Shown here one piece after another: positions 1 through 36,707 of a stretch of DNA of 36,707 nucleotides. Each line of letters starts with the position of its first letter. Position 1 is the stretch's first letter. The notes below the pieces were generated by a model. The model had not been told where the DNA came from. It worked only from the letters and a program-made list of their open reading frames with translations, and did not search any database. Made by a program: the position numbers and the translations under genes. This DNA is from Nitrospirota bacterium (GTDB lineage Bacteria; Nitrospirota; UBA9217): positions 1-36,707 of the forward strand of contig JAGVOT010000116.1 of assembly GCA_020052615.1 (NCBI GenBank), in the 5' to 3' direction.

Positions 1-114
<114 letters not shown>

Positions 115-143
115 TCAAGATAGTTTATGAATGCAAAAAACTT

Positions 144-219
144 TGGAGCCCATGAGCGGGATTGAACCGCTGACCTCATCCTTACCAAGGATGTGCTCTA
201 CCAACTGAGCTACATGGGC
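144..219 (-). tRNA. tRNA-Thr (anticodon GGT)
   Basis: A full cloverleaf can be read on the minus strand. The acceptor stem is GCCCATG/CATGGGC, the D arm contains AGCTCAGTTGGTAGAGC, the anticodon loop is CTTGGTA with anticodon GGT, and the T loop is GGTTCAATCCC. Length is 76 with the 3' CCA encoded (144-146 on plus). It is the last tRNA before tuf, matching thrT of E. coli in order and anticodon. Confidence 0.95.
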
Positions 220-315
220 ATTAAACTCAGATGACAGAAGACCTGCAACCAGTCTACAGACATCTACATGTTCCTATTGTCCGTGCTCTGCGCTCTGTTC
301 TCTGTCTATTGCTTA

Positions 316-392
316 TGGAGCGGGAAACGGGATTCGAACCCGCGACCCCAAGCTTGGAAGGCTTGCGCTCTAGCCAGCTGAGCTATTCCCGC
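316..392 (-). tRNA. tRNA-Gly (anticodon TCC)
   Basis: Minus strand: acceptor GCGGGAA pairs with the 3' arm TTCCCGC followed by TCCA. The D arm is AGCTCAGCTGGCTAGAGC, the anticodon arm AAGCCTTCCAAGCTT carries anticodon TCC, and the T arm is GGGTTCGAATCCC. Length is 77 with encoded CCA. It corresponds to glyT of the E. coli tufB operon. Confidence 0.95.
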
Positions 393-471
393 GTACAATT
401 GCCGATCCCGGACAGCCGATCCCGGAGGGTAAACCACACCCCGCGATCATGAGATCCGTACTAATATGAAG

Positions 472-557
472 TGGTGGGGAGGGGAGGTTTCGAACCTCCG
501 TAGGCTGACGCCGACAGATTTACAGTCTGTTCCCTTTGGCCACTCGGGCACCTCCCC
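472..557 (-). tRNA. tRNA-Tyr (anticodon GTA)
   Basis: Minus strand: acceptor GGGGAGG, the class II D arm GCCCGAGTGGCCAAAGGG, anticodon arm ACAGACTGTAAATCTGT with anticodon GTA, an expanded variable arm, T arm GGAGGTTCGAAACCTCC, and encoded CCA. The length of 86 and the long variable arm are as expected for bacterial tRNA-Tyr. It corresponds to tyrU. Confidence 0.95.
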
Positions 558-612
558 GAATAACAACTGCCTTTACGTAATGGGTGATTTGATGCTGTAA
601 CCGGTAGATAGC

Positions 613-688
613 TGGAGCCACCGGAGGGAATCGAACCCACGACAGGCTGATTACAAATCAGCTACTCTACCAACTGAGTTACGGTGGC
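613..688 (-). tRNA. tRNA-Thr (anticodon TGT)
   Basis: Minus strand: acceptor GCCACCG/CGGTGGC, D arm AACTCAGTTGGTAGAGT, anticodon arm CTGATTTGTAATCAG with anticodon TGT, T arm GTGGGTTCGATTCCC, and encoded CCA; 76 bases. It is the promoter-proximal tRNA of the cluster, as thrU is in E. coli. Confidence 0.95.
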
Positions 689-746
689 GATACTTCGGAA
701 TCCCCTGGGCACACCACGACTGGGACCGCTTTTCACGGAAGTTGGT

Positions 747-775
747 ATTTTAGCGGAGAGCTACCAGGATGTCAA
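747..775 (-). promoter_or_regulatory. Sigma-70-type promoter of the tRNA-tuf operon
   Basis: On the minus strand TTGACA (775-770) and TAAAAT (752-747) are separated by exactly 17 bases. This is a near-consensus housekeeping promoter placed about 55 bases before the first tRNA. A strong promoter is expected for a tRNA/tuf operon. Confidence 0.75.
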
Positions 776-832
776 CAAAAAAGTTTGAATAAAAAGACAA
801 ATAATCAACCGCTGGGGGCAGCGGTCAGGATA

Positions 833-1573
833 TCAGCGGGAGCGCTGCCGGAGGGTCTCATAGAGGAGGATCCCCGCTGCCACGGATACGTTCAGGGAAT
901 TGATCTTGCCCAAAAGAGGCAGGGAAACCAGGTAATCGCACCGTTCCCGCACCAGCCTGCGGACCCCGCGGTCCTCCCCGCCCAGGACCAGGGCGGTCGG
1001 CCGTACGAAGTCGGCATCCCAGTAAACGGTTTTACCATCCGCTTCTGCCCCGACCACCCATACCCCGGCTTTCTTCAGTTCTTCCAGGGTGTTGACGATG
1101 TTCACGACCTTGACCACGGGAACGTGCTCTACTGCTCCTGCCGATGCCTTGGCCACGGTCTCCGTCAGGCCTGTCGCCCGCCGTTCGGGAATGATCACGC
1201 CGTGGACACCCGCAGCGTCGGCTGTCCTGAGAATCGCCCCGAGGTTCCGGGGATCCTCGACACCATCGAGGACAAGAAAGAGCGGCGCCTTCCCCTGGGT
1301 AACAGGGACGTGTAAAACGTCGTAAAGAGTAGCGTACTGCTTTGCCGCAGCAAGAGCGATCATCCCCTGGTGGTTCGCACCGGGCGCCTCCCGGTTCAGC
1401 GCTTCACGGCTCACGAACCTGACCTCTGCGCCGCTCTCACCCGCCAGGCGGAGGATCGTCAGCACCTCCCGGTCCTGCTTCCGCTGTTCGGACACCAGGA
1501 CGCGCTGGACCGGCCGACCGGCCTTGAGCGCCTCCAGGACCGGCTTTATGCCGATGATTTTGTCTTTGGACAT
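833..1573 (-). CDS. rlmB: 23S rRNA (guanosine-2'-O)-methyltransferase, SpoU/TrmH family
   Basis: A 246-residue protein, the usual length for RlmB. Residues 1-75 are the small substrate-binding domain (start MSKDKIIGIKPVLEALKAGR). The rest is the knotted SPOUT domain. It has motif 1 (NLGAILRTADAAGVHGVI), motif 2 (LVLGGEDRGV) and motif 3 (INSLNVSVAAGILLYE), which bind S-adenosylmethionine. The family methylates the ribose of G2251 (E. coli numbering) in 23S rRNA. It lies 139 bases downstream of cysS on the same strand and upstream of the tRNA-tuf cluster, a common grouping of translation genes. The gap to cysS holds an inverted repeat. Family membership is clear; the exact target base is inferred from the family. 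Confidence 0.92.
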   Translation of the reverse strand: MSKDKIIGIKPVLEALKAGRPVQRVLVSEQRKQDREVLTILRLAGESGAEVRFVSREALNREAPGANHQGMIALAAAKQYATLYDVLHVPVTQGKAPLFLVLDGVEDPRNLGAILRTADAAGVHGVIIPERRATGLTETVAKASAGAVEHVPVVKVVNIVNTLEELKKAGVWVVGAEADGKTVYWDADFVRPTALVLGGEDRGVRRLVRERCDYLVSLPLLGKINSLNVSVAAGILLYETLRQRSR

Positions 1574-1589
1574 GGCTTCCAGAAAAAAC

Positions 1590-1684
1590 GAACACGAATG
1601 ACACTTAGGGACGAATTACACGAATCAGCGACCTGGCCCTGCATTCATTCGTGACATTCGTACTAATCGTGCTATTCGTGTTTC
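1590..1684. repeat. Imperfect inverted repeat built on CACGAAT-type units
   Basis: The left arm (about 1590-1627) contains AACACGAATGACAC and ATTACACGAATC. The right arm (about 1643-1684), read in reverse complement, contains AACACGAATAGCAC and TGTCACGAATG. Each arm is itself a loose repeat of an 11-12-base unit. It fills the cysS-rlmB gap and carries no reading frame of its own. Confidence 0.7.
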
Positions 1685-1712
1685 CGCTTTCTTGACGTGA
1701 TTTCCATTGCGG

Positions 1713-3188
1713 TTACTTCGGTTTCCAGACCGTGCCGCCGGGTCGGTCGAAGAGCGTCACTCCCGCATCATCGAGAACCTTTCGGACCCGGTCCGCTTCT
1801 GGCCAATCCTTCCGCTCGCGGGCCTGATTTCGTAGATGGATATATTCCTCGATCTGTTCGACCGAAAGGGAGACCTTGTGCTCTCCGAGCCGGGCTTCCT
1901 GGAACCACTCCTCCGGTTCACGCAGGAAGATGCCGAGAGACCGGCTGACATTATCAAATGACTCCTTCGCGGTCGACAGAATGATGTATGCACCCTGTTC
2001 GTTCTTCTGGCCCAGGTCGGCAATGAACTTGTTTACCTCGCGGACGGCATCGTAGATGATCCCGATCGCCAAAGCAGAGTTGAAATCGTCATCCATGGCC
2101 TCTTCAAAGGCCTTCGGCAGATTCACGACCTTCTCGTAAAGCGGTTTGTCAGCCGATTCGACGACCTCTCCGGGCTTCACTGTGGACGGCTTTTTTCCGG
2201 CCAGAAAGGTCTTGATCTCTTCCTTCATCGTGTAGAAACGGTCGAGCCCCGCCCGGGCATCCTTCAAATTCGCATCGGAGAAATCGATCGGGCTCCGGTA
2301 ATGCGTTGAGAGCAGGAACAGCCTGACGATCTCCGCATCATACTTGTCCAGGATGTCGCGGATCGTGAAGAAGTTCCCGAGGGACTTGGACATCTTCTCC
2401 TGATTGATGTTCACAAAACCATTATGGAGCCAATAATTCACGAACCGTTTGCCCGAGGACGCCTCGCTCTGGGCGATCTCGTTCTCATGATGAGGGAAGA
2501 TAAGGTCCTTGCCGCCGGCATGGATGTCGAAGGTCTCGCCCAGATGCTTGAAGCCCATGGCCGTGCACTCGATGTGCCAGCCGGGCCTTCCCGGCCCCCA
2601 CGGGCTGTCCCAGGCGGGCTCGCCGGGCTTCGAGGCCTTCCAGAGCGCGAAGTCAAGAGGATCATCCTTCCGTTCATCGACCTCGACGCGGGCGCCCGCT
2701 TTCATATCGTCAAGGTTCCGCTTCGAAAGTTTGCCGTATTCCTTGAAGCTTGCGACGCGGAAATAGACATCCCCGTCCACGGCGTAGGCATGTCCCTTCT
2801 CGATGAGGCGGCGGATGACGTCGATCATTTCCTTGATGTGCTCCGTTGCCAACGGCTCGATGTCCGGCTTGCCTACGCCCAGGCGCTTCATGTCTTCCTG
2901 GTAGGCATCGATATATTTGCGCGCGACCTCTGCGGCCGGGATGCCTTCCTGCTTGGCGCGATTGATGATCTTGTCGTCCACGTCGGTGAAGTTCCGCACA
3001 TACGTGACCTGGTATCCGCGCCGTCGGAAGTACCGCTGGATCACGTCGAAGGCCACCGCACCGCGGGCATGCCCGATGTGGGAGAGATCGTAGACGGTCA
3101 CACCGCAGGCGTACATGTTCACCTTGCCCGGCGTGACCGGGACGAACTCTTCTTTTCTGCCGGTCAGGGTATTGTAGAGCTTGATCAT
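1713..3188 (-). CDS. cysS: Cysteinyl-tRNA synthetase
   Basis: A 491-residue class I aminoacyl-tRNA synthetase that charges tRNA-Cys. The HIGH signature is seen as SHIGHARG near residue 36 and the KMSKS loop as [10 protein letters not shown] near residue 265. Zinc-ligand positions typical of CysRS are visible: Cys in [10 protein letters not shown], Cys in HIECTAMG, and His/Glu in FPHHENE. The C-terminal DALR-type anticodon region follows and the protein ends [15 protein letters not shown]. Length is normal for the family. It has its own promoter at 3245-3274 and probably drives rlmB downstream. Nothing is unusual in the protein. Confidence 0.97.
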
Positions 3189-3244
3189 GCCAGAACTGTT
3201 CTCCCTTGCTGCATCGCACGTCCCGCAGGATTAACGAGGATGAG

Positions 3245-3274
3245 ATTGTATACGGCCGAAGCTCGGTTTGTCAA
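3245..3274 (-). promoter_or_regulatory. Probable sigma-70 promoter of cysS-rlmB
   Basis: Minus strand TTGACA (3274-3269), an 18-base spacer, then TACAAT (3250-3245). It sits 57 bases upstream of the cysS start, in the gap after the histidine kinase stop. A GAGCTTCGGC hairpin-like stretch lies in the spacer. Confidence 0.6.
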
Positions 3275-3299
3275 GAAATTTCAGGGATTACCGTGACGC

Positions 3300-5147
3300 C
3301 TATGCGCCGCTGTCCAGCACCTGACGGACCTGGCGTGCCAGCGCGATGGTTCGAAAGGGCTTATGGATCATGGCAACGCCCGGCTCCAGTATCCCCCGGG
3401 CAGAAAGAGCTTCATGGGCGTAGCCGGACATGAACAGCACTTTTATACCCGGTCGTTTGATGCGAAGCACTTCAGCTAGCTGCTTTCCGTTCATGACCGG
3501 CATCACCACATCCGTCAACAGGAGATCGACGGGTCCGTTATAGGAAGCGCTCGTCCGAATCGCATCATCGCCGCCCGCGGTCGCCAGGACCCTGTAACCC
3601 AGCGGCAGAAGCACCTGGCGGACCAGTTCCCTCACCGAGGGATCGTCCTCTACGACCAGGATCGTCTCCGTCCCAGTCGGCAAGGGGCCGCTAAGATCGA
3701 TGTCCTTTTCCTTTTCCTTTACCTTTTCGCGCTTTCCGACGATGGGGAAATATAATTTGAAGGTGGTCCCTTTCCCCGGTTCGCTGTCCACGATGATATT
3801 CCCGCTGTGCTGCTTTACAATGCCGTAGACTGTGGCTAGTCCCAGACCGGTCCCCCGCCCGAGTTCCTTGGTGGTGAAAAAAGGCTCGAAGATCCTGTCC
3901 CGCACCTCCGCCGTCATGCCCTCCCCTGTGTCGGTCACCGACAACAGGACGTACTTGCCGAACGTCACCGTTTCCTGGGCACGGAGCAGGGCATCGTTGA
4001 GATCGACGTCCTTTGTTCCGATCAAGAGACGCCCCCCCGACAGCATCGCGTCCCTGGCGTTCACGGCAAGGTTCATCAGGACCTGCTCGATCTGTCCCCG
4101 GTCCGCGCAAATGGTGCTGATCGTAGCCTCGGTCTTCAACTCAAGCGAGATATCCTCGCCGATCATCCTGGAGAGCATGTTCGCCATATCCCCGATGACT
4201 CCGTTCAGGTTCACCGCTTTCATCTCAAGGACCTGCCTGCGGCTGAACGCCAGGAGCTGATGGGTCAACGTGGCCGCCTTTTCGCTCGCCTCCCGGATGC
4301 TCATAAGGTGGCTCCTGACCGGATGATCTTCGGCGAGCTTCATCAGCGTGAGTTCCGCGTAGTTCAGGATCGCCGTCAGGATGTTGTTGAAGTCATGCGC
4401 CGCGCCGCCTGCGAGCCGGCCGATGGATTCCATCTTCTGTGACTGAAGAAGCTGGCCCTGCAGACGCTGCCGCTCCATCTCCGCCTTTTGCCGTTCGACG
4501 ATCTCCTGCTTAAGCTTTTCCACCGTATCAGCGAGCTCTGCCGTCCGCTCCCGAACGGCCGTTTCGAGGCTTTCGCGGTACTGCTCGAGATCATACTGAA
4601 AACCAAGCTCCGATCTGAGGGCATTACCGCTCAGATACCGTACGAGCAGCATGGTCGAAAAGATCAGGATGATAAAGGTATTCGCGATCAAAAAATCCCG
4701 ATGGTTGGTCAGGGATTCCGTCAGGACAATGGGCGCGAGATAGAGGAGATAGATCAAGGATGCAATGACCACATGAAAGGTGAACGGTGCCGGGACAACG
4801 CCGATGACCGATATGCCCAGCAGGATCATGCCGACATAATAGGGCGACTCGTGCCCTCCGAACTGTATGATCATGATCTCTATGGCCCAAGCGGACCCGG
4901 CGACCAGCACATAGGCCAACACATAGAGATGCCGGCTGCTCAGTCTTCCTGCCAGGAAATGCCCGATGAGCAGGAGCAGCGACAGAACGATCCGGTAACG
5001 CAGGAAAACAGCAAAGTTCTCCGGCGTGACAAGATAATCCAAACCGCCCAGGAGAACAAAGAGGACACACCCCCAGAGCGAAGCCCTGCGGAGCCAGAGA
5101 CGGAAGGTGCCGTCCAGGTTCTTCCTTATATAGTCTTCCTTTTTCAT
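3300..5147 (-). CDS. Membrane hybrid sensor histidine kinase with C-terminal receiver
   Basis: A 615-residue protein using the ATG at 5147; an upstream in-frame start would run into the divergent ligD-like gene. About five to six membrane segments occupy residues 22-170. A coiled coil (about 185-240) leads to a HisKA domain whose H-box is [11 protein letters not shown] with His251. The ATPase domain shows the N-box ([12 protein letters not shown]), G1 (DTGEGM), F-box (FEPFFTTK) and G2 ([13 protein letters not shown]). After an acidic/lysine linker comes a receiver domain ([20 protein letters not shown] with phospho-acceptor Asp546, and KPF). The kinase should autophosphorylate on His and pass phosphate to its own receiver or another protein. 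The signal is unknown. No partner regulator gene is adjacent. Confidence 0.88.
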
Positions 5148-5179
5148 GGTTGCAGCTGACGGTGGCCATTGTCGCGAAT

Positions 5180-5197
5180 ATGATACTATTGTATCAT
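5180..5197. promoter_or_regulatory. Perfect palindrome in a divergent promoter region
   Basis: ATGATAC (5180-5186), four bases, GTATCAT (5191-5197). It lies between the divergently transcribed histidine kinase (start 5147) and the LigD-like gene (start 5239). Each arm also contains a -10-like hexamer (TATCAT on plus, TATGAT on minus). It may be an operator, or simply the overlapping -10 regions. Confidence 0.4.
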
Positions 5198-5238
5198 AGA
5201 AGGGATGTGTATCCCTGGCACTTCCGGGAGGTACGGCC

Positions 5239-5745
5239 ATGGCGAAAAGCGCTCTTCGTTTCGTTGTCCACGAGCATCGCTCAAAGAGGCTCCACTATGA
5301 CTTTCGTCTTGAGATCGGCGGGGTGCTCAAGTCCTGGGCGGTCCCCAAGGGTCCCTCCCTGTCTCCTGCGGACAAGCGGCTCGCCGTCATGGTGCCGGAC
5401 CATCCGCTCGTGTACATCGACTTCGAGGCCATCATCCCCGAGGGACATTACGGTGCCGGACCGGTGGTGGTCTGGGATGAGGGGGAGTTCACCCCCCTCG
5501 ATACCGATGACCCGGAACAGTCACTGAAGAATGGCAAACTCAGTTTCGAGTTGAAGGGTAAAAAGCTGAAAGGCGCCTTCGCCCTGGCGCAGATGAAGCA
5601 TCTCCCGAGATCGACGGGCAAGGAATGGCTGTTGATGAAGAAGAAGGACGCTCACGCGAGGGAAGGTTATGAGGTCAAGACCGAGCTTACGCCGGCACGA
5701 TTAAAAAAATTGAAGGAGCAGGCGCCGCCCTGCGAGACGGAGTGA
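5239..5745 (+). CDS. Stand-alone LigD-type 3'-phosphoesterase (PE) domain protein
   Basis: A 168-residue protein that starts with ATG after a GGGAGG ribosome site. It begins MAKSALRFVVHEHRSKRLHY and continues with DFRLEIGGVLKSWAVPKGPS, which is the hallmark of the N-terminal 3'-phosphoesterase domain of bacterial LigD; the His of HEH and HYD and the Asp of DFR match the metal-site motif. In LigD this domain trims 3' ribonucleotides and 3' phosphates at broken ends during non-homologous end joining. Here it is alone: no polymerase or ligase domain follows, and no ku gene is in the window. It is divergent from the histidine kinase. It may act in repair with partners elsewhere. Confidence 0.88.
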   Translation: MAKSALRFVVHEHRSKRLHYDFRLEIGGVLKSWAVPKGPSLSPADKRLAVMVPDHPLVYIDFEAIIPEGHYGAGPVVVWDEGEFTPLDTDDPEQSLKNGKLSFELKGKKLKGAFALAQMKHLPRSTGKEWLLMKKKDAHAREGYEVKTELTPARLKKLKEQAPPCETE

Positions 5746-5823
5746 AAGGAGCTCGCTCCGAAACAAAACGACTGCATAACAGTATGGGTAGTCGGGAGGA
5801 AGGTTCCCTCCTGACTTACTGCA

Positions 5824-6432
5824 CTACTTCCCGAATCCACCCTCGAACGCGAACTCCTCGACCTTCTTGCGCTGTGACGGGATCTCGCGCTCCTGCAGGG
5901 CGGCGGTTGGCAGGTCTTCCCTGTTCCCCGGCCGTCCTACCGCAGCCATGGCTTCCACCTGGTGATCGTCGGGTACCGCAAGGACCTCCTTGGCCCTGTC
6001 ATAACTGAATCCCTGCATCCCGTGAACGACCAGCCCCATCATCACTCCCTGGAGCGCGAAACTGTACCATGACGCGCCCGTATCGTACGAATGCGTCCGC
6101 GCCGGCTTGCCGTTATGATCAAAGGTCGTCTTGGATACGATGACGAGCAGGACCGCCGCGTTTTTGCACCAGGCCTGATTCCCCGGTGTGAGCAGGCTGA
6201 AAAAGGTCTCCCAGTTCGGTGTGTTCCTCATGGCGTAGAGAAACCGCCAGGACTGGTTGTTGAATGAGGACATGGCCCACCGGCCGGCCTCGAACATCCG
6301 CATCAGCTCTCCCCGTTCGATCTCTTCGCCCGTCATGGCCCGCGGCGACCAGCGGTTCACGAAGAACGGCTGGATGTCGTGGTCCGGTTTCCGGAAGTCC
6401 TGTCCTTTGATGTCGATCAAGACCTTTGCCAT
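5824..6432 (-). CDS. Nitroreductase-family flavoprotein
   Basis: A 202-residue protein. The ATG at 6432 is preferred over the in-frame ATG five codons upstream, because GGAGGT lies eight bases before it and inside the longer version. The N-terminal NRWSPRAMTGEEI matches the flavin-phosphate-binding start of the nitroreductase fold. AGRWAMSSFNNQSWRFLYA and AVGRPGNRE are typical of the FMN-binding core and the C-terminal end. Such enzymes are usually FMN-dependent NAD(P)H oxidoreductases acting on nitroaromatics, quinones or flavins; the substrate cannot be told from sequence. It stands alone between the LigD-like gene and the decayed Tim44 gene. Confidence 0.85.
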   Translation of the reverse strand: MAKVLIDIKGQDFRKPDHDIQPFFVNRWSPRAMTGEEIERGELMRMFEAGRWAMSSFNNQSWRFLYAMRNTPNWETFFSLLTPGNQAWCKNAAVLLVIVSKTTFDHNGKPARTHSYDTGASWYSFALQGVMMGLVVHGMQGFSYDRAKEVLAVPDDHQVEAMAAVGRPGNREDLPTAALQEREIPSQRKKVEEFAFEGGFGK

Positions 6433-6527
6433 ATTATGTACCTCCACATTGCGATAACCAATACGGGATCACACCTCACATCCACGACCCGTGTGCAACG
6501 AAGTCGCCCGTGGTTCCATTAAAAGCC

Positions 6528-7824
6528 TTACACCGCCCGCTTGTGCCGGTAGTACCATTCGATCTGCCGCTTCGTCGCTTCCTGGTCGACGTTCTCCTGC
6601 TCCACCATGCCTTCGGCCTCGTGCGGCAGCACGACCTCCTTCAGCTTCCACCTGCCGTCGAGCCTGCCGAAGGTCAGGAACTGCTCGAAGGCGGTCACGT
6701 CCTCGTCCTGCCGGACGACGCTGCCCGCCACTTTCATGATCTTCTGGGCATGGGCCCGGATGCGCGCCATATATTCGTCCCGCGAACTGTCGGCGAAGTT
6801 CCTGACCAGCACCAGTTCCACCTTTCGGACTGAAAGGTTCCGGAACTCGAGGGTGACGCCCTTGTCCCGGTTCTTCCTGATGGCATCATGCAGGTCCCGG
6901 GCGAGCTCCGGGAACAGGTCGGCTGTGGGGATCACTGCCGGATATCCTGCCTCTCATGCTCCGGTCAGGCTGAGGAACATGCTCCGGCTCAAAAGCATCA
7001 TCTTCCTGCGATCCCAGATGCGGTCGGTCTTTACGAGGAAATTGAGCATCCGCTCGACGCGGCGCTCCTTGGTCATGACCGCGCCTTCGAGCCAGGAGCC
7101 TTCCGGACCCTCACGCTTCGCCGCGGCGCCGGAGACCTGCTCCACGCCCTTGTCGGTGAACTGCTCGAAGAAGTTGTCGTCGTTCAGAATATCGGACTCT
7201 GCGGTCTGCTCGATCTCCCTGAGGAGCCATGCATCTTTATAGAACTGGAAGGTCCGGAACTCCTGGAACTGCGCGGGCCCCTGGTCGCCTCGCAGCCGCT
7301 CGCTCGTACGATCGTCGATATAGAAGTCCGTTGCCGTCGCCGTGATGAGCGCGGTGAATTCCGGTCCTCTTTCCCGAGCGCATACCGAACGTTCACCAGG
7401 TCGACCGCGTCGATCGAGAGCCCTTTGATCATGTTGAACTCGTGGTTGCGCACCATGCCGCGGATCCGGCCCAGATGGTCGGCATAAAGATCGGGCATCA
7501 GGAGCGGCTTCATGGGCTCGTGCTCCCGGGCCTGCCAGCACTGCTGAAGCTTCCGGAAGGTCGCCTCGATGTTTTTTTCAGGTCATCGGGTGCAACAGAC
7601 GAGTCCTGCTGGCTGATGAACTCGAGAAGCTTCACGGTCTTGACGCTCTTCTTCTCGATGTCGCCCCTGCTGAACAACTGGTCGAGGTTTGCAGATCCCT
7701 TCTGCCGGACGGCCGTGATGATAATGAACAAAAATATGCCGACAACGATGATGGCGGCAAAGGAACTACCGTCGGTCGACGCGCCGCGGGAGACATATGA
7801 ACCACGGGCGGCTCCGCCGCACAC
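6528..7824 (-). pseudogene. Tim44-like tandem-domain protein, broken by two frameshifts and a stop
   Basis: Fragments in three frames join into one protein of about 430 residues. A membrane segment (AAIIVVGIFLFIIITAV) is followed by a first Tim44-like domain (up to MFLSLTGA) and a second one (LEFRNLSVRKVELVLVRNF through FLTFGRLDGRWKLKEV). The first break is at an A7 run (7572-7578 on plus, T7), where one more base would restore DDLKKNIEATFRKLQQCW. The second is near 7361-7376. The third is an in-frame TGA at 6954-6956, after which the same frame continues EAGYPAVIPTADLFPEL; a GTG at 6935 could also start the last part as a separate gene of 135 residues. Tim44-like bacterial proteins are thought to be membrane-anchored; their role is unclear. 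The 5' end borders a repeat and may be truncated. Assembly error could explain the two shifts. Confidence 0.65.
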
Positions 7825-7866
7825 GGGTTCAGCTGCTTGTCGATAAAATTCATGATACAGGCAGGT

Positions 7867-7940
7867 TCGTCATCCCCGTGCAAAACGGGGATCCAGATAG
7901 TTTTGAAAACGCTGGATTCCCGTCTTCGCGGGAATGACGA
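7867..7940. repeat. REP-like inverted repeat (CGTCATYCCCG family)
   Basis: TCGTCATCCCCGTGCAAAAC opens the left arm and GCGGGAATGACGA closes the right arm, with CGGGGATCCAG and CTGGATTCCCG inside, so each arm is itself a hairpin and the two arms pair. It sits just upstream of the decayed Tim44-like gene. Such GTCATTCCCG elements are widespread dispersed repeats in bacterial genomes. Confidence 0.8.
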
Positions 7941-8065
7941 AAAGCGGAACCAGTGGTTGCAAAACCGTGGGCTCCTCTTCGATTCGCTCCGATGTAACCC
8001 TGTCTATCCGCGAGTCACGGCAAAGCCGGGACCCGTGGTTCCATTATTTTTTTTCTTGTGCAGAA

Positions 8066-9085
8066 TTACAGATTCTTCCTGGCGTACGCCTCCAGCTTTT
8101 TCACCCGGCCCAGCAGCTTCTCGAACTCCCGGAAGTGGAGCGACTGGGCGCCGTCGGACAGGGCGTGCTCGGGCTCGGGATGGACCTCGATCATGGCGCC
8201 GTGGCTGCCGACCACCACCGACGCAAGTGCCGTCGGCGTCACCAGGTCGCGCTTTCCCGTCGCGTGGCTCGGGTCGAAGATGACGGGGAGGTGGGTCAGC
8301 TTCCTGACCAGCGGGATGATGGCAAGGTCGGCCGTGTTCCTCGTCGCCGTCTCGAAGGTCCGTATCCCCCGTTCGCACAGCACCACGTCGGAGTTGCCGT
8401 TCACGAGGATGTATTCCGCCGAGCCGAGCCACTCCTCCACCGTCGCAGAGAGGCCACGCTTCAGGATGACCGGTTTGCTGATCTTCCCGACCTCGGTCAG
8501 GAGGTCGAAGTTCTGCATGTTCCGCGCGCCGACCTGCAGGATGTCCACCTTGTCGGCCACGATCTCCACATGCTCGGGGCTCACGATCTCGGTAACCACG
8601 AGCAGGCCCGTCTCCCTGCGCACGTCATCGAGCAGGTCCAGGCCGCCCTCGCGCAGGCCCTGGAAGCTGTGCGGGCTTGTCCGGGGTTTGTACGCGCCGC
8701 CGCGAAGCACGGGAACACCCATCTTTTTCAGGAACTTCGCCGTCTTCATGAGCTGATCGCGGCTCTCCACAGCGCACGGTCCGGCGATCATCAGGAACGG
8801 GGACTTTCCACCCACCTTCACCTTGCCGCCGAGGGTCACGACCGTGTCGGCAGGATGGAAGTCGCGGCTCACCAGCTTGTAGGGCTTGGTGACATGGATG
8901 ATCTCCATGATGGCCTTATTGCCCTTGAGCGGCGTATCATCCACCCATCCCTGGTTGCCGATGACGCCGATGGCCGTCCTCTCGGCGCCGGGGATGGCCA
9001 CGGGCTTGAGGCCCATCCGGGTGATGATCTTCTTGATGTTCGCAACGTCCCTGGCAGAGGCCGTATGTTTCAGAACGATAAGCAT
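8066..9085 (-). CDS. aroF: 3-deoxy-7-phosphoheptulonate (DAHP) synthase, type I-beta
   Basis: A 339-residue protein starting at ATG after GGAGGG. It catalyses condensation of phosphoenolpyruvate and erythrose 4-phosphate, the first step of the shikimate pathway. Residues 1 to about 70 form the ferredoxin-like/ACT-type regulatory extension found in the I-beta subclass. The barrel shows AGPCAVESRDQL, LRGGAYKPRTSP, QVGARNMQNF, LKRGLSATVEEW and the metal-binding His of IFDPSHATGKR. The Cys of GPCAVE is the conserved metal ligand. The gene is alone; no other aromatic-pathway gene is next to it, so feedback by an aromatic amino acid is a family-based guess. Confidence 0.95.
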   Translation of the reverse strand: MLIVLKHTASARDVANIKKIITRMGLKPVAIPGAERTAIGVIGNQGWVDDTPLKGNKAIMEIIHVTKPYKLVSRDFHPADTVVTLGGKVKVGGKSPFLMIAGPCAVESRDQLMKTAKFLKKMGVPVLRGGAYKPRTSPHSFQGLREGGLDLLDDVRRETGLLVVTEIVSPEHVEIVADKVDILQVGARNMQNFDLLTEVGKISKPVILKRGLSATVEEWLGSAEYILVNGNSDVVLCERGIRTFETATRNTADLAIIPLVRKLTHLPVIFDPSHATGKRDLVTPTALASVVVGSHGAMIEVHPEPEHALSDGAQSLHFREFEKLLGRVKKLEAYARKNL

Positions 9086-9110
9086 CTAAATTCCCTCCCA
9101 GAGCGATATC

Positions 9111-9300
9111 ACCGCAGAGAGCGCAGAGAACGCGGAGGAAGCAAGGTACAACCTCCCATCACAATATCTCAGCAAACACATTACTTAATACAGGGCCAAA
9201 AGCTATACGGTATATCAAGAGTTAAACGAGAGCACATTCAGCCGCGGTTCGTAGCTGTAAATTATTTAAATACCTCTGCGAGCTCTGCGTTCTCTGCGGT
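9111..9300. repeat. Inverted-repeat unit (CCGCAGAGA family) with no gene inside
   Basis: The left arm 9111-9138 opens ACCGCAGAGAGCGCAGAGAA. The right arm 9273-9300, in reverse complement, opens ACCGCAGAGAACGCAGAGCT; the arms agree at most positions over 28 bases. The AT-richer core of about 134 bases has no open frame. The unit fills the gap between aroF and the tautomerase gene. Confidence 0.75.
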
Positions 9301-9312
9301 AAAAAGGTCTTC

Positions 9313-9519
9313 CTATTTCTTTTCCCGCTTCCTGCGGTCCGTGATCGTCTCGCCGCCGATGCCCCAGTTGTCCGTCGGGACCTCCTCGATGACCACGCAG
9401 GTCGTCTGGGGGTTCTTCCCCAGGATGTCCTGGAGCATCTTCGTCACGCCTTCGATAAGACGTTTTTTCTGTTCCGCTGTTGCGCCTTCGTTCGTGATCT
9501 TGATATTTACGTAGGGCAT
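9313..9519 (-). CDS. 4-oxalocrotonate tautomerase family protein
   Basis: A 68-residue protein whose second codon is Pro (MPYVNIKITNEGATAEQKKR). After Met removal this Pro is the catalytic general base of the tautomerase superfamily. The middle (LIEGVTKMLQDILGKNPQTT) and end (VIEEVPTDNWGIGG) match the 4-OT/YdcE-like pattern of a beta-alpha-beta unit. Members act as small oligomers on keto-enol substrates; the natural substrate cannot be inferred. A GAGGCG ribosome site precedes the start. The gene stands alone between a repeat unit and the TRIC-type gene. Confidence 0.88.
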   Translation of the reverse strand: MPYVNIKITNEGATAEQKKRLIEGVTKMLQDILGKNPQTTCVVIEEVPTDNWGIGGETITDRRKREKK

Positions 9520-9609
9520 GGTATTTTCGCCTCCCGTATGTTCTTCCCGATTTTCGTCTTTTGACTTGCGTCTAACCCCTTACCCCTCATGCCTGACGCC
9601 TTACGGTCT

Positions 9610-10221
9610 CTACAACGGAAGCCTGATTTTATACCGGATCGCCAGCATCCTCAAGACAAATGTAACGGCGATGCAGGCCGTGACCGCCGCACCCTCATTC
9701 GATGTTGTGGCATAAATGACCAGATAGGAACAGGCGCCGGCAAAGGCGCACGTCGCGTACAGCTCCGTCCGGGTGAAGACATGAGGGATCTCGTTGCAGA
9801 TGATGTCACGCAGCACCCCGCCGAACACGCCGGTCGTGACGCCGAGCAGCGCCGCGATGAACCAGTGTACGCCCGACTGGTTCGCCACCGACGCGCCGGA
9901 CGCGCTGAACAGCCCGAGGCCCAGGGCGTCCAGGACCAGGTTGACCTTCACGATCCTGTTCATGGCGAAGAAATTCCTTATCACCAGAACGGACCCGATC
10001 GATAGCCCCAGCAGCAGGACGGTATAGCCGTAGTGCTCGATCCAGAACAGCGGGTGGCGGTTCAGGATAAAATCGCGCAGCGAACCGCCGCCGAAGGCCG
10101 TGATCATTGCCACGGCATAGACACCGATGATGTCCATCCCCTTTTTCCTGGCCTCATAGATGCCGGTCAGGGCAAAGGCGATGATGCCGATCACTTCAAT
10201 GGTCTTGATGAGCGTGTTCAT
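9610..10221 (-). CDS. TRIC/UPF0126-type membrane protein (YicG/YadS-like)
   Basis: A 203-residue hydrophobic protein made of two similar halves. Each half carries the GGGxxRD-like signature: ITAFGGGSLRDFIL in the first and TTGVFGGVLRDIIC in the second. This duplication and about seven membrane segments define the bacterial trimeric intracellular cation (TRIC) channel-like family, formerly UPF0126. Members have been described as cation channels or as glycine transporters, so the substrate is uncertain. The ATG at 10221 is chosen over a TTG three codons upstream. It lies 24 bases before the cytochrome stop on the same strand. Confidence 0.87.
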   Translation of the reverse strand: MNTLIKTIEVIGIIAFALTGIYEARKKGMDIIGVYAVAMITAFGGGSLRDFILNRHPLFWIEHYGYTVLLLGLSIGSVLVIRNFFAMNRIVKVNLVLDALGLGLFSASGASVANQSGVHWFIAALLGVTTGVFGGVLRDIICNEIPHVFTRTELYATCAFAGACSYLVIYATTSNEGAAVTACIAVTFVLRMLAIRYKIRLPL

Positions 10222-10244
10222 GATCCACAATCCCCGTCGTTGAC

Positions 10245-12170
10245 TTATCGGGAAATCGCTCCCCGGTTCTTCCCGGCATCCAGCGCTTCATGCGCCACGC
10301 CTGCCTTTGCTTCTTTCCATCTTCGCCGCAACTTCTTCACATCTTCGCCCTTCGCCTCTTTTACCTTGAGCTGCTTGTCCTCTGCGGCAAGCTTCACCAT
10401 CGCCTCACGAATTCCCCTGTCCAACTTCTGATACTTGACCGGATCGGACTTGGGTATCGAGAAATCCCCGCTCGTCCTCCAGATGTCGCCCAGTCTCATC
10501 CAGGCGGCGAAGTTCTCGATCTTCCCGCCTTCGAGCAGCTTTATCTTCGAGGTCGCCTTGATATCGACAACCCGCAGACCTTCCTTGTCCGCCACGACCT
10601 TCTGGCTTCCCGAGAAAGGTTCAGCGCCCTGGTTGTCGAAGTACTCCCACGTCACCTTCGCGACCTGCGTCTGAGAGGCATGGCAGCTTTCACAACTTCG
10701 TGACTTTCCGAGCGGATGGGCAACCTGCTCCACTTGCAGCCAGGCGAGATAGTTGTTGTTCCCGGCCGGTACGCTGAAGGTGCCGAGCTGAACAAAGGCA
10801 TCCCGCGTCTCGCCCTTGGGCCATCGCCACGTGAGGCCCTGCTTCGGCTGAATTTCTTCCTTAATGTAACCCGCGCTGTTCGGCCAGATCTTCGTGGGTA
10901 TCCAGATCCCCTTCTGGTCCTTGATCAATATTGGCGGCTCCATGGGGCCGTAATATAACGAATACTTCTTGAAGGGGCTCGGCCTTGACGCGACCATGCC
11001 GCTCCCCCAGGAGGTCATCTCGTAGCCGCCGAGTATCTTCACGTGGCAGGCCTCACAGGAAACGTTCTTGTGCACGCTTGCTGCCATGGCCTGTTCCACC
11101 TCGGGGTGGCAGTCCTGGCAGGTGGCCCTGCGCTCGATGTGTCCCATGCCGCCAGGTCCGGTCTGATGGCAGTCGACGCACTCCATCTTCTCCTTCACGT
11201 GGACATCCTCGGGAAGACCTGCCGGTTCGGAGAAGTCTTTTCCCAAATAGCTGTCACCGCGCCTGCGCTCCATGGTCCCGGCATGGCACACGAAGGTGCT
11301 TCTGCCGCCGCCGGTGCAGTTCGCAGCAGGAGGGACACGGCTCATGGCGTGGCTGCCGCGTTCACGGGTGGGTGTGTAGTGGCAGTCGAGGCAGCCTGTG
11401 TGGCAGAGGTTGCAGGCCTTCTGCTTGGCGACCGCCTGATCGTACGTAACGGGCTGATTGATCTCGTCGATGATCTTTGTAGTATTCTGGAAGGAGAACC
11501 GGTCGCCTTCAGCCCTGCCGACCGGCAGGGTATCTGCAAAAGAAGGCCCTCAATTGTTCGGCCCGTGGATATCGTTCCACGTCCGCATTGACCGCTGGCG
11601 GAAATTTGACCCCATGACGCTCGTGTCGAACTGCGCCACCTGGTCGGGATGGCAGGCTGACTTGCCGCAGGTCTTTTTCGCGATCGCAGGATCGTAGCCG
11701 AGGGTCTCGGGATTCCGGTCATGCCACATCAGGGTGCCCACGTCATAATCGAGCTCGCCATTCTTGGTGCGCGGAAGCATGGCGCGAAGACGATCATCGC
11801 CGGCAGGGAGCAGCCGCTCGACATGGCCCTTGCGCGGAATGATGTTCAGGTCATTGTCCAGCACGATGAGCTTCAGCATGCCCTTGTGCGCCTTGTCGGG
11901 ATCGTCCGAGAGGCCGTTGCCGAGATGGCAGTCACGGCATTCTGTGTTCGGGTGGCGGGACTCCTTCTGGACCTGCTCGCGGGTCATGACGAACTGGGGA
12001 TAGCCCAGTTTCGTCATGCGGACGGTATCGCCGTGACAGGAGACGCACCGATCGCTCGACTGGTAGCCGGTATAATAATGAAGGAACGCGAGCAAAAGGA
12101 CGAGCTGAATGATCAGGATGATCATCCCGCGGCGGGACCCGAAGAAGTTCCAGAGCTTTCCGATAGCCAT
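10245..12170 (-). CDS. Membrane-anchored multiheme cytochrome c with in-frame TGA (probable selenocysteine 207)
   Basis: One frame runs from the ATG at 12170 to 10245 with a single TGA at 11552-11550, giving 641 residues if the TGA is read. Residues 12-31 are a membrane anchor (MIILIIQLVLLLAFLHYYTG), NapC-like in position. Eight CxxCH heme sites are visible: 42-46, 78-82, 253-257, 260-264, 331-335, 351-355, 372-376 and 493-497. Two non-canonical candidates are CGKSACH (168-174) and C285-x9-CH296. The protein is thus a periplasm-facing electron carrier of 8-10 hemes. Three heme motifs precede the TGA and seven follow, all in one frame with no indel, which argues against decay. A SECIS-like hairpin starts two bases after the TGA. 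The start overlaps the AbrB stop (TAATG). The redox partner is unknown. The alternative is a simple nonsense mutation. Confidence 0.75.
11505..11552 (-). promoter_or_regulatory. Putative bacterial SECIS element directly after in-frame TGA
   Basis: Minus strand: TGA (11552-11550), then an outer stem GCCTTC (11547-11542) paired with GAAGGC (11510-11505), and an inner perfect 7-bp stem CCCTGCC (11530-11524) / GGCAGGG (11519-11513) closed by the tetraloop GGTC. The loop begins 27 bases after the TGA (26 between). GGUC is also the apical loop of the E. coli fdhF SECIS, and a G at the start of the loop and a loop roughly 16-37 bases from the UGA are recalled features of bacterial SECIS elements. 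No bulged U is obvious in the upper stem. Confidence 0.6.
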
Positions 12171-12376
12171 TAACGGTCCTCGCACTCGCGAACAGCCGTT
12201 GCTGCTTTTATCTTGATAAATCCCTTATACGATGCAAGTGGGCGTTGGGGAATCAGGTAAATAATTCCCCCCTTTGCCACGAGGACTATCTTCTGGCCGA
12301 TTTTCAAATGTAGTTTTTCCCGCACCTCTTTGGGAATAGATACTTGGAATTTCCTGGTTATTGTCATTGTCGTCAT
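12170..12376 (-). CDS. AbrB/MazE-type swapped-hairpin antitoxin-like protein
   Basis: A 68-residue protein. The N-terminal half (ITRKFQVSIPKEVREKLHLK then IGQKIVLVAKGG) is the SpoVT/AbrB swapped-hairpin DNA-binding domain seen in VapB and MazE antitoxins. The C-terminal half is where such antitoxins usually contact their toxin. It starts 12 bases after the PIN-domain stop and its stop overlaps the cytochrome ATG (TAATG), so it is translationally placed between the toxin and the cytochrome. AbrB-type antitoxins normally come before their PIN toxin; here it follows. It may be a second antitoxin, a regulator of this transcript, or a remnant of another pair. Confidence 0.82.
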   Translation of the reverse strand: MTTMTITRKFQVSIPKEVREKLHLKIGQKIVLVAKGGIIYLIPQRPLASYKGFIKIKAATAVRECEDR

Positions 12377-12388
12377 GTGAGCAGTTTT

Positions 12389-12793
12389 TCACGGCACAAT
12401 AGTGAAATGCGTGCAATGTTTGGGTCGATAGCGTGAAAAGTCCCGGCGGTCGAGCGTGAAGATCTTCCTGATATTGTGGTGCTCGGCGATAGCGACAAGC
12501 GAGGCGTCCGCCAGGTCCATAGGGTTGTCGGAATATTTTTTCATCAATTCGCGGATGCGGGGATGCAATTCATCGGAAATATCCTCGACGTGAACTCCTC
12601 CGGAAAGAATAAAGTCCCAAAGTTTACTTTGGCCCCTTTCCCAATTGCCGAGAAAATGAAAGGCCTCTGTAAGGACCGGCCACGTCGTCACGGGCGCATT
12701 CACTTGCTTTTTCAGTGCCGCAAAACAATGCTTATGTGCCGGCTCGGTATCATCGAACAGAGCGACAAGCGGCCCCGTGTCTATAATGACCAT
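12389..12793 (-). CDS. PIN-domain ribonuclease, VapC-like toxin
   Basis: A 134-residue PIN domain. Acidic residues of the metal site are visible: Asp5 in MVIIDTGPLVALFDD, Glu43 in VLTEAFHFLG, Asp93/Asp96 in PMDLADASLVAIAE and Asp115 in IFTLDRRDF. Such toxins cut RNA and are held in check by a cognate antitoxin. The start overlaps the last 13 bases of the ribbon-helix-helix gene, the usual arrangement of an antitoxin-toxin pair. Length is typical. The RNA target is unknown. Confidence 0.88.
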   Translation of the reverse strand: MVIIDTGPLVALFDDTEPAHKHCFAALKKQVNAPVTTWPVLTEAFHFLGNWERGQSKLWDFILSGGVHVEDISDELHPRIRELMKKYSDNPMDLADASLVAIAEHHNIRKIFTLDRRDFSRYRPKHCTHFTIVP

Positions 12794-13047
12794 TTCTTTC
12801 TCTTCTCTTCCAGATTCGCGGTCATGATCTTTTTACCATTCTTGACCCGGCTACCGTGACCGCTTCCCCCTATCGGCTGAAGAGACTGGTATATCTCCCA
12901 GGGCGTTCGCTTCTTTTCCGCGACGATCCGCGTGCAATATGCACGTATGGATTCCCGCACCAGATGCGACTTGGTCACGCCGCTGCATTCAGCGGCCTTT
13001 TTCAAGAGGGCCTCGGTTTCCTTATCCAGCCTGGTACTCGATGGCAT
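12781..13047 (-). CDS. Ribbon-helix-helix antitoxin (CopG-like)
   Basis: An 88-residue protein starting at the ATG at 13047, nine bases after GGGAGG; a TTG three codons upstream is less likely. SSTRLDKETEALLKKAAE and TKSHLVRESIRAYCTRI form the beta-strand and two helices of a ribbon-helix-helix DNA-binding domain. A basic tail follows (TPWEIYQSLQPIGG and onwards), suited to wrap the toxin. It overlaps the PIN toxin gene by 13 bases. It probably represses its own promoter at 13083-13111, where a palindrome covers the -10 box. Confidence 0.82.
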   Translation of the reverse strand: MPSSTRLDKETEALLKKAAECSGVTKSHLVRESIRAYCTRIVAEKKRTPWEIYQSLQPIGGSGHGSRVKNGKKIMTANLEEKRKKWSL

Positions 13048-13079
13048 GGCACGCAACCTCCCGCAGCATGACGATGTAG

Positions 13080-13111
13080 TACATTATGTAGGACAGGGAG
13101 GGGGAAGTCAA
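13080..13111 (-). promoter_or_regulatory. Promoter with overlapping operator for the toxin-antitoxin operon
   Basis: Minus strand TTGACT (13111-13106), 17 bases, CATAAT (13088-13083). The 11-base palindrome TACATAATGTA (13090-13080) covers the -10 box. It lies 33 bases upstream of the RHH start, the place expected for an autoregulated antitoxin operator. Confidence 0.6.
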
Positions 13112-13213
13112 GGATAAATCATGGGGAGGATAATCCAATGGCGACAAAGTAGGCCTGACCCTATGAAGTCTCTTTGAAGTCTTTGTTCCTTCGACTTACA
13201 TGACCGGAGAACG

Positions 13214-14824
13214 CTACTGCTCAGGCGCGGCAGACATGCTATCGCTTCCGACCGATTGTTCGACGGTCATGCTGGGTGTGTAGATGATGGATGCTTTCCT
13301 CAGTGACTCCGTAGAGTTGGGTTTCCAAAACTCCACCATCTGTAGTTCTCTCCGTTTACGAGCGCCCGCATACTGGCTAACGTCAAGCATGTACGCCTCA
13401 TATATCCGGCCTGGCCGAGCACTGACCGTTACCCGCGAACGGACGAGGTGGACGAGTTTGAGATCAACAAGCTCGTGAATGAGGTCAACTTCAGCATGAT
13501 GTAATTCCTTGTCCAGCAGGAAGCAATTCGTGTTGTTCTCTTCGAGACAGAACTGGCGGATCTTACGGAATTCTTCTTCAAGGGGCGAACTGTCATCCAG
13601 CGTGTCGCGTTTGAAATCCTCCCTTTTCGCCGAGTCGTATTCACCTGCTGCAACATTGACATCTTCTACGCCAACCTTCTCGCCTCGATGCCCGCCTCCT
13701 CGTTCAAGTGCAACACCAACAGACCGTCGGAATATAGAGAGAAAGTCGCGAGCAACCCCTGCGCAGGCGAGAACAATGCGGTCCAATGCGCCATCGGTCA
13801 GAAAACCATCCAGGCGCCCGACGGCTGCGGTCGTAGCGAAGTTGGTAAGGATCTTTGTCAGAAAGCTTTTCGCCAAAGAATACTTTTCCAGGGTGAGATC
13901 GAGATCTATCTCGTCCGCGTCATCAATTATCTTCATTCCGATCGGCGGATCACCGTGAACGTACCAACGCGTTCGATGGCGTATTGTTCCAACCTTCAGC
14001 CAGAGGTTGTGGTCCTTGGCAAGACGATGGAAGTAGTCTAGTACACGGGCTTGATCAGAGCGGCGGATGTGATATAGGTCGTCGAGGAACAGATAGGCAT
14101 CCCCGCCCGACAAGGCTCCGAGGTCGGTAAAGAGGCGCTGAAAGTTCAGAATGTGGCGGTGTAGGAAGTCTGCTTTCGAGTGTTTGTACTTCTGCTCTAC
14201 TTCCTGCTTAGACGTCTGTGAACTTCCTGCGGTCGTTTCGCCCTCCGCTGTAAGGATCGAGGACTTCGCTTTGACTTTCACGCCGACAGAATCACTCTCA
14301 ACAGTTTCGGCGCCATCTGTGACACGCATTTCCATGTTGTCGCTGCGGTGTAACTCAGCTTCAAGAGCTTTGATATGTTGATCAAGGCGCTCTGACAGTT
14401 GCAATGATTGTGGCCGGTTGAAAGATGGGCGTTTAGGGGCGGTGCCAAACAACTTTTGCCAGAATGATGTTTTCGTTGGTGGATGGACTGCGGCGGAATC
14501 CATCCACTTTTTAAACTCCTCGAAGGTCGAAATCAAAACGCTGATCAGGACGTCTGGATAACTATGTCCTTTGAACTTCTCAAGGTTCACATACGCGATA
14601 GGGCGCCTATCCACTGTGAGGTCAGCAGCGGCCTTCCGCAGGAGACTCGACTTCCCCGATCCGCGACGGCCAAACACGATATGATGCCGTTTGCTTGTTG
14701 TACGTCGCAAAGTTCCAGGTGCTGGTTCTACGAAATGTTTGACACCTTCTTCAGTGGACCGAGCTGCTTCCTCTACAAGAGTTAAGAGTTTCGCCATCTC
14801 GGGAGTGTCTAAAATGTTACTCAT
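13214..14824 (-). CDS. AAA-type P-loop ATPase, ORC/CDC6- or STAND-like
   Basis: A 536-residue protein starting at ATG after GAGGAG. The Walker A motif is GRRGSGKSS (52-60), in the setting TSKRHHIVFGRRGSGKSSLL. Walker B is AYLFLDDL (243-250). Between them (about 110-215) is a long variable insert with acidic, Ser/Thr-rich stretches. The C-terminal half is helical and winged-helix-like, with DLIHELVDLKLVHLVRSRVT and RPGRIYEAYMLDVSQYAG. This layout recalls ORC/CDC6-type or Sll1717-type ATPases that occur in defence islands; I am not certain of the subfamily. It is the last of three genes on one strand (15621 to 13214), separated from the second by an 84-base gap with an attC-like hairpin. Confidence 0.65.
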   Translation of the reverse strand: MSNILDTPEMAKLLTLVEEAARSTEEGVKHFVEPAPGTLRRTTSKRHHIVFGRRGSGKSSLLRKAAADLTVDRRPIAYVNLEKFKGHSYPDVLISVLISTFEEFKKWMDSAAVHPPTKTSFWQKLFGTAPKRPSFNRPQSLQLSERLDQHIKALEAELHRSDNMEMRVTDGAETVESDSVGVKVKAKSSILTAEGETTAGSSQTSKQEVEQKYKHSKADFLHRHILNFQRLFTDLGALSGGDAYLFLDDLYHIRRSDQARVLDYFHRLAKDHNLWLKVGTIRHRTRWYVHGDPPIGMKIIDDADEIDLDLTLEKYSLAKSFLTKILTNFATTAAVGRLDGFLTDGALDRIVLACAGVARDFLSIFRRSVGVALERGGGHRGEKVGVEDVNVAAGEYDSAKREDFKRDTLDDSSPLEEEFRKIRQFCLEENNTNCFLLDKELHHAEVDLIHELVDLKLVHLVRSRVTVSARPGRIYEAYMLDVSQYAGARKRRELQMVEFWKPNSTESLRKASIIYTPSMTVEQSVGSDSMSAAPEQ

Positions 14825-14852
14825 GAGTTCTTCTCCTCATATTATTTCTGTT

Positions 14853-14914
14853 GTCGAACGCCCGGCTCAGGCTGCGGCACGCTCGCGACGATAGCCTGCG
14901 GCCGGTTGTTAGAC
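14853..14914 (-). other. attC-like recombination site (candidate)
   Basis: A 62-base imperfect palindrome on the minus strand. It begins GTCTAAC (14914-14908), matching the R'' consensus RYYYAAC, and ends GTTCGAC (14859-14853), close to the R' consensus GTTRRRY and preceded by GC. Inside, CCGGC and CAGGCT pair with AGCCTG and GCCGG, with unequal unpaired bases as in attC sites. The stop codon of the upstream gene (TAA, 14911-14909) lies inside the R'' box, typical for gene cassettes. No integrase is in the window and only one full site is seen, so a plain hairpin remains possible. Confidence 0.4.
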
Positions 14915-15313
14915 GCCCTTCTTGTCCGGCTTGATCTCTCCGACTCTGGAGGTCTTTAGTCGCACAGTTCTCTCCTTCTTTCGCATGGTATGTCGTTTCA
15001 CCAGCGACATCACAAGGCAGGCAATGAAGAACAGGCCGAAGATCACGCACACACAACCGAGAATCTTGCTGGCGTGTGGCTCCTTCTCTTGAGTCCAAGC
15101 AACGACAAAGCCAACAAGGAAAGACAGCAGTCCGCTTGAGCAGAATGACCAAATCTCGTAGTCGGACAGGATTGACGCATCGACCATTCGGATTTCTATT
15201 GTGGCGGGCAAAGAGAGTGAGATGTCGAAATCACCAGGGGTTGGCTCTTGGCCTGCTTCCGTCTTCAGAAACGATTCGACTTCGTCATGTTCCGGGCGGG
15301 GTTGCGTGGTCAT
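14909..15313 (-). CDS. Small two-TM membrane protein of unknown function
   Basis: A 134-residue protein; the ATG at 15313 is chosen because GGGAGG lies six bases upstream. I do not recognise the family. Residues 1-50 are soluble and acidic. Two membrane helices follow at about 54-73 (IWSFCSSGLLSFLVGFVVAW) and 83-104 (KILGCVCVIFGLFFIACLVM), then a strongly basic tail (KRHTMRKKERTVRLK). The start overlaps the stop of the Cas2/SinR-like gene by four bases (ATGA), so the two are translationally coupled. In defence operons, small two-TM proteins often act as membrane effectors; that role here is only an inference from context. Confidence 0.6.
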   Translation of the reverse strand: MTTQPRPEHDEVESFLKTEAGQEPTPGDFDISLSLPATIEIRMVDASILSDYEIWSFCSSGLLSFLVGFVVAWTQEKEPHASKILGCVCVIFGLFFIACLVMSLVKRHTMRKKERTVRLKTSRVGEIKPDKKGV

Positions 15314-15621
15314 TGCACACCTCCCGTTCTCTTCTGCACCTTCGGCCAGAGGTCCTGCGGTAGCCATCCACTGTATTGTCCGCCCTGCATCGCAGGACTA
15401 ATGAGGACGTTTACCTCCTTCTTGTTCGATCGGCATACCTCGATGATCTTCTCCCGAATTGCTTGCCTGTGTTCCAGACTGGGAATCTGGACGATGTAGG
15501 TCGTCGTAAGCGGCTTCACCCACGAGTAGCCGGTTAGGCACTCGCGAAGTTCTTCATTGATTCGACCCCATCGAGGCTGCGAAGCCTTGATGTCCCACGA
15601 TATCTGCAAGTGGAGCGCCAT
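15310..15621 (-). CDS. Small Cas2/SinR-like ferredoxin-fold protein
   Basis: A 103-residue protein with a strong AAGGAGG site five bases before its ATG. The start MALHLQISWDIK, the WVKPLTTTYIVQIPS strand-loop-strand and the NVLISPAMQGGQYSGWLP end resemble small proteins annotated SinR-like or Cas2-like, with a beta-alpha-beta-beta-alpha-beta plan. In Cas2-type proteins the first strand carries a catalytic Asp; here Asp10 lies in SWDIKAS at about that place. There is no CRISPR array or other cas gene, so it is not part of CRISPR adaptation here. It is the first gene of the three-gene unit and overlaps the next by four bases. The family call is tentative. Confidence 0.5.
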   Translation of the reverse strand: MALHLQISWDIKASQPRWGRINEELRECLTGYSWVKPLTTTYIVQIPSLEHRQAIREKIIEVCRSNKKEVNVLISPAMQGGQYSGWLPQDLWPKVQKRTGGVQ

Positions 15622-15673
15622 TCATCCTCCTTCTTTATCTGTGGTCAACCAGATGTTGAGCGGTTAGACACTT

Positions 15674-15714
15674 GTATCTACATTTATATACATACTATAC
15701 ATCTATAATGTATA
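15674..15714 (-). promoter_or_regulatory. AT-rich palindrome cluster upstream of the three-gene island
   Basis: TATACAT (15696-15702), five bases, ATGTATA (15708-15714) form a perfect inverted repeat. A second, imperfect one, TGTATCTACATTTATATACA, occupies 15674-15693. The region is far richer in A+T than its surroundings and precedes the 15621 start by about 50-90 bases. It is a likely promoter/operator region, possibly with two binding sites for one repressor. Confidence 0.4.
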
Positions 15715-15780
15715 TTCTTTTTCCGCGGAGCCCCCATATTAGCCCTGTTAACCTTGACCGGTCAATCACGGTCCTCTGGT

Positions 15781-17151
15781 TTAAAACAGCCTCTCCATCG
15801 CCTCATCCACGGTCCGCACCCCCATGAGCTGCATCTTCCCGAGGCCCGCGGCCTTGTCCAGCTTTTCCACGTTCACCGCCGGCAGGATACAGCGGGTGAA
15901 TCCGAGCTTGGCCGCATCCTTGAGACGCAGTTCAGCCTGGCTGATGGCGCGCACCTCGCCGGCAAGCCCCACCTCGCCCATGACGACGGTATTGGCGGCG
16001 ATCGGTTTCTCGCGGAAGCTCGAAGCCACTGCCGCGATGATGCCGAGGTCTACGGCAGGTTCGTCGATCTTGAGGCCGCCGACGACGTTCACGAAGACGT
16101 CCATGCCCATGAGATGCATGCCGACCCGCTTTTCGAGCACGGCGATGAGCAGGGACACGCGGTTGTAATCCACGCCGATGGAGGTCCTGCGCGGCATGGT
16201 CATCTTGGTGGGGGTGACGAGCGCCTGGAGTTCGGCCAGGATCGGTCGCGTGCCTTCGAGGGACGAGACGACGACTGAGCCGGTTGCGTCCTTCGGCCGC
16301 TCGGCAAGGAACAACTCGGAAGGGTTGGCTACCTCGGCGAGGCCGGAGTCCTTCATCTCAAAGACGCCGATCTCGTTCGTCGAGCCAAACCGGTTCTTGA
16401 CGGCCCGCAGGATGCGGAAGGCATGGCCCCGGTCGCCTTCGAAATAGAGCACCGTGTCCACGATGTGTTCGAGCACCCGGGGACCGGCAATGGCGCCGTC
16501 CTTGGTTACATGGCCAATGAGGAAGGTCGGGATGCCCGTCTTCTTGGCATGGATCATCAGCCTGCCGGACACCTCGCGCACCTGCCCCACGCTCCCGGGA
16601 GCTGACGGCAGTTCGGACGTGTAGACCGTCTGGACCGAATCGATGACGATGACCTGGGGCTGAAGTTCGTCGGCCGCGCGCAGGATCTCGTCGAGCGACG
16701 TCTCGGCAAGGACATACAAGTGCTCCGCCTTGACGCCCAAGCGCTGGGCGCGCATCTTGATCTGGGCGGGCGATTCCTCGCCGGAGACGTAGAGCGCCTT
16801 GCCGCGGAACTCCGACACCTGTTTGAGCATCTGGAGCACCAGCGTGGACTTGCCGATGCCCGGGTCGCCGCCGATCAGCACGACGGACCCGGTCACGATC
16901 CCGCCGCCCAGCACCCGGTCGAGCTCGCCGATCCGCGTGACGAAGCGGTCCTCATCGCCGATGGTGATCTCGTTCAGGGAGAGCGGATCGGCGCCCTTGC
17001 CGCGCCTGGCGGCCCCGATGTCCTTCTGCTTCTCGACCCGCTCCTCGACCAGCGTGTTCCACTGGCCGCAGTCGGGGCATTTTCCCATCCACCGCGGCGA
17101 TTGCGTGCCGCAGGACTGGCAGACATAAACCGTTTTTACCTTTGTTTTCAT
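15781..17151 (-). CDS. radA: DNA repair/recombination protein RadA (Sms)
   Basis: A 456-residue protein of standard RadA length. A four-Cys zinc finger is at Cys11, Cys14, Cys25 and Cys28 (CQSCGTQSPRWMGKCPDC). The RecA-like core has Walker A GDPGIGKST (95-103), Walker B VIVIDSVQT, and the RadA signature KNRFG in VKNRFGSTNEIGVFEM. The C-terminal Lon-like P domain follows (LLIAVLEKRVGMHLMGMDVF, then DLGIIAAVASSFREKPI). RadA is a DnaB-type helicase that extends branches during homologous recombination. It is transcribed alone from near 17160, toward the accessory island. Confidence 0.96.
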   Translation of the reverse strand: MKTKVKTVYVCQSCGTQSPRWMGKCPDCGQWNTLVEERVEKQKDIGAARRGKGADPLSLNEITIGDEDRFVTRIGELDRVLGGGIVTGSVVLIGGDPGIGKSTLVLQMLKQVSEFRGKALYVSGEESPAQIKMRAQRLGVKAEHLYVLAETSLDEILRAADELQPQVIVIDSVQTVYTSELPSAPGSVGQVREVSGRLMIHAKKTGIPTFLIGHVTKDGAIAGPRVLEHIVDTVLYFEGDRGHAFRILRAVKNRFGSTNEIGVFEMKDSGLAEVANPSELFLAERPKDATGSVVVSSLEGTRPILAELQALVTPTKMTMPRRTSIGVDYNRVSLLIAVLEKRVGMHLMGMDVFVNVVGGLKIDEPAVDLGIIAAVASSFREKPIAANTVVMGEVGLAGEVRAISQAELRLKDAAKLGFTRCILPAVNVEKLDKAAGLGKMQLMGVRTVDEAMERLF

Positions 17152-17276
17152 GGTGCAGTCATTCTATGGTTTACCACCAGGGTTGTCAAATTCTATTTCC
17201 CTCGTGGCGTCTTGATTAATAAAAGCGACCGTGTTATGCTTCTACCAGTTTGCATTCACCAATAGGAGGTATCGTC

Positions 17277-18479
17277 ATGAAGAGATATTGTTCGGTCCTG
17301 CTCGCACTTTCCCTGGTCCTGGTCCCGGTACTGGCGCAGGCGGCGCAGTTCGCCATCCTCGGCCCGCGCGCCCTCGGGATGGGCGGCGCGTCGGTGGCCG
17401 CGGTGAACGACTCGACAGCCGTGTACTGGAACCCGGCGGCCCTTGCCAACTCCCGGAAGGTGGACATACGCGTCCCTGCCGGTGTTGCTGCAAGGGACTA
17501 CATGGAGCTCAACGACAACTGGGACCGGATCAACGCCATCTACGATTCCTTCCCCGCTGTCAGCCAGGCGGAGGTTGACGAGCTGAAGCAACTTCTCCTC
17601 GACATGGATCAACCGGGCTCCGTCACGAACATCGATGTGACGGGTGGGCTGCTTGTGTCGTTCCCTGTTTCCAGCTCGGCCATGGCCATAAGCATCCCGG
17701 TGATCGGCTTCGCAGAGATCCTCCCGACCATCGATACGCTTAACCTCGGTACCACGCTGCCTGCTCCGTCCATTCAGAACAACAACTCAGCGGTCACCGC
17801 GGTCGGTCTCGTTCTGGTGGAACCCACCGTATCCTTCGCGACCCCGCTGGGGGACCTCTTCCTGGTAGGCGCAAACGCAAAGATGATCTATGCAAGCACC
17901 TTCCTCCATTCGGAGATCATCCGGACCGGCAACTTCGACACCTTCCAGGACGACATGAACAGAAGCGAGACGAAGACCAACAAGGCCTCGATCGACGCGG
18001 GCATCCTGTTCAAGCCTGCGTCAGGCCTCGACATAGGTGTGGTGGGACGGTACTTGAACTCGCCGTCCTTCCCCGTTACCGGCAAGGTTGCCACGCAACT
18101 GGGCAATGGTGATGTGACAATAACGCCGCTTCCGGTAACCGATGAGATAGAGTTGAAGCCCCAATACCGGGCGGGCGTTGCCTGGAAGCCAATTGACAAC
18201 CTGACCCTTTCGGCGGACTACGACCTGTCCAAGAACAAGTCCTTCTCCGAGAACACCGAGGACCAGACCATCGCCGGCGGCGTCGAGTTGACCATGCTGG
18301 ACGAGATCCTGTCCCTTCGGGCCGGCGCCTACAAGAATACGGCGAACGACCTGGCCAACGTCGTCTATACCGCCGGGTTGGGCTTTCGCATACTCTCCTT
18401 TCATATCGACCTGGCAGGGGCTTACGACTTCAAGGAGCAGGAAGCGCAGGCTTCCGCGAGCCTTGCGCTCAGTTTCTGA
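17277..18479 (+). CDS. TraF-like/FadL-like outer-membrane barrel protein
   Basis: A 400-residue protein; ATG at 17277 follows AGGAGGT. A signal peptide ends around VLAQAAQ (residues 1-23). GPRALGMGGASVAAVNDSTA followed by VYWNPAALA is the hallmark of the TraF/FadL/PorV-type barrel group, where this N-terminal segment fills the barrel. The rest alternates in beta strands, and the protein ends with Phe (ASASLALSF), as outer-membrane proteins do. Annotators often call this family conjugal transfer protein TraF although no conjugation genes are present, and none is here. It likely sits in the outer membrane as a channel or assembly partner. The omptin gene follows 66 bases later on the same strand. 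Confidence 0.75.
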   Translation: MKRYCSVLLALSLVLVPVLAQAAQFAILGPRALGMGGASVAAVNDSTAVYWNPAALANSRKVDIRVPAGVAARDYMELNDNWDRINAIYDSFPAVSQAEVDELKQLLLDMDQPGSVTNIDVTGGLLVSFPVSSSAMAISIPVIGFAEILPTIDTLNLGTTLPAPSIQNNNSAVTAVGLVLVEPTVSFATPLGDLFLVGANAKMIYASTFLHSEIIRTGNFDTFQDDMNRSETKTNKASIDAGILFKPASGLDIGVVGRYLNSPSFPVTGKVATQLGNGDVTITPLPVTDEIELKPQYRAGVAWKPIDNLTLSADYDLSKNKSFSENTEDQTIAGGVELTMLDEILSLRAGAYKNTANDLANVVYTAGLGFRILSFHIDLAGAYDFKEQEAQASASLALSF

Positions 18480-18545
18480 TCTTTCGACAGCGCGGGAAAA
18501 TGACGGCTGCCAGGCCGGCGTGCTGGCGGTGAGGAGATTGCCCGG

Positions 18546-19550
18546 ATGAGACGGTCTGTTTTCACCACGTTCGCGATGACTACGTGCCTGGTCGTTTCCC
18601 TTTCCCTGCCGTCTTTTGGCGCGTCCTCTTCCGACAAAAAGCAGGAAGACGGCCTGTTCGGCATCGGACTGGGATACATGACCGGAAGCACGCTCTATCA
18701 CATCAGCATCTACGACGCGACCGGCGGAATCGAGAGCGAGCTGGAGTTCCCTCTCAATACGGTCTTGTTCGGCCTGGAAGGCGGCTACGCAAGCAGGAAC
18801 GCGAAGGGGCAGGATGCGTTCCAGGTGGGGCTTCAGTGGTTCACGAACCTGAATGGAGGCTCGGGCAAGCTCAAGGACTCGGACTGGTTGACGGATTCCA
18901 TTGACATTGCAGAAGTAGGAGCCGCTCACCCCGGCCTGGACATCTACTCCGAGTCGGACATAGCCCTTCAGGTGAATGTCATTGATCTTCGCGCTTCCTA
19001 TAGCTTCTGGCCCGCCGAGGACCTGGCCGTGGGCCCGCTGGGAGGATTGCTCTACCAGAATTTTCAATACGACGCCAGCAATCTGAATCAGGTAGGATAT
19101 GGTCCTTACGCGACCGGCTACACCGGAAGCGTCTCAGGCCTTGTCCTTACGTACGAGGTGACCTACGCCATTCCCTATCTGGGCATTCATACAGAAATCC
19201 CGTTCAGCGGGAAATTTCAGGCGGTCGTTGACCTGGGCTACAGCCCCCGGGCTGAGGCCGATGACATTGACGACCACGTCCTGCGCGGCAAGCGTTCCGA
19301 GGGCAGCGCCTCGGGCAGCGCCTATCTCGCGACGGTCACGGCGCGGTGGGACTTGGAGGACAATGATTATTTCCTGGTCCGCGGCCAGTACCTCAATATC
19401 GAGACGACAGGCACGCAAACCCAGACGTGGTACCGGGACGAGATTACGTCGTCGGGAACGGTCCCCGCGGGGACAACATTCACCGGCATCAACGACAAGA
19501 TATCGTCAAAGCAGATATCCCTCTTTCTCAACTACACCCACAGGTTCTGA
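18546..19550 (+). CDS. Omptin-family outer-membrane protease
   Basis: A 334-residue protein with a GAGGAG site before the ATG and a signal peptide cut near SFGA (residue 26). It resembles OmpT along its length. KDSDWLTDS gives Asp111 and Asp113, matching the catalytic Asp83/Asp85 pair of OmpT (DQDW). DDIDDHV gives Asp242 and His244, matching the Asp210/His212 dyad. PYLGIHTEI fits the PYIGLTGSY strand. It ends with Phe (LNYTHRF), typical of barrels. Omptins cut between basic residues at the cell surface and need rough lipopolysaccharide in enterobacteria. The residue matching is from memory of OmpT and not an alignment. It follows the TraF-like gene. Confidence 0.75.
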   Translation: MRRSVFTTFAMTTCLVVSLSLPSFGASSSDKKQEDGLFGIGLGYMTGSTLYHISIYDATGGIESELEFPLNTVLFGLEGGYASRNAKGQDAFQVGLQWFTNLNGGSGKLKDSDWLTDSIDIAEVGAAHPGLDIYSESDIALQVNVIDLRASYSFWPAEDLAVGPLGGLLYQNFQYDASNLNQVGYGPYATGYTGSVSGLVLTYEVTYAIPYLGIHTEIPFSGKFQAVVDLGYSPRAEADDIDDHVLRGKRSEGSASGSAYLATVTARWDLEDNDYFLVRGQYLNIETTGTQTQTWYRDEITSSGTVPAGTTFTGINDKISSKQISLFLNYTHRF

Positions 19551-19576
19551 GCGATCATATCGGGGGACATCGGAGG

Positions 19577-20410
19577 TCAGAAGCGCGGAAAGGGTTCAGC
19601 GACCGTGCCGGCCAGCGTAAGCAGATAATAACCATCGGGGTCTTTGTTCTTCAGAAGCGACAGGAGCGCGGCCTGTTCCGTTGCAAGGCGCTCCGACGGC
19701 TTGACCTTCACCACCAGATTGAGGGTCCCCCGCTCCCGCATCACCAGGTCCCCCGTGATGCGGACCTTCAGCTCTTTTCCGTCGAACTCCAGCTTCCGGA
19801 TGGTGAAACGGTCACCCTTGATGTCGCCTTCGATCCACCCCTGATCGAAATCCAGGTCGGGCACCGGGAATCCCTTGATCTTAAGCTCCCGGCTCGCCAG
19901 GTTCTTGATCAACACCCGCCCTTTTCCCGCGTCGCCGGTCATTTCGTACGATCCGCCCAGCTTTCCCGACAGCTTGAGCCCGAGGGTCTTGAAGAGCGCA
20001 TACGAGCCGATGTCCAGTCCGTCGGCATCCAGGGAGACGTACCGGCGCTTCGGACCCTGCTCCGTCTTCACGGCCAGTTCCCCGCCGTAGGCCTTCGCCT
20101 TGAGGTTCACGGACAAGAGGCCCCGGAGGAATCCGAACAAAGATACATGCGTCCGGATCGCAGGGCTCTCGAACAGGACCATGCCGGTACGGTCGGATAC
20201 GACCACGTCGGCGAGGACGAACCGGTTTATGAACATCGGCGAAATACGGGCAATGTTCAGATCCAGCTGCGTCCGCGACCGGATTTCCGATTCCAACCTG
20301 GTCTTGATTCGGTCAAAGGGGAACAGTACGACAAGGAACGTCACAAAGGCAATGACGAAGTAGAGGGCGAAGGAAAGTCTGCGAATGAGTACTTTTTTTC
20401 TATCAAGCAT
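19577..20410 (-). CDS. gspN: Type II secretion system protein GspN
   Basis: A 277-residue protein with one N-terminal membrane segment (ALYFVIAFVTFLVVLFPFDR, about 15-34). A periplasmic domain rich in beta strands follows (LDADGLDIGSYALFKTLGLK; LKLSGKLGGSYEMTGDAGKG). This is the GspN/AsmA-like type found in Desulfobacterota, Nitrospirota and leptospires. It is the last gene of the operon, 127 bases after gspM, with a repeat in the gap. GspN is an accessory inner-membrane component whose exact role is not settled. The operon position and fold make the call; sequence conservation in this family is weak. Confidence 0.82.
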   Translation of the reverse strand: MLDRKKVLIRRLSFALYFVIAFVTFLVVLFPFDRIKTRLESEIRSRTQLDLNIARISPMFINRFVLADVVVSDRTGMVLFESPAIRTHVSLFGFLRGLLSVNLKAKAYGGELAVKTEQGPKRRYVSLDADGLDIGSYALFKTLGLKLSGKLGGSYEMTGDAGKGRVLIKNLASRELKIKGFPVPDLDFDQGWIEGDIKGDRFTIRKLEFDGKELKVRITGDLVMRERGTLNLVVKVKPSERLATEQAALLSLLKNKDPDGYYLLTLAGTVAEPFPRF

Positions 20411-20429
20411 GCATTGTCATTCTATCGGT

Positions 20430-20527
20430 CATTGCGTGCGACCGACGGGAGCGCGGCAATCTCATCCCCTCGATAGAGATTGCTTCGTTATTTCATTCCC
20501 CGAAAAGGCCCCTCCTAAGTCGCAATG
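20430..20527. repeat. Nested inverted repeat (GCAATCTC / CATTGCG family)
   Basis: GCAATCTC (20456-20463) pairs perfectly with GAGATTGC (20476-20483). Outside it, CATTGCG (20430-20436) pairs with CGCAATG (20521-20527). The whole resembles the widespread CGTCATTGCGAGGAG... type of dispersed element. It fills the gspM-gspN gap. Confidence 0.65.
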
Positions 20528-20537
20528 CGAGGAGTCG

Positions 20538-21038
20538 TCATCCCGCGCTGGACACGAGAAGCGTTGCGTTCAGGAGCTTCGGGTTGTCGTACCGCGGCTT
20601 GAAGGAGAGCTTCCGGACGCGAAGCGTGGCTTTCTCCAGGAGAAAGACGTAATTCACTATGTCGTAGAGGGTGATATTGTCAAGCCTGATCTCGACGATG
20701 CTTTCCTTGTAGCCCGCGGTCTGGCTCCCCGTCTGGGGCTTGAGCGAGACGATCTTGCTGTTCAGGTTCGCCCGCTTCGTTATGTTCTCGATCTCCGTCA
20801 GCAGGGGGCCCCGCTTCGCGGCCGCCTCTTGGGCTGCCTGGAGCTCTTGCTGAATATCCCGGTATTCGTCGCGGAGCTTCTTCATCTCCACGAGATCGCG
20901 TTCCTTCCGGGGGATGAGGTCGCGTTTGCGCGATAGGTCCGCCAGGAACGGCGACAGGCCAAAGGCGTAAATCAGAATGACCGCCGCGACTGACCCGCCG
21001 ATGATGAGCGTCTTTTTATCCCGGGATTCTAACTTCAA
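20538..21038 (-). CDS. gspM: Type II secretion system protein GspM
   Basis: A 166-residue bitopic protein. A short cytoplasmic start is followed by a membrane helix (TLIIGGSVAAVILIYAFGL, about 10-28), a coiled coil (about 32-72, RKERDLVEMKKLRDEYRDIQ) and a ferredoxin-like periplasmic domain (ESIVEIRLDNITLYDIVNYV; LRVRKLSFKPRYDNP). GspM pairs with GspL in the inner-membrane platform. It should directly follow gspL, but 476 bases separate them because the GxxExxY repeat unit lies between. Its start, only 18 bases from the unit, lacks a strong ribosome site, so translational coupling to gspL may be lost. Confidence 0.85.
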   Translation of the reverse strand: MKLESRDKKTLIIGGSVAAVILIYAFGLSPFLADLSRKRDLIPRKERDLVEMKKLRDEYRDIQQELQAAQEAAAKRGPLLTEIENITKRANLNSKIVSLKPQTGSQTAGYKESIVEIRLDNITLYDIVNYVFLLEKATLRVRKLSFKPRYDNPKLLNATLLVSSAG

Positions 21039-21055
21039 ATAACACCTCTATGAGC

Positions 21056-21498
21056 AACCACAGATGAACACGGATTAACACAGTTAAACGACAAACCTCT
21101 CATACTCCAACTTTGGCTTCGCAAAATTAATACACAACCCCCCGTATGCCGGATATCCGCAAGTAGTTAAGCAGCTGTGCCCTATGGACGTCATCGATCC
21201 TGTCAACTGACTTAACTTCCACAATAACGTTACCTTCAACAACTAGGTCTGCGTAATAGAGGCCGACTTCTTTTTCACGGTAAACAACCTTGAATTCCTG
21301 TTGAAGAACGATTGCTCGTTTCTTTAATTCCAAATCCCAGGCAAGTGCGTTGCCGTAGACCTTTTCAAGCAGTCCACATCCCAAAATATTGTGCACGGCA
21401 AATGCAGAATTGATAACATCTCCTGTCAGTTCTTTGTGGAGAAATTCTTTCTCGGAATTCGTCATCTTTACTGTGTTAATCCGTGTTCATCTGTGGTT
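21056..21498. mobile_element. 443-base unit with perfect 29-base terminal inverted repeats, filled by a GxxExxY gene
   Basis: The left end (21056-21084) starts AACCACAGATGAACACGGAT and continues TAACACAGT. The right end (21470-21498) is its exact reverse complement, 29 of 29 bases. The repeat itself has an 11-12-base internal period (CACAGATGAA / CACGGATTAA). The only content is one gene on the minus strand; its ATG is four bases inside the right repeat, and its unshifted reading frame would end exactly at the inner edge of the left repeat. The unit occupies the gspL-gspM gap. No target-site duplication is visible and there is no transposase, so mobility is inferred from structure only. Confidence 0.6.
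21127..21465 (-). CDS. GxxExxY protein, PD-(D/E)XK nuclease-like, with probable C-terminal frameshift
   Basis: The open frame gives 112 residues. The family motif is seen as GLLEKVY near residue 31, in AVHNILGCGLLEKVYGNALA. The nuclease-like core YADLVVEGNVIVEVKSV has Asp...Glu-x-Lys. The frame stops after GIRGVVY at a run of six C on plus (21138-21143). Removing one base restores INFAKPKLEYERFVV, the usual end of this family, with a TAA at 21086-21084. So the gene is either slightly broken, phase-variable, or affected by an assembly indel. Function is unknown; the fold suggests a nuclease. There is no separate promoter: it probably depends on gsp read-through or on the repeat. Confidence 0.8.
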   Translation of the reverse strand: MTNSEKEFLHKELTGDVINSAFAVHNILGCGLLEKVYGNALAWDLELKKRAIVLQQEFKVVYREKEVGLYYADLVVEGNVIVEVKSVDRIDDVHRAQLLNYLRISGIRGVVY

Positions 21499-21514
21499 CC
21501 AATCGTGTTGACGG

Positions 21515-22840
21515 TTACATGCCCTGCTTCAGTTTGATCTCGAACCGGAACTTCACCTTGTTGTCCACGCCCATGCGGGTATCCTGCACCGTGACCTCGG
21601 CAAAAAGCGGCGACTTCTGGAGCTCGGCTTTGATCTTGTCAACGGAATCGAAGGACGACACCTCTCCCTGGAGCCTCAATCGTTCTCCTTCCAGGATGAA
21701 CTCAGTGAAGCCGACCCGGACCTCCTTCGGGATGCCGTCGGTGACCGTCTTCATCACGTCCAGGGCCGAGCTTCCCGAGCCCAGCGCGCCAAAGAGTTTC
21801 TTTGACTCGCTGATCTTGTCGCGCATCTGACGCACGGGATCTGCTGCCGGCCTTCCTTCGGGAAAGGTCTGGCGGTAGATCTCCTTGATCTCGGCATCGA
21901 GCTTTCCATAGCCTGATTGGACAATGTAGAATTTCACAACGATATTCACGGTGAACAGAACGGCCGCAACAGCCCCGGCGATGATAAGAATGCGCCTTTT
22001 GCGGCGCGTGCCCTCGTCCGCCAGCTTGTATGCGAATTCGCCCTTGCGAAGGTTCACGCCGTCAAGGAGCGCGATGCCCAGGCTCGCCGGGTCCTGCGCC
22101 TTCTTTCCGTTGATCTCGGGAAGGATCAGATCGACGGCCACGCCGGCTTCGGTCAGGACAGCCCGGCTGACCTCATCGTCGATCAGCAGCGTTGCCTTCT
22201 CGACCTTTTCCTTGTGTTCGTTCTCGAACGCCTGAAGAACGTGGCGAAGGCCGCCGGTTGACTGACTGCCGGAAAAACTTCGGAGGCCTTTCAGGGCACC
22301 GTCATGGCGGAAACACATATCGGGACCGCAGAGCAGCAGAGAACCGGTATCCTTCGGCATCATATTCGCGACCGCAGAGAGCCCGGCATAGGACGGAACG
22401 ATCACTTGCGGATCGATCCCCGCGTCCGCAAGCAGGTCCAGATGCTGCCGCAGGACCGTCTTCGGCAGCATCATGCAGAGCACCTGGGTCGCCGTGTCCT
22501 TCTTCGCCGTCGCGCTCTCCAGCACCAGGTGGTCAAGCACGACGTCGTCGAGGTCGAAGGGCACGAGGTCCTCGACCTCGAAGGGCAGGGCCTTCTCGAT
22601 GCGCTTCCGGTCGGCAAAGGGAAGCGTGAGCGTCCGCTGGGTGAAGAAGTGGCCCGGAATGGACGAAACGATCTTCGCGCCCGCCCAGTCCTTCGACCGC
22701 TCCTTGAGGATGTCCACGAGCTCGGCATCGGTCGCAAAGGGCCGGCTGAACGAGTCCACCAGTTCCGTCCGGCGGAAGTCCTTCTGCACGACCGCCGCGG
22801 CAACAAGCCCTTTCTCTATTTTAAGACCGACGATCTTCAC
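21515..22840 (-). CDS. gspL: Type II secretion system protein GspL
   Basis: A 441-residue protein. The cytoplasmic part (1 to about 280) is the actin-like, PilM-related domain: MKIVGLKIEKGLVAAAVVQK, the ERSKDWAGAKIVSSIPG strand, and LPFEVEDLVPFDLDDVVLDH. A membrane helix follows (RRILIIAGAVAAVLFTVNIV). The periplasmic part contains a ferredoxin-like domain (GIPKEVRVGFTEFILEGERL). GspL links the ATPase GspE to the platform through its cytoplasmic domain and binds GspM. The start overlaps the gspK stop by four bases. Sequence conservation is modest, but architecture and position are clear. Confidence 0.87.
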   Translation of the reverse strand: MKIVGLKIEKGLVAAAVVQKDFRRTELVDSFSRPFATDAELVDILKERSKDWAGAKIVSSIPGHFFTQRTLTLPFADRKRIEKALPFEVEDLVPFDLDDVVLDHLVLESATAKKDTATQVLCMMLPKTVLRQHLDLLADAGIDPQVIVPSYAGLSAVANMMPKDTGSLLLCGPDMCFRHDGALKGLRSFSGSQSTGGLRHVLQAFENEHKEKVEKATLLIDDEVSRAVLTEAGVAVDLILPEINGKKAQDPASLGIALLDGVNLRKGEFAYKLADEGTRRKRRILIIAGAVAAVLFTVNIVVKFYIVQSGYGKLDAEIKEIYRQTFPEGRPAADPVRQMRDKISESKKLFGALGSGSSALDVMKTVTDGIPKEVRVGFTEFILEGERLRLQGEVSSFDSVDKIKAELQKSPLFAEVTVQDTRMGVDNKVKFRFEIKLKQGM

Positions 22841-23691
22841 AACGCTCTCCAGTAGGAGATGTCTTTCCCTTTGACAATGGCCTCGATCTGTTTCGTATAA
22901 TCGCCCACGGTAGCATAGGCGAATATCCTGTAATATTCCATTGATCTCGTCGTTAAAAGTCCTCTGGCTTGTGTGGTTCCAATGATCGACGATAATTTTC
23001 TGGTGCCAGTGCTCGCGAGATCAGCGTCGACATACGGCGTCGCCTGTCTTTCCGTTATGATACTTTTTATATCCAAGTCATTTATTATCCCAAGGCTTCG
23101 AAGGACATCGGCAGAGGCAGTGTTTATGTTGATCGTGACCCTGTTCTGGCTCACTAACGCCACGGTCAAGCTCTCATATATCTTATTATAATCCTCGTCG
23201 CTCATATACTGATGGAGGCCCGACAACAAGACAAGACTGCCGATATTGCTTTGCGGGTCATAGATCCTGTCAACGACGGTACTGTCGATGCCCTTGTTCT
23301 CAAAGAGCGTCCGCACGACCGTAAGTGTTTCCGTATTGTTTCGTATATCATTGATCCTGATCTTCCCCGATTCATCCTCCCATTTGACCCTGACCTCGGT
23401 ATCGCCGTCACTGATCAGCGGAACAACACCCCATTCGCCCTGGGGTATGATCTCTCGAATCGACTTACCATAGTTCATGAAGGCAAATATACCTGACCGG
23501 GCGAGAAAGTACGCGCGCTGGCTGTTGCGGTAATTGACAGCACTGTTCAGGCTGATCCGTGTCGCGTACGAGAACTCAAAGATGAGCGCGATCAAAAGCG
23601 CCGTGACCAAGAGCACTATCAGCAAAGCAACGCCGCGATCATTCCGTAGCATCGATAATCTTATCATTGTTTTTCGGACGTCACCCATCAT
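22837..23691 (-). CDS. gspK: Type II secretion system minor pseudopilin GspK
   Basis: A 284-residue protein starting at an ATG that overlaps the gspJ stop (TGATG); an upstream GTG and a downstream ATG are one codon away. The prepilin cut site is DRG|VALLIVLLV. Position +5 is not Glu, as is usual for GspK, which sits at the pseudopilus tip. SLNSAVNYRNSQRAYFLARS and TININTASADVLRSLGI are typical for the family; the latter is the helix-hairpin-helix-like part of its large head domain. It overlaps gspL by four bases. The leader is about 20 residues and has no repeat. Confidence 0.9.
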   Translation of the reverse strand: MMGDVRKTMIRLSMLRNDRGVALLIVLLVTALLIALIFEFSYATRISLNSAVNYRNSQRAYFLARSGIFAFMNYGKSIREIIPQGEWGVVPLISDGDTEVRVKWEDESGKIRINDIRNNTETLTVVRTLFENKGIDSTVVDRIYDPQSNIGSLVLLSGLHQYMSDEDYNKIYESLTVALVSQNRVTININTASADVLRSLGIINDLDIKSIITERQATPYVDADLASTGTRKLSSIIGTTQARGLLTTRSMEYYRIFAYATVGDYTKQIEAIVKGKDISYWRAL

Positions 23692-24440
23692 CACTGTCTA
23701 TTTCCGACATCCACCCTTGCAGTGTACAATTTACCAGTATCAAGAACGAGTGCTATTTCCACTGCCTTAGGCAGTCTCCCCACTGATTTGCTGTCCCACC
23801 CATCATCAGCCCATGTTGATCCGTTATCAGAATACGTAAATTGAAGGCTCTCCACCCGGTCCGTGATCTCGTACTCGACCCCTCCTTCAAGTGCCGGGCT
23901 GTCCTGGCTGAGCTCTCGCTTTTCCCTCCGGTAGAGAATGAATCCCTTCCCATCCGGTTGCTCCTTGAAAAAGTAGCCCACTTCCCAGAGTTCCGTCTCC
24001 TTGGAATCGGGTTTGCGCCAGTTCGTCAGAGTGGTAAGGTTGATGCTGTCATGCCTGATCTTCTCGTTCCCCGGCCCCGACCCGAACTCCGCCTCTTCCT
24101 TTTTGCCGTAAAATATCGTTAGTATCTTTGGTGAATTCATGCTGGAATTCATATACGCATTGGCTATGTCAACCGAAAGCCGGGCGATCAGCGTGCGCGC
24201 GAGATCGGTCTCATCCCGGATCGTCTCTGCCTGTTCAACGTTCTTTCCCGCCGTGGAAAAGCTCGCATAGACCACGGTCATGATCAGGGAAAGGATCGCC
24301 ATGGCAAGGAGTACTTCGAGGAGGGTAAAACCCCTCGATTGCGGATTGCGGATTGCGGATTGCGGAGTTAAACCAATATCTGTTGACTTTGGTCCAAAAT
24401 CCGAAATCCGAAATCCGAAATCCGCAATGGCTCTATTCAT
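23691..24440 (-). CDS. gspJ: Type II secretion system minor pseudopilin GspJ with repeat-encoded leader
   Basis: A 249-residue protein. The cut site and N-helix are RG|FTLLEVLLAMAILSLIM, with Glu at +5. The start ATG at 24440 overlaps the gspI stop by eight bases (ATGAATAG), which strongly supports translation from there. The leader is then 37 residues, far longer than the usual 5-10, and is made of DNA repeats: AIADFGFRISDFG and PQSAIRNPQS come from 7-base tandem units. The head domain (WRKPDSKETELWEVGYFFKE and YRREKRELSQDSPALEGG) fits GspJ. With GspI and GspK it forms the tip of the pseudopilus. The prepilin peptidase is not in this window. Confidence 0.88.
   Translation of the reverse strand: MNRAIADFGFRISDFGPKSTDIGLTPQSAIRNPQSRGFTLLEVLLAMAILSLIMTVVYASFSTAGKNVEQAETIRDETDLARTLIARLSVDIANAYMNSSMNSPKILTIFYGKKEEAEFGSGPGNEKIRHDSINLTTLTNWRKPDSKETELWEVGYFFKEQPDGKGFILYRREKRELSQDSPALEGGVEYEITDRVESLQFTYSDNGSTWADDGWDSKSVGRLPKAVEIALVLDTGKLYTARVDVGNRQ
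24337..24428. repeat. Inverted arms of 7-base tandem repeats inside the gspJ leader
   Basis: The left arm (24337-24365) is GATTGCG repeated four times. The right arm (24398-24428) is AATCCGA-type units ending in TCCGCAAT, in the opposite orientation. The 32-base spacer between them is unrelated. Both arms are translated as part of GspJ. Confidence 0.85.
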
Positions 24441-24882
24441 AGCTCTTCAACTCCACCATCTCCTGCCGTTCGCCTTCCTTCCAGAGCACCGCCACCCGCA
24501 CTTCAGTGATCGTTACATTTTCCACCGGCTGCAGCTGGGAGATCGATTCCTTCCACGTATAGTCCTTGAACTCTTCCTCCGGGAACTCGCCTTCATCCTC
24601 TTTCTGAAAGACGGTTCGGGTACCCACGGTCACCAGGTTTTCGTTCATTTTGCGCGTTGCCAGCAGCGTCGCGGTCGTGATGTGGTCCGCAAGCATCACA
24701 TCCTGCATGCTCCTGTTCTTCAATCCGATCAGCGACACCAGAACCATGCCCAGGATGGCCACCGCGACCATGACTTCGAGAAGGGTGAAGGCTTTCGATT
24801 GCGGATTTCGGATTGCGGGTTTCGGATTTAAATCCGCTTTACGCAATTCGCAATTCGCAATCCGCAATCCGCAATTGGTCAT
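24433..24882 (-). CDS. gspI: Type II secretion system minor pseudopilin GspI with repeat-encoded leader
   Basis: A 149-residue protein. ATG at 24882 overlaps the gspH stop (AGATGACC) and follows a GGAGGAGAG ribosome site. The cut site and helix are SKA|FTLLEVMVAVAILGMVL, with Ala instead of Gly at -1 and Glu at +5. The leader is about 31 residues and includes CGLRIANCEL and KPAIRNPQS, both encoded by the 7-base repeats. The head (VTVGTRTVFQKEDEGEFPEE, ENVTITEVRVAVLWKEGERQ) fits GspI. An Ala at -1 is tolerated by prepilin peptidases in some pilins but is unusual. GspI nucleates the GspI-J-K tip complex. Confidence 0.88.
   Translation of the reverse strand: MTNCGLRIANCELRKADLNPKPAIRNPQSKAFTLLEVMVAVAILGMVLVSLIGLKNRSMQDVMLADHITTATLLATRKMNENLVTVGTRTVFQKEDEGEFPEEEFKDYTWKESISQLQPVENVTITEVRVAVLWKEGERQEMVELKSYE
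24797..24877. repeat. Inverted arms of 7-base tandem repeats inside the gspI leader
   Basis: The left arm (24797-24829) consists of GATTGCG/GATTTCG units. The right arm (about 24841-24877) consists of CGCAATT/CGCAATC units in the opposite orientation, with about 12 bases between. Both arms lie within the coding sequence after the gspI ATG. Confidence 0.85.
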
Positions 24883-25448
24883 CTCTCCTCCACATAACCT
24901 TCGCGGAGCTCGGTATTCGCGGTGAGCGGCTTCACGAGCAGGGAAAAATCGCGGTCGCTGCCGTCGCGGAGATGGATGATTGCATGCTCCACCCATCCGT
25001 CGGGCGTGAACAGGATATAGGGATCATCCGGGTGACTGCCGGCCTGAATATCGCGAAACGTGGTCTGGCCAAAAAGACTTCCTTCCCCCCCGATGACCGA
25101 CGTCGTCTTTTGGAACTCTCCCGTACTTTCCGAAAGCTGCGAAAATGTTTCAGCCCAGTAGCGGCCGTCCTGGATATCGAACCTGAGACGATATTCTGTC
25201 TTCTTCGCCTGGGACTCCTCATGGAGGAAACGGATCATGCCCGTGAGGTGCCTGGCGCTCCGCTTCAAATTGGCTTCGCCGAGCTCGCCGAGCATCGGGG
25301 CGACAAGGGCGATCATGACCCCGAGGATCGCAATGACGACCGCGAGTTCGATAAGGGTAAAGCCTTTCGATTGCGAATTGCGAATTGCGGATTGCGGAAT
25401 ATGAATCCGTTCTCTCAAGGCTCCTGTTTTACCTTTCGCACTTCGCAC
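24879..25448 (-). CDS. gspH: Type II secretion system minor pseudopilin GspH with repeat-encoded leader
   Basis: About 189 residues if the GTG at 25448 is used; a TTG ten codons later, behind AGGAG, is the other candidate. No ATG lies between the gspG stop and the cut site. The cut site and helix are SKG|FTLIELAVVIAILGVMI, with Glu at +5. The leader contains IPQSAIRNSQS, encoded by the same repeats as in gspI and gspJ. The head domain (LKRSARHLTGMIRFLHEESQ and EYRLRFDIQDGRYWAETFSQ) is typical of GspH/FimT. It lies 20 bases after gspG and overlaps gspI by four bases. The start codon is uncertain. Confidence 0.85.
   Translation of the reverse strand: MRSAKGKTGALRERIHIPQSAIRNSQSKGFTLIELAVVIAILGVMIALVAPMLGELGEANLKRSARHLTGMIRFLHEESQAKKTEYRLRFDIQDGRYWAETFSQLSESTGEFQKTTSVIGGEGSLFGQTTFRDIQAGSHPDDPYILFTPDGWVEHAIIHLRDGSDRDFSLLVKPLTANTELREGYVEER
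25369..25399. repeat. 7-base tandem repeat arm in the gspH leader
   Basis: GATTGCGAATTGCGAATTGC and onward, about four units, in left-arm orientation. Its opposite-orientation partner may be the arm at 26026-26058, which would make the two flank gspG. The gspH start region just before it (25430-25458) also carries the simple repeat GTGACGAGTGCGAAGTGCG on the minus strand. Confidence 0.8.
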
Positions 25449-25468
25449 TCGTCACTCCGTACTTGAGC

Positions 25469-25903
25469 CTATTCCATCTTCCAGCTTTCGATGTCGGCGT
25501 TATTCCCTTCGCCGCCCGGCTCGTTGTCCGCGCCGTAGGAGAGGATCTCGTATTCCCGCCCCTCACTGCCGGGAGCAAAATAGACGAATTCCTTGCCCCA
25601 GGGGTCCTTGGGAATGCGCGCCGGCTTGAGGTAGCCGCCTTCGCGCCATTTATTCGGGACGCGGCCGGCTTCGGGCTTTATGATGAGCGCATCAAGCCCC
25701 TGGTCAGTGGCCGGATAAAATCCGTTATCGAGCTTGAAGGCGTCCAGCGCGCTCTCGAGCGACCGGATCTGCACCTTTGCGGCCTCGAACTTCGCCTTTT
25801 CTTCCTGCCCCAGGATCCTGGGCAATACCAGGCCGGCGAGCAGGCCGAGAATGATGACCACGACCATGATCTCGATGAGGGTGAAGCCTTTCTGGTTTTT
25901 CAT
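25469..25903 (-). CDS. gspG: Type II secretion system major pseudopilin GspG
   Basis: A 144-residue protein with an ideal start: AAGGAGG followed seven bases later by ATG at 25903. The leader is short and normal (MKNQKG|FTLIEIMVVVIILG) with Glu at +5. The rest (GQEEKAKFEAAKVQIRSLES, LDNGFYPATDQGLDALI, PKDPWGKEFVYFAPG and YEILSYGADNEPGGEGNNAD) is highly characteristic of the major pseudopilin, including the calcium-binding C-terminal loop. It polymerises into the pseudopilus that pushes substrates through GspD. The length is normal. It is the only pseudopilin of G-J without a repeat-encoded leader. Confidence 0.96.
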   Translation of the reverse strand: MKNQKGFTLIEIMVVVIILGLLAGLVLPRILGQEEKAKFEAAKVQIRSLESALDAFKLDNGFYPATDQGLDALIIKPEAGRVPNKWREGGYLKPARIPKDPWGKEFVYFAPGSEGREYEILSYGADNEPGGEGNNADIESWKME

Positions 25904-25927
25904 GAGCAACCTCCTTGGATCTTTTTG

Positions 25928-26058
25928 TAACCACAGATGTACACGGGCGGAACCACGTTCGTAGGGGCGGCCCTGCGTGGCCGCCCGCATGAGGGCAACC
26001 ACATAGGGTTGCCCCTACAAGTTTTCAATCCGCAATCCGAAATCCGCAATTCGCAATC
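25928..26058. repeat. Composite repeat block in the gspF-gspG gap
   Basis: Three families are stacked. First a single arm starting AACCACAGATGTACACGG (25929-25946), related to the ends of the 21056-21498 unit. Second an inverted repeat GTAGGGGC (25961-25968) / GCCCCTAC (26011-26018) with GGGCAACCACATAGGGTTGC inside. Third a right-arm copy of the 7-base family (CAATCCGCAATCCGAAATCC, 26026-26058). No coding potential is seen. Confidence 0.75.
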
Positions 26059-26061
26059 GCC

Positions 26062-27282
26062 TCACCGAACGCCCGAGCTCATCTGCAGGATCGGCAGCAT
26101 GATGGCGACAACGATAAACCCGACGACCAGCCCCATCACCAGGATGATGATCGGCTCGAGCAGCGACATAAGCGCAGTGATGCGCGTCTCCACGGTGCGG
26201 TCGAATGAATCGGATATTTTGAGCAGCATCTTTTCGAGCTCGCCGCTCTTTTCACCGACTGCGACCATCTGGATCACGACCGGCGGGAACAGGCCGCTTC
26301 TTCTCAGCGGATCGGCGATCGATTCACCCTCCCGCACGTTCTCGCGCGCCTTGTGGATCGCGTCGGCGAGCACGGTGTTCCCGACCACGCTCTTAACGAT
26401 ATCGAGCGCCATAAGCGTCGGCACTCCGCTCTGAAGGAGCGTCCCGAGCGTGCGCGTGAAACGCGATACGGCGATCATGCGGATGAGCGTCCCGAACACC
26501 GGGAGCCGAAGGACCCACGCATCGAGCCGCGCCTTGCCCTCGGCCGTCGCGAAATACCGCCGGAGATAGTAGGCGCCCCCCCCGATGGCGATCAGGATCG
26601 CCCACCATGCCGATGAGATGACCCGCACCAGCCAGAGGAGCGCGAGGGTCATGAAGGGGAGCTGCTGTTTCATGTCCTCGAACATGCCGACCACGCGCGG
26701 CAGCACGAAGCTGAACAGGAAAAAGAGCACGCCCACTCCGACCACGGTCATGATCGCCGGGTACGCCAGGGCTGCGGCGAACTTGCCGCGGAACCTGACC
26801 TGCTCGTCGAGAAAATCCGCGAGGCGGTCGAGGGTTATCTCGAGGGTGCCGCTCGCCTCGCCGGCGGAAACCATGTTGATGTAGAGCTGCGAAAAGGCCT
26901 TCGGATTCGCCTTGAGCGCCTCAGCCAGCGACGCGCCTTCCCGGACCGCGTCCCGCACCGACGAGAGCGCCGATTTCAGGGCCTGCGCCTCCTCCTGCTC
27001 AACGAGCACGGTGAGGGAGTCCATGAGCGGCAGGCCGGAGGAGAGGAGCGTTGCAAGCTGGCGGGTCGCGTTCGCAAGGTCCCCAAGCCGCACCCTTCCG
27101 GCGCCCAGCTTGAACTCAAGCGGTCGCCCGGCGGCGCGCAGCGCTCCGCCCTCGTGGACCTCGAGGACGATGATGCCGTCCCTCTTGAGCCTCGATTTGA
27201 CGGCCTTCAGGTTCTCCCCGTCGAAAACGCCGGAGACGCTCTTGCCGCTGGCATTGACGCCTTTATATTCGTAGACGGGCAT
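26062..27282 (-). CDS. gspF: Type II secretion system inner-membrane platform protein GspF
   Basis: A 406-residue protein with two copies of the T2SSF domain. The first is around LANATRQLATLLSSGLPLMD and YINMVSAGEASGTLEITLDR, the second around SRFTRTLGTLLQSGVPTLMA and VIQMVAVGEKSGELEKMLLK. Three membrane segments are visible: about 173-195, 222-242 and the C-terminal IIILVMGLVVGFIVVAIMLP. GspF is the central polytopic platform subunit that contacts GspE and is thought to convert its motion into pseudopilus assembly. The start MPVYEYKGVNASGKSVSG is typical. It lies 74 bases after gspE, with a repeat in the gap. Confidence 0.96.
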   Translation of the reverse strand: MPVYEYKGVNASGKSVSGVFDGENLKAVKSRLKRDGIIVLEVHEGGALRAAGRPLEFKLGAGRVRLGDLANATRQLATLLSSGLPLMDSLTVLVEQEEAQALKSALSSVRDAVREGASLAEALKANPKAFSQLYINMVSAGEASGTLEITLDRLADFLDEQVRFRGKFAAALAYPAIMTVVGVGVLFFLFSFVLPRVVGMFEDMKQQLPFMTLALLWLVRVISSAWWAILIAIGGGAYYLRRYFATAEGKARLDAWVLRLPVFGTLIRMIAVSRFTRTLGTLLQSGVPTLMALDIVKSVVGNTVLADAIHKARENVREGESIADPLRRSGLFPPVVIQMVAVGEKSGELEKMLLKISDSFDRTVETRITALMSLLEPIIILVMGLVVGFIVVAIMLPILQMSSGVR

Positions 27283-27300
27283 TGTTTTGACAGTGAATGG

Positions 27301-27359
27301 TAATAAGTGATTGAGTAATTAGGAATAACAACTTCACTCAATCTCTCAATAACTAATTA
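27301..27359. repeat. Imperfect inverted repeat (ATTGAG family) in the gspE-gspF gap
   Basis: AGTGATTGAGTAATTAG on the left faces CACTCAATCTCTCAATAACT on the right; AGTGATTGAG and the reverse complement AGAGATTGAG agree at nine of ten bases. It is AT-rich, about 59 bases, and reaches into the gspE stop codon. It is a weaker repeat than the others in the operon. Confidence 0.5.
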
Positions 27360-29045
27360 CTGCGATTCTTTCTGCGTCACCCGCACGACCTCGTCGACGG
27401 AGGTGATGCCCTGGAGAATGTTGTCCGCGCCGTCCTGGCGGAGCGTGCGCATGCCCTTCTGCATGGCGACGGCCTTCAGGGTGGCAGAATCGGTATTCTT
27501 CATGATGAGCTGTCGGATCTCGTCATCGATGAGCAGCAGTTCGTAGATCGCCTTGCGTCCGAGGTAGCCTGTATTGAAACAGGTCTCACACCCCTTCGCC
27601 CGGTACACGGTGGCCCCCGCGGCGTCTGCCTTGATCTCGAGCTCCGAGATCTCGGCAGGCGTCATTTGATAGGGTTCGCGGCACTCCCTGCACAACACGC
27701 GCACGAGGCGCTGGGCCAGGATCGCCATCACCGATGACGAGATCAGGAAGGGCTCGATCTTCATGTCGATCAATCTCGTCACGGCGCCTGCCGCGTCGTT
27801 CGTATGGAGCGTGGAGAACACGAGGTGGCCGGTGAGCGCCGCCTGGATCGCGATCTCGGCGGTCTCCGCATCGCGGATCTCTCCCACGAGGATCACGTCG
27901 GGATCCTGACGCAGCACCGACCGGAGCCCGGCTGCGAAGGTCAGCTGGATCTTGGCATTCACCTGGATCTGGCCGATGCCCTTGAGCTGATATTCGATCG
28001 GGTCTTCGATGGTGATGATGTTCTTGTCCGGCGAGTTGATCTTCGAGAGCGACGCATACAGCGTCGTGGTCTTGCCGCTTCCCGTCGGACCCGTTACGAG
28101 GATGATCCCGTGCGGCCGGGTGATCAGTTCATTGAAGTGGCTGAGATTTTCTCCGGAGAACCCGATCTGCTCAAGCGGCAGCAGCGCGCTTTCGCGGTAC
28201 AGGAGACGCAGCACGATGCGCTCGCCGAAGGCCGTCGGCACGATGGAGACGCGGATGTCCACGTCCTTGCCGCCGATCTTGATCCGCATGCCGCCGTCCT
28301 GGGGCAGCCGCTTCTCGGCGATGTTGAGGCCCGACATGATCTTGACGCGCGAGGCAATGCTGGCCTGGAAGCGCTTCTGGATGGTCAGGATGTTGTAGAG
28401 GATGCCGTCGATGCGGAACCGCGCCACGACCTCCTTCTCGAAGGGTTCGATGTGGATATCGCTGGCCCGCTCGCGGATGGCCTGGGACAGGAGCGAGTTC
28501 ACGAGCCGGATGATCGGGGCGTCGTCGGTCGCCTCGAGAAGGTCCGTGGGCTCTTCGAGCTCGGCGGCGAGGAAGGACAGATCTTCCTCCTCCATTTCCT
28601 GGGCCGTGTCCTCGGCCTTGTTCAGGCCCTCGCTGTGGAGCCTGTTCAGGTTGTCGAGGATCATCTCGGACGGGGCGAGACAGATGTCGACAGGCGCGCC
28701 GAACAGCACGGCAAGGTCGTCCACCGTGGAGAGGAGGAGCGGCTCGGCTGTCGCAACGAGGACGGTCCCGTTCTCCCGCCGAAGGGGAATGACGACGGCT
28801 TTCTTGGCGTACGTGATGGGAAGCTTGAGGGCCAGTTCGCGGTCGATCTCGCCGATCGCAGGCTGGAAGGGAAGGCCGAGCTGGGCGCCCAGCGCCGTGA
28901 GCACCTCGGCCTCCGTCGCGAAGTTCAGCCGCATCAGGAGCGTGCCGATGCGGCCGCCCCGCTTTTTCTGGAGATCAAGGGCCTTCTTGATCCGTTCGGG
29001 GGAGAGTCCTGACTCAACGAGTATCTCGCCGAGCAGGCGTCTCAC
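27357..29045 (-). CDS. gspE: Type II secretion system ATPase GspE
   Basis: A 562-residue secretion ATPase. The N-terminal GspE_N/MshEN domain (LGEILVESGLSPERIKKALD; LLMRLNFATEAEVLTALGAQ) binds GspL. The core has Walker A GPTGSGKTTTLY, the Asp box (ITIEDPIEYQLKGIGQIQVN), Walker B (DPDVILVGEIRDAETAEIA) and the His box (TGHLVFSTLHTNDAAGAVTR). A four-Cys zinc motif follows: LCRECRE and GCETCFNTGY. ATP hydrolysis in the cytoplasm drives pseudopilus extension. It overlaps gspD by four bases. Length and all motifs are normal. Confidence 0.97.
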   Translation of the reverse strand: MRRLLGEILVESGLSPERIKKALDLQKKRGGRIGTLLMRLNFATEAEVLTALGAQLGLPFQPAIGEIDRELALKLPITYAKKAVVIPLRRENGTVLVATAEPLLLSTVDDLAVLFGAPVDICLAPSEMILDNLNRLHSEGLNKAEDTAQEMEEEDLSFLAAELEEPTDLLEATDDAPIIRLVNSLLSQAIRERASDIHIEPFEKEVVARFRIDGILYNILTIQKRFQASIASRVKIMSGLNIAEKRLPQDGGMRIKIGGKDVDIRVSIVPTAFGERIVLRLLYRESALLPLEQIGFSGENLSHFNELITRPHGIILVTGPTGSGKTTTLYASLSKINSPDKNIITIEDPIEYQLKGIGQIQVNAKIQLTFAAGLRSVLRQDPDVILVGEIRDAETAEIAIQAALTGHLVFSTLHTNDAAGAVTRLIDMKIEPFLISSSVMAILAQRLVRVLCRECREPYQMTPAEISELEIKADAAGATVYRAKGCETCFNTGYLGRKAIYELLLIDDEIRQLIMKNTDSATLKAVAMQKGMRTLRQDGADNILQGITSVDEVVRVTQKESQ

Positions 29046-31063
29046 CGGCCGCCCTCCCCAGGCGCCGGGGTCGTCCCGGCAGGCGCTGCCGGCGTTTCTG
29101 CAGCGTCGGGAGCAGACGGTGTCGAAGCGGGACCCTCATTCGCGGTATCCGCACCGTCCGGCACAGGTACGGGCGCTCCTTCGACGGCGGCCGGCTGTTC
29201 CGTCAGAGGCGTCACGATCGATTTCTTCTCTACGTCATTGTTCCCGGCTTCCTTCTTGCCGGCTGTATTCCCGCCGGACTCAGCGCGCTGAGAATCGGGC
29301 GCCGTCCCGGTCGGTGCGGAGCCGGGCTTCTTCGATTCCACCAGCCCGCCCACGTCCTTCTTCTCAATGCGATGGTAATCGCGAAACTTCTCGAGCGCCT
29401 CGGCTTTGCTCTTCGTGATGTCCTGAGCGTCCTGTTCGTTGTTGATAATGTAGGGCGTGATGAAGATCATGAGGTTGACCTTCTCGACCCTGCTGGTCTT
29501 GTACTTGAAGAGCCACCCCAGGAGCGGGATATCGCCGAGCAAGGGGACCTTGCGTTCACCCGATGTCACATTGTCGCGGATGAGCCCTCCTATGACCATG
29601 GTCTCGTGGTCCTTGATCACGACCGTCGTGCTCGCCGAGCGCTTGCTCGTAGTAGGGCCGTCCGCGCTGGTTGCCGACGCGCTCTCGACCACATTCGATA
29701 TTTCCTGGTAGATCTCGAGCCTCACGTTGTCCTCGGACGTGATCTGGGGCGTGATCTTGAGGCTGATACCCACGTCCTTCCGCTCGATGGTCGTCAGGAT
29801 CGAGCTGCCGCCCGTTGCCGCGGACTGGGACTGACCGGTCTTGAACGGCACGTTCTCTCCCACCATGATCTCGGCCTTCTGGTTGTCGCTCGTCAGGATG
29901 TTGGGCGTGGACAGCACGTTCACGTCGGAGTCGCTCTGGAGCGCCCGGAGGAGGGCTCCGATGTTCAGGAACTCCGTTCCCCGAAAGGTGAAGGTCCCCT
30001 TCACCGCGCCGACCGCAAGGCCGTTGAAAGACCCCACGTTGCCCTCCCTGGCCGGGCCGATGCCGCCGAAATTGGTCCCGCCGACGACGGTCGTACCGCC
30101 GTTATCGATCTTGTTCAGGTTCGCCGCCTGGAACTCGAAACCCAGCTCCCGCGATTTGGAGAGCCCCATCTCGATGATCGCCGCCTCGACGTACACCTGC
30201 CGCCGCCGGATGTCGAGCTTCTGGATCACGTCCTTCATGGTCTCATAGTCGCTGGGCGAGGCGATGATGATGAGCGAATTGGTGAGCTTGTCGGCCGTGA
30301 TGGTGACCGCGCCTTCGAGGATCGTTGCCGGGCCCGCTGGCGGGACCGCGCCGCCCGCCGGCGGAACCGGGAGCCGGGACACCAGCGCCTGCATCACCTT
30401 GGAGATGTCCTCCGAATTCGCGTGCTTGAGATAGTAGACGTTGATCTTACCCTTGCCGCTCGGCGTCGGGATGTCCATGGCAGTGACCAGCTGCTCGATT
30501 TTCCTGATGGCGGAGACGGAATCGGTGATAATGAGGGAATTCGTGGCGGGATAGGCGATGAGGTTGCCGTCCTTGGTGATGAGCGGCGTGAGCGCCCGGA
30601 CGATGTCCTGGGGGTTCACATAGTTCATGCGGATGAGCTTGGTGACGTAGCCCTCGCCCTTCATATCTCCGTCCTGCATCACCCTGAGGCCGCTCTGTCG
30701 TACCATCGCCGTGGGAACAATGCGAATGATCCTGCCGTCCTCCACAGCGGTAAAGCCCTTGATCTCCAGCGCCGAGAGGAATACCTGGTAAGCCTCCTCC
30801 GGCGATATCTTGGTCGGCGTCATGAGCGTCACCTTGCCGGTGACCTTTTCGTCAAGGATGAAGTTCCTGCGGGTGAATTCGCTCATGACCTTCACGAGCG
30901 CGGCGATATCGATGTTCGAGAAATTGAGGGTGATGAAGTCGTCCCCCGCCTTGCCGATCTTCGGAAGTTCCTGCTGGTCGGCAGCGGGCGGAGATGCGGG
31001 CTGAGCATGGGCCGTGCTGACACCAAGAAGCCCTGCAAGGAGCAGGGCCGGGATCGTTTTCAC
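29042..31063 (-). CDS. gspD: Type II secretion system secretin GspD
   Basis: A 673-residue protein using the GTG at 31063, which has GGAGG nine bases upstream; the in-frame TTG at 31072 abuts that site and is less likely. The signal peptide ends at STAHAQ. Domains in order: N0 (FITLNFSNIDIAALVKVMSE), N1-N3 (TKLIRMNYVNPQDIVRALTP; INVYYLKHANSEDISKVMQA; KLDIRRRQVYVEAAIIEM) and the secretin core (VLSTPNILTSDNQKAEIMVG; VPLLGDIPLLGWLFKYKTSR). The last 110 residues are a Pro/Ala/Glu-rich low-complexity tail, longer than usual. GspD forms the outer-membrane gate. No pilotin gene is seen nearby. Confidence 0.96.
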   Translation of the reverse strand: MKTIPALLLAGLLGVSTAHAQPASPPAADQQELPKIGKAGDDFITLNFSNIDIAALVKVMSEFTRRNFILDEKVTGKVTLMTPTKISPEEAYQVFLSALEIKGFTAVEDGRIIRIVPTAMVRQSGLRVMQDGDMKGEGYVTKLIRMNYVNPQDIVRALTPLITKDGNLIAYPATNSLIITDSVSAIRKIEQLVTAMDIPTPSGKGKINVYYLKHANSEDISKVMQALVSRLPVPPAGGAVPPAGPATILEGAVTITADKLTNSLIIIASPSDYETMKDVIQKLDIRRRQVYVEAAIIEMGLSKSRELGFEFQAANLNKIDNGGTTVVGGTNFGGIGPAREGNVGSFNGLAVGAVKGTFTFRGTEFLNIGALLRALQSDSDVNVLSTPNILTSDNQKAEIMVGENVPFKTGQSQSAATGGSSILTTIERKDVGISLKITPQITSEDNVRLEIYQEISNVVESASATSADGPTTSKRSASTTVVIKDHETMVIGGLIRDNVTSGERKVPLLGDIPLLGWLFKYKTSRVEKVNLMIFITPYIINNEQDAQDITKSKAEALEKFRDYHRIEKKDVGGLVESKKPGSAPTGTAPDSQRAESGGNTAGKKEAGNNDVEKKSIVTPLTEQPAAVEGAPVPVPDGADTANEGPASTPSAPDAAETPAAPAGTTPAPGEGGR

Positions 31064-31184
31064 GTTGTGCAACCTCCGTCAGGTGTGTCTGGGATAGGGG
31101 ATCTGAGGATCGGGAACGCGGGGACCGGTCTGTCACGCTCGCGCGGTCCGCCCCCCCCGATCTCGCGGTTCGGCGGCAATTCAA

Positions 31185-32018
31185 TTATCGTACGTCGTAG
31201 TTCAGGGACTGGCGCTGGCCGTTCCGAAGCAGGTCGACGGAAATGCTCTTCTCGTCCTTGAGCCCCTGGTAAAGCTGGAAGAACTTCCCGGGGTCGTCAA
31301 CGGCCTGCGAGTTCACCCGCTGGACCACGTCACCATTCAGGAGCCCGATCTTCTCGTAGATGCTGCCCGGCACGATCTCGCTGATGCGGAACCCCACGGT
31401 CTTTCCCGCTTCTATATACGGCAGGGCGCGGGCCTGCGTGAGCATCTGGCTCAGATTCTCGGTGCTCGACGCGATCTCTCGCTGGTCCACCATGAACTTG
31501 CCTTCGCCGACCTTCCTGATGCCGCTGCCCGGCACCGCCTTCGCAACGTTCACGATCTTCGTATCATCGACGATCTGGATCTCCACGGTCGATCCATCGC
31601 TCCGCTTGATAGTGACCCTGTCGCGCTTCACCTTCACGATCTGCGACCCGTCGGGAAGCTTCTGATTGAGGCGATAGAACGCCTGCTGGTTCGTGGCGTC
31701 GGCGAGAACGGCCCCGGAGAAATACTCTCCCTCGATGGTGCCGATGAGCGTGTAGGCTGTGTAGGATTCCGCCGCAGTCCCGCCGCCGGAGGGACCTTTC
31801 CCCTCGCCGAACAATCCCCGCTCCAGGATCGAAGAGTAGTCCGAGAGTTCCTTGCGCGGCTCGATGCCTGCCCGCTCCTGGTTGAACTGCGTCGAGACCC
31901 TGGCAGTAGCATCAAGGCTTCTGCCGATCATGGCGTCCACCGTATCGGCGAGGAGATAGGCCGAGAGCGTGAGGAGCGCGATCAGGGCCAGGGTATATGG
32001 TTTGCTGTTTTCCTTCAT
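31185..32018 (-). CDS. gspC: Type II secretion system protein GspC (PDZ type)
   Basis: A 277-residue protein with ATG at 32018 after AAGGTG. A membrane segment (YTLALIALLTLSAYLLADTV, about 8-27) is followed by the homology region (SSILERGLFGEGK, YTLIGTIEGEYFSGAVLADA). The C-terminal PDZ domain is VGFRISEIVPGSIYEKIGLL plus NGDVVQRVNSQAVDDPGKFF. GspC bridges the inner platform and the secretin and helps select substrates. It is the first gene of the operon, directly behind a consensus promoter at 32035-32063, and 122 bases before gspD. Confidence 0.92.
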   Translation of the reverse strand: MKENSKPYTLALIALLTLSAYLLADTVDAMIGRSLDATARVSTQFNQERAGIEPRKELSDYSSILERGLFGEGKGPSGGGTAAESYTAYTLIGTIEGEYFSGAVLADATNQQAFYRLNQKLPDGSQIVKVKRDRVTIKRSDGSTVEIQIVDDTKIVNVAKAVPGSGIRKVGEGKFMVDQREIASSTENLSQMLTQARALPYIEAGKTVGFRISEIVPGSIYEKIGLLNGDVVQRVNSQAVDDPGKFFQLYQGLKDEKSISVDLLRNGQRQSLNYDVR

Positions 32019-32034
32019 TATAAGCACCTTAAAA

Positions 32035-32063
32035 ATTATACTCATATAGTCATCCAATGTCAA
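32035..32063 (-). promoter_or_regulatory. Consensus sigma-70 promoter of the gsp operon
   Basis: Minus strand TTGACA (32063-32058), 17 bases, TATAAT (32040-32035): both hexamers match the consensus perfectly. The expected transcription start (about 32028) lies only some ten bases before the gspC ATG, so the ribosome site would be at the very 5' end of the message. Confidence 0.75.
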
Positions 32064-32202
32064 TGCTTTTGACTGCTGAAGGCCGTGGAATTACGGGGTT
32101 TTTTTTGCTGGATGATGCCGGAGGTCAACCGGCGGTGCAGCCGGCCGTGCAAGGCACGTTTCCAGGTCTGCCCCGGAGGAAGGGCCTTTACCGGTCGAAT
32201 AT

Positions 32203-32243
32203 AAAAAAAGGCTGCCGAAGCCCTGGTCGGGTTCCGGCAGCCT
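32203..32243 (-). terminator. Rho-independent terminator after the rhodanese gene
   Basis: Minus strand AGGCTGCCGGAA pairs with TTCGGCAGCCT (one bulge) around an eleven-to-twelve-base loop and is followed by seven T. It separates the rhodanese transcript from the gsp operon. The 342-base gap 32019-32360 otherwise holds only the gspC promoter; no gene is seen there. Confidence 0.85.
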
Positions 32244-32360
32244 GTCTTGGCAGCCTGTCTTTATCCACACGTACTTGGCGAATTTGCGGATCAGACCTAT
32301 GGTGACGATGTTTTGCCTTATGTGCTTCGCGGCGAAATGCCTGTTCTCGCCGGAGCTACA

Positions 32361-32957
32361 CTACTGCGGGCACGTGACCACCGGGTATCCCCCTCCGTAA
32401 ATAGCCTGGGAAGAACTGCTCGACCATACTTTTGTCGACGTAGATGCCCCCCATGAGGTCATGCCGAAACGAAGCGTCCAGGTGTTATATCCGAGCATAT
32501 TGAGGATCGCGTTTATCTGACTGGCCGTGTGACCCGTGTAGCAGACCACAAGGATGGGCTTGTCCGCCGGAAGTTTGAAGAGATTCTGAGGCTTGGCGAC
32601 CTCGGCGAACGGCACATTGATCGCGCCATCGATATGGCCTTTGCAGAAGTCGGTCGCCGATCTGATGTCGAGGATAAAGAAATCATTGAGCTCATCAGCC
32701 GCTTCAGCGTCGTCAATACCGTCTACCAGCGATGCTGCAAACAGCGTCCGGCTGCCTCCGGGAGGCGTGCTCAGGAATTCGTCGGCATATCTTGCCATCA
32801 TGCCGTAATGCCCGAACGGAATATTAGGTTTATTGCCCCGATGCGCCATTTCTCTCACATGCTCACCGCAACCCTCGCTGTCTTCCGCAGAAACAGCAAC
32901 CGGAAGGAACACCATCACCCCAAGCAGCACCAGCACCAGCAGAGACATTCTCTTCAT
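32361..32957 (-). CDS. Secreted rhodanese-domain protein
   Basis: A 198-residue protein with a signal peptide (MKRMSLLVLVLLGVMVFLPV, cut near AVSA), so it works in the periplasm. The rhodanese domain starts at FFILDIRSATDFCKGHIDGA and has the active-site loop VVCYTGHTAS with catalytic Cys139. Before the domain is a 60-residue segment with GCGEHVREMAHRG and MMARYADEFLSTPPGG, not part of the standard domain. Such periplasmic rhodaneses move sulfane sulfur or bind redox partners; in metal-reducing bacteria they occur near cytochrome genes. It is expressed from 33214-33242 through a riboswitch and terminator, so it is likely under second-messenger control. Confidence 0.88.
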   Translation of the reverse strand: MKRMSLLVLVLLGVMVFLPVAVSAEDSEGCGEHVREMAHRGNKPNIPFGHYGMMARYADEFLSTPPGGSRTLFAASLVDGIDDAEAADELNDFFILDIRSATDFCKGHIDGAINVPFAEVAKPQNLFKLPADKPILVVCYTGHTASQINAILNMLGYNTWTLRFGMTSWGASTSTKVWSSSSSQAIYGGGYPVVTCPQ

Positions 32958-33036
32958 GTTTGCTTCCTCCTTTTTTTTTGATCGCCAAGAATGAGTTGAT
33001 AGCTCTTTGAAATGAACCCGAAAAGCATGATTTAAG

Positions 33037-33070
33037 AAAAAAAAAGCCCACCGCGGAAAGGGGGTGGGCT
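33037..33070 (-). terminator. Intrinsic terminator between riboswitch and rhodanese gene
   Basis: Minus strand AGCCCACC pairs with GGTGGGCT around a ten-base loop, followed by nine T. It lies eight bases after the aptamer and 80 bases before the gene, so it should be the expression platform that the ligand switches. Confidence 0.85.
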
Positions 33071-33078
33071 GTAATTCC

Positions 33079-33171
33079 AGCCACTTCGGCGGCCCCTCTA
33101 TCCAACGGTGATCTGCTGGACAGGTAGCTCTGCGTCACCCGATTACTCGGGTTTTGCCCTTATCGGCGGCT
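33079..33171 (-). ncRNA. GEMM-I-like cyclic-dinucleotide riboswitch aptamer
   Basis: Minus strand: GATAAGGGCAAAACCCGA begins the aptamer, the stem ACCCGA/TCGGGT is capped by a GNRA-type loop GTAA, then TGACGCAGAGC follows. These match the GEMM-I conserved GGGCAAA, GNRA loop and GACGCAAAGC (one base differs). A second helix CTGTCC/GGATAG and a closing helix AGCCGC/GTGGCT complete the fold. Members bind c-di-GMP or cGAMP; the ligand is not decided here. A terminator follows directly and the target is the rhodanese gene. Confidence 0.7.
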
Positions 33172-33213
33172 TACTAGTTTTTTTGGATCACTCAACTTAC
33201 GTTGTTAATGACA

Positions 33214-33242
33214 ACTATAGTGTTAGATTCAGTGAAAGTCAA
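33214..33242 (-). promoter_or_regulatory. Sigma-70 promoter of the riboswitch-rhodanese unit
   Basis: Minus strand TTGACT (33242-33237), 17 bases, TATAGT (33219-33214), in an AT-rich stretch. The expected start near 33207 is about 36 bases before the aptamer. The region 32958-33334 holds this promoter, the aptamer and the terminator, and no gene. Confidence 0.7.
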
Positions 33243-33334
33243 CTGGAAATAATGCAACATTCTGCGCGCCGATGGAGGCTCCGCTGTCGGGTACATGCAT
33301 AGACCATAGACCGACTAGGGTGAGCGAACAAATA

Positions 33335-34018
33335 TTACGTGCCCCAGAAGGCGCGGTAGAACCCTTCCGCCCTTTTGAGATAGGGGGCATAGATCTCCCG
33401 GGACCGTCTGTCGATGAGCGGGTGATCGATGCCTTTCTCGTTCCGGAGCCAGCCGGTCACGATGCCCGGCGTCACCTCGATATGGAACTGGAGCGCATAG
33501 ACACGATCGGAATAGCGGAAGGCCTGGTTGGGAAAGAGATCGGAGGACGCCAAGCGTAGGGCTCCATGGGGAAGATCAAAGGTATCGCCGTGCCACTGGA
33601 AGACGTGGGCGATCCGCTTGTCTTCCACAGCAAGCTCCGCCATGCAGGTGTCCTTCATGCCGTCGTCGGTCAGCGCCACATTGTACCACCCGATCTCTTT
33701 CTGACGGCCCGGATAAACATGGGCACCGAGGACATGAGCGAGCATCTGTGCGCCGAGGCAGACGCCGAGGACGTGCTTGCCCGCTCCGACGGCCTTCTCG
33801 ATGAACAGCGCCTCGTCCTTGAGATAGGGCGTGCGGTCCATCTCGTAGACCGCCATGGGGCCGCCCAGGATGACGACATGCGAGAAGGGGGCGCTATCGG
33901 GAAGGGAATGGCCTCGTTCGAGGTCGATGCAGGTAAAGGGAAAATTATTCGTCCGAAGATGGTCCGCTATGGTGCCCGGGCCCTCGGATGTCACATTCTG
34001 GATGATGAGGACGTTCAT
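33335..34018 (-). CDS. Class I glutamine amidotransferase-like protein
   Basis: A 227-residue stand-alone class I glutamine amidotransferase domain. The triad is visible: Cys87 in GVCLGAQMLA, His179 and Glu181 in LQFHIEVTP. The oxyanion Gly loop is VVILGGPMAVYEMD. It resembles the GMP-synthase-like amidotransferases of about 230 residues that occur without a synthase domain. Such enzymes release ammonia from glutamine or cleave gamma-glutamyl compounds; the real substrate is not known. It is 34 bases after the Big2-like gene, on the same strand. Confidence 0.87.
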   Translation of the reverse strand: MNVLIIQNVTSEGPGTIADHLRTNNFPFTCIDLERGHSLPDSAPFSHVVILGGPMAVYEMDRTPYLKDEALFIEKAVGAGKHVLGVCLGAQMLAHVLGAHVYPGRQKEIGWYNVALTDDGMKDTCMAELAVEDKRIAHVFQWHGDTFDLPHGALRLASSDLFPNQAFRYSDRVYALQFHIEVTPGIVTGWLRNEKGIDHPLIDRRSREIYAPYLKRAEGFYRAFWGT

Positions 34019-34052
34019 GTGTCACCTGGCGAAAACAGCAGGCTGGCAACTC

Positions 34053-34691
34053 CTAGGGAACGACCGTGAGCGTCGCGGTCCCCGTCATGCCTGTTGCCAG
34101 ATCAGTTGCCGTGACCGTCGTTGTTCCTGTCGTTGTTCCTGCGGTGGCGATCCCCTGCGACCCTGTGACGTTGCTGATCACCGCGATCTCGGCGCTTGAG
34201 GTCGCCCAGGAGACCATGGTGGTCAGGTCCGTAGGGGCCGTGGAGGGAGTCGCAGCTGAGTAGGCCCCCGTAGCCGTGAATGGCGTTGAGGTCCCCGCGC
34301 TGATGACCGCGCTAGACGGGGCTACTGTGATTGCAAGAAGGTCCGTGACGGTGACCGTAACGCTATAGGTGATCGACGGATGGGCGATATCGACCGCCGT
34401 GATTACCGCCGTGCCTTCCGACACCGCCGAGACCAGCCCGGTGCTGCTGACAGTCGCCACCTCAGGGGCCGATGACTGCCACGTTACCTGGGTCCAAAAG
34501 AGGAAGAACTGCCCGTCTGAGAAACGAGCCGTTACGAAAAGTTGCTGCGTCTTATCCTTGGCAATGTACGGGTCTGCCGGCGTCACCGTGATCGATGTGA
34601 GCGTGTTCGTTTTCCCGCAGCCGGGGAAACCCGCAAGGGCAAGGGAAAACAGCGATACAAGAAGAACGAAGGCGATCGCAGAGCGTTTCAT
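34053..34691 (-). CDS. Exported protein with two Big2-like immunoglobulin domains
   Basis: A 212-residue protein with a signal peptide (AIAFVLLVSLFSLALAGFPG) ending at a Cys (GFPGCGK), which suggests a lipoprotein although the lipobox is weak. Two bacterial Ig-like (Big2) repeats follow: about 30-118 (LTSITVTPADPYIAKDKTQQ, TWQSSAPEVATVSSTGLVSA) and 119-212 (LAITVAPSSAVISAGTSTPF, SWATSSAEIAVISNVTGSQG). Big2 domains are adhesive or structural modules on the cell surface. The protein is small, with no catalytic domain. Its function cannot be given beyond envelope location. A promoter-like pair lies at 34745-34774. Confidence 0.8.
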   Translation of the reverse strand: MKRSAIAFVLLVSLFSLALAGFPGCGKTNTLTSITVTPADPYIAKDKTQQLFVTARFSDGQFFLFWTQVTWQSSAPEVATVSSTGLVSAVSEGTAVITAVDIAHPSITYSVTVTVTDLLAITVAPSSAVISAGTSTPFTATGAYSAATPSTAPTDLTTMVSWATSSAEIAVISNVTGSQGIATAGTTTGTTTVTATDLATGMTGTATLTVVP

Positions 34692-34744
34692 AGATAAGAA
34701 ATCCTTGGATCCCGCCAGGACGGCGCGGGCGAATTTACCGGTTC

Positions 34745-34774
34745 AGTATACGATATTCCCCGCGCTCTTGGCAA
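34745..34774 (-). promoter_or_regulatory. Possible promoter of the Big2-like gene
   Basis: Minus strand TTGCCA (34774-34769), 18 bases, TATACT (34750-34745), 54 bases before the gene. It lies directly after the terminator of the channel gene, so a new transcription unit here makes sense. Confidence 0.5.
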
Positions 34775-34775
34775 G

Positions 34776-34809
34776 AAAAAGGCGCCTGCCTTTCCGACAC
34801 GCAGGAGCC
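34776..34809 (-). terminator. Terminator after the potassium-channel gene
   Basis: Minus strand GGCTCCTGC pairs with GCAGGCGCC (one mismatch) across an eleven-base loop and is followed by five T. It lies 32 bases after the channel stop. Confidence 0.65.
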
Positions 34810-34840
34810 ACGGGACGCACATGCCTTCCACCCGGGTGTC

Positions 34841-35878
34841 TCATGTCCCGGCGACGGAGGCATCGTTCCCGTTCTTCATGGTCACGAGCTGCTCAAGCTT
34901 CGTGATGGCGGCCGGTTCCCCAAGAATGATGAGGGTGTCCCGGCTGTCGATGCGGGTCTGTGAATCTGGGTTGAAGACCATCCTGCCGCTGGCCTTCTTG
35001 ATGCCGACGATGATGACGCCGGTCTGCTTCCGGAATCCGGAGCTCATCAGGTTCTCACCGACGCAGTACGACGCCTCGGGGATGCAGATCTCCTCCATCT
35101 GGAGGTCGTAATGGTCGCGGCCCGTGGCGATCTCGATGAAGTCCACCACGTTCGGCCGCAGGATGGCCTGGGCCATGCGGCTCCCGCCGATGTGGTAGGG
35201 CGAGATCACCTTGTTTGCGCCGGCGCGCTGCAGCTTGATGTCGGACCCTTCCTCGCCGGCGCGGGCCAGGATGTACAGGTCCGGGTTAAGCCCCCGGGCG
35301 GTGAGGGTGATGTACACGTTCTCCGTGTCCGATGTCACGACCGAGATGAGCCCCTTGGCGCGCTTGATGCCCGCCTTGAGCAGCGATTCGTCCTCAGTGG
35401 CGTTGCCGCGGAGATAGGGATGGTGCTCTGCCTCGAGCTTCTCGATGACCTCGGGTTTGTTCTCCACCACGACAAAGGGGACCGGCCTCGCGGCGAACTC
35501 CTTGCAGATCAGCGAGCCGATCCTGCCGTAGCCGCAGATGATGTAATGGTCACGCATCGATTCGATCTGCTTTTCCACCTTCATCCTCCCGAAATAGCGC
35601 TGAAACTGGCCTTCGAACATCACCTGGGCGATCTTGCCGACCGTGTAGAACAGCACCGTGACGCCGGAAACGATGAGCATCAGCGTGAACAAGCGCCCTG
35701 GCCGGCTGAGGGCGTGCACTTCCATGTACCCCACCGTCGTGATCGTCGTGACGGTCATATAGAGGGCATCGAGGAACGGCCAGCCCTCGACGGACATGTA
35801 CCCTGTCGTCCCCGCCAGGACCAGCAGGAACAATGCCACGATCGCAGCCCTGAGCTGGCGGAGCGGATGCACGGTCAC
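34841..35878 (-). CDS. Two-TM potassium channel with RCK (TrkA-N/TrkA-C) domains
   Basis: A 345-residue protein using the GTG at 35878, which overlaps the upstream stop (GTGA) and has GGGAGG eight bases before it. TM1 ([20 protein letters not shown]), pore helix and filter [11 protein letters not shown], and TM2 ([20 protein letters not shown]) form a KcsA/MthK-type pore. The RCK-N domain has the nucleotide loop [18 protein letters not shown]; the RCK-C domain is the last 80 residues ([20 protein letters not shown]). It should be a ligand-gated cation channel. The filter reads TVGYME, not the standard TVGYGD. Confidence 0.9.
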
Positions 35879-36081
35879 GTGTCCGCCCTCCCTGCCTCGC
35901 CGGAGGACACGCTCTCGCACGGTCCCGTGAAGAACAGGAACGCCATCACCGGCCTCCGCGATGCCGGCGAGCTGACGAACTGAATACTGGAGAACGAATA
36001 TCCCCGGCCGGTCCACTCGTTCAGGATACCTTCGATCTCGACGTCTGTGACGGTGCTCGTCTCAACGACCTTGTAAGTCAT
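35875..36081 (-). CDS. Small DUF4177-like protein
   Basis: A 68-residue protein from the ATG at 36081. [20 protein letters not shown] followed by [16 protein letters not shown] resembles DUF4177 proteins (short, one beta-alpha-beta unit starting YKVVE...L...G). The function of the family is not known. Its stop overlaps the channel GTG by four bases, so the two are translated together and may be functionally linked, for instance as a cytoplasmic accessory of the channel; this is only inference. The longer in-frame version to 36240 runs into the next gene and is not supported. Confidence 0.6.
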
Positions 36082-36169
36082 GGCCGTATTATAGGCGATG
36101 CGTCCGTATTTTTCAACACGGGAACAATGCCGGCCGGGCATCATGAAGCATCGGCACGCTTCAATGAGA

Positions 36170-36202
36170 AAGGCACCCGGTCGGCCTCTGACCGGGTGCC
36201 TT
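36170..36202. terminator. Strong hairpin, terminator of the last gene
   Basis: AAGGCACCCGGTC (36170-36182) pairs perfectly with GACCGGGTGCCTT (36190-36202) across seven bases. It is 27 bases after the stop of the 36230 gene. On the minus strand it is followed by only TTCTC, so the T tract is weak. It stops read-through into the DUF4177-like gene. Confidence 0.65.
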
Positions 36203-36229
36203 CTGCGTAACGACAGTGCTGTTGCCGCT

Positions 36230-36707
36230 TCAGGCAGCAACAGCCTGTTGGGCGGTATCTTCCTTTGAGAACGCGAGAACGCCCAGAAAAACGAAGTTCA
36301 TGATGGGCAGCAGCATGAGCAGGCCAAGCCACTTGTTCCTGCCCAGGTTCTCGGCGATGCACATCCAGAGGTACACCCCGATGAAGATGTTTACCAGGGG
36401 GATGAACAGCAGGATGACCCACCAGCAGGGCTTTCCCGCGGAGGTGAGGAACGGCCATACCTGTATGAGCGGTATCCAAGCGGCCCAGGCCTCCGCCACA
36501 TTCAGTTTCTTGGCGATGAGATACAGGCAAAGCGAGAAGAAGATGTACATACCGACAGAAATGAGCAGGAACGTCGTCATAAAGCCGGCAACCATAGCAT
36601 TGATAAAGTCCGGGGGCGGCACGTTCCCCGGCCGTAGAGGTGACGGAATGTTCGCCTGCGGCGCTTCCCTCGTCGCGGGCAACGCCGGAGCAGGTGCGGC
36701 CGGTGCC
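36230..36707 (-). CDS. DUF5684-like polytopic membrane protein (5' end beyond window)
   Basis: At least 158 residues; the frame stays open to the window edge with a Pro/Ala-rich stretch (APAAPAPALPATREAP) before the membrane part, so the true start probably lies outside; the TTG at 36682 is a weak alternative. Four hydrophobic segments are visible, including MTTFLLISVGMYIFFSLCLY and WVILLFIPLVNIFIGVYLWM. The AEAWAAWIPLIQVWPFL and ENLGRNKWLGLLMLLPIMNF patterns match DUF5684-type proteins, of unknown function. It has a terminator at 36170-36202. Confidence 0.65.
   Translation of the reverse strand, partial: APAAPAPALPATREAPQANIPSPLRPGNVPPPDFINAMVAGFMTTFLLISVGMYIFFSLCLYLIAKKLNVAEAWAAWIPLIQVWPFLTSAGKPCWWVILLFIPLVNIFIGVYLWMCIAENLGRNKWLGLLMLLPIMNFVFLGVLAFSKEDTAQQAVAA

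Follow-up and report, generated by a model that had tools for sequence, protein, structure and literature searches.

Multiheme c-type cytochromes that contain selenocysteine (Sec) have been described before. An earlier study proposed that ExtKL, found in Geobacter ext clusters, is a Sec cytochrome tied to selenite reduction (PMC5877670). A 2026 inventory of 119 prokaryotic selenoprotein families and subfamilies includes ExtKL (NF040886) as well as a GenBank-annotated octaheme cytochrome of family TIGR04315 (PMC13188914). Here, we analysed a decaheme cytochrome gene with one in-frame TGA, located in a 36,707-nucleotide stretch of Nitrospirota DNA (the window), which is a complete contig of a 3.99-Mb draft genome.

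The decaheme cytochrome resembles ExtKL in being a multiheme c-type cytochrome whose single Sec is encoded by an in-frame TGA (PMC5877670, PMC13188914). By contrast, ExtKL has five hemes and ~420 residues, and its Sec lies in the motif AGHxIPDG-U-PTPNR. An assignment to ExtKL was rejected: the NF040886 model gave no match at E ≤ 10, and hhalign returned a probability of 4%, with the similarity confined to one heme motif. The window's genome has two ExtKL-type (NF040886) genes of its own, with one in-frame TGA each (G000:C8:63109-64380(-) and G000:C16:9612-10730(-)), and ExtKL-type genes also occur in related Nitrospirota genomes.

The decaheme cytochrome reaches the cut-off of no NCBIfam model. 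The nearest model is ExtN (NF040967), a 10-heme protein of the ext cluster, with weak profile similarity over hemes 4–9 (residues 249–377); in a paralogue (L031), the ExtN match spans residues 155–389. With a score of 25.6 bits against a curated cut-off of 200, and 55.5 for the best relative, identity with ExtN was rejected. ExtN is not named as a selenoprotein in the 119-family inventory or in the literature examined. The octaheme tetrathionate reductase family TIGR04315 likewise combines a multiheme cytochrome with a Sec entry (PMC13188914). Its profile did not match the decaheme cytochrome at E ≤ 10, which excludes this assignment, and a search of the window's genome for TIGR04315, run without a positive control, found none.

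MccA is an octaheme sulfite reductase with a heme–copper site, an unusually spaced heme motif and active-site cysteines outside heme attachment. The decaheme cytochrome has in common with it the multiheme character, odd heme motif spacing and non-heme cysteine(s), an analogy that may serve as a lead only, whereas a PDB sequence search and a fold comparison gave no match between the two.

We place the decaheme cytochrome in a new family of Sec multiheme cytochromes because it is distinct from ExtKL, falls below the ExtN cut-off and is absent from the inventory. The earlier note knew of no established selenoprotein of this cytochrome type. This stands for the family, as nothing in the inventory matches it (PMC13188914), with annotation elsewhere possible beyond the open-licence literature; it does not stand for the kind, since ExtKL and TIGR04315 are known Sec multiheme cytochromes.

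Reading frame and heme motifs

The frame 12170-10245(-) contains a single internal stop, the TGA at 11552-11550 (U207), and in-frame translation confirmed what the earlier note had described: one continuous frame broken at codon 207 without a frameshift, with a predicted product of 641 residues when TGA is read as Sec (Table 1). Homologues align over the full length of the cytochrome with 44–90% identity, and those relatives that carry names in public collections are metagenome assemblies assigned to Nitrospirota/Nitrospirae (Hainich H41-bin277, GWC2_56_14).

Table 1 Features of the decaheme cytochrome gene (window coordinates)
Feature	Position	Strand	Remarks
Coding sequence, decaheme selenocytochrome (predicted)	10245..12170	-	641 aa plus TAA stop (10247-10245); translated with TGA as Sec
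Predicted membrane anchor, residues 13-37	12060..12134	-	Hydrophobic IILIIQLVLLLAFLHYY; single long helix in AlphaFold2 model
Heme motif 1, CVSCH (42-46)	12033..12047	-	Invariant
Heme motif 2, CRDCH (78-82)	11925..11939	-	Invariant
Heme motif 3, CX4CH, CGKSACH (168-174)	11649..11669	-	C168, C173 and H174 invariant; nearest motif preceding Sec
Sec motif HGPNN-U-GPSFAD (202-213)	11532..11567	-	Conserved; G203, P204, C/U207 and G208 invariant
Predicted Sec codon 207, in-frame TGA	11550..11552	-	TGA in 11 of 12 homologues from the same family and in 3 from a second family; others Cys
Proposed whole SECIS, TGA plus 45 nt 3'	11505..11552	-	Alignment A4, mean column identity 93%
Putative SECIS apical hairpin, 7-bp stem CCCTGCC/GGCAGGG	11513..11530	-	Loop GGTC at 11523-11520; peak synonymous-site conservation
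Heme motif 4, CNLCH (253-257)	11400..11414	-	C253, C256 and H257 invariant
Heme motif 5, CLDCH (260-264)	11379..11393	-	Invariant
Putative heme motif 6, CX9CH, CTGGGRSTFVCH (285-296)	11283..11318	-	C285, C295 and H296 invariant; heme binding inferred
Heme motif 7, CVDCH (331-335)	11166..11180	-	Invariant
Heme motif 8, CQDCH (351-355)	11106..11120	-	Invariant
Heme motif 9, CEACH (372-376)	11043..11057	-	58 of 59, the remaining one X
Heme motif 10, CESCH (493-497)	10680..10694	-	Invariant

The cytochrome has ten heme-type motifs, comprising eight CXXCH, one CX4CH and one CX9CH, in columns that are invariant or nearly so in an alignment of 59 sequences. Two CXXCH and the CX4CH motif precede codon 207, while six CXXCH and the CX9CH motif follow it. 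The earlier count of three motifs before the TGA and seven after it was thus correct, but its single non-canonical motif becomes two, as the last of the three preceding motifs is CX4CH. Outside the CXnCH motifs, the same alignment has a single invariant Cys/Sec, at residue 207. Two Pfam domains of the c7/c3 type, PF14522 and PF14537, exceed their cut-offs. Confidence in the AlphaFold2 model is high (mean pLDDT 86.7, pTM 0.85), and comparing the model's fold with the PDB and viral models gave no significant match. We infer a single-pass, inner-membrane-anchored periplasmic decaheme protein, with heme loading and topology predicted from the sequence.

If the TGA were a true stop, the gene would be broken or split, yielding a truncated protein of 206 residues and perhaps a second protein restarting at the ATG at 11345. 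This is what a standard gene caller would suggest, as the standard ORF list divides the gene into 12185-11550 and 11345-10245. We consider this highly improbable, since there is no frameshift, Cys-containing relatives have a single continuous frame, and 14 genes share the TGA at this codon, with the region 3' of it remaining under purifying selection. Codons 208–275 contain two heme motifs ahead of the potential restart codon (ATG, codon 276) and show 13 non-synonymous versus 24 synonymous differences among the nearest relatives. Both this substitution pattern and the position of the two motifs speak against a truncated or restarted protein.

The neighbours of the gene in the window's taxonomic family (labelled f1) are housekeeping genes, none of them informative on function, and no ext cluster is present at the locus. 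Immediately 5' of the cytochrome, at about 12171-12380(-), a frame resembles an AbrB-type antitoxin, followed further upstream by a PIN-domain toxin-like gene (12389-12793(-)). The latter has a counterpart upstream of the cytochrome homologue in genome G001. Elsewhere in the window, four tRNA genes stand in a row at 144-688(-): Thr(GGT), Gly(TCC), Tyr(GTA) and Thr(TGT).

Sec and Cys at codon 207

Within f1, 14 genomes were searched and 13 contained the gene. The site was covered in 12 of these, with TGA in 11 and TGT in one (L013, genome G005), the sole Cys case among them. Across the phylum, 91 of 396 genomes carry a strong homologue. All sites read outside f1 are TGC or TGT, save those of G147 and G231, which both belong to a second family (labelled f11); a full search of f11 added a third TGA gene, in G396. 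The phylum scan had flagged five homologues outside f1 for TGA, only the G147 and G231 codons being at the Sec site. The flagged TGA of G016 occupies a C-terminal position and is not the Sec site, and in G048 and G235 the Sec site is Cys. More distant paralogues in f1 (L030–L035; 36–41% identity) have nine CXXCH motifs and a Cys at the site, within GPQSCG, GTQSCG or GPHNCG.

Column 207 is Cys or Sec throughout the 59 aligned sequences, and the homologue comparison proposed in the earlier note returned only Cys codons or TGA. A phylogenetic tree, built before G396 was found, requires at least four changes between Sec and Cys labels, and well-supported branches make three of these unavoidable. 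Such repeated replacement of Sec by Cys, and the reverse, at one site is a classical signature of a Sec codon. The 14 genes with TGA come from separate assemblies, so sequencing error is excluded, and with it the possibility raised earlier that resequencing would reveal a sense codon.

Reading of the TGA as another amino acid, for instance Trp through an altered code or a nonspecific suppressor, would look similar at the DNA level. The column, however, is Cys and never Trp, and the other long frames of the window are open without any reading of TGA. In addition, the genome has a full Sec system, and the TGA is followed by a SECIS-like hairpin that the TGT relative has lost. We therefore give non-Sec readthrough very little weight; decoding of codon 207 as Sec is, on the sequence evidence, very probable.

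SECIS-like hairpin and decoding machinery

The hairpin reported in the earlier note was confirmed as a perfect 7-bp stem with a GGTC loop that starts 26 nt past the TGA (CCCTGCC-GGTC-GGCAGGG, 11530-11513), with a folding energy of -13.4 kcal/mol. It coincides with codons 214–225, which of all 12-codon stretches in the gene have the highest synonymous-site conservation (0.849, against a gene mean of 0.581 with an s.d. of 0.080). When this stretch of the window was synonymously recoded, an equally stable hairpin arose in 25 of 2,000 trials. For L020, the same procedure gave 262 of 2,000, which is not unusual, and some homologues behave likewise. The bacterial SECIS search that had been proposed came back empty, an Rfam scan of the hairpin region giving no SECIS family match. 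Because of this, and because some hairpins are ordinary under recoding, it is conservation, and not any single fold, that makes the case for a SECIS.

Among the 11 f1 genes with TGA, the GGTC loop is constant, as are five of the seven stem pairs. The other two pairs each show a compensated change (U-A to A-U and G-C to U-A), a covariation that comprises two compensatory pairs in few sequences and was reached by 14 of 500 shuffles. The hairpin is thus kept in the TGA relatives, with the fourth stem pair mismatched in 4 of the 11, whereas the TGT relative (G005) has lost both the GGTC loop and the stem but retains an intact reading frame. The three TGA genes of f11 have a hairpin of their own, CCTCC-GTC-GGAGG, with the loop at the same 26-nt spacing. 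Mean hairpin stability is -9.0 kcal/mol for TGA genes versus -2.9 kcal/mol for Cys genes, in a comparison that ignores relatedness. One Cys gene of f11 (L088, genome G108) has a hairpin where the SECIS would lie (CTTCC-GGC-GGAAG) and shares the GPQN motif with the TGA genes; it may descend from a gene that once encoded Sec.

The sel genes that the earlier note suggested looking for are present in the window's genome. The genes selB and selA are adjacent, selD itself carries an in-frame TGA, and there are two tRNA-Sec genes with anticodon TCA (G000:C50:31653-31747(-) and G000:C130:47997-48087(+)). In f11, selB was also found in both TGA genomes tested and in the Cys genomes tested. The TGT genome G005, which is 96% complete, gave no strong selB match, yet it contains two ExtKL genes with an in-frame TGA. 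We therefore do not read its Cys codon as a simple result of lost Sec decoding; the missing selB is possibly an assembly gap.

The proposal of a Sec-containing cytochrome thus held up against the residues of homologues, the sel genes, the hairpin and the recurrence of TGA. Sec207 would be inserted by the genome's own SelA/SelB/SelD/tRNA-Sec system, with decoding directed by the SECIS hairpin inside the coding sequence, its GGUC loop lying 26 nt downstream of the TGA. The residue would stand in for the family's only invariant Cys outside the heme motifs, just past the CX4CH motif.

Possible roles of Sec207

We lean, with some reserve, towards Sec207 being redox-active, or serving as a ligand, next to a heme. 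Electrons could move in either direction between the periplasmic heme chain and a selenolate close to the third (CX4CH) heme. The conserved residues M186, R191, R193 and W198, together with the GPNN-U-GPSFAD loop, resemble a putative binding pocket, for which the candidate substrates are oxyanions of sulfur or selenium, or an oxidant.

The position may instead be structural or redox-tuning and not catalytic, for example a thiol or selenol neighbouring a heme, with Sec and Cys interchangeable at little gain. This concerns the mechanism and leaves Sec decoding untouched. It would fit a phylum that is mostly Cys, lineages that switch between Sec and Cys, and the lack of an operon partner hinting at a dedicated reaction; the absolute conservation of the thiol or selenol and of its surrounding motif speaks against it, as does the persistence of a costly Sec codon across nearly all of f1 and, repeatedly, in f11. 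On balance we regard a structural or tuning role as a tentative option that deserves to be kept in mind. Direct ligation by the Sec207 selenolate of a heme iron, or of a second metal facing the heme, appears unlikely; if true, it would constitute a natural selenium–heme enzyme and a new type of active site in Nitrospirota.

The family would mean that Sec entered multiheme cytochromes at an invariant position in a lineage of proteins unrelated to ExtKL by profile comparison. Ordinary gene callers would split the gene in all 14 TGA members. As related genomes hold many Cys and some Sec forms of the protein, the benefit of selenium beside a heme would be directly testable.

Follow-up and report, generated by a model that had tools for sequence, protein, structure and literature searches.

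A short gene of the GxxExxY family lies between gspL and gspM in the 36,707-nucleotide stretch of a Nitrospirota bacterium genome analyzed here (the window), enclosed by a long inverted repeat. What kind of object do this gene and its repeat form together, and how did it come to lie between two genes of the gsp operon? The original prediction, made from the sequence of the window, envisaged a tiny mobile or self-propagating element with a nuclease-like protein that might act on the repeat enclosing its gene. The features that bear on this question are collected in Table 1.

Table 1. The repeat-bounded GxxExxY unit, its neighbors, and related elements, in window positions.
Feature	Position	Strand	Description
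Left arm (3' end of gene)	21056-21087	+	Heptamers CACAGAT 21059-21065, CACGGAT 21069-21075, CACAGTT 21079-21085; 10-bp period
Right arm (5' end of gene)	21467-21498	-	Inverted copy of left arm; heptamers 21489-21495, 21479-21485, 21469-21475
GxxExxY (TIGR04256 / PF13366 PDDEXK_3) ORF, 112 aa	21127-21465	-	Assigned by profile scores; core PD-(D/E)XK residues kept
Out-of-frame C-terminus remnant (NFAKPKLEYERFVV stop)	21084-21126	-	Stop in inner edge of left arm
gspL, upstream neighbor	21515-22840	-	Profile match
gspM, downstream neighbor	20538-21038	-	Profile match
Single degenerate arm, CACRGAT type	25931-25948	+	3 mismatches in 18
Gene-less element, same class	9113-9298		CGCAGAG-type arms 9113-9137 (+) and 9274-9298 (-); 136-bp interior without GxxExxY gene

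The two arms are complementary at 31 of 32 positions and share an uninterrupted core of 29 bases, the latter being the repeat that had been predicted around the gene; the probability that two such arms lie within 1 kb of each other in the window by chance is ~1e-10. The identity of the gene was likewise predicted correctly, its profile scores far exceeding the cut-offs of both TIGR04256 (105.3 bits versus 35) and PF13366 (104.3 bits versus 22), and it is the only gene between the arms, with no DDE transposase beside it. The whole unit, ~440 bases from arm to arm, does separate gspL from gspM, and its interior has a G+C content of 44%, compared with 58 to 60% for these neighbors. A lone related arm, expected near 25929-25946, is present in degenerate form. 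Tandem arrays of a 7-bp repeat (GATTGCG or GATTTCG and their complements), which precede several pseudopilin genes of the gsp operon and form many long inverted pairs, constitute a separate repeat family in the window (24337-24366, 24797-24876, 25370-25396, and 26026-26058).

The gene was also thought to fill the interior from wall to wall. This holds at its 5' end, where the ATG is 1 base from the 32-nucleotide arm and 4 bases from the 29-nucleotide core, but not at its 3' end: the in-frame stop (21127-21129) is separated from the left arm by ~40 bases. Two bases are missing from the window gene in comparison with its relatives, which accounts for this early stop. As a result of this deletion, the conserved tail, NFAKPKLEYERFVV*, is shifted into another frame, to which alone the stop at the left-arm edge (21084-21086) belongs, and the protein has lost its C-terminal strand. 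This frameshift makes it probable that the unit in the window is inactive, a dead or dying copy.

The arrangement recurs around other genes of the family. We surveyed 195 GxxExxY genes, mostly from the family and phylum of the window's genome, Bacteroidota, and Verrucomicrobiota, using a sequence-free test in which the upstream flank is locally aligned with the reverse complement of the downstream flank. An inverted-repeat score of at least 14 was reached by 57% of these genes; among the controls, the proportion was 0.9% for shifted windows (n = 1009) and 1.0% for cross-pairs (n = 971). The arms share a grammar of two to three tandem heptamers of the form C-R-C-N-R-A-D, facing outward with a period of 8 to 10 bp. 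With this pattern, which was defined from the first 118 loci after inspecting them, tandem outward heptamers are found on both flanks of 52% of the genes versus 0.14% of control windows, and the two arms carry an identical heptamer in 72% of units, versus 9% when arms from two different units are compared. Among 71 held-out loci that were fetched later, heptamers on both sides occur at 51% and an inverted repeat at 61%; the corresponding values for a hold-out set of 61 loci are 38% and 57%. On this comparison, the inverted repeat and GxxExxY gene of the window belong to a large class of such units.

Inverted repeats are common beside genes, and the RNA of the window unit folds strongly (z -5.8), as a chance pairing or a plain hairpin or terminator-like structure beside an ordinary gene might lead one to expect; a search of positions 20500 to 22000 against Rfam returned no RNA family. 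Such an explanation can be given almost no weight in view of the 1% background of bracketing in the controls, the length and matching of the arms, and a heptamer grammar that is common to several phyla.

Other searches returned fewer loci. A scan of contigs with a single protein recovered only seven relatives, two of them in members of the same family (G001 and G004), and a profile scan of viral contigs based on a narrow alignment found a single locus (L340), where matched arms likewise flank the gene. Two further GxxExxY genes (L178 and L240) are flanked by long inverted repeats of another kind, ~40 to 47 bp in length, that include AAAACCGCTTCGCGGACA or a close variant and contain no heptamers. 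Close pairs of GxxExxY genes occur in several genomes (L006 and L007, at G000:C4:1192 and 2827; also L044, L144, and L180), and matches to PF13366 that fall within an open frame of 883 residues (G091:C9:91047, G119:C1:72351, and G103:C22:338274) possibly represent either a fusion or a long frame that is open by chance. A search of the open-licence literature brought up neither a function for the GxxExxY family nor any account of bracketing repeats, with an earlier description remaining conceivable; repeat strings tried against the same literature gave no mention, and the family itself is mentioned only incidentally.

The genome from which the window derives contains eight PF13366 genes, one of which is split. 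The 18-base core of the arm occurs in this genome 33 times at up to 3 mismatches, compared with no occurrence of the reversed control. Further copies of the repeat end, which the original prediction proposed to search for, are thus found, but they do not flank other genes of the family: the window's own repeat has no match around the other seven PF13366 genes, and only the window gene has that arm. This comparison gives a false impression, since the heptamer differs from unit to unit; in the sequence-free test, most of the other genes have arms of their own.

Arms also pair up without a gene between them. The gene-less element in the window (Table 1) lies directly upstream of a reverse-strand ORF (8066-9085) that reads like a putative DAHP synthase. 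Gene-less copies were counted on 400-kb genome samples, and that of the window's genome contains 47 heptamer arrays, compared with 3 to 6 in shuffled sequence, and ten outward-facing matched pairs, one of which is a GxxExxY unit and nine of which are gene-less, with loops of 33 to 94 bp. Five genomes of the family have 77 arrays, with 20 matched pairs facing outward versus 1 inward. Seven PF13366-negative genomes of the phylum contain 4 arrays and no matched pair, a contrast that is confounded with phylogeny because these genomes belong to other families.

Outside the phylum, triple arrays of the CACAGAG type were present in 27 of 52 gene-positive and 2 of 63 gene-negative genomes among 115 Verrucomicrobiota (Fisher p 1.3e-9), with 236 of 243 copies residing in gene-positive genomes. 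In the spacers between heptamers, too, 44 of 47 copies match the resident unit, versus 39 of 235 comparisons with the units of other genomes. The CACAGAT type in Bacteroidota follows the same direction, clearly more weakly (5 of 60 versus 1 of 58). Dispersal of the repeats without any association to such genes would have spoken against the predicted unit; they are indeed found genome-wide, but with a strong association to the gene at the level of genomes. Arrays without a detected gene occur in two Verrucomicrobiota and one Bacteroidota genome (G189, G253, and G110). The array loci of G253 and G110 were checked for a GxxExxY remnant and contained none, and inspection by eye of the loops of gene-less elements revealed no evident gene remnants. 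At one locus of G110 (L439, C46:166438-166986), a genome in which no PF13366 gene was detected, CACAGAT triple arrays are clustered. Several CACAGAG-type arrays in G220 (C12:5291-6510 and C48) face one direction only and are spaced ~200 to 380 bp apart, unlike the usual inverted pairs.

The type of arm changes with the protein. Counting only pairs of units at different sites, the mean heptamer difference falls from ~2.6 at 25 to 35% protein identity to ~1.0 at 55 to 70%, a correlation that points indirectly to recognition of the heptamer by the GxxExxY protein. At single positions, all 56 units with Thr in the T13 column have G as the fifth heptamer base (raw counts; z = 18). In phylogenetically independent contrasts, columns 10, 13, 15, and 17 of the N-terminal helix rank among the strongest for positions 4, 5, and 2 of the heptamer, the top contrasts having 13 to 14 concordant and 1 to 2 discordant pairs; none of the residue-heptamer covariations is significant after correction for 496 tests. 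In a small hold-out sample, base 5 was predicted correctly from the T13 column in 17 of 23 cases, compared with 11 for the baseline and 14 for the nearest neighbor. This covariation is suggestive of a direct reading of the heptamer by the protein. The pairing of heptamer base 7 with residues N99 or L31, which is strong in raw counts, comes down to 4 to 6 independent contrasts and was set aside as a clade-level signal.

These data also bear on whether another enzyme moves the repeat family and the gene travels with it as a passenger, as would be the case for a MITE with a captured gene. Gene-less copies do outnumber gene-bearing ones, and some PF13366 genes have no arm that is detectable in the inverted-repeat scan, both of which a passenger would accommodate. 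This explanation is nonetheless very improbable, because it is a single gene family rather than random cargo that is bracketed in at least three phyla, because the arm type follows protein similarity, and because the repeats are nearly absent from gene-negative genomes.

Annotation of the GxxExxY family extends to a nuclease superfamily only. An AlphaFold model of an intact relative (L073), for which the alignment was limited to the window protein and related loci, has a pLDDT of 93.7 and a pTM of 0.86, and the closest solved folds are SSO0001 (PDB: 4ic1, Z 10.4), BpuSI (3s1s, 8.3), and Hjc (1gef, 7.5). A sequence search of the PDB identified no solved relative and nothing above noise. Among anti-phage defense families, the only matches are weak ones to Cas4 (best E 4e-4 for L073 and 0.008 for the window protein), and no partner genes are found between the arms. 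Across 57 members, G28, G30, D72, E82, K84, and Q96 are invariant, and E33 and Y36 are present in at least 90%, so that the nuclease residues E33, D72, E82-x-K84, and Q96-x3-Y100 (L073 numbering) are invariant or nearly so; the window copy retains the G-x-x-E-x-x-Y motif and all of the PD-(D/E)XK residues. From this model, the GxxExxY protein is predicted to be a small PD-(D/E)XK nuclease.

Comparison of four related Bacteroidota genomes, with flanks that are 88 to 96% identical, reveals turnover of whole units. G091 and G119 contain unit B, whereas G103 and G165 lack both the unit and its arms at a site with flanks that are 93 to 96% identical; unit C is intact in three genomes and represented by a gene-less palindrome in G119; and unit A in G103 has lost most of its gene, leaving arm traces behind. 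Some units lie within operons, such as that between fabD and fabG in Sphingomonas, or adjoin radA, as in Bacteroides finegoldii. Many occupy a shared site in related genera, and movement therefore appears to be rare. With units in only 8 of 72,556 plasmid records and 0 of 50,697 phages, horizontal movement would not proceed via the usual carriers.

The gspL-gspM site itself contains a unit in the window's genome (G000) and in G001, G004, and G008, with a frameshift in G000 and G008, an arm trace only in G002, and nothing in G003. In G005 and G007 (L082 and L093), the same gap has CACGAAT-type arms without a GxxExxY gene. Judging from these occurrences, the gap looks like a hotspot for elements of this type. 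Within the one genus that comprises G000 and G001, pS of the GxxExxY genes is saturated at 0.75 (0.60-0.88; pN/pS 0.21), whereas it is 0.38 (0.32-0.44) for gspL and 0.42 (0.33-0.51) for gspM, a comparison that may be affected by the difference in GC3 (0.46 for GxxExxY versus ~0.8 for the gsp genes); pN/pS ranges from 0.13 to 0.22. Given this difference in saturation, it is unlikely that the two genomes have inherited the same copy since the genus split, and the site would instead have been refilled or the copy replaced. Comparison of the gspL-gspM gap in relatives had been proposed to expose empty sites and target duplications. A unit-free gap is indeed seen (G003), but direct repeats at 63 unit ends are not above those in shuffled flanks. 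Diverged ends at a common site, which would have spoken against the predicted unit, are not the pattern found: each recurring copy has matched ends, and its history is not one of simple vertical descent.

A DNA-binding regulator or chromosome organizer could produce part of this picture, the palindromes being operators of the self-regulated gene and of its regulon, with copies spread by ordinary recombination or foreign transposases. The placement of arms directly at the start codon, the dispersed gene-less copies, purifying selection on the protein (pN/pS 0.13-0.22), and the frequent retention of units at one site across genera would all be compatible with operators. We consider this unlikely, however, since whole units with their arms are missing from otherwise identical operon sites, divergent copies reoccupy one site, the gene often decays while its arms stay behind, and the nuclease residues (E, D, ExK, and QxxxY) are invariant. 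PD-(D/E)XK folds are found in some homing enzymes, and the gene-less palindrome might alternatively be the target, with GxxExxY a homing-endonuclease gene that inserts into repeats bearing its heptamers. The gene-free genome that keeps a palindrome at the site of unit C would fit such insertion, as would the divergent units and gene-less arms that occupy the gspL-gspM gap in different genera. The state of unit C could equally reflect deletion of the gene through recombination at direct copies of a single arm, however, and the empty sites of unit B have no palindrome of any kind. Like the operator explanation, homing is considered unlikely.

Among known systems, the closest parallel in organization is REPIN/RAYT (TnpA-REP, or "REPtrons"), in which a gene is bordered by palindromic repeats, many non-autonomous inverted pairs lie between genes, the repeat type and the cognate protein co-vary, and REPs are processed as single-stranded hairpins by the RAYTs, which are tyrosine enzymes of the HuH type (PMC3116915, PMC8266576, PMC2817692). 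The GxxExxY gene is similarly bordered by palindromic repeats and has dispersed gene-less inverted pairs. Unlike a RAYT system, however, the unit has no HuH (Y1) transposase, its sole protein being PF13366/TIGR04256, with ~125 residues and a predicted PD-(D/E)XK fold, and unlike REPs, its arms consist of two to three tandem CRCNRAD heptamers. By analogy, the best reading is a system that acts like RAYT-REPIN with an unrelated enzyme. The predicted fold and the catalytic layout (E, D, ExK, and QxxxY) are shared with Cas4/RecB-like QxxxY nucleases and Hjc resolvases, from which the GxxExxY protein differs in its much smaller size, in the lack of a sequence match above noise, and in having no partner genes inside the unit. 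Terminal inverted repeats and short gene-less copies are also typical of MITEs and classical TIR insertion sequences, but the GxxExxY unit has neither a DDE transposase nor target-site duplications above chance.

The architecture of the unit, the matching of its arms, the gene-less copies, the dependence of the repeats on the gene at genome level, the presence or absence of whole units at a site, and the predicted PD-(D/E)XK fold with its catalytic motif are established from sequence. These comparative data are best read as the tiny mobile or self-propagating unit of the original prediction, with a protein acting on its own repeat. This reading rests on arms that occur in several phyla, match within a unit, track the protein, recur as gene-less copies, and are cleanly missing from empty sites. 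We put at roughly 60% the probability that the window feature is a minimal unit of this kind, an arm, a GxxExxY gene, and an inverted arm, spreading by means of its nuclease and accompanied by gene-less copies. The cutting, the movement, and the route of copying are what we infer from these patterns: the GxxExxY protein would recognize the tandem heptamers of its own arms, and would cut or nick DNA at these sites, probably in the fold-back structure formed by the inverted arms. Host repair or recombination would then copy the whole unit to new intergenic sites, and shorter gene-less palindromes with matching arms would be copied likewise. The window copy would have been acquired at gspL-gspM independently of the G001 copy, or replaced relative to it. 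More tentatively, the units may be autonomous mobile elements of ~440 bp, among the smallest known, each consisting of a lone nuclease with a readable residue-to-base heptamer specificity and acting as a founder of dispersed palindromes.

If this reading is correct, it would provide a function for PF13366, a very common and essentially unstudied family, and would explain a large body of hitherto unexplained dispersed intergenic repeats in several phyla. It would also present a second, unrelated answer to the problem posed by RAYT-REPIN systems, namely how a small nuclease spreads its palindromes, and because many natural protein-heptamer pairs exist, sequence recognition in this family would be directly testable.

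Follow-up and report, generated by a model that had tools for sequence, protein, structure and literature searches.

Heptameric, G-rich intergenic repeats with the units GGGAATC and GGGGAYT were described in Xanthomonas and Nostoc by Rehm et al. (2015; PMC4692102), who cite a 2007 survey of heptamer over-representation. According to the accessible portion of that paper, these repeats are mostly intergenic and lie near the ends of open reading frames, on the coding strand after stop codons and on the non-coding strand before start codons, and inverted arrays are paired at 70 and 75 places in two Xanthomonas genomes. Paired inverted tandem arrays of octa- and heptanucleotides were reported for Geobacter metallireducens (Aklujkar et al. 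2009; PMC2700814), and TAACTGA heptamer repeats for marine Beggiatoaceae (MacGregor 2015; PMC4679880). Prepilin leaders have been characterised, in the part of the review available to us, as hydrophilic, variable in length, cytoplasmic and ended by Gly or Ala before the peptidase cut (PMC10191384).

The arrays described here, which occupy pseudopilin leaders of a Nitrospirota bacterium, resemble the Rehm repeats in their period of seven, as determined by a lag test, and in their inverted pairing; the Rehm repeats differ in their units, were analysed for G-quadruplexes and, in the text accessible, are not reported from pilin leaders (PMC4692102). The Geobacter arrays are likewise inverted pairs of short arrays at variable distance, accompanied by a further heptanucleotide family between and within genes, but their units are different, they were read as putative regulator sites or RNA elements, and the accessible text draws no link to pilins (PMC2700814). 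The TAACTGA repeats likewise form numerous short heptamer arrays close to gene starts and have a wide, patchy taxonomic spread, but consist of one fixed unit that mainly ends just before start codons (PMC4679880, accessible portion); since every forward frame of TAACTGA contains stops, this unit cannot give rise to a leader when read in that direction. Rickettsia palindromic elements are small palindromic repeats that genes tolerate as in-frame, translated inserts, but according to the passages available they measure 105-146 bp, are not heptamer arrays, and occur in varied proteins without being described in cleaved leaders (PMC2229807). The long leaders of type IVb pilins and of S. sanguinis PilE are cut by prepilin peptidase, hydrophilic and variable in length, but are not described as made from DNA repeats in the portions of these papers that we could consult (PMC10191384, PMC6497953). 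In a literature search that covered few subscription journals, prepilin leaders were not found as a systematic landing site for repeats, and a text search for the repeat sequences or their peptides found none.

Heptamer arrays in the gspH, gspI and gspJ leaders

The window that we analysed is one whole contig (C43; 36,707 nucleotides) of a genome of 3.99 Mb in 135 contigs. It carries a T2SS operon on the minus strand in the order gspF, gspG, gspH, gspI, gspJ, gspK, with gspF named from its position in the operon. The major pseudopilin gene gspG (25469..25903) starts at the ATG at 25903 and has a clean six-residue leader, MKNQKG. The probable GTG start of gspH (24879..25448) is at 25448, about 20 nt past the gspG stop, with GGAG 6 nt upstream. 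As originally predicted, the next two genes start within the stop region of their upstream neighbours: the ATG of gspI (24433..24882) at 24882, preceded by GGAGGAG, overlaps the gspH stop by ATGA, and that of gspJ (23691..24440) at 24440 overlaps the gspI stop by 8 nt. No array was found in our repeat searches at the start of gspK (22837..23694), the next gene of the operon. GspG exceeds curated cut-offs, the PF07963 prepilin-type N-terminal motif is above the Pfam cut-off in GspH, GspI and GspJ, and GspJ also exceeds the Pfam T2SSJ cut-off. The best matches to the NCBIfam equivalogs stayed below their cut-offs for gspH (45.5/80), gspI (34.9/44.35) and gspJ (26.3/64.85), and the names GspH and GspI are taken from gene order after gspG together with these sub-cut-off matches.

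Heptamer repeats had been predicted directly ahead of the G/A cut site in gspH, gspI and gspJ, and this was confirmed: in each of the three gaps a lag of seven scored best, and 0 of 200 shuffles matched it. The tandem period was adopted in place of counts of single GATTGCG words, which were dropped because they gave no signal (13 in the window versus 8.9 expected, with at least 13 in 10 of 100 shuffles). On the coding (minus) strand the arrays read CGCAATC or CGAAATC and yield (S)AIRN(P/S)QS, followed by K/R-G/A^FTL. The claim of QSAIRN(S/P)QS in all three genes held for the repeat-encoded AIRN(P/S)QS but not for gspI as a whole, which reads KPAIRNPQS. The leaders are long, as claimed, with exact lengths of 29 (gspH), 31 (gspI) and 37 residues (gspJ) in place of the approximate range of 30-37.

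Each of the three leaders consists mostly of one two-armed element, a G-rich array, a loop and a C-rich array, that begins just past the upstream stop codon. The repeats of the original prediction are the right arms only (all on the minus strand; 25369..25398 in gspH, 24797..24828 in gspI and 24337..24366 in gspJ, where the arm is C-rich on the coding strand), and these end one to three residues ahead of the G/A^F cut site, in gspJ one residue. The left arms, which had been missed, are inverted and G-rich in gspI and gspJ and begin at most 10 nt from the upstream stop. That of gspI (24842..24876, minus strand) starts 2 nt past the gspH stop; that of gspJ (24393..24428, minus strand), with GGATTTC and GGATTGC on the coding strand, starts no more than 10 nt from the gspI stop. 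The left arm situated between the stop of gspG and gspH is built from another heptamer of the GAGTGCG type (25437..25457, minus strand; boundaries by eye) and contains the probable GTG start. The arrays are short (3-5 units) and imperfect, and by eye the loops of the elements seen differ from one another and GATTGCG shows no GGG stretch.

A single heptamer array (26026..26058, minus strand) lies ahead of the ribosome-binding site of gspG, 3 nt past the preceding open frame. Separate from the arrays, a GTAG...CTAC palindrome also lies upstream of gspG (25961-26018, minus strand), with a predicted RNA hairpin of -46.8 kcal/mol (z -5.8); a sequence like it adjoins an array in another locus (L028). 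This palindrome may resemble GTAG-tagged REPs.

Distribution of the repeats in this genome, its family and other phyla

The heptamers of the window gave 39 overlapping pattern matches on 18 contigs of the genome, and the reversed control pattern gave 0. When the matches were grouped into arms (n=27), 17 of the 27 were located at -2 to 15 nt past the stop codon of a same-strand frame of at least 90 codons, a rule satisfied by 591 of 12600 random positions in the same sequences; the other 10 arms include the three right arms of the gsp leaders. The gsp arrays are members of a genome-wide, intergenic class of two-armed repeats sited right after stop codons, a class that had escaped the original prediction.

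Several other loci were observed in this survey. A 402-residue gene with a MoCF_biosynth (MoeA-like) domain (L012:1321-2529, contig C42) contains two separate in-frame heptamer elements. The ATG of an exonuclease VII large subunit gene (L009 near 1500, C33) stands directly behind a heptamer array, and no ribosome-binding site was seen at that start. A prepilin-like gene (L046, about 1405-1500, C54) has a leader built from CGCACTY, and one in a congener (G001:C53:24923) has a leader built from AATTTGC; their N-termini are similar (RGFTYIALLAAIVIIG and RGFTYVALLTAIVIIG, respectively), with orthology judged by eye. With an E-value of 0.0148, L046 was above the cut-off for the set of 137 prepilin genes considered below.

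The GspI core was searched for in 41 genomes (this one and 40 relatives), and a match was obtained in 19. Arrays occupy the same place in all three leaders of two congeners, where they are alignable and decayed. Other family members have other units there, namely AGTGCGG...CGCACTT (G004), GGAATGA...CGTCCCT (G011) and AGGGGCC...CTCGTCT (G010), and one (G003) has a different palindromic repeat at the same leader position. Near-empty junctions were also encountered, with gspJ gaps of 10 nt in three genomes (G040, G032 and G007) and 19 nt in a fourth (G012); in gspI the gap is 4 nt in G024, G015 and G032. Orthologous pseudopilin leaders of about 29-63 residues are made from unrelated repeat-derived sequence, with peptides as unlike as QSAIRNPQS, SHFALRTSHS, SSLVPRRS and LPLGERIKVRG, and in some other genomes the leaders are only 6-9 residues long. 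The gspG leader had no array in the family genomes seen. In one relative (G008; L099, L178), the gspI and gspJ leaders are near-identical, loop included, as though one leader were a copy of the other. In G003 (L093) and G015 (L103) we also noted other intergenic palindromes, CCTCTCCC...GGGAGAGG and one of the GGAATCC...GGATTCC type, between an upstream stop and a prepilin core.

Among 137 prepilin-type PF07963 matches, 30 carried an array of period 7 within the open segment at the N-terminus (12 family genomes), although these 30 segments come from 15 contigs, mostly gsp operons, and do not amount to 137 independent trials; at the control lags, 6 and 8 to 11 gave 0 and lag 5 gave 2. Two of the 30 are doubtful in that they lie upstream of gspG's own ATG (G013 C332 and G003 C105 6898), and in one (G001 C22) translation might start past the array. 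All doubtful cases are avoided by a strict set of 20 of the 137 genes, in which the array ends at most 15 nt from the F codon. In four of these genomes, arrays were present in 14 of 61 prepilins versus 0 of 80 response regulators (Fisher p 3e-6), the latter selected by frame length from the listed matches; the control open segments were shorter (median 21 nt versus 81 nt) and were unmatched for overlapping starts. Within 210 nt upstream, 2 of the 80 response regulators had arrays. Tight packing alone could account for part of the prepilin enrichment. An earlier count over 63 prepilin regions with a crude ORF caller (19 prepilin leader, 9 and 17 "other", 12 intergenic) was discarded, as many of the frames were antisense.

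A pattern scan of one genome per species (84,980 species) for the prepilin motif with an array of two units ahead of it returned 41 sites in 36 stretches from nine phylum-level groups: Planctomycetota, Verrucomicrobiota, Nitrospirota, Acidobacteriota, Omnitrophota, Hydrogenedentes, Desulfobacteraceae, Nitrospinota and a Gammaproteobacterium. By our estimate, random DNA would give about 0.4 sites. Five of the 41 are from the bacterium's own family (L064, L066, L074 and two in L081, as judged from identical leaders). The carriers are labelled as MAGs except the strain Botrimarina colliarenosi Pla108, an isolate whose genome has one site (L087), and two Hainich bins. Pfam was run on six of the 41 proteins; five matched N_methyl (two below the cut-off, one also matching GspG) and the sixth T2SSJ. 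A GspG of Planctomycetota (L054) does carry a leader array. With the arrays of the congeners, the 20 of 137 prepilin genes in 12 genomes and these 41 sites, the repeats extend beyond one operon or one assembly.

Near-cut arrays were C-rich in 18 of 19 cases and far arrays G-rich in 20 of 21. A C-strand array beside the motif was found in 28 of 36 genomes and a G-strand array in 0 of 36, with 24 of the 36 picked for having a site and two pairs apparently representing the same genome. Together with the after-stop position of the 17 arms, this is polarity of the Rehm type. Given the polarity and inverted pairs in the accessible account of Rehm et al. (PMC4692102) and the pairs in that of Aklujkar et al. 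(PMC2700814), the repeat class is already known in kind.

Reading frame and leader evolution

Across 18 genomes, the F codon of gspJ lay 7 to 181 nt past the gspI stop. This gap equals 1 modulo 3 in 16 of the 18 and in 11 of 11 within the family, the two exceptions (G020 and G039) belonging to other families of the phylum. In 14 of the 18, gspJ is served by a predicted ATG that overlaps the gspI stop by 8 nt. The insert in gspJ varies about tenfold in length with its frame kept. At the cross-phylum sites the frame stayed open across the array in all 41, and no ATG or GTG was present between array and cut, with TTG in 4.

Because of these frame statistics, mis-calling of the predicted start is disfavoured for gspJ. 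Translation beginning past the arrays through faulty gene calling, or mis-assembly of the arrays, is in our judgement extremely improbable. Start codons are indeed predicted ones and nearly all of the sequences are metagenome bins, but such an artefact would leave unexplained the lack of ATG or GTG behind the arrays, the fixed phase of the gspJ gap, the homologous arrays of the congeners and the site in the Botrimarina isolate. The repeats were originally placed inside the genes, and the gspJ frame and the 41 sites bear this out.

Between this genome (G000) and a congener (G001), pN/pS was 0.96 for the gspH, gspI and gspJ leaders together versus 0.19 for their cores. In gspI alone, the leader (L090/L091) had 0 synonymous changes in 19 sites, and 36.8 of 82 synonymous sites differed in the core (45%). 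As judged from these substitutions, leader sequence appears to evolve neutrally, with the gspI leader of this pair of genomes as an exception.

The last 30 residues are net positive in 19 of 20 strict leaders, the exception being gspJ of G010 at -2. C-rich units such as CGCAATC and CGCACTT give RNPQSAI and RTSHFAL, which are basic, polar and stop-free in every frame, and for this reason C-rich heptamers would suit leaders. We expect these leaders to be disordered and to undergo cleavage.

Weighing the explanations

We consider it probable that the arrays are heptamer repeats of gene junctions that land in cleaved, tolerant prepilin leaders, which would make the leader a tolerated site and not a sorting signal. 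Intergenic repeats of period seven would build up at gene junctions, the G-rich strand leading out of the upstream stop and the C-rich strand into the downstream gene; they may arise and spread by slippage, copying or a mobile process. Since the junction of overlapping genes sits behind a start codon, as with the ATGA of the pseudopilins, a repeat right after the stop would fall behind the next start and be translated. Most proteins would presumably be intolerant of such an insert. Prepilins would tolerate it because the leader is cytoplasmic, need only be polar and basic with G/A at -1, and is later removed by prepilin peptidase, so that selection would maintain the frame and not the sequence. 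Position, polarity, the translated frame of gspJ, neutral leader evolution and recurrence were demonstrated at the level of sequence comparison; that tolerance follows from cleavage we infer. The suggestion in the original prediction that leaders are a tolerated landing place owing to their removal is supported by the kept frame, the pN/pS of 0.96 and the recurrence. Some points run counter to a tolerated landing site: the conservation of the gspI leader between G000 and G001 is not predicted by neutrality, the two internal arrays of the MoeA-like gene indicate that arrays also enter an uncleaved protein, and the control segments were shorter while prepilins of one operon are not independent.

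A regulatory function of the arms was weighed against this. They might fold in the mRNA at the G/H, H/I and I/J junctions, lower the minor pseudopilins relative to GspG and be kept for stoichiometry. Predicted hairpins are strong in gspI (-37.4 kcal/mol, z -5.7) and gspJ (-48.7 kcal/mol, z -6.9) of this genome, in gspH and gspJ of G001 and in gspI and gspJ of G004, and the array-free gspG leader of the family would fit. But the gspH fold is weak here (z -1.45), the gspI and gspJ gaps of G008 fold worse than shuffles (z +2.2 and +1.9), and the gspJ fold of G002 has a z of only -1.0, with the frame kept nonetheless as it is in G008 gspJ; the gspJ junctions of G012 and G007 are near-empty, and the GspG of Planctomycetota has an array. 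Because hairpins are weak in gspH and absent in G008 gspI and gspJ and in G002 gspJ, an RNA role would, on these predicted folds, not be general, and we regard the stoichiometric reading as rather unlikely. The similar peptide in the three genes, the net positive charge of 19 of 20 strict leaders and the conserved gspI leader of the congeners would fit a targeting or sorting function gained by the leaders of the three minor pseudopilins; the unlike peptides of orthologues, the pN/pS near 1 and the 6-9 residue leaders of other genomes make it highly improbable. The original prediction had left room for an acquired role in sorting or translation, and this did not find support, the peptides of relatives being unlike, pN/pS near 1 and the hairpins of several orthologues missing or degraded.

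Contingency loci such as Haemophilus HMW1A are known to contain heptanucleotide tracts. Slippage by one seven-base unit would shift the frame, 7 not being a multiple of 3, and arrays just behind start codons could in this way switch a minor pseudopilin off. Such phase variation seems very unlikely for arrays of 3-5 imperfect units, with no off-phase gspJ among the 11 family genomes, all in frame, and with all 41 cross-phylum sites open.

Should the arrays be tolerated repeats in cleaved leaders, they would provide a natural experiment on the tolerance limits of targeting and of prepilin peptidase, suggest that constraint is confined to the few residues just ahead of the cut, account for odd N-termini that hamper the annotation of pilin start sites in uncultured phyla, and indicate where repeats are able to invade coding DNA. 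A broader version, which we think rather unlikely, would make prepilin leaders a general cross-phylum sink for intergenic repeats, with everything before the last one to five residues dispensable, and would have the hairpin behind the start recruited in some lineages to set the ratio of minor to major pseudopilins.

Elsewhere in the window, the minus strand carries a c-di-GMP-I riboswitch at 33085-33168, and four tRNA genes lie at 147-688.
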